The translations under genes and the position numbers were made by a program. 64,000 nucleotides of DNA from Brevirhabdus sp. (GTDB taxonomy: Bacteria > Pseudomonadota > Alphaproteobacteria > Rhodobacterales > Rhodobacteraceae): contig JAGXFH010000008.1 of assembly GCA_024637315.1 (NCBI GenBank), positions 1-64,000 of the forward strand, written 5' to 3'. The stretch's first letter is position 1, and each line of letters opens with the position of its first letter. Shown piece by piece: positions 1 through 64,000 of the stretch. The notes beneath the pieces are model-generated. The model saw only the letters and a list, made by a program, of their open reading frames with translations. It did no database searches and was not told the DNA's origin.

Positions 1-1
1 C

Positions 2-202
2 ATCGGCGATCAGCCGCGGACAGCCGGGCTGACAAGCCGACTGATGCAGGGCGAAAGCTACAACGCGCTGGCATCGGTGAGCCAGGAGCTGGACGATGTC
101 GAGATCGCCAGTATCAGCGCGGTGCCGATTCCGGCCGCCTTACCGCTGATGCTGGGCGGGCTGTTCGGGCTGGGCATGGTGGCCAGACGCCGAAAGAACT
201 GA
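2..202 (+). CDS. C-terminal end of a VPLPA-CTERM sorted exported protein (5' end outside window)
   Basis: Only the last 66 codons are present, open from the window edge to a TGA at 200-202. The tail reads VPIPAALPLMLGGLFGLGMV followed by ARRRKN: a VPxPA motif, a roughly 15-residue hydrophobic helix and a short basic end. This is the architecture of the VPLPA-CTERM/PEP-CTERM sorting signal, which is recognised and cleaved by an exosortase-type transpeptidase in the inner membrane. The protein is therefore probably a secreted or surface protein, possibly linked to exopolysaccharide. The preceding residues (SYNALASVSQELDDVEIAS) do not let me name a domain. A strong terminator follows directly. 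Confidence 0.75.
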   Translation: MGDQPRTAGLTSRLMQGESYNALASVSQELDDVEIASISAVPIPAALPLMLGGLFGLGMVARRRKN

Positions 203-227
203 GCGGTTTCAGAAATCTGAGCGAAAG

Positions 228-249
228 GGGCGCGGTAGCGCCCTTTTTT
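228..249 (+). terminator. Rho-independent terminator of the VPLPA-CTERM gene
   Basis: Stem GGGCGC (228-233), loop GGTA, stem GCGCCC (238-243), then six T residues (244-249). It lies 25 nt after the stop codon of the upstream gene. Confidence 0.85.
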
Positions 250-337
250 GTTGTTCTGGACGCCAAAGCGCTTCGGGAGAGCATTGAACCGGAGTTGCAT
301 TGCCTCCTGCTGCGCTCGAACACGACTTTCGTTGCTT

Positions 338-363
338 CTTGATTCAAGCATTTCCGGAAATGC
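338..363. repeat. Nested palindromes abutting the 3' end of pyc
   Basis: GCATTTCC (348-355) is followed immediately by its reverse complement GGAAATGC (356-363), ending one base from the pyc stop codon. CTTGA-T-TCAAG (338-348) adjoins it. There is no clean U-tract on the minus strand, so this is a candidate weak terminator or mRNA 3'-end structure rather than a firm terminator. Confidence 0.4.
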
Positions 364-364
364 G

Positions 365-3300
365 CTATTTCAGTTCGATCAGCAAATCCTTGGCGTCGAT
401 CTGGTCGCCGGGCGCAACGTGGAGGCGCTCGACCGTGGCGTCGCGTTCGGCATGCATGCCGGTTTCCATCTTCATCGCCTCGATCGTCAGCAGCAGGTCC
501 CCCTGCTTGATGTTTTGGCCTGCCGTGACGGCCACGGTGGCGACGACGCCAGGCATCGGGGCGCCGATATGGTCGGGATTGCCCGGTTCGGTCTTGGGCC
601 GCGCCGCACGGGTTGACTTGACCTTGCGGTCAGGCACCCTGATCAGGCGGGGTTGGCCGTTCAGTTCGAAAAATACCTTGGCCTCGCCTTCGGCATTGGT
701 TTCGCCGATCGCCTGACAGCGGATTTCCAGCGTCTTGCCGGGGTCGATCTCGGTGCTGATCTGTTCGCCCGGCTCCATGCCGTAGAAGAAGGTGCGTGTA
801 GGCAGGCTGCGAACCGGGCCGTAGATGCGATGGCGGCCCATGTAGTCAAGGAACACCTTGGGATACATCAGGTAGCCGTTCAGGTCTTCGTCATCGACGG
901 TGAAGCCTTCAAGCTGCTGCGACAGCTCCTTGCGAGTCTGGTCCAGATCGACCGCTGGCAGCGCCTTTCCGGGACGATCGGCAAGGGCCTTCTCGCCCTT
1001 CAGAACCTTGGTCTGGATGGCCTTCGGCCAGCCGCCGGGAGGATGGCCAAGGTTCCCCTTCATCATGTCGATCACCGAATCCGGAAATGACACTTCGGTC
1101 TTCGGATTTTCGACATCGGCGCGGCTGAGACCCTGGCTGACCATCATCAGGGCCATGTCGCCCACGACCTTGGAGGTCGGCGTCACCTTGACGATATCGC
1201 CGAACATCTGGTTCACGTCGTGATAGGTCTGCGCGACCTCGTGCCAGCGGTCTTCAAGACCAAGACTTCGGGCCTGTGCCTTGAGGTTGGTGAACTGACC
1301 GCCGGGCATCTCGTGCAGGTAAACCTCGGAGGAGGGGGCCTGCAGGCCGGATTCGAAGGCCGCGTAATGGGCGCGGACCTGTTCCCAGTAATTCGAGATC
1401 TCGCGGATCGCGCCGATATCGAGGCCGGTGGCGCGGTCGGTCTGCGAGAGCGCCTCGACCAGCGTACCAAGGGTGGCCTGAGAGGTGTTGCCCGATAGCG
1501 AATCCATCGCGGCATCGACGGCATCGACGCCGGCATCGGAGGCCGCGAGGATCGTCGCGCAGGCGATGCCCGCCGTGTCATGGGTGTGAAAGTGGATCGG
1601 CAGGCCGATTTCCTCTTTCAGCGCCTTGAACAGCACGCGGGCGGCGGCAGGCTTCAGAAGGCCAGCCATATCCTTGAGTCCCAGAACATGTGCGCCGGCA
1701 GCTTCCAGTTCCTTTGCCATGCCGATGTAGTATTTCAGGTCGTATTTCGAGCGATCCGGGTCAAGCATGTCGCCGGTGTAACAAATCGAGGCCTCCAGAA
1801 CCTTGTCGGCCTCGACCACCGCATCCATTGCGACGCGCATGTTCTCTGCCCAGTTCAGCGGATCGAAGACGCGAAAGATGTCGACGCCAGAACTGGCGGC
1901 CTGTGCCACAAAACTTTGTACCACGTTGTCGGGGTAATTGGTGTAGCCGACGCCGTTCGAGGCGCGCAGCAGCATCTGCGTCATCAGGTTGGGCATCGCC
2001 GCACGCAGGTCGCGCAGGCGTTGCCAAGGACATTCCTGCAGAAAGCGGTAGGCCACGTCGAAGGTCGCGCCGCCCCAGCACTCCACCGAGAAGAGTTCCG
2101 GCAGGTTGGCCGCATAGGCGGGGGCGACGCGGATCATGTCGATCGAGCGCATCCGGGTGGCAAGCAGGCTCTGGTGGCTGTCGCGCATCGTGGTGTCGGT
2201 GATCAGCAGGCGCTCCTGCGCCTTCATCCAGTCCGCGACGCCCTTTGGCCCCTTCGCGTCAAGGATCTGACGGCTGCCCTGCGAAGGGGGCTTTGTGCGC
2301 TGTTTCGGGGCACGGGGCAGTTTCGCCTCGGCAGGGGGCAGGGCGCGGCCCTGGGTTTCAGGATGGCCGTTGATGGTGATGTCGGCGATATAGGTCAGGA
2401 TCTTCGTCGCCCGGTCGCGGCGTTTGCGGAACTGGAACAGGTTCGGTGTCTGGTCGATGAACTTGGTGTGGTATTCGTTGTTCAGGAAGGTCGGGTGCTT
2501 CAGAAGGTTCTCGACGAAGGCAATGTTGGTGCTGACGCCACGGATGCGAAATTCGCGCAGGGCCCGGTCCATCCGGGCGATCGCGGCCTCTGGCGTCTGC
2601 GCCCAGGCGGTGACTTTCTCCAGAAGTGAGTCATAGTAACGGGTGATGACGGCGCCGGAATAGGCAGTGCCGCCGTCCAGCCTGATCCCCATCCCGGTTG
2701 CGCCACGATAGGCGGTGATGCGGCCATAATCGGGGATGAAGTTGTTGGTGGGATCCTCGGTGGTGATCCGGCATTGAATGGCGTGACCGCGGAGTTGGAC
2801 GTCGTATTGGCTGGCAGTGCCGGTGGCCTCCATCAGGCTCTTGCCCTCGGCGATCTTGATCTGCGCCTGCACGATGTCGATGCCGGTGACTTCCTCGGTC
2901 ACGGTATGTTCGACCTGCACGCGGGGGTTCACCTCGATGAAGTAGAAATTGCCGGTTTCCATATCCATCAGAAACTCGATGGTGCCGGCGTTCTCGTAGC
3001 CGACCTGCTCGGCAAGACGCTTGCCGAGGTTGCATATTTCTTCTCGTTGGGCGGGCGAGAGGTAGGGCGCGGGCGCGCGTTCGACGACCTTCTGATTGCG
3101 CCGCTGTACCGAGCAGTCGCGTTCCCACAGGTGGTAGATATTGCCTTGGCTGTCGCCAAGGATCTGCACCTCGACATGGCGGGCCCTGAGGATCATCTTT
3201 TCCAGATAGCCTTCGCCGTTACCGAAGGCGGATTCCGCCTCGCGGCGGCCTTCCTTGACCTTCTCTACCAGTTCCTCTGGCTTCTGGATCGGGCGCATTC

Positions 3301-3808
3301 CGCGCCCGCCGCCGCCCCAACTGGCCTTGAGCATCAAGGGATAGCCGACCTCTTCGGCCTGCTTGGCGACCTTCTTCATGTCATCGCCCAGCACTTCGGT
3401 TGCCGGGATCACCGGAACACCTGCCTTGATCGCGACCTGCCGGGCGCTCGCCTTGTCGCCAAGCGCGCGCATGGTGGCGGCCTTCGGGCCGATGAATGTC
3501 AGACCGTTGGAAGTGCAGGCATCGACGAAATCGGGGTTTTCGGACAACAGGCCATAGCCGGGGTGGATCGCGTCGGCGCCGCAGTCGAGCGCGACGCGGA
3601 TGATCTCTTCGATCGACAGGTAGGCGGCGACCGGGCCCAGCCCCTCGCCGATGCGATACGCCTCGTCCGCCTTGAATCGGTGCAGCGACAGCTTGTCTTC
3701 CTCGGCATAGACGGCGACGGTGCGCTTGCCCAGTTCATTGGCTGCGCGCATGACGCGGATTGCGATCTCTCCACGGTTGGCGATCAGGATCTTCTTGAAC
3801 TCTGGCAT
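365..3808 (-). CDS. pyc: Pyruvate carboxylase
   Basis: This 1147-aa single-chain enzyme matches the usual length of alpha4-type pyruvate carboxylase, which makes oxaloacetate from pyruvate, bicarbonate and ATP (anaplerosis). In order it has a biotin carboxylase domain (about 1-460, beginning KKILIANRGEIAIRVMRA, with the glycine-rich ATP loop GGGGRGM), a carboxyltransferase TIM barrel (about 540-810; TTMRDSHQSLLATRMR, metal-ligand region HFHTHDT), the conserved PYC/OADA allosteric region (to about 1040) and a C-terminal biotinyl domain with AMKME, the biotinylated lysine being Lys1113. The ATG is preceded by an AGGGA ribosome site. It is monocistronic, and the next minus-strand gene upstream ends about 120 nt away. 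Confidence 0.96.
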   Translation of the reverse strand: MPEFKKILIANRGEIAIRVMRAANELGKRTVAVYAEEDKLSLHRFKADEAYRIGEGLGPVAAYLSIEEIIRVALDCGADAIHPGYGLLSENPDFVDACTSNGLTFIGPKAATMRALGDKASARQVAIKAGVPVIPATEVLGDDMKKVAKQAEEVGYPLMLKASWGGGGRGMRPIQKPEELVEKVKEGRREAESAFGNGEGYLEKMILRARHVEVQILGDSQGNIYHLWERDCSVQRRNQKVVERAPAPYLSPAQREEICNLGKRLAEQVGYENAGTIEFLMDMETGNFYFIEVNPRVQVEHTVTEEVTGIDIVQAQIKIAEGKSLMEATGTASQYDVQLRGHAIQCRITTEDPTNNFIPDYGRITAYRGATGMGIRLDGGTAYSGAVITRYYDSLLEKVTAWAQTPEAAIARMDRALREFRIRGVSTNIAFVENLLKHPTFLNNEYHTKFIDQTPNLFQFRKRRDRATKILTYIADITINGHPETQGRALPPAEAKLPRAPKQRTKPPSQGSRQILDAKGPKGVADWMKAQERLLITDTTMRDSHQSLLATRMRSIDMIRVAPAYAANLPELFSVECWGGATFDVAYRFLQECPWQRLRDLRAAMPNLMTQMLLRASNGVGYTNYPDNVVQSFVAQAASSGVDIFRVFDPLNWAENMRVAMDAVVEADKVLEASICYTGDMLDPDRSKYDLKYYIGMAKELEAAGAHVLGLKDMAGLLKPAAARVLFKALKEEIGLPIHFHTHDTAGIACATILAASDAGVDAVDAAMDSLSGNTSQATLGTLVEALSQTDRATGLDIGAIREISNYWEQVRAHYAAFESGLQAPSSEVYLHEMPGGQFTNLKAQARSLGLEDRWHEVAQTYHDVNQMFGDIVKVTPTSKVVGDMALMMVSQGLSRADVENPKTEVSFPDSVIDMMKGNLGHPPGGWPKAIQTKVLKGEKALADRPGKALPAVDLDQTRKELSQQLEGFTVDDEDLNGYLMYPKVFLDYMGRHRIYGPVRSLPTRTFFYGMEPGEQISTEIDPGKTLEIRCQAIGETNAEGEAKVFFELNGQPRLIRVPDRKVKSTRAARPKTEPGNPDHIGAPMPGVVATVAVTAGQNIKQGDLLLTIEAMKMETGMHAERDATVERLHVAPGDQIDAKDLLIELK

Positions 3809-3931
3809 GACGTCCCTTTCCCTGGCTGCGCGGACAGACTAGGTCTTTGCTGCACTGCAGTATAGGGGGGTTGCGACCCGGTTGACGCCGAGTGCGACAG
3901 GCAAGGTAACTGCGCCGCCCACGGGGTGAAC

Positions 3932-5068
3932 TCAGATCAGGTTCTTCCGTGCCTCTGTTGGTCGGGCGATAGCCATCTGGCCCATGTTGCAGAGCATATC
4001 TTCGGTCAGAATATGCACCACGTGGTCGCCACCCTTTTCGCCCAACGTGGCAAGTCCGTAGTGGAACGCCTTGCCCAGCATGACGAAATCCGCGCCAAGC
4101 GCGAGGGCGCGCAAGATGTCGAGACCGCTTTCGATGCCGCTGCAGTAGATCAGCGGATAGTCGGGGCCGGTGACTTCGCGGATCGGTGCGACGCAGTCGA
4201 TGGCGGCGGGGCCGGCCTCGAACTGACGGGCGGCGTGGTTAGAGATCCAGACGGCGTCGACGCCTTCGGTCTGGCAGCGTTTCGCGTCGTCGGGGTTCAG
4301 GATGCCCTTGACGATGAACGGCCCGTCCCACAGATCGCGCAGGCGTTTGAGATAATCCCAATCGGGCGGGACGCGCAACAGGTAGCCGATATGCGCGGTC
4401 GAGGGCAGCGGGCCCTTGTGGGTCGAGTATTTGCCGATAAACGGCATCTTCGGCATACCGTGGCGCAAGGTGCCCATCGCCCAGGCCGGACAGGCGGCGA
4501 TGTGGGCCAGCGTGCGGGGCGTGATCGTAGGCGGATGGGTCAGGCCGCCGCGGGTCTGCCGTTCGCGGCGTGATTGGCTGGGGACATCGACAGTCAGAAC
4601 AAGCGTGTGAAAGCCGCAATTGCGGATCCGGGCAAGCATGTCGTTCAGGATCTCGGGTTCGCCCGGCGGATAAAGCTGGAACCAGCCCTGGCTGCCGATA
4701 TCTTCGCTCAGGTCTTCAGGCGCGCGCGTCGCCATCGTGGACAGGCAGAACGGGATCTGCTGCCGCACGGCGAGGCGGGCGAGCATGGCTTCGGCCCCCG
4801 GCCACATGGCGCCGGACATGCCGACGGGGGCGATGCCGAAGGGCCTGGCATACCGGCGACCGAGAAAAGTCGTTGTCAGGTCATGCGTGACCTTGCCATG
4901 CAGGACGCGCGGCGCCAGCAGCACGTTGTCAAGACCCGTGCGGTTCCGGTGCATGCCCTGTTCGGTTCCGGTGGCGCTGTCGAGATATTCCCACATGAAA
5001 TGCGGAATCCGCCGGCGGGCCTTGCGGCGCAGGTCTGAAATCGCCGGGTATCGGTTGTCGAGATCCAT
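3932..5068 (-). CDS. FMN-dependent alpha-hydroxy-acid oxidase/dehydrogenase, divergent LldD-like
   Basis: The 378-aa protein has the full length and fold signature of the LldD/glycolate oxidase family, which oxidises 2-hydroxy acids such as lactate with FMN. It shows an N-terminal RRIPHFMWEYLDSATGTE segment, the TVDVPSQSRRER loop, the KGI lysine segment and the active-site His278 in SNHAARQFE. Several canonical positions differ: SNHGGRQLD has become SNHAARQFE, and the FMN-phosphate loop (usually D-S-G-I-R-x-G) reads C-S-G-I-E-S-G. It is therefore probably a subfamily with altered substrate or cofactor geometry, and I do not assign lldD. It is transcribed divergently from the helicase gene across 102 bp. 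Confidence 0.8.
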   Translation of the reverse strand: MDLDNRYPAISDLRRKARRRIPHFMWEYLDSATGTEQGMHRNRTGLDNVLLAPRVLHGKVTHDLTTTFLGRRYARPFGIAPVGMSGAMWPGAEAMLARLAVRQQIPFCLSTMATRAPEDLSEDIGSQGWFQLYPPGEPEILNDMLARIRNCGFHTLVLTVDVPSQSRRERQTRGGLTHPPTITPRTLAHIAACPAWAMGTLRHGMPKMPFIGKYSTHKGPLPSTAHIGYLLRVPPDWDYLKRLRDLWDGPFIVKGILNPDDAKRCQTEGVDAVWISNHAARQFEAGPAAIDCVAPIREVTGPDYPLIYCSGIESGLDILRALALGADFVMLGKAFHYGLATLGEKGGDHVVHILTEDMLCNMGQMAIARPTEARKNLI

Positions 5069-5115
5069 GATCTCGCTTCTATGACATTGGCCGGAAAAGG
5101 CAATTGCGATGGGCG

Positions 5116-5130
5116 GAACAGAATGTGAAC
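5116..5130. promoter_or_regulatory. Candidate LexA (SOS) box
   Basis: GAAC (5116-5119), seven bases, GAAC (5127-5130); on the minus strand this reads GTTC-N7-GTTC, the direct-repeat LexA box known from Rhodobacter and other alphaproteobacteria. It lies 41 bp before the start of the UvrD/PcrA helicase gene. Confidence 0.55.
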
Positions 5131-5170
5131 AAGGCTTTTACTTTTACTGCCGGGTGGCTATGGTCCGGGC

Positions 5171-7543
5171 ATGAGCAGTTTCGATGAGAATGAGGCCTTC
5201 GAGGCCGCGGGAAGGCCATCGTTATCGTCCCTGGCCATGTCGGCGCGCGGGACGCCCTATCTCGATGACCTGAACCCCGCGCAGCGCGAGGCGGTCGAGG
5301 CGCTGGACGGGCCGGTGCTGATGCTGGCGGGCGCAGGGACGGGCAAGACCAAGGCGCTGACCACGCGGATCGCTCATCTTCTGAACACCGGCCGCGCACG
5401 GCCGAATGAAATTCTGGCCGTGACCTTCACCAACAAGGCGGCGCGCGAGATGAAGGGCCGGGTCGAGCGGCTGATGGGCCAGACGGTCGAGGGGATGCCG
5501 TGGCTGGGCACCTTCCATGCGATCTGCGTGAAGCTGTTGCGCCGTCATGCCGAACTGGTCGGGCTGAAGACCAATTTCACTATTCTCGATACCGACGATC
5601 AGGTGCGGCTCTTGAAGCAGCTGATCGTGGCGGCGAATATCGACGAAAAACGCTGGCCACCGAGGATGCTGGCCGGGCTGATCGACAACTGGAAGAACCG
5701 CGCCTGGACGCCGGACAAGGTGCCGGTGGCGGACGCAGCGGCGTTCAACAACCGGGGGGTTGAGTTGTATGCGGCGTATCAGGCGCGGCTGAAGGCGCTG
5801 AACGCGGTGGATTTCGGCGACCTGCTGCTGCATGTGGTGACGATCTTCCAGACCCATGCCGACATTCTGGCGCAGTATCAGCGCTGGTTCCGCTATATCC
5901 TGGTGGACGAGTACCAGGATACCAACGTCGCGCAGTATCTCTGGCTGCGACTCTTGGCGGGCGGGCACAAGAACATCTGCTGCGTCGGCGATGACGACCA
6001 GTCGATCTACGGCTGGCGCGGCGCCGAGGTGGGCAACATCCTGCGGTTCGAAAAGGATTTTCCCGGCGCCAAGGTGGTGCGGCTGGAGCAGAATTACCGC
6101 TCGACCCCGCATATCCTGGCCGCGGCCTCCGGCGTGATCGCGGGGAACGCCGACCGGCTGGGCAAGACCCTCTGGACCGAGGCGAATGACGGCGAGAAGG
6201 TCAGGCTGATCGGTCATTGGGACGGTGAGGAAGAGGCGCGCTGGATTGGTGAAGAGATCGAGGCGATGCAGCGAGGCACACGCGGTCTGGCACCGATGGG
6301 GCTGGATTCGATGGCGATTCTTGTCCGCGCCAGCCACCAGATGCGGGCCTTCGAGGATCGGTTCCTGACCATCGGTCTGCCCTACCGGGTGATCGGCGGG
6401 CCGCGGTTCTATGAACGGATGGAGATCCGCGACGCGATGGCGTATTTCCGCGTCGCCGTATCGCCCGATGATGACCTGGGATTCGAGCGCATCATCAACA
6501 CGCCCAAGCGGGGCGTAGGCGACAAGGCCTTGCAGTCGATCCAGCGGGTCGCGCGGGCGAATGGCGTCTCGCTGCTGGACGGCGCGCGGCTTGCGGTTGC
6601 CGCTGGGGAACTCTCTGGCAAGGCCAAGGGCGAAGTGGGTAAGCTTGTGGACAGTTTTGATCGGTGGCGTCGATTGACGCTGAATCCGCAACAATCCCAT
6701 ATCGAACTGGCCGAGCAGATTCTGGAGGAATCGGGCTATACCGAGATGTGGCAGAACGACAAGACGCCGGAAGCGCCGGGGCGGCTGGAGAACCTCAAGG
6801 AGTTGGTCGAGGCGCTGGAACAGTTCGACAATCTGCAAGGCTTTCTGGAGCATGTTGCGCTGATCATGGACAACGAGACCGACGAGGCCGGCGAGAAGGT
6901 TTCGATCATGACGTTGCATGGCGCCAAGGGGCTGGAATTTCCCGCGGTGTTTTTGCCTGGTTGGGAAGATGGCCTGTTTCCGAGCCAGCGCAGCATGGAT
7001 GAAAGCGGTCTCAAGGGGCTCGAGGAAGAGCGGCGGCTGGCTTACGTAGGGATAACCCGGGCCGAGGAGCTTTGCACGATTTCCTTCGCCGCGAACCGGC
7101 GGGTTTACGGGCAATGGCAGTCGGCGCTGCCCAGCCGGTTCATCGACGAATTGCCGGCCGACCACGTCGAAGTGCTGACCCCGCCTGGATTATATGGCGG
7201 CGGCTACGGTGCTGCGGCACCGGGATTTGGCGGTGGCGATATCGAGGAGCGGGCGGCTTCGGCGAATGTGTATAACTCTCCGGGGTGGCGGCGTTTGCAG
7301 GAGCGCAGCCAGATGCGCGGGACGTCCCAGCCCTCGGAGGCGCGCAACATCGTGATCGACATGACTGCGGTCAGTTCATTCACCCAAGGCGACCGGATCT
7401 TCCATCAGAAATTCGGTTATGGCTACGTGATGGCGATCGAGGGCGACAAGCTGGATATCGAGTTCGAGAAGGCCGGGTCAAAGAAGGTCGTGGCCAAGTT
7501 CGTGGTGGCCGCGGGCCGCGACGGCGAGGACGTGCCGTTCTGA
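5171..7543 (+). CDS. ATP-dependent DNA helicase of the UvrD/PcrA (SF1A) family
   Basis: This 790-aa 3'-5' helicase acts in nucleotide-excision and mismatch repair and in clearing proteins from DNA. Visible motifs are the Q-motif region LNPAQREAVE, Walker A AGAGTGKT (53-60), motif Ia TFTNKAAREM, Walker B VDEYQDTN, motif III GDDDQSIYGWRGA, motif IV EQNYRST, motif V TLHGAKGLEF and motif VI YVGITRAEE. The C-terminal part (HQKFGYGYVMAIEGDKLDIEF) is the Tudor-like RNA-polymerase-binding domain typical of PcrA/UvrD. A second possible start is Met23, just before the conserved core. The LexA-box candidate upstream suggests SOS control. Confidence 0.95.
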   Translation: MSSFDENEAFEAAGRPSLSSLAMSARGTPYLDDLNPAQREAVEALDGPVLMLAGAGTGKTKALTTRIAHLLNTGRARPNEILAVTFTNKAAREMKGRVERLMGQTVEGMPWLGTFHAICVKLLRRHAELVGLKTNFTILDTDDQVRLLKQLIVAANIDEKRWPPRMLAGLIDNWKNRAWTPDKVPVADAAAFNNRGVELYAAYQARLKALNAVDFGDLLLHVVTIFQTHADILAQYQRWFRYILVDEYQDTNVAQYLWLRLLAGGHKNICCVGDDDQSIYGWRGAEVGNILRFEKDFPGAKVVRLEQNYRSTPHILAAASGVIAGNADRLGKTLWTEANDGEKVRLIGHWDGEEEARWIGEEIEAMQRGTRGLAPMGLDSMAILVRASHQMRAFEDRFLTIGLPYRVIGGPRFYERMEIRDAMAYFRVAVSPDDDLGFERIINTPKRGVGDKALQSIQRVARANGVSLLDGARLAVAAGELSGKAKGEVGKLVDSFDRWRRLTLNPQQSHIELAEQILEESGYTEMWQNDKTPEAPGRLENLKELVEALEQFDNLQGFLEHVALIMDNETDEAGEKVSIMTLHGAKGLEFPAVFLPGWEDGLFPSQRSMDESGLKGLEEERRLAYVGITRAEELCTISFAANRRVYGQWQSALPSRFIDELPADHVEVLTPPGLYGGGYGAAAPGFGGGDIEERAASANVYNSPGWRRLQERSQMRGTSQPSEARNIVIDMTAVSSFTQGDRIFHQKFGYGYVMAIEGDKLDIEFEKAGSKKVVAKFVVAAGRDGEDVPF

Positions 7544-7611
7544 AGTCGAGTAGACATTTTCCGCCAGATCCCGCGCCAATCGGTTAGGTTGCTTAAAAAG
7601 GGAGGGTCCTG

Positions 7612-8361
7612 ATGAACAAGTCTTCGGAATTTGCGGTGGACGAGGCCGCGCTGCGGGTCGATCTGGCGGCGGCGTTCCGGCTGGCGGTGCATTTCAACTG
7701 GCACGAATCCGTCGGCAACCATTTCAGCGCGGCGGTCAGCGCCGATGGTTCGAAATTTCTGATGAACCCGAAGTGGCGGCATTTCTCGACGATAAAGGCC
7801 AGTGATCTCTTGCTGCTCGATGCCAACGACGACAGCGTGATGTCGGGCCCCGATGCGCCCGATCCGAGCGCCTGGTGCATTCACGGCGCGATTCACCGCG
7901 CGCAGCCGAACGCGCGGGTTCTGCTGCATTGTCATCCGAAATACGCGACGGCTCTGGCGACGCTCAAAGACCCGACGATGTTGCCGATCGACCAGAACAC
8001 GGCGCGGTTCTACGGCAAGGTGGCGGTCGATCTGGGCTTTGGCGGAATTGCCGACAATGCCGAGGAGGGCGCGCGGATCGCACGGTCCTTGGGCAATCAC
8101 TCGGTCATGATGATGGGCAATCACGGGGTGACGACGACGGCGGGCACGGTGGCCGAGGCGTTCGAGAGCCTCTATTTCTTCGAGCGCGCCGCCGAGACCC
8201 AGATGCTGGCCTATGCCAGTGGCCAGCCGCTGAACGTGATGGCGGACGAGATCGCGGAACGCACGGCCGAGGATTGGGTGGCCTATAACGACAGCGCCTT
8301 TGCGCATTTCGAGGCGTTGAAGGGGATGCTGGACCGAACCGATCCAAGTTACCGGGACTGA
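7612..8361 (+). CDS. Class II aldolase/adducin family protein
   Basis: The 249-aa protein has the class II aldolase/adducin fold used by fuculose-1-phosphate and ribulose-5-phosphate aldolases and epimerases and by several decarboxylating enzymes. The zinc-ligand region is visible as HGAIHRAQPNARVLLHCHP, with a third histidine in MGNHGV. The N-terminal phosphate-binding segment reads GNHFSAAV rather than the usual GNISAR, so the substrate is uncertain. A strong ribosome site GGGAGG precedes the ATG. It follows the helicase by 68 nt and precedes a decayed region, so it may be cotranscribed with the helicase or stand alone. Confidence 0.85.
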   Translation: MNKSSEFAVDEAALRVDLAAAFRLAVHFNWHESVGNHFSAAVSADGSKFLMNPKWRHFSTIKASDLLLLDANDDSVMSGPDAPDPSAWCIHGAIHRAQPNARVLLHCHPKYATALATLKDPTMLPIDQNTARFYGKVAVDLGFGGIADNAEEGARIARSLGNHSVMMMGNHGVTTTAGTVAEAFESLYFFERAAETQMLAYASGQPLNVMADEIAERTAEDWVAYNDSAFAHFEALKGMLDRTDPSYRD

Positions 8362-8591
8362 AAGGCGCCGCCTATTTTGGCACGAGGATCAAATCAGCGC
8401 CGAGCAACGCTTCCATGAGAGCCAAGCCAATGCCGACGCCAAGCATCTGTGGGGATAATTCGCGCCTGAAGCCATCAGCAAAAGGTTGTTTGGCTCCGGC
8501 GTGGTCAAGGTCATGAAGGTGACAAGGGCAGAGAGAAGCTCGAGCGAGGTGGGGCGCAACGTCCGCAATATAGTTCAGTTGGTTCAGGCTA
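8362..8591. other. Non-coding or decayed stretch, possible transporter remnant on the minus strand
   Basis: No convincing gene. A minus-strand open stretch (8372-8629) ends with a hydrophobic segment ELSPQMLGVGIGLALMEALL that weakly recalls the last transmembrane helix of EamA/DMT exporters. Such exporters are common partners of Lrp-type regulators, and an Lrp relic lies next door. The assignment is speculative. Confidence 0.2.
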
Positions 8592-9061
8592 ATCGAGAAA
8601 ATCGACAACAAAGGGCCGGATTGGACCAAGTAGGCGCGCGTATTTGCAGGAGCTTTTCCGCGATGGCCGGGTCAGCAATATCGAGTTGGCGGACCGTGTG
8701 GGCCTGTCGACGTCGGCCTGTTTGCGGCGAGTGCAGAACCTGGAGCGGTCGGACGTGATCGGGGCTACAGGGCGGTTCTGAAACCGGCTGCGCTGGGGGT
8801 AGGTCTCTTGGCCTAGGTCGCGGCCGGGCTGTCGGAGCATTCGAAAGCGACGCAGCGGGGTTCGAACGCTCGATCGTCCGTCCAACGGAGGAGCGCGGGT
8901 GTCACAACGTTGCCGGCAGCGTTGAATACCTATCGCGGGTCGAGGCGCGGGATCTGGCGGATTACAGACATTTCCACACCGAAGTGTTGGTCGCCCTGTC
9001 GCAGGTCAAAGGCATCACCTCTTATGTGGTGATGGGGTCGCTGAAGGTCGATCGTGCCTGA
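8592..9061 (+). pseudogene. Lrp/AsnC family transcriptional regulator, disrupted
   Basis: Three reading frames must be joined to recover an Lrp/AsnC protein. The DNA-binding part reads YLQELFRDGRVSNIELADRV then GLSTSACLRRVQNLE, the classic winged HTH. The middle reads GYRAVLKPAALGVGLLA, a TAG (8814-8816), then VAAGLSEHSKATQ. The ligand-binding RAM part reads GSVEYLSRVEARDLADYRHF, then HTEVLVALSQVKGITSYVVM, ending in TGA at 9059-9061. Frame breaks lie near 8635, 8762 and 8860. The family activates or represses amino-acid genes in response to effector binding, but this copy cannot make a full protein. Confidence 0.88.
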
Positions 9062-9119
9062 CGGCACGGCCTCCGGCGGGGATACTTGTGCTGAAAAGAA
9101 ACCAGTGGAAACAAAACGA

Positions 9120-9143
9120 CGACGCTCTGGGAGGAGAGCGTCG
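9120..9143 (-). terminator. Hairpin, probable terminator for the DUF1127 gene
   Basis: A perfect 9-bp stem, CGACGCTCT (9120-9128) with AGAGCGTCG (9135-9143), has loop GGGAGG. Read on the minus strand it is followed by TCGTTTTGTTT, a broken T-tract. It lies about 140 nt beyond the DUF1127 stop codon; no other minus-strand gene needs it. Confidence 0.55.
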
Positions 9144-9280
9144 CCGTTCCGTTGGCGGATGCTTTGGGGGAGGACCGCCGCATCCGTTTTGGTATTTGTG
9201 CGGCGACATCAGGGAGGAGGTTGATGCCGCCGCTCTTTACAGGCGTCCCGCGGGAGGAGCGGGTTGCCTGATCCGAATTC

Positions 9281-9496
9281 CTATTTGCCGTATGCGGCTT
9301 CGCGAGCGATCGAAGAGATCATCGAGCGGTGAATGCCGAGATCGTCCAGTTCGCGAGCCGTAAGGCGGCTGAGTTCCACGACGGTCTGGCGATACACGCG
9401 ATACTGGCTGTAGCGCGCGGCGATGCCTCGGGCATAAGCCGACATCCGGTCGACGATGCCAGCATTGATGCTGCGGGTTTCAGTTGCGAATGCCAT
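9281..9496 (-). CDS. DUF1127 domain-containing small protein
   Basis: This 71-aa basic protein ends with the DUF1127 signature: YRQTVVELSRLTARELDDLGIHRS followed by MISSIAREAAYGK. DUF1127 proteins are short, abundant in Rhodobacterales and Rhizobiales, and often induced by stress or low nutrients; work on related small proteins points to RNA turnover or phosphate-related regulation, but no function can be assigned here. The ATG is preceded by AAGAGGC. The gene stands alone between the Lrp relic and the regulatory region of the dcw cluster, with its own hairpin downstream and repeated AATGCTGC sequences upstream (9571, 9593). Confidence 0.88.
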   Translation of the reverse strand: MAFATETRSINAGIVDRMSAYARGIAARYSQYRVYRQTVVELSRLTARELDDLGIHRSMISSIAREAAYGK

Positions 9497-9859
9497 TTGA
9501 GTGCCTCTTGGTGTTGGTCAGTGCTTGGAGCTTCGTTCTCCGTTGACACCAAGATAGGCAAATGCTGCGAGTGCACAATGGGGTATCTGGTCAATGCTGC
9601 CATGCAGCAATTGCATAAGTAAAGTTGACCTAAAGTCAGGCGCTTGGATCACTTTCTGAGCAGTCTGGGAACCCGTAGTCCAGGTCTGTCTACTGATCAG
9701 GCGCGACGCCTGTTTGACGGGCGAATGGTGAATCGCCGTGTGATCGTTTTCGGGTGCGTGTTTCGCAGTGGACGCCGATTCACAGGGCCGACCTACGAAT
9801 CAGATCGGCACATTTTGGACCGCACTCTGGGTCAAATACCGATCCTCGCGTCTGCGTTT

Positions 9860-9909
9860 TGGGAAAATTCACAGTGGTCGCAAATTTCGTGGGAATTTGT
9901 GGGAATTTC
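9860..9909 (+). promoter_or_regulatory. Candidate MraZ boxes (plus orientation)
   Basis: TGGGAATTTG (9890-9899) and TGGGAATTTC (9900-9909) are adjacent decamers that match the MraZ box TGGGN-N5. Further TGGGA (9860) and TGGTC (9875) lie 30 and 15 bp before the first of these. MraZ, encoded 430 bp downstream, binds such phased repeats to autoregulate the dcw operon. Confidence 0.5.
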
Positions 9910-10040
9910 AGGTTTGCCGTCGAAACGCACCAGATGTAGGTAAGCTAAACAAAAACTATACAATATCGGGTGGAAACGGCAGCCTTACTGATCCCGGTTA
10001 TTGTTCCATAATGGGGGTTAGAGCCATATTTGTTATGAAG

Positions 10041-10090
10041 TTCCATATTTTTCTGTTGATTTCCATGAATTCCCATGGCATCCCTGTTCA
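10041..10090 (-). promoter_or_regulatory. Five phased decamers, candidate MraZ boxes (minus orientation)
   Basis: Units starting exactly every 10 bp read TTCCATATTT, TTCTGTTGAT, TTCCATGAAT, TCCCATGGCA and TCCCTGTTCA. On the minus strand four of the five contain a TGGRA or GGGA core. The 10-bp period and the core match MraZ boxes. They lie 250-300 bp before the mraZ start. Confidence 0.5.
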
Positions 10091-10254
10091 CACGATGAGG
10101 ACGGGCAAAACGAGGCGACAAGACCTCAAAACTCCCAAGTCAGGTTTCATACAGGCACCCGCTTTCATCGAACCAAGAGATCCGGCGCGCGAGCGAGCAG
10201 ACATCCCCCCAGGTGGCGCGCGCAGTCGGACAAACCCCAGAAATGGGACGAGGG

Positions 10255-10295
10255 CGGCGGGTTGATCAGTGGCAGCAGATCAACCCGCCGTTTCC
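10255..10295 (+). promoter_or_regulatory. Long perfect hairpin in the mraZ leader (attenuator/terminator candidate)
   Basis: CGGCGGGTTGATC (10255-10267) pairs perfectly with GATCAACCCGCCG (10278-10290) around a 10-nt loop, and TTTCC follows. It lies 45 bp before the mraZ start codon, so any transcript starting at or upstream of the repeat clusters must read through it. Confidence 0.7.
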
Positions 10296-10339
10296 ATGTC
10301 CGGGGCGGTTGAGGGGCAAGGATAAGGAGCCGCGGGACA

Positions 10340-10843
10340 GTGGCGCGCAGGTTCAGAGGCGAAAGCCAGCACAAGGTCGACGCGAAGGGCAGGGTCTCCA
10401 TCCCCGCCCTGTTTCGCCGTGTGCTCGAGGCCGGCGACCCGGACTGGACAGACGGTCTGCGCCCGCAGCTGGTCATCGTCTATGGCGATCATCGCCGAAA
10501 ATATCTGGAATGCTATACGATAGAGGCGATCGACGAGGTCGATGCCAAGATCAGCAAGATGCCGCGCGGATCGATCGAGCGGCGGATGCTGGAACGGATG
10601 ATCCACGGTCAGTCGCATCCCACCGAGGTCGATGGCGACGGTCGGCTGGTTCTGCCGCAAAAGCTGCGCGAAAAGATCGGGCTGGAAGACGAGGCTTTCT
10701 TTATCGCCTCTGGCGATACGTTCCAGATCTGGAAGCCCGAGACTTACGAGACCGAGGAGGCCTCGAAAACCGAGAAATGGCTGGACGAGCTGCCCGACGA
10801 CTTTGATCCCCTGACCCTGTTGGACAGAGCCGAAGGGGAATAG
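10340..10843 (+). CDS. mraZ: Transcriptional regulator MraZ
   Basis: The 167-aa protein has two AbrB/SpoVT-like halves: HKVDAKGRVSIPALFR (about 11-26) and EVDGDGRLVLPQKLRE. MraZ forms ring oligomers that bind repeated TGGGN boxes and regulate its own dcw operon. The start is a GTG with a good AAGGAG site 16 nt upstream; the MARRFRGES beginning fits the family. A C-terminal acidic tail extends beyond the second half. It opens the dcw cluster and its stop lies 3 nt before rsmH. Confidence 0.95.
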   Translation: MARRFRGESQHKVDAKGRVSIPALFRRVLEAGDPDWTDGLRPQLVIVYGDHRRKYLECYTIEAIDEVDAKISKMPRGSIERRMLERMIHGQSHPTEVDGDGRLVLPQKLREKIGLEDEAFFIASGDTFQIWKPETYETEEASKTEKWLDELPDDFDPLTLLDRAEGE

Positions 10844-10846
10844 GGT

Positions 10847-11845
10847 ATGGCCGTGAAGACACGCCGCATGCCCTCGGACAAACCGCATATCCCTGTCCTG
10901 CTGCGCCCCCTGCTCAGGGCTGTGGCGCCGGTGTCTGGTGTCTGGCTGGACGGCACGTTCGGTGCGGGCGGCTATGCGCGCGGGCTGCTGGAGGCAGGAG
11001 CCGACAAGGTGATCGGCGTGGATCGGGATCCTTCGGTTTTCGAGATGGCAAAGAATTGGGCCGGGTCCTATGGCGACCGGCTGGAACTGGTACAGGGCAC
11101 CTTTGGGCGGCTGGATGACTATGCCACCGTGCTGGATGGGGTCGTGCTCGATCTGGGTGTGTCTTCGATGCAGCTGGATCAGGCAGAGCGAGGGTTTTCC
11201 TTCATGAAGGACGGGCCGCTGGACATGCGGATGAGCCAGTCCGGCCCCTCTGCAGCCGATCTGGTCAACCAGGCCGACGAGGGCGCGTTGGCGGATATCC
11301 TCTATCAGTATGGCGAAGAGCGCGCCTCGCGCCGGATTGCGCGGGCGATCGTGGTAGCGCGAGAGGAGTCTCGGATCGAGACAACGGGCGAACTGGTACG
11401 AATCGTCGAAAAATGCCTGCCGCGCCCGAAGCCGGGGCAGAGCCATGTGGCGACACGCACGTTCCAGGCGATCCGGATCGCGGTGAATGACGAGTTCAAG
11501 GAACTGGTGGCAGGGCTGGAGGCCGCCGAGCGTGCGCTGAAGCCGGGCGGCAAGCTGGCGGTGGTCAGCTTTCATTCGCTCGAAGATCGGGTGGTGAAGC
11601 GGTTCCTGCAGGCGCGGGCGTTTTCTGGCGGCGGCGGCAGCCGATATGCGCCGGAAGTAGCGGCGGCAGAGCCGGGGTTTCGGGATCTTTCCAAGGCGAT
11701 CGGTCCGGACGAGGACGAGTTGGCGGAAAACCCGCGTGCGCGGTCCGCAAGGCTGCGTGTGGCAGTGCGGACCGAAGCTGGGGCAGAGCCGGTGGACCGG
11801 AGTGTTCTGGGGATGCCGGGATTCAAGCGGGAAGGGAAGGCATAG
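10847..11845 (+). CDS. rsmH: 16S rRNA (cytosine1402-N4)-methyltransferase RsmH
   Basis: The 332-aa SAM-dependent enzyme (formerly MraW) methylates C1402 in the ribosomal P site. The SAM site is visible as [15 protein letters not shown] (about 35-49), with [26 protein letters not shown] and the C-terminal [15 protein letters not shown]. The length and its place directly after mraZ are standard. Its stop codon is immediately followed by the ftsL start. Confidence 0.97.
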
Positions 11846-12199
11846 ATGCGATCGATGTTGTCCGTATTGTCGGCGCTGGCGGTGATGGGGTTGGCGTTTT
11901 GGGCCTACCAGGAGAATTACCGGACCCAGATGGCGCTGCGCGATGTGGAGGATGTGCAGCAGGAGATCGGCACGCTCCGCGAGGAACTTGCGGTTCTTCG
12001 CGCGGAATGGGCCTATCTCAACCGTCCGGACCGGCTGCGCGAACTGGCGGACTTGAATTTCGACCGGCTGGGCCTGTTGCCGCTGATGCCGGAACAGTTT
12101 GGCCGGGTCGATCAGATCGCATACCCGACAGAGGCCGAGGTTCTGGGTCCGGTGGTGAACCCGATTGACGTGATCGGCATTCTGGAGGCGGCGCAATGA
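11846..12199 (+). CDS. ftsL: Cell division protein FtsL
   Basis: This 117-aa bitopic membrane protein has a short cytoplasmic start, one transmembrane helix (about 4-20) and a heptad-rich coiled coil (about 24-60, with YQENYRTQMALRDVEDVQQEI), then a C-terminal periplasmic tail. FtsL joins FtsQ and FtsB at the divisome and activates FtsWI. Sequence identity between FtsL proteins is low, so the call rests on topology and on its position between rsmH and ftsI, which is diagnostic. Its end overlaps the ftsI start by 4 nt (ATGA). Confidence 0.85.
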   Translation: MRSMLSVLSALAVMGLAFWAYQENYRTQMALRDVEDVQQEIGTLREELAVLRAEWAYLNRPDRLRELADLNFDRLGLLPLMPEQFGRVDQIAYPTEAEVLGPVVNPIDVIGILEAAQ

Positions 12200-13980
12200 T
12201 CCGGACCCCTTTGCGCCCGCTGGCGCGTATTCTTTCGGCCCGGCAGAAGGGCGAGAACCCCGACGCGATCGAGCGCGAGAACATCCGGGTAAGGCACGAG
12301 GAAATGCGCGATCGCGCGCGGCGGCGCGCCGAGGGTCGGTTGCTGGTCATCGGCGCGTTCTTCCTGTTTGCCTTCGTCGCCGTCGGGTTGCGCATGGGCG
12401 CATTGGCGTCGAGCCAGCCAAGTGAGCCGCGAACAGGCGGCGGTGCCGCAAGCATTGTCGCGCAACGTGCTGATATCGTGGATCGAAACGGGCGGATTCT
12501 GGCAACCAACCTGATCACCGATGCACTTTATGCGCAGCCGCCCCTGATGGTGGACAAGGCGCGGGCAGCCGCCGAACTGGCCCGGGTGTTTCCCGATCTC
12601 GACGAGGCAGAACTGCTCAAGCAGTTCGAAAGCAAGCGAAAGTTCCTCTGGATCAAGAAGCGGATCGCGCCCGAGCAGAAACAGGCGGTGCATGATATCG
12701 GCGATCCGGGCCTGTTGTTCGGTCCGCGCGAGATGCGGCTCTACCCGAACGGCAAGCTGGCGGCGCATGTGCTGGGGGGATCCTCGTTCGGTCGCGAAGG
12801 CGTGCATTCGGCGGAAGTAATCGGTGTGGCCGGTGTCGAAAAGACTTTTGATGGCTTTCTGCGGGATCCGACGATGGGCGGGCAGCCGTTGCAGCTGTCG
12901 CTGGACATGACAATCCAGGCCGCGACCGAGCGGGTGCTGTACGGCGGCATGAAGCTGATGAATGCACGGGGTGCTACCGCAATCCTGATGGATGTGCAGA
13001 CCGGCGAGGTGATCAGCCTGGTGTCGCTGCCGAATTTCGATCCTAACACCCGGCCCAATCCGCTGCTGGCGGGCGTGCCGTCCGACAGCCCGCTTTTCAA
13101 CCGCGCAGTGCAGGGCGTTTACGAGCTTGGCTCGACCTTCAAGATCTTCGCGATCGCGCAGGCGCTGGAAGAGCGGCTGGTCAGCCCCTCAATGATGATT
13201 GACACCAGGGGGCCGCTGACCTGGGGCAAATACCGGATCCGCGATTTCCACGACTACGGGAAAGAGCTGAGCGTCACCGATGTGATCGTGAAAAGTTCGA
13301 ATATCGGCACGGCCCGGATTGCCATCATGATCGGCGCGGAACGGCAGCAGAAGTTCCTGGGATCGCTCGGGTTTCTGGAGCCGACCAAGGTCGAACTGGT
13401 GGAGGCGCCCGGCGCCAAGCCGCTGACGCCGAAGAACTGGTCGGAGATCTCGACAATGACGATTTCCTACGGCCACGGGTTGTCGGCCAGTCCGCTGCAT
13501 CTGGCGACGGCCTATGCCTCGATACTCAACGGCGGCACCAAGGTCACACCGACGCTTTTGAAACAGACAGGGGGCCAGCCGGGGCCGCGCGTTGTGTCGC
13601 AGGCCACATCCGAGGTGGTGCGGTCGATGCTTCGGCAGGTGGTGGTGCGTGGCACTGCGAGCTTCGGAGAGGTTCCGGGTTACGCGGTTGGCGGCAAGAC
13701 TGGCACCGCCGACAAGCCCAAGGAACGCGGCGGTGGCTATTACAAGGACAAGGTGATCGCCACCTTCGCCAGCGTATTCCCGGCGCACGATCCGAAATAT
13801 GTACTTGTGGTCACGCTGGACGAGCCGGTTGAGACCTCTGGCACGGAACCCCGCCGGACGGCAGGGTGGACCGCGGTTCCGGTGGCGGCGGAGATCATCC
13901 GCCGGGTCGCTCCGCTCTTGGGTCTCAGACCCGAGATTGAACCCGGTGCCGTTGATAAGGTAACACTCACCTCGAACTAG
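12196..13980 (+). CDS. ftsI: Peptidoglycan D,D-transpeptidase FtsI (PBP3)
   Basis: This 594-aa class B penicillin-binding protein cross-links septal peptidoglycan. It has a cytoplasmic N-terminus, a transmembrane anchor (about 48-66), the pedestal domain with RADIVDRNGRILATNL, and the transpeptidase domain with active-site S313-T-F-K316, the SSN triad at 367-369 and KTG at 501-503. The N-terminal region (QKGENPDAIERENIRVRHEE) is longer than in E. coli, as in other Rhodobacterales. It is translationally coupled to ftsL; 21 nt separate it from murE. Confidence 0.96.
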   Translation: MIRTPLRPLARILSARQKGENPDAIERENIRVRHEEMRDRARRRAEGRLLVIGAFFLFAFVAVGLRMGALASSQPSEPRTGGGAASIVAQRADIVDRNGRILATNLITDALYAQPPLMVDKARAAAELARVFPDLDEAELLKQFESKRKFLWIKKRIAPEQKQAVHDIGDPGLLFGPREMRLYPNGKLAAHVLGGSSFGREGVHSAEVIGVAGVEKTFDGFLRDPTMGGQPLQLSLDMTIQAATERVLYGGMKLMNARGATAILMDVQTGEVISLVSLPNFDPNTRPNPLLAGVPSDSPLFNRAVQGVYELGSTFKIFAIAQALEERLVSPSMMIDTRGPLTWGKYRIRDFHDYGKELSVTDVIVKSSNIGTARIAIMIGAERQQKFLGSLGFLEPTKVELVEAPGAKPLTPKNWSEISTMTISYGHGLSASPLHLATAYASILNGGTKVTPTLLKQTGGQPGPRVVSQATSEVVRSMLRQVVVRGTASFGEVPGYAVGGKTGTADKPKERGGGYYKDKVIATFASVFPAHDPKYVLVVTLDEPVETSGTEPRRTAGWTAVPVAAEIIRRVAPLLGLRPEIEPGAVDKVTLTSN

Positions 13981-14001
13981 GCGCGAAGGGCGAGGCCGAT
14001 A

Positions 14002-15489
14002 ATGGACCGGGCAGACACGAAATCACTGGCAGAGCTTGGTCTGACCGCCCAGCGCGGCCGCGAGGCGCAGGTGACCGGGCTGTCGGTCGATAGCCGGACG
14101 GTGCGGGATGGGTATCTTTTCGCGGCCTTGCCGGGCACGAGGGTGCATGGCGGCGAGTTCATCCAATATGCGCTGCGGATGGGTGCAGCCGCGGTTCTGA
14201 CCGACCGCACGGGCGCGCGGATCGCGAGCGGCGAACTGGCGGCATCGGGTGTGCCGGTGGTTCTGGCAGAAGATCCGCGTCAGGCCCTGGCCTATGCCGC
14301 GGCCCTGTGGTTCGGGCGGCAGCCGGAAACGGTGGTCGCGGTCACCGGCACCAACGGCAAGACTTCGGTGGCGACGTTCACCCGTCAGATCTGGACCCTG
14401 TTGGGGCTTTCTGCAGTCAATCTGGGAACGACCGGGGTCGAGGGCGCCTATACCGCGCCGCTTGCCCATACGACGCCGGAACCGATCACGCTGCACGGCC
14501 TGCTGGCGGCAGCGGCAGATGCCGGAGTGACTCACGCGGCGATGGAAGCCTCCAGCCACGGGCTGGAACAGCGGCGGCTTGACGGCGTGCGGCTGGCGGC
14601 GGCGGCATTCACCAATTTCAGCCAGGACCATCTGGATTACCATGCGAGCTTCGAGGATTACTTTGCCGCCAAGGCGGGTCTGTTCGACCGCGTTCTGCCC
14701 GATGATGCGGTGGCGGTGGTCAATCTGGATGACGACCGGGGCACCGAGATGGCCGAGATCGCGCTGGATCGGGGTCAGGATTTGCTGACGGTCGGGCACG
14801 GCATGGGCGCGCATCTGCGGATCACCGGGCAGCGGTTCGACGCGACCGGGCAGAGCCTGCGGTTCGAGTGGAACGGCGAGGCCCACCAATCGCGGCTGGC
14901 ACTGATCGGCGGGTTTCAGGCGGAGAACGTTCTGGCGGCGGCGGCGTTGGCGATCGGCGCAGGATCGCCACCCGAGCAGGTGTTCCGGACATTCCCCGAA
15001 CTTGTCACCGTCCGGGGCCGGATGCAGCTGGCTGCGACACGCCACAATGGTTCGGCGGTCTTCGTGGATTATTCGCATACGCCCGACGCGCTGGCGACGG
15101 CGTTGCAGGCGCTTCGCCCGCATGTGATGGGCCGGCTGATCGTCGTCTTCGGGGCGGGCGGCGACCGCGATACCGGCAAGCGGGTCCTGATGGGGCACGC
15201 GGCGGCGGAATGTGCGGATGTTGCGATCGTGACGGATGACAATCCGCGATCCGAGGATCCCGCGGCAATCCGGGCGATGGTGATGAAAGGCTGCCCCGAT
15301 GCGACCGAGGTCGGCGACCGGGCCGAGGCGATCTTGCGCGGGGTCGACGCGCTGCAGCCCGGCGATGCGCTGCTGATCGCCGGAAAGGGACACGAGACCG
15401 GACAGACGATCGGCGACGATGTGTTTCCGTTCGACGATGTCGAGCAGGCCAGCGTCGCTGTGGCCGCGTTGGACGGACGGGTGTCTTGA
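14002..15489 (+). CDS. murE: UDP-MurNAc-L-Ala-D-Glu:meso-diaminopimelate ligase MurE
   Basis: The 495-aa cytoplasmic Mur ligase adds the third residue of the stem peptide. The ATP loop VTGTNGKTSVATF begins at about residue 114. The carbamylated-lysine/UDP-sugar region and the C-terminal Rossmann domain are intact. The DNPR motif (about 413-416, in TDDNPRSED) is the signature for meso-diaminopimelate rather than lysine, so the organism has A1gamma (DAP) peptidoglycan. The last 4 nt overlap the murF start. Confidence 0.97.
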   Translation: MDRADTKSLAELGLTAQRGREAQVTGLSVDSRTVRDGYLFAALPGTRVHGGEFIQYALRMGAAAVLTDRTGARIASGELAASGVPVVLAEDPRQALAYAAALWFGRQPETVVAVTGTNGKTSVATFTRQIWTLLGLSAVNLGTTGVEGAYTAPLAHTTPEPITLHGLLAAAADAGVTHAAMEASSHGLEQRRLDGVRLAAAAFTNFSQDHLDYHASFEDYFAAKAGLFDRVLPDDAVAVVNLDDDRGTEMAEIALDRGQDLLTVGHGMGAHLRITGQRFDATGQSLRFEWNGEAHQSRLALIGGFQAENVLAAAALAIGAGSPPEQVFRTFPELVTVRGRMQLAATRHNGSAVFVDYSHTPDALATALQALRPHVMGRLIVVFGAGGDRDTGKRVLMGHAAAECADVAIVTDDNPRSEDPAAIRAMVMKGCPDATEVGDRAEAILRGVDALQPGDALLIAGKGHETGQTIGDDVFPFDDVEQASVAVAALDGRVS

Positions 15490-16934
15490 CGGCTTTGTGG
15501 ACCTCTGCCGAGGCGGCGGCCGCCACGGGCGGCGAGGCACGCGGCGACTGGCAGGCGACGGGCATTTCGATCGACACACGGACATTGCAGCGGGGCGACT
15601 TGTTCGTGGCGCTGACGGATCAGCGCGACGGGCATGATTTCGTGGCGCAGGCCCTGGCCAAGGGGGCCGCGGCGGCCTTGGTCAGCCGGGTGCCCAAGGG
15701 CGTGGCAGCGGATGCGCCGTTGTTGATCGTGCCCGACGTGCTGGCAGCACTTGGCGATCTGGGACGGGCGGGCCGGAGGCGATGTGCGGCAAAGGTTGTG
15801 GGCGTGACCGGCTCTGTCGGCAAGACCTCCACCAAGGAAATGCTGCGCGCGATTCTGGGCAGGCAGGGCCGGACGCATGTCGCCGAGGGCAGCTACAACA
15901 ATCACTGGGGCGTGCCGCTGACGCTGGCGCGCATGCCGGCGGACACCGAGTTCGCGGTGATCGAGATCGGGATGAACCATCCCGGTGAAATCGAGCCCTT
16001 GGCGCGAATGGCGCGACCGCATGTGGCGTTGATTACCACCGTGGCAGCGGCGCACCTGCATGCCTTTGAGTCTATCGAGGGGATCGCGCGGGAAAAAGCC
16101 GCAATCTTTGCCGGGCTGGAGCCGGGCGGCGTGGCCGTGGTCAATGCCGATCTGGAGGTGACGCCGATCCTTTTGGAGGCGGCGAAGGCGGCCGGCGCCT
16201 CGGTTGTGGAATTTGGCACGGTCGAGGGCGCGGCGTTCAGACTCGAGAAGGTGCAACTGGCGCAGGACACTACCATCGTTCATGCCAGCCACCACGGCGT
16301 GAAGATGCTGTTCAAGATCATGTCGGCGGGGCGGCATTTCGCAGAGAACGCTCTGGGTGTGCTGGCCGTGGCCGAGTCGTTGGGCGCCGATACCGCAGTC
16401 GCCGCCTGTGATCTGGCGCAGTGGGAACCGCCGCTGGGGCGCGGAGCCCGCGAGAGGGTAGTGCTTGATATCGTCGACGACCATTTGACGGTCGATTTGC
16501 TCGACGATGCGTTCAATGCCAATCCGGCCTCGTTGAGTGCGGCGCTAGAGGTTCTGGCCGCGAGCCGGCCAACCGACGGGATCGGGCGCGTGGCGGCGGG
16601 GCGGCGGATCGCGGTGCTGGGCGACATGCTGGAACTCGGGCCCGACGAGGTGCGGATGCATCAAGAGATCGCCGACCTGCCGACGCTGAAATTGGTGGCG
16701 CAGGTGCATTGCGTCGGGCCATTGATGCGCAAGCTTCATGATATCCTGCCTGAACGCCAGCGCGGCGAATGGCACGAAACGGCGGCATCGCTCGCCGCGC
16801 GCGCCTTCGCGCTCGTGGATGCGGGCGATGTCATCCTGGTCAAGGGATCGAAGGGCAGCAAGGTGTCGCTAGTCGTTGACGCCATCCGAAAACTGGGTCA
16901 TCCGCTGACGCGCGAACCACGAGGGAACGAGTAG
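15486..16934 (+). CDS. murF: UDP-MurNAc-tripeptide:D-alanyl-D-alanine ligase MurF
   Basis: The 482-aa ligase adds D-Ala-D-Ala to complete the pentapeptide. It has the N-terminal substrate domain (ISIDTRTLQRGDLFVAL), the ATP loop VTGSVGKTSTKEML and the downstream NNHWGVPLTLARMP and EIGMNHPGEI segments. The start taken here is TTG at 15486, overlapping the murE stop by 4 nt; another TTG three codons on is possible, and no ATG lies near. The gene abuts mraY with no gap. Confidence 0.96.
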   Translation: MTALWTSAEAAAATGGEARGDWQATGISIDTRTLQRGDLFVALTDQRDGHDFVAQALAKGAAAALVSRVPKGVAADAPLLIVPDVLAALGDLGRAGRRRCAAKVVGVTGSVGKTSTKEMLRAILGRQGRTHVAEGSYNNHWGVPLTLARMPADTEFAVIEIGMNHPGEIEPLARMARPHVALITTVAAAHLHAFESIEGIAREKAAIFAGLEPGGVAVVNADLEVTPILLEAAKAAGASVVEFGTVEGAAFRLEKVQLAQDTTIVHASHHGVKMLFKIMSAGRHFAENALGVLAVAESLGADTAVAACDLAQWEPPLGRGARERVVLDIVDDHLTVDLLDDAFNANPASLSAALEVLAASRPTDGIGRVAAGRRIAVLGDMLELGPDEVRMHQEIADLPTLKLVAQVHCVGPLMRKLHDILPERQRGEWHETAASLAARAFALVDAGDVILVKGSKGSKVSLVVDAIRKLGHPLTREPRGNE

Positions 16935-18020
16935 ATGTTATTCTGGCTGACCGAACTCTCGGATGGCGGCGACTTTTTCAACCTTTTCCGATACATCACC
17001 TTCCGCGCCGGCGGCGCGTTCTTTTCAGCCCTGATCTTCGGGTTCATCTTTGGCAAGCCGCTGATCAATTTTCTGCGCCGCAAGCAGGGCAAGGGCCAGC
17101 CGATCCGCGCGGACGGGCCGCAGAGCCACATCCTCGAGAAAGCCGGCACGCCGACGATGGGCGGCCTGTTGATCCTGAGCGCACTGATCTTTTCGACCCT
17201 GCTCTGGGCGCGGCTGGACAATATCTATGTGTGGATCGTTCTTCTGGTGACGATGAGTTTCGGGCTGGTTGGCTTTATCGACGATTATCAGAAGGTCGCC
17301 AAGAGCAATGCCAAGGGCGTGCCGGGGCGGGTGCGGTTCATGATCGGTCTGGTCATCGCCGCGCTTGCGGCATATTTCGCGGCTCTCGCGCATCCGGTGG
17401 AACTGACCAACCAACTGGCGCTACCGATTTTCAAGAACGTGCTTGTCAATCTCGGTGTCTTCTTCGTGCCGTTCGCGATGATCGTGATCGTCGGTGCTGC
17501 CAATGCGGTGAACCTGACAGACGGGCTGGACGGGTTGGCGATCATGCCGGTGATGATCGCGGCGGGCACTCTCGGGGTTATTGCCTATGCGGTGGGCCGG
17601 GTCGACTTCACCGAGTATCTGGAGGTGCATTACGTGCCGGGATCCGGTGAGATCCTGATCTTCACGGCGGGGCTGATCGGCGGCGGGCTTGGCTTTTTGT
17701 GGTACAACGCGCCGCCCGCCGCCGTTTTCATGGGCGATACGGGATCGCTTGCCCTGGGCGGCGCATTGGGTGCGATCGCGGTGGTCACCAAGCACGAGAT
17801 TGTGCTGGCGATTGTCGGCGGTCTGTTCGTGGTCGAGGCGCTGAGCGTGATCATTCAGGTGCTGTATTTCAAACGCACCGGAAAGCGCGTGTTCCTGATG
17901 GCGCCGATCCATCATCATTTCGAGCAGCTGGGCTGGAAGGAGCCGCAGATCGTGATCCGGTTCTGGATCATCTCGCTGATCCTCGCACTGATCGGTCTTG
18001 CGACGCTGAAGCTGCGGTGA
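16935..18020 (+). CDS. mraY: Phospho-N-acetylmuramoyl-pentapeptide transferase MraY
   Basis: The 361-aa integral membrane enzyme (about ten helices) transfers phospho-MurNAc-pentapeptide to undecaprenyl phosphate, forming lipid I. Characteristic segments include [41 protein letters not shown] with the Asp-Asp pair, [13 protein letters not shown] and [12 protein letters not shown], and the histidine segment [15 protein letters not shown]. Length is standard. The stop overlaps the next ATG by one base. Confidence 0.97.
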
Positions 18021-18436
18021 TGGTCAGGGTCCGCGGATCACAGGAGATGATAGCGGCAATGGCGCCGATGGCGATGCCTGGTCGCTGGCATTTCTGTGCT
18101 GTTGACGCCACCGACCCGCGCCGCGACCGGTTGCGCGGCAAAGCCCTCGCCAGCATGCACGAGGCCGAGGGCTGCTCCCTCATCCTCGACGAAGCGCTGG
18201 CGCAGGTTGAAGGCTTGCTGTCGCAAGTGCCGATGACGCAGATCACCCTGCAGGTGCATTCCGCGCTGGACGGAGTCGGGCTGACGGCCGCTGTTTCAAC
18301 GGCATTGGCCGTGGCCGGCATCCCGTGCAACATGGTCGCGGGATTTCACCATGACCATGCCTTCGTGCCGTCGACCATGGCCGAGGAAGCGCTGGCGGTT
18401 CTGTCCGCCCGCTCGGCTCAGGCATCCGCCCGTTGA
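18020..18436 (+). CDS. ACT domain-containing protein (DUF2241-type) inside the dcw cluster
   Basis: The 138-aa soluble protein resembles the DUF2241/ACT_7 family: CAVDATDPR near the N-terminus, [14 protein letters not shown], then [40 protein letters not shown]. The last part is an ACT fold, which usually binds amino acids and transmits feedback. The start is an ATG overlapping the mraY stop (ATGA-like coupling) and the end overlaps the murD start by 4 nt, so it is translated with the cluster. Its function is unknown. Coupling to a D-Glu-adding ligase makes amino-acid sensing an attractive but untested guess. Confidence 0.8.
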
Positions 18437-19839
18437 TCCCGGTGCGCGGATACCAGGGCCGCAAGGTCGCGGTGCTGGGACTGGGGCGGTCCGGTCAGGC
18501 AGCTGAGCGGGCGTTGCGGGCAGGGGGCGCAGAACCCTTGTGTTGGGATGACAGCGCCGAGGCGCGCGAGGTGGCCGAGGGGGTGGGGCTGGTGATCCAC
18601 GATCTGACACGAAGCGGGGCGTGGGCAGATATCGCGGCGCTGATCGTGTCGCCGGGGATTCCGCATCTCTATCCCGAACCGCACAAGGTGATCGCAGCGG
18701 CGATGGAAGCCGGGGTGCCGGTCGACAATGATATCGGCCTCTTCTTCCGCTCGTTTTCGACCGATGACTGGGACAGGTTCGATACGCCGCCGCGGGTCGT
18801 TGCCGTGACGGGTTCGAATGGGAAATCCACGACCTCTGCGCTGATCCATCATCTTCTGATCGAGAATGGTCGGGTCTCGCAACTGGCTGGCAATATCGGG
18901 CGCGGGGTGCTGGATATCGACCCGGCTGGTGATGCGGGCGTGGTGGTGCTGGAACTGTCCAGCTACCAGACCGATCTGGCCCGCGCGCTGACGCCGGACG
19001 TGGCGGTGTTCACCAATCTGACGCCGGATCATCTGGACCGGCATGGCGGCATAGGCGGCTACTTCGCGGCCAAGCGACGGCTCTTCGCGGAAGGTGGGCC
19101 GGACCGCGCCGTGATCGGGGTCGATGAGGCCGAGGGGGTGTATCTCTCGAACCAGCTGGCCGAGGGGCCAGAGGATGATCGGGTGATCCGGGTCTCGGTC
19201 GAGCGAAAGCTGGCGGGGCCGGGCTGGGCGGTGTTCGCCCGCAAGGGTTTCTTGTCGGAGTACCGCAAGGGGCGGCAGGTCGGGTCGATTGATCTGCGCG
19301 CCATTGCCGGACTTCCAGGGACGCATAATCACCAGAACGCCTGCGCCGCCTATGCGGCTTGCCGGGCATTGGGGCTGGCTCCGAAAGCGATCGAGCAGGC
19401 CTTCCAGTCGTTTCAGGGCCTGCCGCATCGCAGTCAGTTGGTCGCCGAGCGGAATGGCGTGCGTTTCGTGAACGACTCAAAGGCCACCAACGTGGACAGC
19501 GCCGAGAAGGCGTTACAGGCGTTTGCGCACATCCGCTGGATCGCCGGCGGGTTGGGCAAGGCGGGTGGGATCGAGGCGTTGCGGCCGGCTCTGGGGTCGG
19601 TCGTGAAAGCCTATCTGATTGGCCATTCGGCGCGCGATTTCGCACTGCAGTTGGGTAATGTGCCATACGAGATCTGCGAGACGATGGCCCGCGCCGTCGC
19701 CGGCGCCGCAGCCGAGGCAAAACCGGGCGAAGTGGTGCTGCTGGCGCCCGCTGCGGCGAGTTTCGATCAATATCCCAATTTCGAGAAACGCGGTGACGAT
19801 TTCATGGCCGAGGTCGAGAAGGCGCTGGCCGGCGTCTAA
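18433..19839 (+). CDS. murD: UDP-MurNAc-L-alanine:D-glutamate ligase MurD
   Basis: The 468-aa ligase adds D-glutamate as the second residue. The N-terminal nucleotide fold [17 protein letters not shown], the ATP loop [34 protein letters not shown] and NDSKATN are all present. The start is either TTG at 18433 (overlapping the ACT gene stop) or GTG three codons later; no ATG is near. It ends the first half of the dcw cluster, and a gene on the other strand overlaps its last 4 nt. Confidence 0.96.
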
Positions 19840-20975
19840 GAGGCGTCGAGTGCGGATCCGATCCGCGCCAGCGCGCTGGGGCGATACGGCGGCGGCGGGC
19901 CTTCCCTCCAGCGGCGGCGCGCGGCGGGGGCCAGCAGATCGGGGGTGTCAGGGCCATCGCGATCGGTCACGGTTGCAAGCCTTGAAAAGAGGCCGCTCCG
20001 TGGCTCCGAGCGGTTGTGCAGGGGCGCGAAATCGTCAATCGTCCGGCGGAAACCGTCCAACGCGCCGGGCGTGAATTCAAGCCCCGCCAGTTCAGCGCCT
20101 TCTGCGATCCAGACCAGCGCGTTGTCGGAAAGTCCGGTGATGTCGCCACCTCCGCCGACCGAGCCGTGATCGCCGGGGAACCAGAGCTGGTGATACGGGC
20201 GCTCCGGTCCGATGTCGCCGTCGTTCAGCTTGTCGAGGTTGTCCCAGAGGGTCGGTGGATAGGTCCGGCGGCGTTCGTCAATAGCCACCGCATGGCGTGC
20301 CGACCGAACGCTGCGCGACAGGTCGGCATCGTGAAACCGGTAGCGGCGGTTGAAGACCCGGGCGAGGCCGCGCAGATGCCCCGGTACACCCAGTGCACCG
20401 ACCGTATCCCAGACACCGAGATAGGCGACCTGCAGAAGATGCCCCGGTTTGTGACCATTTTCGCGGCGCCACTCCCGTTCTTCGGGGCTGGTGGCAATCT
20501 CGGGGCATATTCCCAGACGGAACTCGCAGTTTTCGGGTTGGTTGGGGTGGCCTTCCGGACCGTCCGGGCGGGTGCGATAATGCTCCATCGCATCGCCGAC
20601 CATGTTGATCCGGTTGCGGGGGGGAATACCGCTGGCGCGGATCAGCCCGGCCAGCGACCGGGCGGTATAGGCCCCCCGTGAGAAGCCGAAGATGAAGATG
20701 TCGTCGCCCGGCAGGTAGCTGTAGGCAAGCGCCCGGTAAGCCTCGACGATCTTGGCGTCCAGCCCCCAACCGAACGCGCCGCCGCCAATCCGGTCGATAT
20801 TGCGCGAGATCCAGCTTGCGCCGCTGCCCGTGCCAAGGCCGGGGATGTAAATAAGTTGCTGAAAGATGTTCTCGGTTGACAGGCTCATCGCCTGAGACAG
20901 TGCGACCACATTGGTGCCGTATTCCGCATCGGCATGGTTCCAAGTTCCGTCACAGAAAATCGCAATGCGTTTCAA
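19836..20975 (-). CDS. DUF2235 family alpha/beta hydrolase-like protein
   Basis: The 379-aa protein starts with [22 protein letters not shown], the DUF2235 hallmark, and carries the nucleophile elbow [15 protein letters not shown], a lipase-like Ser in G-x-S-x-G. DUF2235 includes Tle1-type phospholipase effectors of type VI secretion, but most stand-alone members are uncharacterised. There is no signal peptide. It is antisense to the dcw genes, converging with murD with a 4-nt overlap. No VgrG, Hcp or immunity gene is nearby, so an effector role is not supported. The likely promoter is in the 85-bp gap before it or upstream of the ArsR gene. Confidence 0.85.
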
Positions 20976-21060
20976 AGGCGTTCTCCAGGAATTGGTCAGC
21001 GCGCGGGCGAAACTGCACGCTCAAAGCACAAGAATAACGCATTCTCCAAGATTTGTGCAG

Positions 21061-21405
21061 TCAGTCCGCGAGTTGGTCGGGATCGGTGCGGATCTTGCGG
21101 AGCACCTTGTCGAGGTTGCTCGAGTTGAATTCCCAGCTGCGGCGGTAGTCATCGAGCCAATCATGCGCGAAGCGCATCGGCAGCGCCCGCAGCTTGCGCG
21201 GACGAGCTTGCGCCTTCTTGCCACCCTCGATCAGCCCGGCCTGTTCCAACACCTTGAGATGGCGCGAGATTGCCGGCTGGCTGATGCTGAACGGCTCGGT
21301 CAATTCCTTGACCGTGGCTTCGCCCTGCATGAGGCGTTCCAGTATGGCACGGCGGGTCGGGTCCGCGAGCGCTGAAAAGGTTTTGTCCAAACGATTTTTA
21401 GGCAT
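21061..21405 (-). CDS. ArsR/SmtB-family winged-helix regulator
   Basis: The 114-aa protein has the ArsR winged-helix: DKTFSALADPTRRAILERLM, then ATVKELTEPFSISQPAISRHLKVLEQAGLI. The C-terminal part (PMRFAHDWLDDYRRSWE) matches the subgroup usually paired with SRPBCC/AHSA1 genes, but no such partner is here. There are no CxC metal-binding cysteines. It lies upstream of, and on the same strand as, the DUF2235 gene, 85 nt away, and is divergent from ftsW across 173 bp. It may control DUF2235 or itself; influence on ftsW is possible but unproven. Confidence 0.88.
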   Translation of the reverse strand: MPKNRLDKTFSALADPTRRAILERLMQGEATVKELTEPFSISQPAISRHLKVLEQAGLIEGGKKAQARPRKLRALPMRFAHDWLDDYRRSWEFNSSNLDKVLRKIRTDPDQLAD

Positions 21406-21483
21406 TACGTAAACTTCTGAAATCCATGACGATTATGTTATTTCAGGATAATAAAGTCAATGCCACATTTTCGTCACAATTTG

Positions 21484-21517
21484 GCTTCGCAAATCGCTGG
21501 CGAAGCGAGGCTTTTTT
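21484..21517 (+). terminator. Terminator-like hairpin upstream of ftsW
   Basis: Stem GCTTCGC (21484-21490) with GCGAAGC (21500-21506), a 9-nt loop, five bases, then six T (21512-21517). It lies in the divergent ArsR-ftsW gap, 60 nt before the ftsW start, so it could stop read-through or act as a leader attenuator. Confidence 0.4.
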
Positions 21518-21578
21518 GGTTAGACTTCGGATCAGACCCGGAAAACGGGCGGTATGTGGCAGTGTTAGGCAGTAGTTC

Positions 21579-22745
21579 ATGACGGAAATGGTCTATGGCA
21601 CGGTCCCGGCGAGGGACGGCGAGCCGATTCTTCCGCGTTGGTGGCGGACCATCGACAAGCTGTCGATGTCCTGCGTTTTCATCCTGTTCGGCATCGGGCT
21701 TTTGCTTGGGCTGGCAGCTTCGCCACCGCTGGCCGAGCGCAATGGGTTCGACGCTTTCTACTATGTTCATCGGCAGGCGATCTTCGGCGCGCTGGCGATG
21801 GTGGCAATGATCGTCACCACGATGATGTCGCCGCAACTGGTGCGCCGGATCGGCGTGGTGGGGTTTTTCGCGGCCTTTGTGGCGCTAGCGTTCTTGCCGG
21901 TTTTCGGCACCGATTTCGGCAAGGGCGCGGTGCGCTGGTATTCGCTTGGCTTCGGCAGTTTCCAGCCCTCGGAGTTCCTCAAGCCCGGGTTTATCGTCGT
22001 ATCGGCCTGGCTGATGGCGGCCAGCCAAGAGATCAACGGGCCACCGGGGCGGATGTACTCGCTAATCGTCACCGCGGCGATCGTGCTGCTTTTGGCGCTT
22101 CAGCCGGATTTCGGGCAGGCCTGCCTGGTTCTGTTCAGCTGGGGCGTGATGTATTTTGTCGCCGGTGCGCCGATCGTGCTTCTGGTGCTCTTGGCCGGCG
22201 GTGTGGTTTTCGCAGGCACGCTGGCTTACAATAATTCCGAGCATTTCGCCCGCCGTATCGACGGGTTCCTCTCGCCCGAGGTCGATCCGCGCACCCAACT
22301 TGGCTACGCGACCAACGCGATCCAGGAGGGCGGATTCTTCGGCGTCGGGGTCGGTGAGGGGCAGGTGAAGTGGTCGTTGCCCGATGCCCATACCGATTTC
22401 ATCATCGCCGTCGCAGCCGAGGAATATGGTCTGATCCTTGTCCTCGTCATCATCGGGCTCTTCACCACGATCACCGTCCGGTCGCTGTTGAGGCTGATGC
22501 GAGAGCGCGATCCATTCATTCGCCTTGCAGGCACCGGGCTTGCCTGCATCTTCGGGATCCAGGCGATGATCAATATCGGCGTCGCGGTGCGGCTCTTGCC
22601 TGCCAAGGGCATGACGCTGCCGTTTGTCAGCTATGGCGGTTCCTCGCTGATCGCCGGGGGCATCGCGGTGGGGGCATTGTTGGCGTTCACCCGGACGCGG
22701 CCGCAGGGCGAGATCGGTGATATCCTGATCCAGCGGGGAAAATAG
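21579..22745 (+). CDS. ftsW: Septal peptidoglycan polymerase FtsW (SEDS family)
   Basis: The 388-aa multi-pass membrane protein is the SEDS glycosyltransferase that polymerises lipid II at the septum together with FtsI. It shows the family segments YHRQ-like first helices (YYVHRQAIFGALAMV), GSFQPSEFLKPGFIV, LQPDFGQACLV, QLGYATNAIQEGGFFGVGVGEGQVKWSLPDAHTDFI and the C-terminal LPFVSYGGSSLI. Placed after the antisense insertion, it probably has its own promoter in the preceding 173 bp. It is followed 3 nt later by murG. Confidence 0.95.
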   Translation: MTEMVYGTVPARDGEPILPRWWRTIDKLSMSCVFILFGIGLLLGLAASPPLAERNGFDAFYYVHRQAIFGALAMVAMIVTTMMSPQLVRRIGVVGFFAAFVALAFLPVFGTDFGKGAVRWYSLGFGSFQPSEFLKPGFIVVSAWLMAASQEINGPPGRMYSLIVTAAIVLLLALQPDFGQACLVLFSWGVMYFVAGAPIVLLVLLAGGVVFAGTLAYNNSEHFARRIDGFLSPEVDPRTQLGYATNAIQEGGFFGVGVGEGQVKWSLPDAHTDFIIAVAAEEYGLILVLVIIGLFTTITVRSLLRLMRERDPFIRLAGTGLACIFGIQAMINIGVAVRLLPAKGMTLPFVSYGGSSLIAGGIAVGALLAFTRTRPQGEIGDILIQRGK

Positions 22746-22748
22746 CGC

Positions 22749-23855
22749 ATGGCAGGGCCGCTTCTAGTGATCGCCGCGGGAGGAACAGGCGGGCATATGT
22801 TCCCCGCTCAGGCGCTGGCCGAGGCCATGCTGCGCCGGGGCTGGCGGGTCAAGCTTTCGACCGATGCGCGCGGCGCGCGCTACACCGGGGGCTTTCCGCA
22901 TGTCGTGCAGATTGACCAGGTCTCAAGCGCCACCTTCGCGCGGGGCGGTGCGGTGGCCAAGGCGGCAGCACCGTTTCGAATTGCCGGCGGCGTGATGGCG
23001 GCGGTCATGGGCATGCTGAGGGACCGGCCCGCGGTGGTTGTCGGCTTCGGCGGTTATCCCTCGATCCCCGCCATTTCAGCGGCGAAAATCTTGCGCTTGC
23101 CAAGGATGATCCATGAACAGAATGGCATTTTGGGACGAGTGAACCAGTTCTTCGCCCGCAAGCAGCGGGTCAATGCGGTGGCCTGCGGCAGCTGGCCGAC
23201 CAAGCTGCCCGGTGGCGTGGCGGGTATCCATACCGGCAACCCGGTCCGCGCCGCAGTGCTGGCAAAAGCCGGCGCGCCTTATATTCCGCCGGGCGATTAT
23301 CCAATGTCGCTTCTGGTGATTGGCGGATCTCAGGGCGCGCGTATCCTGTCAGACGTGGTGCCCGAGGCGGTCGCCGCCCTGCCGGAGGCATTGCGCGCCA
23401 ACCTGCGCGTGGCGCATCAAGCGCGGGAAGAAGATCTGGACCGCGTGGCCGCCTCCTACGAGAGCATTGGAATCAAGGCGGAGGTGCAGCCGTTCTTCGC
23501 GGACGTGCCGCGACGGATGTCGGAGGCGCAGTTGGTGATCAGTCGGGCAGGCGCGTCGTCGGTGGCCGATATCAGCGTGATTGGCCGGCCGTCAATCCTG
23601 ATCCCCTTCGCCGCTGCCGTTGCCGATCACCAGACCGCCAATGCGCGCGGACTTGTCAATGCGGGCGCGGCCATCATGATCCCGGAATCAAGGCTTGTGC
23701 CTGCCTCGCTTGCAGAGCAGATAGAGGCCGTCTTTTCGAACCCGAAGGCTGCGGTACAGATGGCCCATGCGGCGCTTGAAACCGCTCGCCCGGACGCGAC
23801 GGAAAGGCTGGTCGAAATGGTGGTGGGACTGGCAGGCAAGGGACAAGACGCATGA
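22749..23855 (+). CDS. murG: UDP-GlcNAc:lipid I N-acetylglucosaminyltransferase MurG
   Basis: The 368-aa GT28 enzyme adds GlcNAc to lipid I on the cytoplasmic face, giving lipid II. The N-terminal glycine loop [27 protein letters not shown], the [11 protein letters not shown] segment, [14 protein letters not shown] and the UDP-sugar site [23 protein letters not shown] are visible. Length is typical. It is coupled to murC by a 4-nt overlap. Confidence 0.97.
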
Positions 23856-25255
23856 ATGCGGCAGCGGCAACAAAACTTCCGACCGAGATGGGGCCCATCC
23901 ACTTCGTAGGGATCGGCGGCATCGGCATGTCGGGCATCGCCGAAGTGCTGCTGAACCATGGCTACACGGTACAGGGGTCTGACCTGAAGACCAGCAAGAT
24001 CACCGACCGCTTGCAGAAGCTGGGCGCCACGATTTTCGAGGGCCAGCGCGCGGAAAATCTGGAAAACGCCGAGGTTGTAGTGATTTCGAGCGCCATCAAG
24101 CGCGGCAATCCGGAACTTGATGCGGCGCGCAGCATGGGCATGCCGGTGGTGCGCCGGGCAGAGATGCTGGCGGAGCTGATGCGGTTGAAATCGAATGTCG
24201 CGGTTGCCGGGACGCATGGCAAGACCACAACGGCGACGCTGGTGGCGACGCTCCTGGATGCCGGAGGACTCGATCCCACGGTGATCAACGGCGGCATCAT
24301 CCACGCCTACGGCTCGAACGCGCGGATGGGGCAGGGCGAGTGGATGGTGGTCGAGGCCGACGAGAGCGACGGCACGTTCAACCGCCTGCCCGCCACGATC
24401 GCGATTGTCACCAATATCGACCCCGAGCATATGGAGCATTGGGGCACGATCGAGAACCTTCGGCAGGGGTTCCTTGATTTCGTCTCGAACATTCCGTTCT
24501 ACGGACTCGCCGTGTGCTGCACCGATCATCCCGAAGTGCAGACACTGGTTGGAAAGATCACCGACCGCCGCGTCGTGACATTCGGCTTCAACGCACAAGC
24601 CGACGTGCGGGCGGTCAACCTGCATTACAAGGGGGGTGCGGCGCAGTTCGATATCGTCCTGCAAGCCGACGAGATGGTGATCGAGGGCTGTTCGCTGCCG
24701 ATGCCCGGCGATCACAACGTCTCGAACGCCCTGGCCGCCGTCGCGGTGGCGCGGCACCTGGGGATGAAAGCTGCCGAGATAAAGACGGCACTGGCGAATT
24801 TCGCGGGCGTGAACCGGCGGTTTACCAAGGTCGGCGAAGTGAACGGTGTGACCATCATCGACGACTACGGCCACCACCCTGTCGAGATCGCGGCTGTGCT
24901 GAAAGCCGCCCGGCAATCCAGCGAGGGACGGGTCATCGCTATCCATCAGCCGCACCGCTACACGCGGCTGTCTTCCTTGTTCGAGGATTTCTGCGGCTGC
25001 TTCAACAATGCCGATGTCGTCGGCATCGCCGATGTTTATGCGGCGGGGGAGGAGCCGATCGAAGGCGCCAGCCGCGACGATCTGGTGGCTGGGCTGATCC
25101 GCCACGGCCACCGCCACGCCCGCGCCATTGGAACCGAGGACGACCTGGAACGTCTGGTGCGCGAGCAGGCGCATCCGGGCGATATAGTCGTCTGCCTTGG
25201 GGCAGGCACGATCAGCGGCTGGGCCAACAATCTGCCCGAAAGGTTGGGCGCGTGA
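23852..25255 (+). CDS. murC: UDP-N-acetylmuramate:L-alanine ligase MurC
   Basis: The 467-aa ligase begins the stem peptide by adding L-alanine. The N-terminal Rossmann segment [17 protein letters not shown], the ATP loop [13 protein letters not shown], the EADESDGTF segment and [10 protein letters not shown] are intact, with HQPHRYTR towards the C-terminus. The last 4 nt overlap a GTG-started small membrane protein gene. Confidence 0.97.
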
Positions 25256-25527
25256 GCTGGTCACTGATCCTTGCCTGTCTCTGGGCCATCGCATCGGCGA
25301 TCACGGCCATGCTGCCGATGCGGCGGCAATATCTGCCCGGCGTGACACTGCTGGTCGCCGCACCGTTGCTCTTGGCCTTTCTGGGGTATCAGCACGGCAT
25401 CTGGCTGGTCGTGCTGGGGCTGGTCGCTGCCGCGTCGATGTTCCGCAACCCGTTGATCTATTTCGGCCGCAGAGCGCTTGGCCTGCCGGCCCCGTTGCCC
25501 AAGGACATACAGGAGCCCGAACAATGA
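25252..25527 (+). CDS. DUF2484 family small membrane protein (first copy)
   Basis: The 91-aa protein is mostly membrane: [20 protein letters not shown], then [19 protein letters not shown] and a third hydrophobic stretch [14 protein letters not shown], ending in a polar tail. It starts at GTG 25252 inside the murC stop and overlaps the next gene by 4 nt. DUF2484 proteins are known as conserved hypotheticals at this dcw position in Rhodobacterales. The function is unknown; its coupling suggests a role in, or close dosage with, wall synthesis or division. Confidence 0.8.
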
Positions 25528-25790
25528 GCCTTTCCCTCATCCTGGCGTTGCTGTGGCTGGTTGCGGCAAACGTGATCGCGATGTTTCCAAGCAAGCGAAA
25601 CCACTGGCCGGCGGCCTATCTGCTGATCGCGCTCGGTGTGCCGCTGCTGGGCTACCTGACGTATGAGAATGGCCCACTGGTTGGTGTGCTGGCGCTTGCG
25701 GCGGGCGCGTCTCTGCTGCGCTGGCCGGTATTTTACCTGTGGCGGTGGCTGCGCCGGCTGAGCCGGATCGAGCGCAACGGCGTCGAGTGA
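25524..25790 (+). CDS. DUF2484 family small membrane protein (second copy)
   Basis: The 88-aa protein is a paralogue of its upstream neighbour: both begin with a (M)S-[WL]-SLILAxLW motif, and the same three-helix pattern follows ([52 protein letters not shown]) with a basic C-terminus. The two genes overlap by 4 nt, and this one overlaps the murB GTG start. A tandem duplication with divergence is the simplest explanation. No function is known. Confidence 0.82.
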
Positions 25791-26719
25791 CAAGGCTTCC
25801 CGAAGTGCGCGGCGTTCTGACGCCGAACCGATCGCTGGCCGATCTGACATGGCTGCGGGTCGGCGGAGCGGCGGATTGGCTGTTCCAGCCGGCGGACGTG
25901 GACGATCTTGCGGTATTTCTGCGGGATCTCGATCCGGCATTGCCGGTCTTTCCGATGGGGGTCGGGTCGAACCTGATCGTACGCGATGGCGGCATTCGCG
26001 CGGTGGTCATCCGGATGGGACGCGGGTTCAACGCGATATCCGTCAACGGCAACCGGGTGACGGCGGGGGTGGCCGCGCTGGATGCGCATGTTGCGCGCAA
26101 AGCGGCCGAGGCGGGCGTCGATCTGACCTTCCTGCGCACCATTCCCGGCGCCATCGGCGGCGCGGTCCGGATGAATGCGGGCTGCTACGGGTCGTATGTC
26201 GCCGATCATCTGGTTTCTGCCAAGGCTGTCACGCGGGCCGGCGAAGTCGTGACACTCGGCCCTGCCGAGCTGAACTTCCGCTATCGCCAGACCGATCTTC
26301 CGGAAGGCTGGGTGCTGGTCGAGGCCACGTTCGAGGCTCAGCCGGGCGATCGGGAGGCGCTTGAGGCGAAGATGACCGAACAGGTCGCCAAGCGCGATGC
26401 GACGCAGCCGACCAAGGATCGGACGGCAGGCTCGACGTTCCGCAATCCGGCGGGGTTTTCCAGCACCGGGCGCGCCGATGACAGCCACGAGTTGAAGGCC
26501 TGGAAGGTGATCGACGATGCAGGGATGCGCGGCGCGCGACTTGGCGGGGCCATGATGTCAGAGATGCATCCGAACTTCCTGGTCAACATAGGTGGCGCAA
26601 CTGCCGCAGAGTTGGAAGGATTGGGCGAAGAGGTTCGAAAAAAGGTATTCCAAAACAGCTGCATCTGTTTAGAATGGGAAATCAAGCGGGTCGGCGAACC
26701 GGCCCCGGAAAATGAATAG
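25787..26719 (+). CDS. murB: UDP-N-acetylenolpyruvoylglucosamine reductase MurB
   Basis: The 310-aa FAD enzyme reduces UDP-GlcNAc-enolpyruvate to UDP-MurNAc with NADPH. The start chosen is GTG at 25787 (TRLPEVRG), coupled to the second DUF2484 gene; a longer upstream reading has no support. The FAD segment [15 protein letters not shown], the [18 protein letters not shown] motif and the serine-bearing [10 protein letters not shown] are visible. The end motif is [10 protein letters not shown] where many bacteria have SxKHANFLVN. The next gene, ddl, starts 40 nt later. Confidence 0.94.
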
Positions 26720-26759
26720 CAAAAAGGACCGTCAACAAGGTCCGTTAAAGAGGCGCTAA

Positions 26760-27680
26760 GTGGGACTGTCGAGCAGGACACCCCCCAAAGTGGCGGTACT
26801 GATGGGCGGCCCCTCGGCAGAACGAGAGGTGTCGCTGTCGTCGGGGCGCGAATGCGCGGCCGCGCTGCGGGAAGCTGGGTTTGACGTGGTGGAGCTGGAC
26901 GCGGGTCCGGATCTTGCCGCGCGTCTTGCTGACATCAATCCGGACATTGCGTTCAACGCCCTGCATGGCCGCTGGGGCGAGGATGGATGCGTTCAGGGGA
27001 TGCTGGAATGGCTGCGCATCCCCTATACCCATTCGGGGGTTCTGGCCTCGGCGCTGGCGATGGACAAGCAACGCAGCAAGGCAGCGTTCCGGGCCGCTGG
27101 CCTGCCGATCGTGGACAGTGTGATCGCAGCCCGCGAAGAGGTCGAGGCGCGGCATGTGCTGGCTCCGCCCTACGTCGTCAAGCCGAACAACGAGGGGTCT
27201 TCGGTCGGGGTCTATATCGTGGCCAAGACGGCTAACGGCCCGCCGCAGCTGGCCCGCGAGATGCCGGACCAGGTGATGGTGGAAACCTATGCGCCGGGTC
27301 GGGAACTGACCGCCACGGTGATGGGTGACAGGGCCCTGACCGTGACGGACATCATTACCGAAAGTTGGTACGATTATCATGCCAAATATGCCGCGGGCGG
27401 ATCGCGCCATGACGTGCCGGCCAATCTGCCGGGCGAGATTTTCGACGCCTGCTTGGACTATGCTCTTCGCGCCCATCAGGCGCTTGGCTGCCGGGGCGTC
27501 AGCCGCACCGATTTCCGCTGGGACGAAGAACGCGGGCTGGCGGGGCTCGTCCTGTTGGAAACAAACACCCAGCCCGGCATGACGCCGACTTCGCTGTCGC
27601 CCGAACAGGCAGCGCATTGCGGGATCGGCTTTCCGGATTTCTGCAAATGGATCGTGGAGGATGCGTCATGCAACCGCTGA
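26760..27680 (+). CDS. ddl: D-alanine:D-alanine ligase (DdlB type)
   Basis: The 306-aa ATP-grasp enzyme joins two D-alanines for Mur[20 protein letters not shown], the [15 protein letters not shown] loop, the ATP-grasp segment [15 protein letters not shown], and the C-terminal [18 protein letters not shown] are all present. The start is GTG 26760 with an AAAGAGG ribosome site. The last 13 nt overlap ftsQ. The position between murB and ftsQ is classical. Confidence 0.95.
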
Positions 27681-28540
27681 ACGCGCCTCCGCGCGATCCC
27701 GCGCCCAGTCGGACGGCCTACCGTATCCACCGGCTTTGGCTGACACCGATGTTCCGCGCCATGCTGCGGATTGGTCTGCCGGTCGTCGCGGTGCTGGCCT
27801 CTGTCGGCTGGTATTTCAGCAACCCGCAGAACATCGAGAACCTGCAAATTAAAGCGGCGGACATCCGGCGGTCGATTCAGGAACGGCCTGAATTCATGGT
27901 CAAGCTGATGGCGATAGACGGCGCGTCCGGGGAAATCGCCGAAGATATCCGGCAGATCGTACCGTTGGACTTCCCGGTAAGCTCGTTCGATCTTGACCTG
28001 ACAGGCATACGGAACCGGATCGAGGAACTGGACGCTGTTGCGCGGGTCGATCTCCGAATCCGCCCCGGAGGCATCTTGCAGGTGCGGGTGCGCGAACGGG
28101 TTCCCGCGGTCGTCTGGCGCACCGATCAGGGGTTGGACCTTCTCGATTACACCGGCAGTCGCGTCGCCTCGATCGGGTCGCGCGCTGACAGGATGGACCT
28201 GCCGCTTCTGGCGGGTGCCGGGGTCAAGGACGCGGTTCCCGAAGCGCTTGCGTTGCTGGCCACGGCGGCACCTGTGGCAGGCCGCATTCGCGGGCTGGTG
28301 AGGATGGGCGAGCGGCGATGGACGCTGGTTCTGGACCGGGGCCAAAGTATCCTTCTGCCCGAAGCGCAGCCGATCCAGGCCCTTGAGCAGATCATGGCGC
28401 TGCAGCAGGCGCAGGACCTGCTGGCGCGTGATATCGTGGCGGTGGATATGCGGAACGAAAACCGGCCGACCTTGCGCATGGCAGAGTCGGCCATTGAAGA
28501 ATTACGCAGGATCAAGGGTTTGGGAGCAGGCGAACAATGA
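27668..28540 (+). CDS. ftsQ: Cell division protein FtsQ
   Basis: The 290-aa bitopic protein links cytoplasmic and periplasmic parts of the divisome. The ATG at 27668, inside the end of ddl, gives a 36-residue cytoplasmic part, one membrane helix (about 37-55, [19 protein letters not shown]), then the POTRA domain (about 80-150, including [20 protein letters not shown] and [16 protein letters not shown]) and the FtsQ beta domain. An earlier ATG upstream lies within ddl and is less likely. The stop overlaps ftsA by 4 nt. Confidence 0.93.
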
Positions 28541-29871
28541 TGGACCTCTATTCCTCGCAGCGAGCGATGCGGAATATGCGCAAGGCTGCGATGCAGCGCG
28601 GGGTGATCGCAATCCTCGATGTCGGCACCTCCAAGATCGCCTGTCTTGTCCTGCGCTTCGACGGCCCGGAAACCCTGAGAGAGTCCGATGGCGTGGGTTC
28701 GATGGCCGGCCAGTCGTCGTTCCGGATCATCGGTGCGGCCACGACCCGTTCCCGAGGGGTACGGTTTGGAGAAATCGACGCGATGCAGGAAACCGAGCGC
28801 GCGATCCGCACCGCGGTTCAGGCGGCACAGAAAATGGCCAATGTGCGCGTCGATCATGTGATCGCCTGTTTCTCGGGCGCGGGGCCGCGGTCTTACGGGC
28901 TGGCCGGTTCGATAGAGTTGCATGACAGCCAGGTCAGTGAGCAGGACGTGGCGCGGGCGTTGGCTGCCTGCGAGGTGCCGGACTTCGGCGCGGGCCGCGA
29001 AGTGTTGCACGCGCAGCCGGTCAACTTCGCATTGGACCACCGATCTGGAATGGGCGATCCGCGTGGGCAGATCGGCAACAAGCTGGCTGTCGACATGCAC
29101 CTTCTTACCGTCGATACCGACGTGATCCAGAACCTGCTTTACTGCATCAATCGTTGCGATCTTGACTTGGCGGGGATCGCCTCTTCTGCCTATGCCGCGG
29201 GCATTTCCAGCCTGGTCGAGGACGAACAGGAACTGGGTGCGGCCTGCATCGACATGGGCGGCGGAACCACCGGGCTGTCGATTTTCATCAAGAAGCACAT
29301 GATCTACACCGATTGCGTCCGGATGGGGGGCGACCACGTGACGATGGATATTTCCAAGGGCTTGCAGGTGCCCTTGGCGACGGCCGAGCGGATCAAGACG
29401 TTCTATGGCGGGGTTCATGCCACCGGAATGGATGACCGCGAGATGATCGAGATTGGCGGCGACACAGGCGACTGGGAACATGACCGGCGCACCGCAAGCC
29501 GTGCCGAACTGATCGGGATCATGCGACCGCGCGTCGAAGAGATACTGGAAGAGGTGCGCGCCCGTCTGGATGCCGCAGGCTTCGAGCATCTGCCGAGCCA
29601 GCAGATCGTGCTGACCGGCGGAGCCAGCCAGATACCGGGGCTGGATGGGCTGGCGCCGAAAATCCTTGGTCAGCAGGTCCGTATCGGCCGCCCGCTTCGG
29701 GTGCAGGGATTGCCGCAGGCCGCCACCGGATCCCCCTTTGCCGCGGCGGTCGGTCTTTGCCTTTTCGCGGCCCATCCGCAGGATGAGTGGTGGGATTTCG
29801 AGATCCCGTCGGAACGCTATCCGGCCCGATCGCTAAAGCGAGCGGTGAAGTGGTTCAAGGAGAACTGGTAG
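28537..29871 (+). CDS. ftsA: Cell division protein FtsA
   Basis: The 444-aa actin-like ATPase tethers FtsZ to the membrane and recruits later divisome proteins. Actin-fold motifs are VIAILDVGTSKIACLVL, the CIDMGGGTTGLSIF phosphate loop and IVLTGGASQIPGL. The C-terminus (SLKRAVKWFKENW) is an amphipathic membrane-targeting helix, as expected. A TTT-rich 377-bp gap separates it from ftsZ, so ftsZ can be transcribed independently. Confidence 0.95.
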   Translation: MMDLYSSQRAMRNMRKAAMQRGVIAILDVGTSKIACLVLRFDGPETLRESDGVGSMAGQSSFRIIGAATTRSRGVRFGEIDAMQETERAIRTAVQAAQKMANVRVDHVIACFSGAGPRSYGLAGSIELHDSQVSEQDVARALAACEVPDFGAGREVLHAQPVNFALDHRSGMGDPRGQIGNKLAVDMHLLTVDTDVIQNLLYCINRCDLDLAGIASSAYAAGISSLVEDEQELGAACIDMGGGTTGLSIFIKKHMIYTDCVRMGGDHVTMDISKGLQVPLATAERIKTFYGGVHATGMDDREMIEIGGDTGDWEHDRRTASRAELIGIMRPRVEEILEEVRARLDAAGFEHLPSQQIVLTGGASQIPGLDGLAPKILGQQVRIGRPLRVQGLPQAATGSPFAAAVGLCLFAAHPQDEWWDFEIPSERYPARSLKRAVKWFKENW

Positions 29872-30248
29872 AAGCGTCTCGACGGCGGTGGCGGCAAGAA
29901 TCACATGACCCCGCTTTTCTTCTGTGCTAAACTTATCCACAGGGTCCGAAGAGGCTTGAGGCAGACAGAGCAGTCGCCGCAACAACCTGGAATTGTGTCG
30001 GGATCCCGGCAAACGCAGTGTCTGCGAATGAATTGACCTGCATTCAATAAATTGTGGCACTCTAACAAAACTCCGCAACATGTCGGTAATTCGGCGAAAT
30101 CCCGCTAAACCTTGGAGAAATTCGACTATATTTTGTGGTAGTTTTGTGTTTTTTGGATGACGCGACGCGCGACTCCCCCTAAATTAAGAGTGAGTAGCGT
30201 AAGGCGGCCGCTTCGTCGGTCGGTAAAAAAGACAGGCGGGACAGATCT
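29872..30248 (+). promoter_or_regulatory. ftsA-ftsZ intergenic region (377 bp), ftsZ leader
   Basis: There is no gene here. The stretch is more AT-rich than its surroundings and holds a perfect DnaA box (listed separately), an inverted pair GAATG/CATTC with TTGACC between them (near 30030-30045), a possible -10 TATATT near 30127 without a good -35, and one GANTC site near 30169. It must contain the ftsZ promoter, but I cannot fix its position. Confidence 0.5.
29933..29941 (+). promoter_or_regulatory. Perfect DnaA box upstream of ftsZ
   Basis: TTATCCACA matches the E. coli strong DnaA box TTATNCACA exactly. It lies about 308 bp before the ftsZ start. In Caulobacter, DnaA is known to activate ftsZ, so a regulatory role is plausible. 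Confidence 0.6.
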
Positions 30249-31880
30249 ATGACATTGAATTTGAAGATGCCGGAACATGATGACCTGAAACCGCGTATTA
30301 CGGTCTTCGGCGTTGGCGGCGCTGGTGGCAACGCGGTCAACAACATGATCGAGAAGCAACTGGAAGGCGTAGAGTTCGTGGTGGCGAACACCGACGCGCA
30401 GGCGCTTCAGCAATCGACCGCACCCGCGAAGATCCAGATGGGCGTCAAGGTCACCGAAGGTTTGGGCGCGGGCGCGCGTCCGTCGGTAGGGGCCGCCGCT
30501 GCAGAAGAGACGATCGAGGAAATCGTCGATCACTTGGCCGGCGCGCATATGTGCTTCATCACCGCCGGGATGGGCGGCGGCACCGGCACCGGAGCTGCTC
30601 CGATCATTGCCCAGGCGGCACGGGAACTTGGGGTTCTGACCGTCGGCGTCGTTACCAAGCCGTTCCAGTTCGAAGGCGGCAAGCGGATGCGTCAGGCCGA
30701 TGAGGGCATCGAGACGCTGCAAAAGATGGTCGATACGCTGATCATCATTCCGAACCAGAACCTGTTCCGCCTTGCCAACGAAAAGACCACTTTCACCGAA
30801 GCCTTCAGCATGGCCGATGACGTTCTTTACCAGGGCGTCAAGGGTGTCACCGATCTGATGGTCCGTCCGGGCCTGATCAACCTCGACTTCGCCGATGTCC
30901 GCGCCGTGATGGACGAGATGGGCAAGGCGATGATGGGCACCGGTGAGGCCACCGGCGAGGATCGCGCGATCCAGGCCGCAGAGAAGGCGATCGCCAACCC
31001 GCTGCTGGACGAAATCAGCCTGCGCGGCGCCAAGGGTGTTCTGATCAACATCACCGGCGGTTATGATCTGACCCTGTTCGAACTGGACGAAGCCGCGAAC
31101 CGGATCCGCGAAGAGGTCGATCCGGATGCCAACATCATCGTCGGTTCGACGCTCGATACCGAGATGGAGGGCGCGATGCGTGTCTCTGTGGTCGCCACAG
31201 GCATTGACGCGAGCGAGTCGGTGCATGACATTCCCGTGCCGCGCCGCACGATGGCGGCCCCGTTGCAGTCGGCCGAAAAGGTCGAGGAGAAGGTCGCCCC
31301 CGTCGCCGCGAGGATCGAAGAGGATCTGGTGGCCCGCGAAGAGCGCACAGAGACGGCGCCCGAACCGCAACCCGAGCCGAGCCTGTTTCGGGACATCGAA
31401 CCTCAGGTCGAAGTCGCCGCCTCGCACCGGGCCGAACCGCGCCGCGCCGCGCCAAGGGCCGATATCGAGGACGATCTGCCGCCACCCGCCTATCAACCCC
31501 GGGTCGCAGAGTTCCAGCCGCAAGGCGACGATTATTCTGAACCCCCGGCACAAGACGAGTTCGTGGCACCCCGCGCGCCGTCGTCTGCCGGTACCCCGTC
31601 GCCACAGGCAATGGCCCGCCTGCAAGCGGCAGTGCAGAAGGTGCCCGCACATCAGACGCGCCCTGGCATGGCAACGCACCAGCCGCAGGATCGGCCGCGC
31701 TTCGGCATCAACTCTCTGATCAACCGGATGACCGGTCATCAGGGCGAGACTTCGCAGGACCGCAGTGCCGCGATGACCCGCCAGCAGCCGCAGATGCGCG
31801 CGGTTCAGGCCGAGCCCGAGCCGAACCCGGAAGAGGAAAAGATCGAGATTCCCGCCTTTCTGAGGCGCCAGGCCAACTGA
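30249..31880 (+). CDS. ftsZ: Cell division protein FtsZ
   Basis: The 543-aa tubulin-like GTPase forms the Z ring. The GTPase core shows [27 protein letters not shown], the GTP loop [11 protein letters not shown] (about 107-117), and the T7 loop [11 protein letters not shown]. The core ends near 320; a 200-residue linker rich in Pro, Glu and Gln then leads to the C-terminal peptide [13 protein letters not shown] that binds FtsA and other partners. The long linker is typical for Rhodobacterales. A strong terminator follows. Confidence 0.98.
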
Positions 31881-31903
31881 CGACGCGTCACAAATTAATC
31901 AGG

Positions 31904-31929
31904 AAGGGCCAGCATCGTCTGGCCCTTTT
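31904..31929 (+). terminator. Rho-independent terminator after ftsZ
   Basis: Stem AAGGGCCAG (31904-31912), loop CATCGT, stem CTGGCCCTT (31919-31927), running into TTTT (31926-31929). It starts 24 nt after the ftsZ stop and implies that lpxC has its own promoter in the following 180 bp. Confidence 0.9.
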
Positions 31930-32108
31930 CGTTTGAAATCAAAGCGTTGAAACTTGATTCTTCAGCTTTCGGCGGGATTTCGCGCATATGATTCCGTGAT
32001 GTTTCAGAGCGTTGCAAAGATTGAGTTGAGCTATCGACACCCGCTGGTTAGGTCGTTGCAGTCGGCGGAGTGGGGGCACCGCCATAGAAGAACAGTTTGG
32101 GGTAATTC

Positions 32109-33029
32109 GTGCAGACGACCATCAAATCTCCTGTTTCGTTTATGGGTGCGGGGCTCCACTCGGGCACCCCCGTCCGGATGACGATTCACCCCGCCTCTGC
32201 GGAATATGGCATCTGGTTCCGCCGTACTGATATTTCCGTGGGCGATGCGCTGATCCCGGCGAAGTGGGACTCGGTCGTGCAGTCTCCGCTTTGCACGAAG
32301 CTGCGGAATGCCGCCGGCGCCGAAATTTCGACCGTCGAGCATGTCATGGCGGCCTTGGCTGGCTGCGGTGTGCAGAACGCTCTGATCGAAGTGGATGGGC
32401 CGGAAGTACCGATCCTTGACGGAAGCGCGGCCCCGTTCGTTGACGGCATCCTGGCGCGTGGCGTGCGTCGTCTGGCGTTGTCGGTCTGGGCAATCGAGAT
32501 CCTGCGTCCGATCACTGTGAGTGCGGGCGAAGCGACGGCGACTCTCTCGCCCTCTGACATCTTCGAGATCGAATTCGAGATCGAGTTCGACGAAGCTGCG
32601 ATAGGGCATCAGTCGAAGACCCTGAACATGGCAAATGGGGCCTTTGTGCGCGAGCTTTGCGACAGCCGGACATTCTGCCGCCAGAGCGATGTCGAAGCAA
32701 TGCGCGCCAACGGGTTGGCGCTGGGGGGGACGCTTGCGAATGCCGTCGTCGTCGACGGCGCAAACGTTCTGTCGCCCGGCGGGCTGCGCCACGCCGACGA
32801 GGCGGTGCGCCACAAGATGCTGGACGCGCTTGGCGATCTGGCGCTGGCCGGTGCGCCGATCTTAGGTCGATATACGGGGAACCGCGCGGGTCACGCCCTG
32901 ACCAACAAGCTGTTGCGCGCGCTTTTCGCTCAGCCCGATGCATACCGGACGGTGGTCTGCGATGATCACACCGCACTCCGGCTTCCGGGTGTTGGCGTTC
33001 GCCAGGCGGATATTCCCGCCGTCGCCTGA
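32109..33029 (+). CDS. lpxC: UDP-3-O-acyl-N-acetylglucosamine deacetylase LpxC
   Basis: The 306-aa zinc enzyme catalyses the committed step of lipid A synthesis. The start is GTG 32109. Recognisable are the opening IKSPVSFMGAGLHSG, the zinc histidine in STVEHVMAALAGCG, the DGSAAPFVDGI segment, the middle SRTFCRQSDVEAM segment and the second zinc site DEAVRHKMLDALGDL (H-x-x-x-D), then YTGNRAGHALTNKLLRAL. It follows the ftsZ terminator by about 180 nt. Confidence 0.96.
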   Translation: MQTTIKSPVSFMGAGLHSGTPVRMTIHPASAEYGIWFRRTDISVGDALIPAKWDSVVQSPLCTKLRNAAGAEISTVEHVMAALAGCGVQNALIEVDGPEVPILDGSAAPFVDGILARGVRRLALSVWAIEILRPITVSAGEATATLSPSDIFEIEFEIEFDEAAIGHQSKTLNMANGAFVRELCDSRTFCRQSDVEAMRANGLALGGTLANAVVVDGANVLSPGGLRHADEAVRHKMLDALGDLALAGAPILGRYTGNRAGHALTNKLLRALFAQPDAYRTVVCDDHTALRLPGVGVRQADIPAVA

Positions 33030-33146
33030 TCCCCGCGTCTAAACCCTTTCAAAGTCGTTTTGCACCGGTTTTTTCTGTGCTAGGACCACTGTAGAGAAGG
33101 CGAGCGGGTCATGCTTCGCAGGGGTTAGGTATTGGGTAGGCATCTG

Positions 33147-33986
33147 ATGGCAAAAGCCGGGTCAATCAACAGGTTGGGTTTGTCGATCGTGGCGCTGGCC
33201 ATGGTCGCATCCTGCGCTGGCGACGGCGGGCAGCGGGTGCCGTTGGATAATTTCTCTGCCGAAGAGATCTACCAACGTGGCGAGTACGAGCTGGCCAACA
33301 GACAGCCCGACGACGCGGCTTACTACTTTGGCGAGATCGAACGGCTTTATCCCTATTCCGAACTGGCAAAGCGCGCGCTGATCATGCAGGCGTTTTCCTA
33401 TCACAAGGATCGCGACTATCCCAACAGCCGCGCCAGTGCGCAGCGCTATCTGGATTTCTTCCCTTCTGGCGAGGATGCGGCCTATGCCCAGTACCTTCTG
33501 GCGCTGTCCTATTATGACCAGATCGACGATGTCGGTCGCGATCAGGGATTGACGTTCCAGGCCTTGCAGGCGCTTCGTGCAGTCATCGAGAATTATCCCG
33601 ACAGCGAATATGCGACTTCGGCGATCCTGAAATTCGATCTGGCCTTCGACCATCTGGCGGCGAAGGAAATGGAGATCGGACGTTATTACCTGAAGAAGGG
33701 CCACTATACCGCTGCGATCAACCGGTTCCGCGTGGTGGTCGAACAGTTCCAGACCACCAGCCACACCCCCGAGGCGCTGCACCGGCTGGTGGAAAGCTAC
33801 CTGTCGCTGGGTCTGGTTGACGAAGCGCAGACCGCCGGCGCCATTCTTGGCCACAATTTCCGGTCAAGCGAGTATTACGAGGACAGCTATGCGCTGTTGA
33901 CCGGTCAGGGGCTGAAGCCCGAGGCCCGCGGCGACAGCTGGCTGGCTGGCATCTACCGGCAGGTCATTCGCGGCGAATGGCTCTGA
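33147..33986 (+). CDS. bamD: Outer membrane assembly lipoprotein BamD
   Basis: The 279-aa lipoprotein is the essential TPR component of the BAM complex that inserts outer-membrane beta-barrels. I chose the ATG at 33147, with GGGTAGG 6 nt upstream, over a TTG five codons earlier. The signal sequence GLSIVALAMVASC ends in the lipobox cysteine. Several TPR units follow (AEEIYQRGEYELANRQPDDAAYYF; YSELAKRALIMQAFSYHKDRDY; YYLKKGHYTAAINRFRVVVE). The gene is 24 nt upstream of recN, as in many alphaproteobacteria. Confidence 0.93.
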   Translation: MAKAGSINRLGLSIVALAMVASCAGDGGQRVPLDNFSAEEIYQRGEYELANRQPDDAAYYFGEIERLYPYSELAKRALIMQAFSYHKDRDYPNSRASAQRYLDFFPSGEDAAYAQYLLALSYYDQIDDVGRDQGLTFQALQALRAVIENYPDSEYATSAILKFDLAFDHLAAKEMEIGRYYLKKGHYTAAINRFRVVVEQFQTTSHTPEALHRLVESYLSLGLVDEAQTAGAILGHNFRSSEYYEDSYALLTGQGLKPEARGDSWLAGIYRQVIRGEWL

Positions 33987-34010
33987 TCCAGGGCAGGGAG
34001 CGCGGGGACC

Positions 34011-35660
34011 ATGCTTAGGGGTCTCGACATCCGGGACATGCTGATCATCGAACGGCTGGAACTGGAATTTCAGCCCGGACTCAATGTGTTGACCGGTGAG
34101 ACCGGCGCTGGGAAAAGCATCCTTCTTGATTCTCTGGGCTTCGTTCTGGGCTGGCGCGGGCGGGCAGAACTGGTGCGTCAAGGCGCCGAGCAGGGCGAGG
34201 TTGTCGCGGTCTTCGATCTGCAGCCGGGCCATCCTGCTCAGGCGGTGCTTGCGGAGGCCGGGCTGCCGGTGGCCGAGGATCTGATCCTGCGGCGGGTGAA
34301 TTCGGCGGATGGCCGCAAGACGGCTTGGGTCAATGATCGCCGGGTCAGCGGCGAGGTGCTGCGGCAACTCTCGGATACACTGGTGGAACTGCACGGCCAG
34401 CACGATGATCGCGGCCTGCTGAACCCACGCGGACACAGGATCCTGCTGGATGATTTCGGTCAACTGACCGGCGATGTCGAGGTGGTTCGCAAGGCATGGC
34501 GCAGCCTTGGCGCAGCCGGGAAGGCCCTGGGTCGTGCAGAGCGCGCGTTGGCCGAAGTGGCGAAAGAGGAAGAGTTCCTGCGTCATGCCGTGGCCGAACT
34601 GGACGCTCTCGATCCGCAACCCGGCGAGGAGGAAAGCCTCGATTCCCGGCGTCGGCTGATGCAGGCATCAGAGCGGATTGGCGAGGATATTTCAAAGGCT
34701 TCCGCGGCACTTGGAAGTGATGGCGCCGAGGGCATGTTGTCTGACGCGGTGCGCTGGCTGGAAGGGGTGGCGGAGAAGGCTCAGGGGCGGTTGGAAGACC
34801 CGTTGGCAGCATTGTCGCGGGCTCTGAACGAGCTTGGCACGGCGCAGATGGCGGTTGAGGACTGCATCAGCGACATGGCGTTCAATCCGTCAGAACTGGA
34901 ACTGGTCGAGGACCGGCTGTTCGCGATCCGGGGATTGGCCAGAAAACACGGGGTGTTGGCCGACGATCTTGCAGCATTTGCCGAAGAGCTGCGCGGCAAA
35001 CTGGCGGCGCTGGAGGGCGGCGAGGCAGATCTGAAGGCGCTGCGGGCCGAGGTCGAGAAGGCCAAGGTGGAGTATGACCGGCTGGCGGCTTCGCTCAGCG
35101 GGAAACGCAAGGCGGCGGCGGCGAATCTGGATCGCGCGATGGCGGCGGAACTGGCGCCGCTGAAGATGGAACGCGCAGTTTTCGCCACGGAAATCGGCGC
35201 GGCGGAACCGGGGCCGGAGGGTCAGGACGAGGTGGCCTTTACCGTCGCCACGAACCCAGGCGCGCCGTCGGGGCCGTTGAACAAGATCGCCTCTGGCGGA
35301 GAGTTGAGCCGGTTTCTGCTGGCGTTGAAGGTCTGCCTGACGAAAGAGGCCAGCGGGTTGACGATGATTTTCGACGAGATTGACCGCGGTGTGGGGGGCG
35401 CAACTGCGGATGCCGTGGGCCGGAGACTTGCGCAGCTGGCGGAAAATACTCAGGTGCTGGTGGTCACGCATTCGCCGCAAGTGGCTGCCCGCGGCCGCCA
35501 TCATTGGCGAGTCGAAAAGGCGGTGGCGAAGGGAATGACGACATCGACAGTGACCTCGCTGGATGCCACCGCTCGGGTCGATGAGGTGGCCCGGATGCTG
35601 GCCGGGGATACCGTGACCGACGAGGCGCGCGGCGCTGCCAAGGCGCTGCTTGCGGGTTAG
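34011..35660 (+). CDS. recN: DNA repair protein RecN
   Basis: The 549-aa SMC-like ATPase acts early in double-strand break repair. It starts LRGLDIRDMLIIERLELEF, with Walker A GETGAGKSILLDSLG near residue 28, a central coiled coil (about 150-360) and the C-terminal ABC signature ASGGELSRFLLALK and Walker B MIFDEIDRGVGG, then VVTHSPQVAA. Length is standard. No LexA box is visible just upstream; it is probably transcribed with bamD. Confidence 0.96.
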   Translation: MLRGLDIRDMLIIERLELEFQPGLNVLTGETGAGKSILLDSLGFVLGWRGRAELVRQGAEQGEVVAVFDLQPGHPAQAVLAEAGLPVAEDLILRRVNSADGRKTAWVNDRRVSGEVLRQLSDTLVELHGQHDDRGLLNPRGHRILLDDFGQLTGDVEVVRKAWRSLGAAGKALGRAERALAEVAKEEEFLRHAVAELDALDPQPGEEESLDSRRRLMQASERIGEDISKASAALGSDGAEGMLSDAVRWLEGVAEKAQGRLEDPLAALSRALNELGTAQMAVEDCISDMAFNPSELELVEDRLFAIRGLARKHGVLADDLAAFAEELRGKLAALEGGEADLKALRAEVEKAKVEYDRLAASLSGKRKAAAANLDRAMAAELAPLKMERAVFATEIGAAEPGPEGQDEVAFTVATNPGAPSGPLNKIASGGELSRFLLALKVCLTKEASGLTMIFDEIDRGVGGATADAVGRRLAQLAENTQVLVVTHSPQVAARGRHHWRVEKAVAKGMTTSTVTSLDATARVDEVARMLAGDTVTDEARGAAKALLAG

Positions 35661-35715
35661 CTGTTTGATCCCGGCTTTGATGATCCGACTAGTTCCCTAG
35701 AATGGAGTGAGCGCT

Positions 35716-36058
35716 ATGGGCCAGATTCTACACGTGAGCGCAACCACGACAGAGGCAGTCCGTCGAGCGTTGCAGCATCGTCAAGCGAGCCTGAGGGCGC
35801 TGGCCATGCGCTCTGGCTTCCTTCAGAAGACGGCCGCCAGGTGGAAGAAGCGGACATCGACGACCGATGTGCCGACGGGTCCGAAAGAGCCGAAGTCGAC
35901 GTTGCTTACGATCGAGAAGACGACGAGCATTGTTGCTTTTCGCAGGCACACTCTGCTTGCGCAGTCGACGACTGCCGATAAGCGCTTCAGCCGAAGATGC
36001 CATATCTGACGCGGCTATCGCTCAATCGTTGCCTTCAGCGACACGGCGTCTCTCGCCT
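35716..36058 (+). pseudogene. IS481-family transposase relic
   Basis: The first 80 codons read MGQILHVSATTTEAVRRALQ, then LRALAMRSGFLQKTAARWKKR, then TGPKEPKSTLLTIE and IVAFRRHTLL: the N-terminal HTH region of the IS481 transposases common in Rhodobacterales. After a frame change near 35960 the match continues (ALQPKMPYLTRLSLNRCLQR, HGVSRL) with an in-frame stop just before it, then ends. The DDE catalytic core is missing altogether. A ribosome-site-like GGAG precedes the ATG. The fragment marks an old insertion between recN and the protease gene. Confidence 0.85.
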
Positions 36059-36240
36059 GCACCAGAGTTGGGCTGCCCCATACAAAGGCGCCGCTGAATT
36101 CCTCGGCGCCGCCTCCAGAAAATGAATACCGTTCCGCTCCCGGCCAAACTGACTCTGGACCCAATTCTGGAAACCGAGTTCGGAAGCAGGTCGGTGGAGT
36201 TGGACCATGCATTGGCGCAAAGTGCGAGTTCGCCGAGCTT

Positions 36241-38625
36241 TTATGCAACGGCTGGCGTTACTCCGATCCGCCGCAGGGCGGCATTGTTGTCCATCATCGC
36301 GATGGTGCTGGCCGGGCAAGTGCCTTGGAACGTACTTCGGACCAGGCTCTCGTCGTCGGGGCAGGACACGTCGGCGAAAAGCTGCCAGTCGCCGCCGAAT
36401 TGCGGCTGCCACTCGAAGGGTCCGACCCTGACGGAGGCGCCCGGCGGTACATCGAATGGGACGACTGCACTCGCCGCATGGGCCAACGCTGACCAATCGT
36501 CGGACCAGTCGATACCTTCTGCCACTCGGCGCGCCGCGACCCGTGCAGTCACGTTCAAGGCAGGTGCCGATCCGCGATTCGACACGGTGACGAACACGAA
36601 GGTCGGTTGACCTTCCTTTGGGGTCTGACTGATGCTGCCGCCGTCATTGTTGCGCCGAATTATCAGACCCGGCGGCCCGGTGATTTCGTTCGCCGCATGC
36701 GCATATCCGCCGGCGCGTCCATCGTCGATGAAGATGTCGACCTCTGGGGGCGCTCCGGCAGATGCGACAGGCGCAGCGGCGCCCGGCGGCTGGAACAGCC
36801 CCTGCTGTTCGAACGACCAGCGCAGCACCTTCGCCAGCAGACCGGTGGCGATGGGGGGAACGGGCGGGGTAGAGAACATGTCCGCCTCGACCATCGCCAA
36901 GAACAGTTCTTCGGCATTCTGCGGCTGGGCCACCGGACTGAGCGCCGATATCGTTTCCAGCAGCAACCAGACCGTCCGCAGCGAGGCATTCTGTCGGGCC
37001 TGAACGTCGACCGACCCGCCGCCGACCGAACGGTACAGCCGGAACAAGGTCGAGGACAGGATCTGCTCGCGGTCATATCCGGCGCGATCACCCGAAAGGA
37101 TATGCCCAACCGGCAGTGGGTCATCATTGATGCCACCCCAGGCGAATCCCGAAGCAGGTCCATGGTCGTGCCTCCGGGCGATGATTGTCCATGGAAATGT
37201 CCTACCGGTGTCAGGGGCTTGCGATTCGGGATCGAGAAGGATCGCCGCGATGGAATCTCCGGGGCTGTGCGCGAACCGGAAATTAGGCGAATCCAAATGA
37301 TCCCATAGGATTGCATGCCCAAATTCATGCCAAGTCACGCGCTGTTCCACGGCCATCCCGATCAACGAATTGGGGGCGAGCAGCGCAAATCGGAACCCGT
37401 CGGAGCCATTGCTGGTAGCGTTGCCGGGGGCCTGGGCATTCACCGCATTCGCCTGTCCGCCAATGGTCGCACGATGATCGACCGTCACCGGAAAGGTCGT
37501 TCCATCGAAGAACTGCCGGACGTCATATCCAAGCCGCTCAACCAGACGGAAACACTGATCGCAGTGGAAATAGCCATTGATCGCCGCGAAATCGTCGGTC
37601 GGCACTGATGCTTCGAAACGTTGCCCGATTGGCACCGTAGGCGCTGCAAGGTTCGGCGGCGAGACATTTGCCACCCGGACGAAAGGCCCTGTTAGCCGAT
37701 GGACCAATCCGTCGTTTTCAACACCTGGAAGTTCGACGATCTCTCGCAACTGATCAAGTATGCTGGCGGGCGCTGTGGGCGCGGTATCGGTACCGTTCTT
37801 GGTCAGCGGGTCGGCGATCAGCACTGTCCCGTCAACGCAACTGACCAGGGCTTCGATCCGCAGGACCGCGCCGGTGACGGGCTCGATGAAGGCTTGCCAA
37901 TTCAGTGGTCCCCAGCCTTTGATCGTGCATCGAAACATGAACTCGCCCACGACATAGTGTCGTCCGTGAACGATGCCGTCGGGCACGTCGGGCGGGTTCA
38001 GCCGGGGACAGGCCTCAACCGAGGTTGAGTCGGGTTCTCCGACTGCATTGCCGCGTTCGTTCTTGTCGTAGCGATAGATCAGAAGTCGCCGGCGGGAAAT
38101 TTCGACGTCGTAATCCACCCCCAGCAGGTCCGAAAGCAGCGCGGAGTCTACCTGCTCTGGCAAGAACGGCGCTTCAGGCGGCGGCGGCGTGATTTCTCCC
38201 ATGTCCTGCTGGATCGTGCTGCTGGCCCCGACGACGGCCATCGGCGTTCCCCGCAAGCGGACGCTGACACCGGATTGCCAGACCGGCAGCCCCATCATCG
38301 TCTGAGAGTAAGAGATCGTTGCCTTGTTTGATGAGATCTTTTCCTCCGCCATGTTCAGGTGCTGGCCGTCATCGCCTTGGACCGAAGCATCCAACTCCAT
38401 CGCGGTAGTGGCATCATCGGCCATTGACTCGTCGACGCCAAAACTGGGAAGCACCTCGCGTAGATAGGCCCTGGCCAGGGCGTGCGGTTCGAGAACCTCT
38501 CGATGGCCCGCGAGGGCGTCGACCGAGTCCGGCCCGTAATATGGTTTGGTCGGATGGCTGACTTGCGTTACCCGGCCTTCCGCATCTCGCGTGACAGCCA
38601 TGTCCGAGCTGATTTCGAATGCCAT
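36241..38625 (-). CDS. Putative zinc metallopeptidase-like protein with HEFGHAILWDH
   Basis: This 794-aa protein has no clear family name for me. Residues 433-443 read HEFGHAILWDH: an HExxH zinc motif plus a histidine at the metzincin spacing (HExxHxxxxxH), though the usual glycine is Leu. The segment just after (DSPNFRFAHSPGDSIAAILLDPES) recurs in gluzincin-like contexts where an acidic residue is the third ligand, so the clan is unsettled. The N-terminal 250 residues resemble the propeptide/FTP arrangement of M4/M36 peptidases (SYSQTMMGLPVWQSGVSVRL). The C-terminal 200 residues look like a CARDB/Ig-type repeat (VTVSNRGSAPALNVTARVAA). There is no signal peptide. AGGAGG lies 6 nt before the ATG. 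Confidence 0.65.
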   Translation of the reverse strand: MAFEISSDMAVTRDAEGRVTQVSHPTKPYYGPDSVDALAGHREVLEPHALARAYLREVLPSFGVDESMADDATTAMELDASVQGDDGQHLNMAEEKISSNKATISYSQTMMGLPVWQSGVSVRLRGTPMAVVGASSTIQQDMGEITPPPPEAPFLPEQVDSALLSDLLGVDYDVEISRRRLLIYRYDKNERGNAVGEPDSTSVEACPRLNPPDVPDGIVHGRHYVVGEFMFRCTIKGWGPLNWQAFIEPVTGAVLRIEALVSCVDGTVLIADPLTKNGTDTAPTAPASILDQLREIVELPGVENDGLVHRLTGPFVRVANVSPPNLAAPTVPIGQRFEASVPTDDFAAINGYFHCDQCFRLVERLGYDVRQFFDGTTFPVTVDHRATIGGQANAVNAQAPGNATSNGSDGFRFALLAPNSLIGMAVEQRVTWHEFGHAILWDHLDSPNFRFAHSPGDSIAAILLDPESQAPDTGRTFPWTIIARRHDHGPASGFAWGGINDDPLPVGHILSGDRAGYDREQILSSTLFRLYRSVGGGSVDVQARQNASLRTVWLLLETISALSPVAQPQNAEELFLAMVEADMFSTPPVPPIATGLLAKVLRWSFEQQGLFQPPGAAAPVASAGAPPEVDIFIDDGRAGGYAHAANEITGPPGLIIRRNNDGGSISQTPKEGQPTFVFVTVSNRGSAPALNVTARVAARRVAEGIDWSDDWSALAHAASAVVPFDVPPGASVRVGPFEWQPQFGGDWQLFADVSCPDDESLVRSTFQGTCPASTIAMMDNNAALRRIGVTPAVA

Positions 38626-38773
38626 ATCCAACCTCCTGATCCTGAAGTTCGGCCTTGTGCCGATGCTCTCTTGATGCCGACGCCGACCGAGTGTCCGAGC
38701 GTCAAGAAATCATTGGTTGCAATGCATTTCCAATAGCACATTCTGGCCGCTCCAAGAAGCTGTAGGGATCTGC

Positions 38774-38817
38774 GAAAGCGCTTCCAAATTGACAAAAGCC
38801 GTTTCTGCTTCAATTTT
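38774..38817 (+). promoter_or_regulatory. LacI-type operator and sigma70-like promoter of the decayed dehydrogenase gene
   Basis: GAAAGCGCTTCC (38774-38785) is a near-perfect palindrome around AAGCGCTT, the form of LacI/GalR-family operators. It is followed by TTGACA (38789-38794), a 17-bp spacer and AATTTT (38812-38817). The disrupted dehydrogenase gene starts 50 bp on. Confidence 0.45.
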
Positions 38818-38866
38818 CGCTCACGTCCTGCGCTGCAAAGGATCGGATCCGGACGATTGGCGGGGG

Positions 38867-39722
38867 ATGAAAGCGCTTGCCTATGGCGGCCCTGGAGCGC
38901 TGGAATTTCGTGAAGAGCTGAATCTCGTGTAGGCAGCGGGTGAACTCTGATCCGAGTCGATGCGGTCGGCATCTGCGGCTTTGACGTGCATGCGTATCTG
39001 GGCCATGACAGCCGCCGTCCGGACCCTCTGATCCGGGCATGAGGCCGCCGGAGTGATAGTTGGCCGTGCGCGAAGGAGCTTTCGCTCAATATGTCGCTAT
39101 GCCAGCGACCAATCTCGTTGCCGTCCCGAACCATGCTCCCCTTTACAGAGCGGCGCGTGTCGAACCGATGGCGGTCAGTTGGCCCGCGGCGCGACTGGGT
39201 CTTGCAGCGCAACACCCCAAAGCAGAGCGCAACGCCCTCGTGCTGGGCGGCGAGGCGATCGGACTGGGTGCGGCTCTGGCACTCAGCGCGATAGGTGTTC
39301 CCGAGATCGTCATCATCGAACCCAACGCGGAGCGGCGGAGCGTCCTGAAAGCGAAATGCGGTGAAAACGCTCTGGCTTCGACCAAAGGGCAATTCGCCCC
39401 GGTTGTCGATGCAGTTGGCACTGCCGCGACGTGCGCCTCGGCCTCTGGCTTGGCGCAGCCGGGCGTGATCCTGAATATTTGCCTGCCAGCGTCATCGGTA
39501 CCTATACCCTTACGATCAAAGATTTTTCGGATGGCCGCAGAGACCGTTTTCGGCGGATACCTTGGCGACATGAACTGGTTCGAGCCCCACCCGCTTTGCA
39601 ACGGCGCGCAGGCGTTCGCCGAGTTGCGCTTTGGGCGCGCAGCGGCTCCGAAGATCGTGCTGGACCCCTGGGCGCGAACAAGCGCGGTAGAACGACGCAA
39701 ACACTGCCCGCGGTTGTCTTAG
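38867..39722 (+). pseudogene. Zinc-type alcohol (polyol) dehydrogenase, disrupted and partly deleted
   Basis: The reading MKALAYGGPGALEFREELNL stops after 21 codons. After a gap, fragments in other frames resume an MDR-family dehydrogenase: GAFAQYVAMPATNLVAVPNH, then the NAD fold VLGGEAIGLGAALALSAIGV with IIEPNAERR, then PVVDAVGTAATCASA and GVILNICLPASSV, and FGGYLGDMNWFE to the TAG at 39720-39722. The catalytic zinc region (GICGFDVHAYLGHDS- and GHE-like pieces near 38975-39050) is spread over frames. It resembles sorbitol or threonine dehydrogenases. A carbohydrate role fits the LacI-like operator upstream and the sugar transporter next door. Confidence 0.8.
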
Positions 39723-39862
39723 CATAGCATGCCGAGCCCAAGCGCCGCGCTATCCGGCTCGCTATAACGATTCGGAAAATAGTGAGACAGAAAGCATCGG
39801 AATTCATCTTCGAGCGCAGCGAGAGGCAGCGCAATTCCGATTCAACCTTTTCCTGAAATGCC

Positions 39863-41074
39863 TTAGCCGTCACCCAGTCCGACATTCGTATCCAGAAAAT
39901 ATCCATTGAAGATCGGCCCGCTAGCGGCACCGATGGTCCGGGCGTTTTCGCCGATGGAACCTTTCTCGATCGCCGGCCGGATAATTCCGCGTGTATCCAG
40001 TTCGTCCAGATGACGTTGGGCCGCCTGCACAATTATCTTCCGGACATCCGGAGGAAACGCGCCGTCGATGAATATGGCTTCAAAATCAACCACGGCGCAG
40101 GCGGACACACCGGCCTTGGCCAGTTCGCGCCCAACCTGCTCGGCCCAAGGCCCCACATATTCGGCGACTTCACTCCAATCTTGCGGTCGGTGCCAGAGCC
40201 GTTCGGGATCAATGCCCATGCTCGAAAGTTTCTCTTCAAGGATGAAGATCGACGCGGTATCGAGTAGCGCCTGGTCGGTGCCATCTGGTCCGACTGACCG
40301 TAATGGCCCGAACGCTCCGGCGTTTCCCCGGTGACCCTCATAGACCGAATGGTTGAGAACGATTCCTCCGCCAACAAAGGTGCCGACGAAGAAATAGGCG
40401 TAATCGCGATACTCCTTGCCGCGGCCAAATACATGTTCTGCACGGCAGGCTGCCGTGGCATCGTTCACGATCGACACCGGAAGATCGCTGAACTTCGCAA
40501 TTTCCTTGACGATGTCGACTCTCTTCCAACTCTCGAAATCTTCTGCCGGAGCGCCAAGCAATTCGTGCCAGTTCCAGATTTCGTGCGGGGCGGCGATGCC
40601 GATCCCGACTATTCGTTCGACCGTGCGCGGTTCCAGCCCGGCGATAAGGGTATCCAAACCTTCCTTGAGAAATTGGAAGATTTCCCTTGGAGCCGGATAG
40701 CGGTACGTAAGGTTGACCTGTTTCAGCACGACCCCGGTGAAGTCCATCAGCAGCAGCGTTGCACTTCGTCGACCGATCTTTAGTCCGATCGAGAACACGC
40801 CGTCTGGGGCAAGCGCGACCGGCGTGTAAGGCTTGCCGACTTTTCCTCTGACCGGCTCGCCCTTTACGATCAGCCCGTCGTTTTCCAGTTTTCGCAGGAT
40901 GACGGAAACCGTTTGCGGCGACAGCCCGGCCAGTTTTGCCAACTCGCTTCCGGGTTTGGCGTCGTACCTTTGGATCATCGAGAGGAGCAAGCGCTCGTTG
41001 AAATCGCGAACCCCGCGCTGGTTTACCCCACCGCTGAGTGACCGAACTTTCACCGTTCCATTTTCTTCGAGCAT
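39863..41074 (-). CDS. ROK-family transcriptional repressor, probable FrcR-like regulator
   Basis: The 403-aa protein has an N-terminal winged HTH (ELAKLAGLSPQTVSVILRKLENDGLI) fused to a ROK sugar-kinase-like domain (FSIGLKIGRRSATLLLMDF; SIVNDATAACRAEHVFG; YFFVGTFVGGGIVLNHSVYEG; HRGNAGAFGPL). I took the ATG at 41074, with GGGAG 7 nt upstream; two upstream ATGs lack such a site. The classic zinc-binding CxCGxxGC motif of ROK kinases is absent. It is divergent from the frcB gene across about 170 bp, the normal layout for a repressor of the transporter operon. Confidence 0.85.
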   Translation of the reverse strand: MLEENGTVKVRSLSGGVNQRGVRDFNERLLLSMIQRYDAKPGSELAKLAGLSPQTVSVILRKLENDGLIVKGEPVRGKVGKPYTPVALAPDGVFSIGLKIGRRSATLLLMDFTGVVLKQVNLTYRYPAPREIFQFLKEGLDTLIAGLEPRTVERIVGIGIAAPHEIWNWHELLGAPAEDFESWKRVDIVKEIAKFSDLPVSIVNDATAACRAEHVFGRGKEYRDYAYFFVGTFVGGGIVLNHSVYEGHRGNAGAFGPLRSVGPDGTDQALLDTASIFILEEKLSSMGIDPERLWHRPQDWSEVAEYVGPWAEQVGRELAKAGVSACAVVDFEAIFIDGAFPPDVRKIIVQAAQRHLDELDTRGIIRPAIEKGSIGENARTIGAASGPIFNGYFLDTNVGLGDG

Positions 41075-41112
41075 CAGCATTCTCCCAACCATAGAATGCA
41101 GGCTGTCATTAC

Positions 41113-41163
41113 ATAAATCAAGTTGAATTATTTATTGACACAAGCGGGAGAATCATTCAATTT
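41113..41163 (+). promoter_or_regulatory. Promoter of frcBCA with an AT-rich inverted repeat
   Basis: TTGACA (41135-41140), 17 bp, CAATTT (41158-41163). Just upstream ATAAAT (41113-41118) and ATTTAT (41130-41135) form an inverted pair around the small palindrome TCAAGTTGA (41118-41126). This could be the ROK operator. The start codon of frcB is 80 bp beyond. Confidence 0.5.
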
Positions 41164-41242
41164 TACTGACAACTCGGGAGCAGCGATGCTTGCCGGGGCC
41201 ACGGGAGAAATATCTGAACAAATTGTTCCTCGGGAGGAAATC

Positions 41243-42262
41243 ATGAAAAATCTACTAACTGGTACAGCGATTGCAGTGATGGCAATGTCCGGCGCCGCCT
41301 ATGCCGGCAGCCACAGCGTTTCCGCTTGCCTGATCACGAAGACCGACACCAACCCGTTCTTCGTAAAGATGAAAGAAGGTGCGGAAGCCAAGGCAGCGGA
41401 ACTGGGCGTCGAACTGAAATCCTTCGCGGGCAAAATCGATGGAGACCATGAGACGCAGGTTGCAGCTATCGAGACCTGCATTGCTGACGGCGCGAAGGGT
41501 ATCCTTCTGACCGCATCCGACACTGCCTCGATCGTTTCCGCAGTCCAGCAGGCGCGGGATGCGGGCCTTTTGGTCATCGCACTCGACACGCCGCTGGATC
41601 CGGCTGATGCAGCAGATGCTACATTTGCAACCGACAACTTCCTGGCCGGTGAGCTGATCGGCAAATGGGCTGCCGCCAAGCTGGGCGACGAAGCCGCCAA
41701 TGCAAAGATCGCGATGCTCGATCTGGCCGTCAGCCAGCCGACCGTCGGCGTTTTGCGCGATCAGGGCTTCTTGCAGGGCTTTGGCATCGAGCTTGGCGAT
41801 CCGAACAAATGGGGCGACGAAACCGATCCGCGGATCGTTGGCCATGATGTGACCGCCGGCAATGAAGAGGGTGGTCGAAAGGCAATGGAGAACCTTCTGG
41901 CAACCGATCCGATGATCAACGTGGTCTACACGATCAACGAACCCGCCGCCGCAGGCGCTTACGAGGCGCTGAAAGCATTTGGCCGAGAGAATGACGTGCT
42001 TATCGTATCGGTCGATGGTGGCTGTCCCGGCGTTCAGAACGTCGCCGATGGCGTGATCGGTGCGACCTCGCAGCAGTATCCGCTGCTCATGGCGTCGCTT
42101 GGAATAGAGGCAATTGCGAAATGGTCCGCCGACGGTACCAAGCCAGAGCCGACACCCGGCAAGGACTTCTTTGACACCGGCGTTTCGCTGGTAACGGACG
42201 AGCCGGTGGATGGAGTGGAGTCGATCTCGGTCGCTGAAGGCACCGAACGCTGCTGGGGCTGA
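41243..42262 (+). CDS. frcB: Sugar ABC transporter substrate-binding protein, FrcB-like
   Basis: The 339-aa periplasmic binding protein belongs to the CUT2 (ribose/fructose/xylose) group. It has a signal peptide ([21 protein letters not shown], cleavage after AYA) and the type I fold: [60 protein letters not shown], and [20 protein letters not shown]. The start is ATG 41243 with a strong GGAGG; an upstream reading would ruin the signal peptide. FrcB in Sinorhizobium takes fructose, ribose and mannose; the sugar here is inferred only from the family and the ROK partner. Confidence 0.85.
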
Positions 42263-42317
42263 CCTCTGCGACTGCCGCTCGGGGTTGATTTAAAACCTGC
42301 AAGACTCGAAGATCAAA

Positions 42318-42347
42318 AAAGGGGGCGCGCCCTTGCCCGCCCCCTTT
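42318..42347 (+). terminator. Intercistronic hairpin between frcB and frcC
   Basis: AAAGGGGGCG (42318-42327) pairs with CGCCCCCTTT (42338-42347) around a 10-nt loop, with CTC next. Such a partial terminator or mRNA-stabilising structure commonly lets the binding protein be made in excess over permease and ATPase. Confidence 0.75.
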
Positions 42348-42382
42348 CTCGTTCCTGAAGCCAGGACACCCGGAGGAATTCC

Positions 42383-43444
42383 ATGTCAGACTCATCAAAC
42401 TATGAAGCAGCGTCAGCGGGCGGCCCGCAAAGCGTCGCCGAATTTGGCGAAGGGCACAGGTCTTTTATCAGCCGGTTCCAGCATGCGCTTCACGTCACGC
42501 CATCATTGGTGCCGCTGATCGTACTGGTATTGTCGATCGTGATTTTTGGGTTGCTATTGGGTTCCAAGTTTTTCTCACCGTTCGCGCTGACACTGATCTT
42601 GCAACAGGTTGCGATCATCGGAATAGTCGGGGCCGCGCAATCCCTGGTCATCCTGACGGCTGGGATCGATCTTTCGGTCGGTGCGATCATGGTGATGAGT
42701 TCGGTCGTCATGGGACAGTTCACCTTCCGTTATGGTCTGCCGGTTGAACTTGCGATTATCTGTGGCCTCGCGGCTGGTACATTCTTCGGCTTTGTCAACG
42801 GCTGGCTGGTGGCGGTCATGAAGCTGCCGCCGTTCATCGTGACTCTGGGAACCTGGCAGATCATTCTGGCGTGGAATTTTCTCTATTCCGCCAACGAAAC
42901 CATCCGAAGTCAGGATATTGCCGCCGAGGCTCCGCTGCTTCACCTCTTTGGTGAGAGGGTGACCATCGGGGGCGCGGTCTTCACCTTCGGCGTATTCTTC
43001 CTGATCGCCCTGGTTCTGCTTCTTGCCTATGTCCTGCGCCATACCGCCTGGGGGCGGCATGTCTATGCAGTCGGCGATGACCCGGATGCGGCCGAACTTT
43101 CGGGCGTCAATGTTCGCAGGACGCTGATCCAAGTCTACATGCTGTCCGGGCTGATCTGCGCTTTTGCGGGCTGGGCACTGATTGGCCGGATCGGATCGGT
43201 TTCGCCGACCTCGGGCCAGCTTTCCAACATCGAAAGCATTACGGCTGTTGTGATAGGGGGTATCTCGCTGTTCGGCGGGCGCGGCTCGATCCTGGGCATG
43301 TTCTTCGGTGCACTTATCGTCGGAGTGTTCACATTGGGCCTCAGGCTTCTGGGCGCCGACGCGCAATGGACCTTCCTGCTGATCGGCGCGCTCATCATTG
43401 GCGCCGTGGCGGTGGATCAATGGATTAGAAAGGTATCGGTCTGA
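42383..43444 (+). CDS. frcC: Sugar ABC transporter permease, FrcC-like
   Basis: The 353-aa inner-membrane permease of the CUT2/RbsC family has about nine or ten hydrophobic helices. The family segment LILQQVAIIGIVGAAQSLVI, TAGIDLSVGAIMVMSSVV, GFVNGWLVAVMKLPPFIVTLGTW and the late ESITAVVIGGISLFGGRGSILG are present. The ATG has a GGAGG site. Its stop overlaps the next ATG by one base. Confidence 0.88.
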   Translation: MSDSSNYEAASAGGPQSVAEFGEGHRSFISRFQHALHVTPSLVPLIVLVLSIVIFGLLLGSKFFSPFALTLILQQVAIIGIVGAAQSLVILTAGIDLSVGAIMVMSSVVMGQFTFRYGLPVELAIICGLAAGTFFGFVNGWLVAVMKLPPFIVTLGTWQIILAWNFLYSANETIRSQDIAAEAPLLHLFGERVTIGGAVFTFGVFFLIALVLLLAYVLRHTAWGRHVYAVGDDPDAAELSGVNVRRTLIQVYMLSGLICAFAGWALIGRIGSVSPTSGQLSNIESITAVVIGGISLFGGRGSILGMFFGALIVGVFTLGLRLLGADAQWTFLLIGALIIGAVAVDQWIRKVSV

Positions 43445-44220
43445 TGGAACCCATTCTCAAGGGACGCAACCTGGTCAAGCGCTACGGGCGTGTGACGGCA
43501 CTGGACGACTGCGATTTCGAACTCTACCCCGGAGAGATTTTGGCGGTCATCGGCGACAACGGTGCCGGCAAATCCTCGCTGATCAAGGCGGTGTCGGGGG
43601 CCGTGATTCCGGATGGGGGCGAAGTCTTTCTGGATGGCAAGAAGGTTAACTTCACCTCGCCGATCGACGCCCGCAATGTCGGCATCGAGACGGTCTACCA
43701 GACCCTTGCAATGTCGCCCGCGCTGTCAATCGCCGACAACATGTTCATGGGGCGAGAGATTCGCAAACCAGGCTTCCGCGGCAAGTGGCTGCGGCAGCTG
43801 GACCGCTCGGCTATGGAGAGGATCGCGCGCGAAAAGCTGACGGAACTGGGGTTGATGACCATCCAGAACATCAATCAGGCGGTCGAAACACTTTCAGGTG
43901 GTCAGCGTCAAGGCGTTGCGGTCGCCCGCGCGGCGGCGTTCGGCTCCAAGGTCATAATTCTGGACGAACCGACAGCTGCGCTTGGCGTCAAGGAGTCCCG
44001 GCGGGTGCTGGAATTGATCCTCGACGTCAAATCGCGGGGTATTCCGATCATCCTGATCAGCCACAACATGCCGCATGTCTTCGAGGTGGCTGATCGGATT
44101 CATGTCCACAGATTGGGCAAGCGCCTCTGTGTCATCAATCCCAAAGACTACACGATGTCGGACGCCGTGGCGCTGATGACCGGCGCAAAGGAGCCACCGC
44201 AGGAACCCGTCGCCGCATAG
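43444..44220 (+). CDS. frcA: Sugar ABC transporter ATP-binding protein, FrcA-like
   Basis: The 258-aa protein has a single ABC domain, as in FrcA, rather than the fused two-domain RbsA form. Walker A is GDNGAGKSSLIK, the signature is LSGGQRQGVAVARA, Walker B is VIILDEPTAALG, and the switch histidine is in LISHNMPHVFE. No sugar kinase gene follows, unlike the Sinorhizobium frcBCAK operon, so phosphorylation of the imported sugar must be encoded elsewhere. Confidence 0.88.
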   Translation: MEPILKGRNLVKRYGRVTALDDCDFELYPGEILAVIGDNGAGKSSLIKAVSGAVIPDGGEVFLDGKKVNFTSPIDARNVGIETVYQTLAMSPALSIADNMFMGREIRKPGFRGKWLRQLDRSAMERIAREKLTELGLMTIQNINQAVETLSGGQRQGVAVARAAAFGSKVIILDEPTAALGVKESRRVLELILDVKSRGIPIILISHNMPHVFEVADRIHVHRLGKRLCVINPKDYTMSDAVALMTGAKEPPQEPVAA

Positions 44221-44422
44221 AAATGCGCCGCCCCGCCGGCGACTTGCGGAACCGCAAATGGCGGTGGCTTCAGATTGGTGCGGCCACCGGACCACTTGCA
44301 CACGGATATGATCCCGTCGGCGATCTTGTCGGTGGCGGCGATACCAATGATTGAACGATCACACTATATGGGTGCCGACCCTGAACCGGCCCGACCTCTG
44401 AAAATCCAACAAGGCAAGACAC
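44221..44422 (+). promoter_or_regulatory. Leader region of the glycogen operon
   Basis: This 202-bp gap contains the palindrome TTGCGG-AA-CCGCAA (44244-44257) and a TATATG near 44366 that could be a -10 without a clear -35. It must hold the glg promoter, but I cannot place it securely. Confidence 0.35.
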
Positions 44423-46822
44423 ATGCCCGAAGACCAGTCCACCAAGATCGACGTCCATGCAATGCGCGCCAGCGTTCTGCATCACCTGACCTACGCCCTC
44501 GGCAAGGACGCGGATCATGCCTCGATCTATGATTGGCGCATGGCGCTATCGCTCTCGTTGAGGGATCTCGTTGTCGATCCGTGGTTCGCAAGCACCCGCA
44601 AGACCTACGAGCGAAAGGGCAAGCGAGTCTATTACCTGTCGATGGAGTATCTGATCGGCAGGCTGATCGAAGACGTCGCGGTGAACCTGGGTGTCAACGA
44701 GATTGCGGCCGAAGCCATGGCTTCGCTCGGACAGGACTATACGGCTGTCGTGATGAACGAGCCCGACGCGGCGCTTGGAAATGGCGGTTTGGGGCGTCTG
44801 GCGGCCTGCTTCATGGACAGCCTGTCGACCTTGAGCATTCCCGCCTATGGCTACGGGATACGTTACGAACACGGGCTTTTCGAACAGCATTTCGAAAATG
44901 GCCGGCAGGTCGAAACCGCGGAGACCTGGCTGGCGCAACGGCATACCTGGGAATTCGAGCGCCCGGAAGTGAGCTTCGTCGTCGGATTTGGCGGACGGGT
45001 CGCCGGAGAAGAGGACAGCGTTTCCTGGGTCCCCGGTGAAACCGTCATCACCTCGGCCTATGACACGCCGATTGTTGGATGGAAGGGGAAATGGGCCAAC
45101 ACGTTGCGGCTATGGGCAGCGAAGCCCACTCGGGTCTTTGACCTGGCGAGTTTCAATCGCGGTGAATACCTGGCAGCGACAGAGCCCGAAGCCTTGGCGC
45201 GCACGATCTCTCGGGTGCTCTATCCTGACGACACCACCGATACCGGCAAGGAATTGCGCCTGAAACAGGAGTATTTTTTTACCTCCGCCTCTATTCAGGA
45301 CCTGCTGCGCCGGTTCCAGTCAGAGGGGCATGCGCTCGGCGATTTGGCGCAGCATGTCGCCATTCAGCTGAACGATACCCACCCGGCGATCGCCGGCCCG
45401 GAACTGGTCCGGCTACTGGCTGACGATCACGCGGTTCCGATCGACAGGGCGATCGAGATCGTGCGAGGCTGTCTGGCCTATACAAACCACACGCTGTTGC
45501 CTGAAGCCCTGGAGCGCTGGCCCGAAGATCTTTTCCGACGCATCCTGCCACGTCATCATCAGATCATCGTGTTGATCGAAAGGGATCACCTGACCAGGAC
45601 CGGCGCGGATGTCCGAATCTTCCAGAATGGTTACGTAAACATGGGGGAACTGGCGTTCATCATGGCGCATCGGGTGAACGGCGTGTCGGCATTGCATACC
45701 GAGCTTGTGAAGGAAACCGTGTTCGCTGATCTGCACCAGGCCTATCCTGACCGCATCGTCAACCAGACCAACGGTATCACGCCGCGCCGCTGGCTGTATT
45801 CCTGCAACCCGCCGCTGCGTGATCTGATCGACCATACCATCGGGTTCGACTGGCCGGACGATCTGGAACGGTTGGGCCAGTTGGCGGATCATGCCGACGA
45901 TGCGGGGTTCCGGGCCGCCTTTCGCGCCGCGAAGCGCCAGAACAAGGATCGCCTTGCCCAGTGGTTGCAGACCGAGAAGGGCACCAAGGTCGATCCATCG
46001 GCCATGTTCGACGTGCAGATCAAGCGCATTCACGAATACAAGCGCCAGCTGATGAACCTGCTGGAAACTGTGGCACTTTGGAATGAGATGCGGGACAATC
46101 CGTCCGGCAACTGGACCCCGCGCGTCAAGATCTTCGGTGGCAAGGCCGCGCCCGGCTATCTGGTGGCGAAAGAGATCATTCACCTGATCAATGATGTCGC
46201 CAGTACGATCAACGGCGATGCCAAGACCGGCGATATGTTGCAGGTCGTCTACCCGGAGAACTACAACGTCACGATGGCGGAATTGCTGATCCCGGCCGCC
46301 GATCTGTCGGAACAGATATCGACTGCCGGCAAAGAGGCATCGGGCACCGGAAACATGAAATTCGCACTGAACGGCGCGCCGACAATCGGAACGCTGGACG
46401 GTGCAAACGTGGAGATCAGACAGCATGTGGGGGCCGAGAATTTCTTCCTGTTCGGCCTAACGGCTGCAGAGGTCGTCGCCCGGCGCGGCGAAACGGACTT
46501 TGCCCGCGCCGCGATCGAGGCCAGCCCGCACCTGACCCGCGTCTTGGGGCAGATCGCCAGTGGTGTGTTCTCGCCAAACGACCCCAACCGCTACGCGTCG
46601 CTGGTGCAAAGCCTCTATGACCACGATTATTTCCTCGTGACCTGCGATTTTGATGCGTATTTTGAAACCCAGCGAGAGGTCGATTCCGCGTTCCGCGATG
46701 CCGATCACTGGACCCGCATGTCCATCTTCAATACGGCGCGGGTCGGTTGGTTTTCGTCGGATCGGACGATCGCGGGATATGCGAAAGACATCTGGAACAC
46801 GGGTCCTGCTGACGGCCGCTGA
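44423..46822 (+). CDS. glgP: Glycogen/starch/alpha-glucan phosphorylase
   Basis: The 799-aa GT35 enzyme releases glucose-1-phosphate from glycogen chain ends using pyridoxal phosphate. Recognisable are YYLSMEYLIGRLI, ALGNGGLGRLAACFMDS, YGIRYEHGLFEQ, the substrate loop ALHTELVKETVF and NQTNGITPRRWL, the KRIHEYKRQLMNLL segment and the PLP-lysine site EASGTGNMKFALNGA followed by TIGTLDGANVEI. Length is normal for the family. It opens the glg operon, 27 nt before glgB. Confidence 0.96.
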   Translation: MPEDQSTKIDVHAMRASVLHHLTYALGKDADHASIYDWRMALSLSLRDLVVDPWFASTRKTYERKGKRVYYLSMEYLIGRLIEDVAVNLGVNEIAAEAMASLGQDYTAVVMNEPDAALGNGGLGRLAACFMDSLSTLSIPAYGYGIRYEHGLFEQHFENGRQVETAETWLAQRHTWEFERPEVSFVVGFGGRVAGEEDSVSWVPGETVITSAYDTPIVGWKGKWANTLRLWAAKPTRVFDLASFNRGEYLAATEPEALARTISRVLYPDDTTDTGKELRLKQEYFFTSASIQDLLRRFQSEGHALGDLAQHVAIQLNDTHPAIAGPELVRLLADDHAVPIDRAIEIVRGCLAYTNHTLLPEALERWPEDLFRRILPRHHQIIVLIERDHLTRTGADVRIFQNGYVNMGELAFIMAHRVNGVSALHTELVKETVFADLHQAYPDRIVNQTNGITPRRWLYSCNPPLRDLIDHTIGFDWPDDLERLGQLADHADDAGFRAAFRAAKRQNKDRLAQWLQTEKGTKVDPSAMFDVQIKRIHEYKRQLMNLLETVALWNEMRDNPSGNWTPRVKIFGGKAAPGYLVAKEIIHLINDVASTINGDAKTGDMLQVVYPENYNVTMAELLIPAADLSEQISTAGKEASGTGNMKFALNGAPTIGTLDGANVEIRQHVGAENFFLFGLTAAEVVARRGETDFARAAIEASPHLTRVLGQIASGVFSPNDPNRYASLVQSLYDHDYFLVTCDFDAYFETQREVDSAFRDADHWTRMSIFNTARVGWFSSDRTIAGYAKDIWNTGPADGR

Positions 46823-46849
46823 ACATCTGAGCACTGCAATGGAAAACCA

Positions 46850-49054
46850 ATGTTGATCACATCAAAAGACGCGCAAGACATTGTCAACGGCGTGCATGGT
46901 GATCCGTTTGCCGTGTTGGGGATGCATCAGCGGGAGGGCAGGCTGATCGCCTGTGCCTTTCATCCGCATGCCGACCAGATTGCGATTGTCGACGCGACAT
47001 CAGGTCGTAATGTCGCGTCTCTTGACCCCGTACCTGATGCACCGGGCCTGTTCTGCGGGCCGACAGGCCGCCGCAAGAAACGGTTCGACTATCGCCTGCG
47101 ACTGCAGCGCGCCGACGCCAGCTGGACGAGCGATGACCCTTACCGGTTCGGACCGGTGCTGGGCGAACTGGACGAACATCTGATCGGAGAGGGCGCGCAC
47201 CGGCGGCTATGGGAGGTTCTGGGCGCGCATCTCATGATCCATGAAGGGGTCGAGGGCACGCATTTCGCGGTCTGGGCCCCCAATGCCAGCCGCGTTTCGG
47301 TCGTCGGAAACTTCAACGGCTGGGACGGTCGCTGCAATCCGATGCGCCGAAGAGGTCAGACCGGGGTCTGGGAAATCTTCATCCCGGATATCGGCGAGGG
47401 CGAGGCCTACAAGTACGATCTTCTGGACCGGCACCGCCGGTTGCTGCCGCAAAAGGCCGATCCGCTGGGTTTCGGCGCCGAGCATCCACCAAGGACGGCT
47501 TCGGTCGTGCGCCGGTTGAACGGCCATGACTGGTCTGACAAAAGCTGGATGTCGCGGCGAGAAGGCTTGCAGCGGATCGACCAGCCAATCTCGATATACG
47601 AGGTGCATCTGGGTTCCTGGCGCCGGGTTCCCGAGGATGGCGGCCGGCCATTGTCTTACGCCGAGCATGCGCAACAACTGGTCTCTTATGCCAAGCGCAT
47701 GGGCTTCACCCATATCGAGCTGATGCCGATCTCGGAATTTCCTTTTGACGGGTCATGGGGCTATCAGCCGGTCGGGCTGTTCGCGCCGACGATCCGGCAT
47801 GGTACACTGGAAGACTTCCGCGCTTTCGTCGAGGCCTGCCACGATGCGGACCTTGGGCTGATCCTCGACTGGGTGCCCGGCCATTTTCCCGAAGATGCGC
47901 ACGGGCTTGGAAATTTCGACGGCAGCGCGCTTTATGAACATGCCGACCGCCGTGAAGGGTTTCACCCGGACTGGAACACGCTGGTTTACAATTACGGCCG
48001 GCGGGAGGTGGCGAACTACCTGATCGCCAACGCGATCTACTGGCTGTGCGAACACCATATCGATGGGCTGCGCGTCGACGCCGTTGCCTCGATGCTCTAC
48101 CGCGATTATTCCCGCAAGGATGGCGAATGGGTGCCGAACGTCCTGGGCGGGCGCGAGAACCTTGAAGCGATCGCATTTCTTCAGCGGATGAACGAAGCCG
48201 TCTATGCCGAAATGCCGGGCATCATGACGGTTGCCGAGGAATCGACCGCCTTTCCCGGCGTTTCGGCCCCGACCGATATCGGAGGGCTGGGCTTTGGGTT
48301 CAAATGGAACATGGGATGGATGAACGATACGCTGTCCTACATGGCCGCGGATCCGATCCATCGCAAATACCATCACCACAAGATGACCTTCGGACTGCAC
48401 TACGCTTTCTCAGAGAATTTCGTCCTGCCGCTCAGCCACGACGAAGTGGTCCACGGCAAAGGCTCTATCCTGTCACGGATGCCGGGCAGTGATGCCCAGA
48501 AATTCGCCAATCTGCGTGCCTATTACGGCTTCATGTGGGGCCATCCCGGCAAGAAGCTGCTGTTTATGGGCAATGAACTCGCGCAAGGCACCGAATGGAA
48601 CCATGACAGCAGCATCGACTGGCACTTGCTGGATCACGTCTGGCATCGCGGCGTGCAGACGCTGATCCGCGACCTGAACGCGCTCTATGCCGAAAGCCCC
48701 GCGCTTTACCAACTGGATTGCAAGTCCGAGGGGTTCGAATGGGTCGAGGAAACGGCGGGTGACGAAAGCATTCTGGCCTGGCTGCGGCACGGCAGCGGCG
48801 ATGCCGCGCCGATGCTCGTCGTGTCGAACTTTACCCCGGTCGAGCGCCGCGACCGCCGCATAGGCGTGCCCGAGACCGGTCGTTGGATCGAACGATTGAA
48901 CACCGATTCCGAACATTACGGTGGTCAGGGAGGAGGCAATCTTGGCGGTGTCACCAGCCAACAGGTCGCAGCTTCCGGCCGCGCGCATTCGATCAGCATC
49001 ACACTGCCGCCCCTCTCTACACTTTTCTTTCAGCTTGACCGTTCCGAACGGTAA
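46850..49054 (+). CDS. glgB: 1,4-alpha-glucan branching enzyme
   Basis: The 734-aa GH13 enzyme introduces alpha-1,6 branches. It has two N-terminal beta-sandwich modules, the second a CBM48 ([25 protein letters not shown]), then the GH13 barrel: [32 protein letters not shown] with the nucleophile Asp, the acid/base Glu in [11 protein letters not shown], and the [14 protein letters not shown] segment with the stabilising Asp. Length fits type I GlgB. It is 28 nt before glgC. Confidence 0.97.
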
Positions 49055-49082
49055 TCTCGGACCAGCAACAAGGAAGCTGCCA

Positions 49083-50342
49083 ATGGATCAGGAAACTCAA
49101 AGACTTGCACAGCAGACGATGGCCTTCGTTCTGGCCGGGGGGCGGGGCAGCCGGTTGCAGGAACTGACCGACAAGCGCGCCAAGCCCGCGGTCTATTTCG
49201 GCGGCAAGAGCAGGATCATCGACTTCGCGCTGTCCAACGCCGTCAATTCCGGCATCCGTCGCATCGGGGTCGCGACGCAGTACAAGGCCCACAGCCTGAT
49301 CCGTCACCTCCAGCGCGGCTGGAGCTTCTTTCGCGCGGAACGCAACGAGTCGCTCGATATCTTGCCGGCGTCGCAGCGGCTGGATGAAGAGAACTGGTAC
49401 CGCGGCACCGCCGATGCCGTCACCCAGAACATCGACATCATTGAAGGCTACAACCCGAAATACATCATCATCCTGGCGGGCGATCACATCTACAAGCAAG
49501 ACTATTCGCTGATGATCAGGCAGCATGTTGAAACCGGGGCTGACGTCACGGTCGGCTGTATCGCCGTGCCACGGCAGGAAGCGACCGGTTTTGGCGTGAT
49601 GAAGGTCGACAATAACGACCGCATCCTCGATTTCGTCGAAAAACCCGCCGATCCGCCCGCGATGCCCGGCCATCCCGATCAGGCACTGGCCAGCATGGGC
49701 ATCTACGTCTTCGAAACCGCCTATCTGATCGAGCTTCTGCGCAAAGACGCCGACAACCCGAAGTCCAGCAACGATTTCGGCAAGGATCTGATCCCCGACA
49801 TCGTCAGGAATGGCAAGGCGATGGCGCATCCGTTCAGCCGGTCCTGTGTCCGCAGCGGGCTGGAAAAGGAACCCTACTGGCGCGATGTCGGCACCGTGGA
49901 TGCGTTCTGGCAGGCCAATGTCGACCTGACCGATTTCACGCCGGCGCTGGACCTTTATGACAATACCTGGCCGATCTGGACCTATTCCGAGCTGACGCCA
50001 CCGGCCAAGTTCATCCATAATGAAGAAGGCCGCCGTGGGCTGGCGCTGTCTTCGATGGTTTCAGGCGGCTGTATCATCTCAGGCTCTCAGCTGAACCGCT
50101 GCCTGCTCTTCACCGGCGTGCGAACGCATTCGTTCTCGACCCTCGAAGGAGTCGTGTCCATGCCCTATGCCGAGATCGGCCGCAACGCCTACCTCAAGGA
50201 TGTTGTGATCGACCGCGGGGTTGTCATTCCCGAGGGGCTGGAAGTGGGCAAGGATCCCGAACTTGACGCGCGGCGTTTCCGGCGGACCGAAAACGGCGTC
50301 TGCCTGATCACCCAGGCGATGATCGACAAACTGGCCGACTAG
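49083..50342 (+). CDS. glgC: Glucose-1-phosphate adenylyltransferase (ADP-glucose pyrophosphorylase)
   Basis: The 419-aa enzyme makes ADP-glucose, the committed step of glycogen synthesis. The ATG at 49083 was chosen because the protein then starts [20 protein letters not shown], matching the family. The nucleotide motif [23 protein letters not shown], the DHIYKQDY segment, GFGVMKVD and FVEKPADPP (Glc-1-P lysine) are clear, and the C-terminal left-handed beta-helix is present. Allosteric control by sugar phosphates is expected for the family. Confidence 0.97.
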
Positions 50343-50343
50343 G

Positions 50344-51792
50344 ATGAACGTGCTTTTCATAGCCTCGGAATGCGCGCCCTTCGTCAAGACCGGCGGCCTG
50401 GCTGATGTCATCGGCGCGGTCCCCAAGACGCTGGCGCGTCTTGGGGTTGCGGTGAAGGTCATGCTGCCTGCTTACCCCGCTCTGACGAAGCTGATCGACA
50501 GCGGCAAGTCGGTGGCGCAGTATGATGATCTGCATGGAGGCCCGGCCCGGCTGGACATGGCGCGCGCCGAAGGACTGGACCTGCTGTTGCTGGACGCACC
50601 GCATCTCTTCGATCGCCCCGGCAACATCTATCTGGATGCGGATGGAAGGGACTGGCCCGACAACCATCGGCGGTTCGGGGCGCTGGCACGGGTCGGGGCC
50701 GAGGTCACGCTGACGGGGGCGGATGGTTGGCAGCCAGATCTTGTTCACATCCACGACTGGCAGGCCGGGCTGGTGCCGGCTTATCTGCGGCAATCGGGAA
50801 TGGCCGCGCCGCCGTGCATCCTGACCATCCACAACGTTGCCTTTCAAGGGCTGTTCCCGGCCGCGAGCTGCACGGAACTGGGTATCGACAAGGCCCTCTT
50901 CACGCCCGAGGGGGCCGAGTATTTCGGCCGCCTGGGGTTTCTCAAGGCGGGCATCGCGTTCTGCGACAAGGTCACCACTGTCAGCCCGACCTATGCAAGA
51001 GAACTCTTGCTGCCGGAATTCGGGCTTGGTCTTGAGGGGATATTGCAGGCCCGCCGAGCCGATCTGTCGGGCATCCTGAACGGCATTGATCTGGAAGTCT
51101 GGAACCCCGAGACCGATCCGGCGCTCGTCGCCCCTTATACGGCTCGGACGCTGAAGCGCAAACATGAGAACCGCGCCGAGTTGGAACGGCGCTTCGCGTT
51201 GAACGCCAACCCCGATGCGCCGCTTTTTTGCGTCATCAGCCGGTTGACCGCGCAAAAGGGGCTGGACCTGCTTCTGGAGGTTTTGCCGGGCCTGGTCGGG
51301 CGCGGCGCGCGGCTGGCGGTTCTGGGCTCTGGCGACAAGGGTTTCGAAGCGGCCTTTGTCGCGGCCGCACGTCGCTTTCCCGGTTCGGTCGGAGCGATCA
51401 TCGGCTATGATGAACCGCTTTCGCATCTGATGCAGGGGGGCAGCGACGCAATCCTGATCCCGTCGCGGTTCGAACCTTGCGGACTGACCCAGCTATACGG
51501 CCTTCGCTACGGTACGCTGCCGGTGGTGGCGCATACCGGCGGGTTGGCCGATACTGTGATCGACGCCAACGATGCGGCGATGGTCGCGGGCTGCGCGACC
51601 GGTGTGCAATTCGCGCCGGTTACGGCGGCGGCGCTTGATCACGCGATCGGGCGGACCTGCGAGATATTCCGCCAGCCCTCGGTCTGGACCAAGATGATGC
51701 GCAACGCCATGGGCCAGCCGGTGGGTTGGGAAAGCTCGGCGCGATCCTATCTTGACCTCTATGACACCATGACATCGGGCGGGCAGGAATGA
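50344..51792 (+). CDS. glgA: Glycogen synthase (ADP-glucose)
   Basis: The 482-aa GT5 enzyme elongates alpha-1,4-glucan from ADP-glucose. It begins with VLFIASECAPFVKTGGLADVIG, containing the ADP-glucose-binding KTGGL, followed by PDLVHIHDWQAGLVPAYLR, LTIHNVAFQG, the C-terminal Rossmann segment FCVISRLTAQKGLDLLLEV and the acceptor loop PSRFEPCGLTQLYGLRYGTLPVV. One nucleotide separates it from glgC and its end overlaps glgX by 4 nt. Confidence 0.97.
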   Translation: MNVLFIASECAPFVKTGGLADVIGAVPKTLARLGVAVKVMLPAYPALTKLIDSGKSVAQYDDLHGGPARLDMARAEGLDLLLLDAPHLFDRPGNIYLDADGRDWPDNHRRFGALARVGAEVTLTGADGWQPDLVHIHDWQAGLVPAYLRQSGMAAPPCILTIHNVAFQGLFPAASCTELGIDKALFTPEGAEYFGRLGFLKAGIAFCDKVTTVSPTYARELLLPEFGLGLEGILQARRADLSGILNGIDLEVWNPETDPALVAPYTARTLKRKHENRAELERRFALNANPDAPLFCVISRLTAQKGLDLLLEVLPGLVGRGARLAVLGSGDKGFEAAFVAAARRFPGSVGAIIGYDEPLSHLMQGGSDAILIPSRFEPCGLTQLYGLRYGTLPVVAHTGGLADTVIDANDAAMVAGCATGVQFAPVTAAALDHAIGRTCEIFRQPSVWTKMMRNAMGQPVGWESSARSYLDLYDTMTSGGQE

Positions 51793-53902
51793 AACATCAA
51801 GGCGATTTGAAACTGAAACTGCTGTCGGGCAGCGCCAATCAGCTCGGCGCGCGTTTTGATGGCGAGGGCACGAATTTCGCGGTCTTTTCGGCCCATGCCC
51901 AACAGATCGACCTTTGTGTCTTTTCCGCCGATGGTAAAAACGAACTGGCCCGCTGTCCGTTGCCTGAACGCACGGGGCCAGTCTGGCACGGCTACGCGCC
52001 GGGGCTGATGCCGGACACGCCCTACGGGTTCCGGGCGCATGGCAGCTACGCCCCCGAACAGGGCCACCGGTTCAACCCCAACAAGCTTCTGATGGACCCC
52101 TATACCCGTGAGTTGCGCGGCGCCTGGAAAAACCACGCTTCGACGCTCGGCTATGACAGCGCCTCGTCGGGGCTGGATCTGTCCTTTGACCCCCGCGACA
52201 GCGCACCCTACGTCGCCAAATCCGTGGTCTCGGACCCCGCTCTGTTCTCGCATGTTGAGCCACGCGGCGATTGCGACTGGGCCGATGCGCTGATCTATGA
52301 AGCTCATGTCAAGGGGCTGACCCAACAGCATCCCGATGTCGCCGACGCCGTCCGCGGAACCTATGACGGGTTGGCATCGGATGCGATGCTGGATCATCTG
52401 CAATGGCTTGGCATCACCGCGATCGAGCTTTTGCCGGTGCATGCCTTCCTTGATGAGGGGTTTCTTCTGGATCGTGGCCTGCGAAATTACTGGGGTTACA
52501 ACACGATCGGGTTCTTCGCCCCAGAGCCACGCTATTTCGGGCCAGCGGGTCTGGCAGGCTTTCGCAACATGGTCCGCCGCTTCCACGCTGTCGGGATCGA
52601 GGTGATCATCGATGTCGTCTATAATCACACCGCAGAGGGCGACCACCGCGGCCCGACCCTGTGCTATCGGGGGCTCGACAACGCATCCTACTACCGGCTG
52701 ATCGCTGGACGGCCGCGCTATTACGTAAACGATACCGGTTGCGGCAATACCGTCAACGTCTCACACCCTTACGTCCTGCGCATGGTGATGGACAGCTTGC
52801 GGTTCTGGGTGCAGCAGATGGGCATTGACGGCTTTCGGTTTGATCTGGCCACCACGCTCGGTCGCGAGGATCACGGCTTCGACCCGCGCGGCGGTTTCTT
52901 CGATGCGCTGCGGCAAGACCCGGTTCTGGCAGAGGTCAAACTGATCGCGGAACCGTGGGATATCGGGCCGGGCGGCTACCGCTTGGGTGAGTTCCCGCAC
53001 GAGTTCTCGGAATGGAACGATGGCTACCGCGACGCGATCCGGCGCTATTGGCGCGGTGACCCCCACAGCGCCCAGGATCTCAGCGCGCGGTTGCTGGGGT
53101 CGGCGGGAGAGTTCGACAAGCAGGGACGCCGCGCCTGGTCCTCGGTCAATCTTCTGACCGCGCATGACGGTTTCACACTCGCGGATGTCACGCGCTACGA
53201 CCACCGTCATAACGAGGCGAATGGCGAAGGTGGCGCCGATGGCCACCACGCGAACTACAGCGACAATTGCGGGGTAGAGGGCGAAACCGACGATTCGGAC
53301 ATCCTGCGGCGCCGGGCAAGACGACAGCGCAACATGATGGCCACTTTGTTCCTGTCGCAAGGCACCCCGATGCTTCTGGCCGGCGACGAGGTTGCGAATT
53401 CGCAGAGCGGCAACAACAACGCCTATTGTCAGGACAATCCAATCGGTTGGGTCGACTGGGCCGAACCGGATCGGGCCTTGCTCGATTTCGTGGCCAGCCT
53501 CTCGGCGTTTCGCGCATCGCACCGGGCACTGCGCCAGACCCGGTTCCTGCACGGTGCCAAGCGGACGCAGGACGGGCTGCCAGATGTCGAATGGACCGAC
53601 TTCAAGGGGGCAGCGCTTCAGTGGAAGTATCCCGGTCTGTCGAACCTCTGCCTGACGCTGCGGTGTTCGGCCGAGGCGGTGGCCCGGCACGGCGATGGCG
53701 ACACCGTTTTCATCGTCTTCAACAGGGCCGAAGCCGAAGCAGAGGTCACGCTGCCCAAGACCCGCCCCGCCCAGCACTGGGTGCGTTGCATCGACACCGC
53801 GGCGGATGGTCACTTTCCCGCCTGCGAGATTGCTACCGACAGGATCCTGGTCGAGGGTCAATCGGTGGTCGCGCTGGCGCTGAAAGATGATGGGGTCGGC
53901 TT

Positions 53903-53906
<4 letters not shown>
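51789..53906 (+). CDS. glgX: Glycogen debranching enzyme
   Basis: The 705-aa GH13 enzyme hydrolyses the alpha-1,6 links of limit branches left by GlgP. It has an N-terminal CBM48-type module (LGARFDGEGTNFAVFSAHAQ) and the barrel motifs VIIDVVYNHTAEGD, GFRFDLATTLGRE, LIAEPWDIGPGGY and the histidine/aspartate segment LTAHDGFTLAD. Length is typical. Both ends overlap neighbours by 4 nt, so translation is coupled with glgA and malQ. Confidence 0.96.
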
Positions 53907-57567
<3,661 letters not shown>

Positions 57568-57585
57568 TGTATTCCACCATGACGT

Positions 57586-57610
57586 GGAACAATCAGCGTC
57601 GGGATAAGTT
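57586..57610 (+). promoter_or_regulatory. Possible ECF (EcfG-like) promoter
   Basis: GGAAC (57586-57590), 16 bases, AGTT (57607-57610) is one mismatch from the general-stress EcfG pattern GGAAC-N16/17-CGTT. It lies 40 bp before the small hydrophilic gene. Weak evidence; a TTGACT at 57609 is also present. Confidence 0.25.
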
Positions 57611-57649
57611 GACTGCAAGTAGCTTCAAAACACAAAACCGGAGGAGTCG

Positions 57650-57853
57650 ATGCCAGATCGCAGCAAGTCGAATGAAGGCGGAATGGACAGCCGCGCGCTT
57701 CCGGGTGCGCAAGGCAAGGTGTCTCAGGCTGGTCGATCGGGTGGCCGGCTTCCGCGGGATATCGGAACCGAAGACGAGTTGAAGCGCGCGGTCGAACGCC
57801 CTGCCGGCAAGACACGCGTGACCAAATCTGACGAGCGGGAGGACAAGCAATGA
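57650..57853 (+). CDS. Small hydrophilic hypothetical protein (67 aa)
   Basis: The 67-aa protein is charged and probably disordered (MPDRSKSNEGGMDSRALPGA, later EDELKRAVERPAGKTRVTKS). I do not recognise a domain. It is supported by a strong CGGAGGAG ribosome site and by a 4-nt overlap of its end with the start of the host-attachment gene. Its composition recalls stress-induced hydrophilic proteins of alphaproteobacteria, but that is only an impression. Confidence 0.7.
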   Translation: MPDRSKSNEGGMDSRALPGAQGKVSQAGRSGGRLPRDIGTEDELKRAVERPAGKTRVTKSDEREDKQ

Positions 57854-58308
57854 CCCTGCTGGCCGAGGGCACATGGGTGCTTGTCGCTGACAGCCAAAAG
57901 GCGCTGTTCCTGGAAAATCTCGGAGACGAAAAATTTCCGAACTTGCAGGTTCGCCGCAAGGAGACTCAAGAAAATCCACCGACTCGTGAACAGGGTGCGA
58001 ACAGGCCGGGACGGTATAATGACGGCCCATCGGCGCATCGCTCTGCCGTCGATGATACGGACTGGCACGAACTGGCCAAGGAACGGTTTGCGGATGATCT
58101 GGCGGATATGCTTTATGAACGAGCCCACAAGGGGCTGTTCGAGCGCTTGGTCATCGTTGCGCCGCCGCAGGTTCTGGGTGATCTGAGGGCCGCGTGGCAC
58201 AAGGAGGTAGCCGACAGAATCATCGCCGAAGTGCCGAAAAACCTGACCGGTCATCCGCTTGACGAGATCGAAAAGCAAGTCGCCGAGGCGATGGACGGGG
58301 CAAACTGA
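57850..58308 (+). CDS. Host-attachment family protein (baeRF-type)
   Basis: The 152-aa protein matches the family annotated as protein required for attachment to host cells. The opening TWVLVADSQKALFLENLGDE and the later FADDLADMLYERAHKGLFERLVIVAPPQVLGDLR are the characteristic blocks. The family has been linked to bacterial relatives of eRF1-type release factors (baeRF), so a role in ribosome rescue or RNA-related stress is as likely as adhesion. There is no signal peptide or membrane helix, which argues against a surface adhesin. It is coupled to the upstream 67-aa gene; its stop abuts the stop of the convergent CoA-hydrolase gene. Confidence 0.85.
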   Translation: MTLLAEGTWVLVADSQKALFLENLGDEKFPNLQVRRKETQENPPTREQGANRPGRYNDGPSAHRSAVDDTDWHELAKERFADDLADMLYERAHKGLFERLVIVAPPQVLGDLRAAWHKEVADRIIAEVPKNLTGHPLDEIEKQVAEAMDGAN

Positions 58309-60162
58309 TCAGTCGCCGGCCTCTGCCAAGGCTCCCTTCAGGATAAGTGCCGAGATTGCATCTTTCGCGGTTCGAGGGTGGTTGAGGCGCATCCGCTCGG
58401 TGCACGCCGCCGCGGTATCGTTGCGGCCCGCGGTAGCCCCTTTCCATAACAGCGCAGCCATCCGGCCGGGGGCTCCATTCGCCTCTTTCAGGATTGATAA
58501 TGCGTGCAAGAGGTCCTGCTCCACCTTGGTAAAATCGGTGCCGAACGGGAAGGTGGAGATCGTGCCCTCGTCGGCGAAAGGTTGCAGCCAGGCCGTTAGC
58601 CTGCGCGGGGTATTGGCGCGATGGCGCTCGGGAACGGCGGCGCTTGCGGGCAATTTGCCCGCAGCTTTCGCCCGTTCCAGCAAGTCCTGTTGAAAGCGGC
58701 TGTCGGCAATCGAGATCATCGCAAGGATTGCTTCGGCATCCGATCGACCGCGCAAGTTGGCGATGCCGTATTCGGTGATGATGATGTCGCGCAGGTGACG
58801 GGGGATGGTTTCGTGCGGGTGGTCCCAGACAATGTTCGAGGTGACGCGGCCCTTGCTTGTGCGCGTAGAGGACAAGGTAATGATGGAATGCGCGCCTTCA
58901 AGTGCGAATGCCTGATCGACGAAGTTGAACTGGCCGCCGACGCCGCTGACGATCTGACCCGACCGCGTGACGTCCGACACGATGCCGCCAAGCGCCGTGG
59001 CCTTCATCGCGGCGTTGACGAAGCGGGCGTCGGTTCTGGCGGCGCGTTTGGCGGCTTCGTCACCGTAAAGCTGATTGGTAAAGGAAACCGGCATCATCGC
59101 GATCCGGGCGGACACACTGTCGGGCATCTCGCGCAGGCTGCGATAGAAGTCCCGGCAATCGAGGAAGAACCCGGCATGGATGGCCGCACCGTCAACCTCG
59201 CGTTTGACGATGTCCGCCAGCAGCAGTTCCAGAATGCCCTGCACCAGCATCTCTGTGACGGCGTAAAGGCCGGTGCAGAACGGCCCGGTTTCGGCAAATC
59301 TTTGCGATGCCGGAAATGGCGTGGTGGCCCAGATCTTCCGGATCGTCTCTGGCCTGCGATGGCGCAGCAGCAGTGCCGAGGCAACCGCATCGCTGATCGC
59401 GCCGATGCCGATCTGCAATGAGCCGCCATCCCGTACCAGCCGCGACGCATGCAGGCCGATCGCATGATCGCTGAGCGTGACGGGGCGTTTGGGGGCGGAA
59501 AACAATTCGAACTGTGTGTCGGGATCATCGAGCAGAAGATCCAGGTCCTGCTCTACAAGCTCTGCGGGTCCTGCCATGAAGGGCAGCTCTGGGTTGATCT
59601 CACCCGCCATCAGAAAGTCCTGGTCGCCGGCCCGCCGCGCGCGCAGCAGATCGACGGTGATGTCGGTATTGCAGGAAAGGCTGAAGCGGTCCTGCCGGCG
59701 GGCCAGCAACTGCGTGATAACGTTCGGATTGCGGTCCATGAGAAAGTTCAGCGCGTGTGTATAGTTGGCGGCGATGTAGCCTTGCTGCGCCGCGCCGTTT
59801 CCCAGCCAGTTCCCGGCCTGAAGGAAAAACTCGTGCACCGAGATGTTGTCGGGCAATGTGCCGTCGCGAAGCTGGCTTGCATAGTCGAGCGCCGTGTAGG
59901 CTCCGAAAAGGCGGTCCATCGCCGGGTTCAGAAACCGGGCCTGCAGGTCACTGACCGGAATGGGACGTTCCAGGGTCAGTGCCGTGAAGATCTCGAGCCG
60001 GATCGATCTGTCGTTGCAGGCCAGGGCGGTCAGGGCATTGACGATGGTATTGGCCTTGCCAAGCCCCAAAGGCAGCGCAAGCCTTATTTCGCCACCTGTA
60101 TGGTCCACGATGCGGCGTGCAATCGCGTCCGCATCTGCAAGAATCGTTGGGCCGTTGGCCAT
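58309..60162 (-). CDS. Acetyl-CoA hydrolase/transferase family protein
   Basis: The 617-aa protein belongs to the class I CoA-transferase-like acetyl-CoA hydrolase/transferase family; the C-terminal domain is clear (GQIVSGVGGQFNFVDQAFAL, SIITLSSTRTSKGRVTSNIV, ITEYGIANLRGRSDAEAI). It is longer than the usual 430-510 aa members, mainly through a middle and C-terminal extension. I chose the ATG at 60162, one base after the fadJ stop. As last gene of a beta-oxidation operon it may release or move CoA from acyl-CoA products; the substrate is unknown. Confidence 0.85.
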   Translation of the reverse strand: MANGPTILADADAIARRIVDHTGGEIRLALPLGLGKANTIVNALTALACNDRSIRLEIFTALTLERPIPVSDLQARFLNPAMDRLFGAYTALDYASQLRDGTLPDNISVHEFFLQAGNWLGNGAAQQGYIAANYTHALNFLMDRNPNVITQLLARRQDRFSLSCNTDITVDLLRARRAGDQDFLMAGEINPELPFMAGPAELVEQDLDLLLDDPDTQFELFSAPKRPVTLSDHAIGLHASRLVRDGGSLQIGIGAISDAVASALLLRHRRPETIRKIWATTPFPASQRFAETGPFCTGLYAVTEMLVQGILELLLADIVKREVDGAAIHAGFFLDCRDFYRSLREMPDSVSARIAMMPVSFTNQLYGDEAAKRAARTDARFVNAAMKATALGGIVSDVTRSGQIVSGVGGQFNFVDQAFALEGAHSIITLSSTRTSKGRVTSNIVWDHPHETIPRHLRDIIITEYGIANLRGRSDAEAILAMISIADSRFQQDLLERAKAAGKLPASAAVPERHRANTPRRLTAWLQPFADEGTISTFPFGTDFTKVEQDLLHALSILKEANGAPGRMAALLWKGATAGRNDTAAACTERMRLNHPRTAKDAISALILKGALAEAGD

Positions 60163-60163
60163 C

Positions 60164-62251
60164 TCAGTGAAAATCCTGCCAGCCGGCATCGGGTCTGAAG
60201 CGGTCACCATGATCCTTGGCAAGGTCCAGAAGCCGGTGACGCACATCGTCGATGCCGCGGGTTCGCGCATAGTGCAGCGGGCCGCCCCGGAATGGTGCGA
60301 AGCCGGTGGCGAAGATCATCGCCGCGTCGATCTGATCGGCGGTCCCGGCAACGTCCTTGCGCAGGCATTCGACGCAGGCATTCAGCATCGGCAGGATCAG
60401 GCGGTCAGTGAGGTCGTCGTCGGGTTTCGCGGGAGCGCTGTCCTTCTGCGCGACGCCGTCTTTCCAGACATAGAGGCCCTTGCCGGATTTCTTGCCGGTC
60501 TCACCCTTTTCCTTGACCTGCTCGCGCAGCCAATCCGGGATATCGGGCATCGGAGTGTCCAGATTGGCCCGCAGGCTGTCCGCGACGTCGATACAGATGT
60601 CCAGCCCGACCTGATCGGCCAGTTCGACCGGCCCAACCGGCATGCCGAAACTTTCGGCTGCGCGGTCAATGGCCTCCTTCTGTTGGCCTTCCTCCAGCAA
60701 CTGAATCGCTTCAAGAAGATAGGGCGTCAGTGCACGATTTACCAGGAAACCCGGATAGTCGGCGACCCGCGCCGGCAACCGGTCGATAGCGCCGCAGAAC
60801 GCCATCAGCTGATCGGTCACAGTCTGGAACGTATCGGCGTGACTGACCACCTCGATCAACTGCATCTTGGCTACCGGGTTGAAGAAATGTAGTCCTGCGA
60901 AGCGCGACGGCCGCTTCAGCGTTCGGGCCAGATCGGCAAGCGACAATGAGGACGTGTTGGTCGCCAGTGTGGCGGTCGGTTTCATGCGCGGTTCGAGTTC
61001 AGCGTAGATCCTGGCCTTGACGTCGGCATCCTCGGGTCCAGCCTCGATGACCAGATCGGCCGTCGCGACACCGTATTGCGCAGGATCAGGGATTAGGCGG
61101 TCAAGCGAGTTGCGGGTCTGCAAGGCGTTCAAATGCTGGTCCTTGCAGATCCTGGCGGCGGATTTGACGGCTTTCCCCAGCGCTTCGGTATCCGGATCCG
61201 CCAGCGACACGGTCTTGCCCTTCATAGCGCACCAGGCGGCGATCTCGGCACCCATCGCGCCGGCGCCGACGACATGGACATGGCCGATCGAGTCCTCGCC
61301 CCGCCCGGCCTGCTTCAACTCTTGCTGCAAGAAAAACACGCGCACCAGGTTCTGTGAGGTTTCGCTGGCCAGCAGCTTGGCGAAGGAAGAGATTTCGCCG
61401 GCTTGCATCTGCTTGGCGTCGTCGCCGTGTGCCTCCCACAGATCGATCAGTGCATGAGGTGCGGGATAATGCTGTTGCGGGGCCGCTTCCTCGGTCTTCT
61501 GGCGCATCCGGCGGGCCGCGAAACTGCGTGCCGTGGAAAGCGCCATCGCCCGGGACGAAAGGCTGCTTCTTGTGGTCCCGATCTCGCCGTCAATCGCCGC
61601 GCGGATCGCCGCTTCGACATGCCGTTCCTCGGTGACGGCGTCGACGATGCCCAGACCTTCGGCCTTCGCTAGATGGGCGGTCTTGCCGGTCAGCATCAGC
61701 GTCATCGCCTCCAGCGGGTCGATCCGGGCGGGTAGCCGGAATGTGCCGCCCAAGCCGGGATGCAGGCCAAGCCTAACCTCGGGAAAGCCAAAACTCGCCC
61801 CCTCGACCGCGATGATCCGGTCGCAGGCCAGCGCCAGTTCGAACCCACCGCCAAGCGCGTGGCCGTGCACGACGCAGACGGTCGGGCAATCGAGCGCCTC
61901 CAACCGGTCCAGCACCGCATGTCCGCGTTCCAGAAGCGACCTTGCCACGTCCGGTTCTACCATGTCGCGGAACGCCGAAATGTCCGCGCCCGCCGCGAAA
62001 CCGCCAGGTTTGGCCGAGCGAATGACGACGCCGTGCGGTGGGTCCGCCTCGATCTTGTCAAGCTGGGCATCCATCCCCTCCAGCACCTCGCGCGAGATCG
62101 TGTTGGTGCCGTTGCCAGGCACGTCCAGAACCATCCAGACGACATTCTGGGCATCGCGGGCATGCCGCCAGGGACCCTCTGCCGTGGCATCCCCGGCCGG
62201 GCCAAGCTCCAGCTTCACCTCACTCAGATGTTTCAGAACCGGGCCGGTCAT
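60164..62251 (-). CDS. fadJ: Fused enoyl-CoA hydratase/3-hydroxyacyl-CoA dehydrogenase (FadJ/FadB type)
   Basis: The 695-aa multifunctional enzyme performs the second and third steps of beta-oxidation. The crotonase half (to about 190) has KPGGFAAGADISAF and the oxyanion segment GHALGGGFELALACDRII; the NAD-binding half has HVVGAGAMGAEIAAWCAMKG, ATNTSSLSLADLA, then LHFFNPVAKMQLIEVV and the C-terminal helical domain. The start used is the ATG overlapping the thiolase stop (ATGA). It is upstream of the CoA hydrolase gene. Confidence 0.94.
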   Translation of the reverse strand: MTGPVLKHLSEVKLELGPAGDATAEGPWRHARDAQNVVWMVLDVPGNGTNTISREVLEGMDAQLDKIEADPPHGVVIRSAKPGGFAAGADISAFRDMVEPDVARSLLERGHAVLDRLEALDCPTVCVVHGHALGGGFELALACDRIIAVEGASFGFPEVRLGLHPGLGGTFRLPARIDPLEAMTLMLTGKTAHLAKAEGLGIVDAVTEERHVEAAIRAAIDGEIGTTRSSLSSRAMALSTARSFAARRMRQKTEEAAPQQHYPAPHALIDLWEAHGDDAKQMQAGEISSFAKLLASETSQNLVRVFFLQQELKQAGRGEDSIGHVHVVGAGAMGAEIAAWCAMKGKTVSLADPDTEALGKAVKSAARICKDQHLNALQTRNSLDRLIPDPAQYGVATADLVIEAGPEDADVKARIYAELEPRMKPTATLATNTSSLSLADLARTLKRPSRFAGLHFFNPVAKMQLIEVVSHADTFQTVTDQLMAFCGAIDRLPARVADYPGFLVNRALTPYLLEAIQLLEEGQQKEAIDRAAESFGMPVGPVELADQVGLDICIDVADSLRANLDTPMPDIPDWLREQVKEKGETGKKSGKGLYVWKDGVAQKDSAPAKPDDDLTDRLILPMLNACVECLRKDVAGTADQIDAAMIFATGFAPFRGGPLHYARTRGIDDVRHRLLDLAKDHGDRFRPDAGWQDFH

Positions 62252-63537
62252 ATCAGAGCCTCCAGCAACATTGCGCCACCCTGCCCACCACCAATGCATT
62301 CGGTTGCGATTCCGCGCCTGACGCCGCGCCGCTTCATCGCATTCGCAAGGTGCAGCACGATGCGGTTGCCGCTGGTGCCAACCGGATGACCTAGCGAAAT
62401 CGCGCCACCGTCGACATTCAGCCGGTCGCGTTCGATGCGGCCGAAGGCGGCGTCCAGACCCAGCAACTGGGTGGAAAAATCGTCATCCTCCCAAGCTGCC
62501 AGACAGGCCAGCACCTGCGCAGCGAAGGCTTCGTTCAATTCCCAAAGGTCGATATCCGCGCAGGAAAGGTTCTGGCGCCGGGTGATCGCAGTTGCGCACA
62601 GCACCGGGCCGAGTCCCATTATCGAGGGGTCGAGGGCGGCCCATTCGCTGTCGACAATCCGGGCCAGCGGCGACAGCCCGTGCTTTTCAACCGCGTCCTC
62701 TGACGCGAGGATGACCCAGGACGCACCGTCGGTGATCTGGCTGGCGTTCCCGGCTGTCACTTTTCCGTATGGTTTCTCGAAAACCGGGTCCAGCTTGGCC
62801 AAGTCGGCCATGTCACTGTCCGGGCGGACACCGTCATCGCGGTCGTAGAATTTGCCGTCGCGGTCGATGGCAGCGGTGATTTCACCGTCAAGCCAGCCTT
62901 CCTGTTGCGCCCGAGCAAGCCGATGATGACTCTCGACCGCATAGCTGTCCGCTTGTTCGCGGGTGATATTGAACCGATGCGCCAGAACCTCGGCGGTCTG
63001 GCCCATGTTCAGATCGGTGATCGGGTCGGTCAGGCCGCGCTCCAGCCCGATCACCGGTTTGAAGAAGTCCGGGCGTATGCCTGTCATGTGTGACGCAGTT
63101 GCAAGCGCGCCCTTCGACCGGGCAAGTCCGGCATACCATTCAACGGCGTCTTGGCGCAGCACCAGCGGCGCATGACTCAGCGCCTCGGCCCCACCGGCCA
63201 GGATCAGGTCGTGCGATCCGTCGCGGATATAGCGATAAGCAGTGTCGATCGACTGCATTCCGGAGCCGCAATTGATCTGTACGGTGAACGCGACCATCGC
63301 TTCGCCCAGCCCAAGGCGAAGTGCGGCGACGCGGGCGGGGTTCATCTCGTCCGCGATCACGTTCACGCAACCAAGGATCACCAGATCGAAGGCATCGCGC
63401 ATGAAGGGCTGCCGCAGCAGTAGCGGGCGTCCGCATTGCACTGCCAGATCGACCGGCGTGAAGGGGCCAGGACCACCGCGCGCCTTTAGGAACGGCGTGC
63501 GCGCGCCATCGACAAGGTAGACCGTGCGACCCGTCAT
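62248..63537 (-). CDS. Thiolase (acetyl-CoA C-acyltransferase)
   Basis: The 429-aa thiolase cleaves 3-ketoacyl-CoA. Active-site residues are Cys90 in NCGSGMQS, His384 in GHPVGTSGN and Cys414 in ECIGGGQGGAMLLEAL, with NEAFAAQV as the fourth motif. Given the operon (fadE, fadJ), it is most likely the FadA/FadI-type degradative thiolase, although its description as an acetyl-CoA acetyltransferase cannot be excluded. It overlaps both neighbours by 4 nt. Confidence 0.92.
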   Translation of the reverse strand: MTGRTVYLVDGARTPFLKARGGPGPFTPVDLAVQCGRPLLLRQPFMRDAFDLVILGCVNVIADEMNPARVAALRLGLGEAMVAFTVQINCGSGMQSIDTAYRYIRDGSHDLILAGGAEALSHAPLVLRQDAVEWYAGLARSKGALATASHMTGIRPDFFKPVIGLERGLTDPITDLNMGQTAEVLAHRFNITREQADSYAVESHHRLARAQQEGWLDGEITAAIDRDGKFYDRDDGVRPDSDMADLAKLDPVFEKPYGKVTAGNASQITDGASWVILASEDAVEKHGLSPLARIVDSEWAALDPSIMGLGPVLCATAITRRQNLSCADIDLWELNEAFAAQVLACLAAWEDDDFSTQLLGLDAAFGRIERDRLNVDGGAISLGHPVGTSGNRIVLHLANAMKRRGVRRGIATECIGGGQGGAMLLEALI

Positions 63538-64000
63538 TCTGCGGCCTCCTTCGAGGTTGGTTTGCCGGCTCGAGGCTTGCGCTTGGCCGCGGGCTTCTTC
63601 GCTGCCCCTTGGACGTGCTTGATATCGGGGAAGTAGCGCGACAATTCCTTGGGCGAGAAGGCGTCGACTGCGATGACCGTCTGGACCGCCTTGGCCATCT
63701 CGTCCAGTTGCCGGTTTTCGGCCTCGGAGATCTTGCCGGCCGCGAACGCTTCCTGCTGTGTCAGATCGGCGTCTCGCAGTCGCTTGGCGAGCGGGGCTGC
63801 GTCGGTGACGGCGATGAATGCGGTGTTCAGCGCCTCGATGCCCCCGCGTGTGCAGTGCTCGAACAGGCCGTCGAACAGCCGGGCTCGGCTGGCGTTGGGT
63901 TCGGAAATCAGATCGGCGCAGTCGGCTGTCAACCTGTCACTCGGCCCGCGCGAGGCCCATTTTGGCAGCGTGACCGCACGCAGGAACCAGCCGGCCCAAC
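63534..64000 (-). CDS. Acyl-CoA dehydrogenase, C-terminal part (5' end outside window)
   Basis: About 155 codons are visible, continuing past the window edge. The segment WFLRAVTLPKWASRGPSDRL and the following helical part (FEHCTRGGIEALNTAF, VIAVDAFSPKELSRYFPD) resemble the C-terminal DUF1974-like extension of FadE-type acyl-CoA dehydrogenases. The last residues are a basic Lys/Ala/Pro tail (AAKKPAAKRKPRAGKPTSKE). It is the first visible gene of the minus-strand beta-oxidation operon and overlaps the thiolase by 4 nt. Confidence 0.75.
   Translation of the reverse strand, partial: WAGWFLRAVTLPKWASRGPSDRLTADCADLISEPNASRARLFDGLFEHCTRGGIEALNTAFIAVTDAAPLAKRLRDADLTQQEAFAAGKISEAENRQLDEMAKAVQTVIAVDAFSPKELSRYFPDIKHVQGAAKKPAAKRKPRAGKPTSKEAAE

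Follow-up and report, generated by a model that had tools for sequence, protein, structure and literature searches.

In R. sphaeroides, mraZ is preceded by a leader of 268 nt, and a Rho-independent terminator inside this leader releases a 206-nt sRNA, UpsM (RSs0682) (PMC5089854). Termination is partial, with an estimated 99 of 100 transcripts ending at this site and approximately 1% read-through into mraZ, and experiment excluded a promoter closer to mraZ than that of UpsM (PMC5089854). Three reports together describe binding of UpsM to Hfq and its cleavage by RNase E, triggered by the sRNA StsR (PMC5089854, PMC8625941, PMC11354728). As summarized in the two later reports, StsR is induced by RpoHI/RpoHII and pairs with both UpsM and the dcw leader; pairing exposes an RNase E site and dcw mRNA falls (PMC8625941, PMC11354728). 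A long mraZ leader with a terminator is considered special to Rhodobacteraceae (PMC5089854). SreA and SreB, the sRNAs derived from SAM riboswitches of Listeria, are likewise terminated 5' leaders that double as trans-acting sRNAs (PMC5089854). They belong to a different phylum and have SAM as ligand, whereas no ligand is known for the leader analyzed here.

Results

A stable hairpin in the leader of the dcw genes

We analyzed a 64,000-nt stretch of DNA from Brevirhabdus sp. (the window). Upstream of mraZ, two perfectly complementary 13-nt arms (10255–10267 and 10278–10290) enclose a 10-nt loop (10268–10277), exactly as reported in a first-pass annotation of the window. The T-run downstream of the stem is indeed short: just TTT (10291–10293), followed by CCATGT. 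The hairpin ends 49 nt ahead of the mraZ GTG, and mraZ is followed in order by rsmH, ftsL, a penicillin-binding protein at the ftsI position, murE and murF. The hairpin is therefore located in the dcw leader, as had been predicted. The corresponding distance from stem to start codon is 70 nt in R. sphaeroides, and the family median is 57 nt. The elements of the locus are:

10056–10061, plus strand: predicted −35 hexamer TTGATT of the UpsM/dcw promoter, a conserved [AG]TTG[AC]TT-type motif in an alignment of leaders from 183 loci
10062–10078, minus strand: MraZ-box-like repeat in the promoter spacer, TGGGAATTCATGGAA, with a 10-bp period and a conserved CCATGAATTCCCATGG block
10079–10084, plus strand: predicted −10 region CATCCC after a 17-nt spacer, a weak match to consensus; TATCCA or TACCAA in relatives
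10094–10298, plus strand: predicted UpsM sRNA, or terminated dcw leader, approximately 205 nt
10112–10127, plus strand: small conserved hairpin GAGG...CCTC of the 5' domain (RNAalifold consensus, compensatory pairs)
10143–10158, plus strand: unpaired stretch AGGTTTCATACAGGCA, highly conserved, with an identity across the family of 90% or close to it
10181–10234, plus strand: stem-loop R2, whose loop GAGCAGACATCCCCCCAGGTG is near-invariant (in the consensus fold, several pairs persist through base changes)
10255–10290, plus strand: predicted terminator hairpin R4, 13-bp stem and loop AGTGGCAGCA; a G-U/A-U extension spans 10252–10293
10291–10299, plus strand: short U-tract TTTCCATGT, 5 T in the 10 nt past the stem (family mean 6.1)
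10324–10329, plus strand: Shine-Dalgarno-like AAGGAG of mraZ, read from the sequence
10340–10843, plus strand: mraZ, first dcw gene, GTG start (NCBIfam NF001476 MraZ, E = 1e-69)

The RNA fold of the hairpin has an energy of −38.9 kcal/mol (z = −6.1), which none of the shuffles equalled; a slightly shifted stretch over the same hairpin gives z = −6.6. Perfect inverted repeats with arms of 13 bp or more and loops no longer than 15 nt occur at only two places in the 64 kb, the hairpin and 56730–56766. The mean number in 20 Markov-resampled windows is 0.0, so such repeats are not expected to arise here by chance. The second one, with a 15-bp stem and a 7-nt loop, is the strongest in the window. 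We also considered a genomic repeat element and rejected it: a search of the whole genome with a model of the hairpin returned a single strong copy, and the minus-strand echo at the same position is the palindrome itself.

Correspondence to UpsM of R. sphaeroides

For comparison we used a genome of 4.6 Mb in 7 contigs (G051), which we take to be R. sphaeroides, its reaction-centre L protein being 100% identical to the known sequence of that species. The mraZ leader in this genome (L124) contains CGGCGGATCGGGC-AGTGGCAGCC-GCTCGATCCGCCG, the same hairpin and loop. Counting 268 nt back from the mraZ GTG places the UpsM start at GATGAG, and counting 62 nt back places the 3' end 8 nt past the stem, within CTTTCGTT. 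The window shares with R. sphaeroides the gene context, the hairpin, the loop and the R2 stem-loop, as well as the predicted promoter with its MraZ-box-like repeat. The predicted distances agree too, with a 3' end 8 nt past the stem and approximately 205 nt from the start. The stems, GGGTTGATC/GATCAACCC in the window and GGATCGGGC/GCTCGATCC in R. sphaeroides, differ by compensatory substitutions. The U-tract is TTTCCATGT in one and CTTTCGTTT in the other, and the leader open reading frame of the window is not common to R. sphaeroides. It was in R. sphaeroides that experiments showed UpsM to be expressed, bound by Hfq and cleaved by RNase E, whereas the element in the window is known from its sequence. 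Judged by sequence and position, the hairpin is this bacterium's copy of the UpsM terminator, a well-conserved element that has already been described.

The predicted UpsM start, 10094, is the column aligned to the −268 start of R. sphaeroides and may err by a few bases; the predicted end, approximately 10298, is set 8 nt past the stem as in the 206-nt UpsM. The leader can be aligned along its full length, R. sphaeroides included; regions R2–R4 are conserved, and the stem-loop at 10181–10234 corresponds by position to UpsM region R2. Two single-stranded segments, 10143–10158 (AGGTTTCATACAGGCA) and 10196–10216 (GCAGACATCCCCCCAGGTG), are near-invariant, with conservation equal to that of the terminator. 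They are candidate contacts for StsR, Hfq or a protein.

Upstream, similarity to a second species of the genus increases at the predicted −35 (10056). The promoter-like block TTGATT-N17-CATCCC (10056–10084) is conserved in the leaders of the family; a consensus promoter scan found nothing at this block. The same spacer position in R. sphaeroides reads TGGGATTTCATGGGA. TGGG repeats are the known binding motif of MraZ, and from this motif we infer that MraZ would bind the repeat at 10062–10078 and repress by occlusion. Another TGGGAATTTGTGGGA repeat with a 10-bp period lies at 9890–9904, some 200 bp before the point where UpsM is predicted to begin. It is partially retained in the second species of the genus and is possibly a distal MraZ site.

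Farther upstream, the minus strand carries a DUF1127 gene (9281–9496; PF06568, E = 7e-14). In the region 9105–9496 of this strand, hairpins bearing CTCCTCCC-type loops come after the gene, together with a hairpin ending in TTTTGTTTCC. The arrangement looks like ccaF1 with the CcsR1–4 'Cuckoo' sRNAs of R. sphaeroides. The old numbers RSs0680 (CcsR) and RSs0682 (UpsM) are adjacent, which suggests the same neighbourhood in that species.

Conservation and covariation of the stem

The first-pass annotation had proposed aligning the leader in related Rhodobacterales in search of compensatory changes. We collected the regions upstream of mraZ in two sets, the first comprising the second species of the genus and about 110 other genera of Rhodobacteraceae, the second 80 GTDB loci. 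A gapless stem search found a strong hairpin at every one of the 111 loci in the first set and at 76 of the 80 in the second (187 of 191, with some genomes present in both sets). Among the four loci lacking a gapless match, at least one (L155) has the same stem with a bulge. The hairpin is recognizably the same at nearly all loci; at two, L187 and L203, both stem and loop differ.

In the 148 distinct hairpins, 96.4% of the cells are paired, and compensatory, two-sided changes occur in 14 of the 18 pairs. Such changes account for 210 cells, compared with 60 in shuffles and 20–38 in slid structures. The covariation score is 0.296; shuffles give 0.158, and slid versions do not exceed 0.112. Examples of compensatory arms are GGGTTGATC/GATCAACCC, GGATTGGGC/GCTCAATCC and GGATTGAAC/GTTCAATCC. 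The stem is thus near-universal in the family and covaries, which shows that the predicted terminator stem is under selection across Rhodobacteraceae. The first-pass annotation had named absence of the stem from close relatives as grounds for dropping its reading, and the relatives show the opposite. Between the two species of the genus, the conserved block begins around the −35 region and breaks off shortly after the hairpin, as expected for an sRNA unit running from promoter to terminator.

In a class-wide sample of 289 genomes searched with strict filters, under which weak homologues could be missed, strong matches came solely from Rhodobacteraceae. This range agrees with the published restriction of the long terminator leader to the family (PMC5089854). 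Two further matches at class level were weak (E = 5e-4 and 9e-4); MraZ was undetectable at both loci, and we treated them as chance.

Discussion

Very probably, the hairpin corresponds to R4 and acts as Rho-independent terminator for the UpsM of this organism. Transcription would begin near 10094 from a single, MraZ-regulated dcw promoter. Most RNA polymerases would halt just past the hairpin, at approximately 10298, and free an sRNA of about 205 nt, while a minority would continue into mraZ and the dcw genes to supply dcw mRNA. Partial termination would thereby both release UpsM and limit dcw transcription. By analogy with R. sphaeroides, Hfq and the stress and stationary-phase sRNA StsR would bind both the freed sRNA and the leader of read-through transcripts, and StsR binding would expose an RNase E site and lower dcw mRNA. 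The start site, termination, the read-through fraction and control by StsR and RNase E are all inferred for this organism from that analogy, and a start downstream of 10290 is presumably absent here too. The genome encodes Hfq. A gene for StsR was not identified in it, nor did the stretch around 839 kb in the R. sphaeroides chromosome, a site guessed by reading the old sRNA numbers as kilobases, yield a convincing candidate. In three genomes, the complement of the R2 loop turned up no further exact match, one-mismatch matches aside.

Premature termination beside MraZ control, as the first-pass annotation had proposed, thus gains support from homology to UpsM, for which termination was demonstrated in R. 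sphaeroides (PMC5089854). The same identity with the published terminator means that the idea of conditional termination, right in outline, is not new: the supposed extra layer of dcw regulation has been in print since 2016 (PMC5089854).

Termination alone does not explain one feature of the hairpin. Of 183 leaders, 121 have exactly the loop AGTGGCAGCA, and such near-invariance exceeds the needs of a plain terminator. We tentatively raise the possibility that this loop and the R2 loop are bound specifically by a protein, ligand or sRNA that thereby gates termination. A related reading, that leader core and hairpin loop sense a ligand, protein or RNA to switch the terminator in riboswitch-like fashion or by antitermination, with UpsM mainly a by-product, appears unlikely to us. 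The strict conservation of both loops is consistent with it, and for many leaders folding predicts pairing of the left arm with 10150–10180 until the right arm is made. A riboswitch was also proposed for R. sphaeroides in 2016, but the proposal had no experimental support and its authors saw no family-wide conserved refolding of R2–R4 (PMC5089854). Moreover, the bases of the alternative pairing are invariant, so it has no support from covariation, and R4 is far more stable than the alternative folds. A known Rfam family can be rejected: no match to the leader reached a gathering score, and a lax search returned unrelated families alone, far under their cut-offs.

The short U-tract bears on how strongly the predicted UpsM terminator acts. 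A simple consensus terminator scan did not call the site, the U-tract falling under its threshold despite the strong stem, and termination here could therefore be weaker than in R. sphaeroides. Read-through may be higher in this organism, given a U-tract slightly below the family mean. If the tract were too weak for much termination, the very stable stem might serve only for protection or processing, as a 3' end stabilizer or a barrier to RNases. This we regard as very improbable, because the U-tract of R. sphaeroides is similarly broken (CTTTCGTTTC), yet nearly all transcripts are estimated to end there.

The 56-codon open reading frame at 10095–10265 is as first described, with its TGA inside the left arm and no ribosome site. 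The suggestion that its translation affects folding did not hold up. The ATG would fall on the second nucleotide of the predicted transcript, and relatives do not keep the frame: 128 of 183 leaders have an ATG at the aligned position, and the frames that these open vary in length between 5 codons, the value for R. sphaeroides, and 236; the second species of the genus has 198. The peptide has no match in Pfam, and coding selection on the frame is not evident in the leader alignment, which makes translation-dependent folding unlikely. Attenuation by a leader peptide, which the position of the stop codon and a different, weakly translated leader frame in R. sphaeroides might favor, can for these reasons be set aside almost entirely, the latter frame being moreover confined to R. 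sphaeroides according to its authors (PMC5089854).

With the hairpin read as the UpsM terminator, an sRNA studied in one species is extended to an uncharacterized genus, and conservation of the terminator loop offers a cheap handle on how dcw read-through is set. Should the two loops indeed gate termination, the dcw leader of Rhodobacteraceae would be a family-wide regulated switch of cell division, beyond a leaky terminator.
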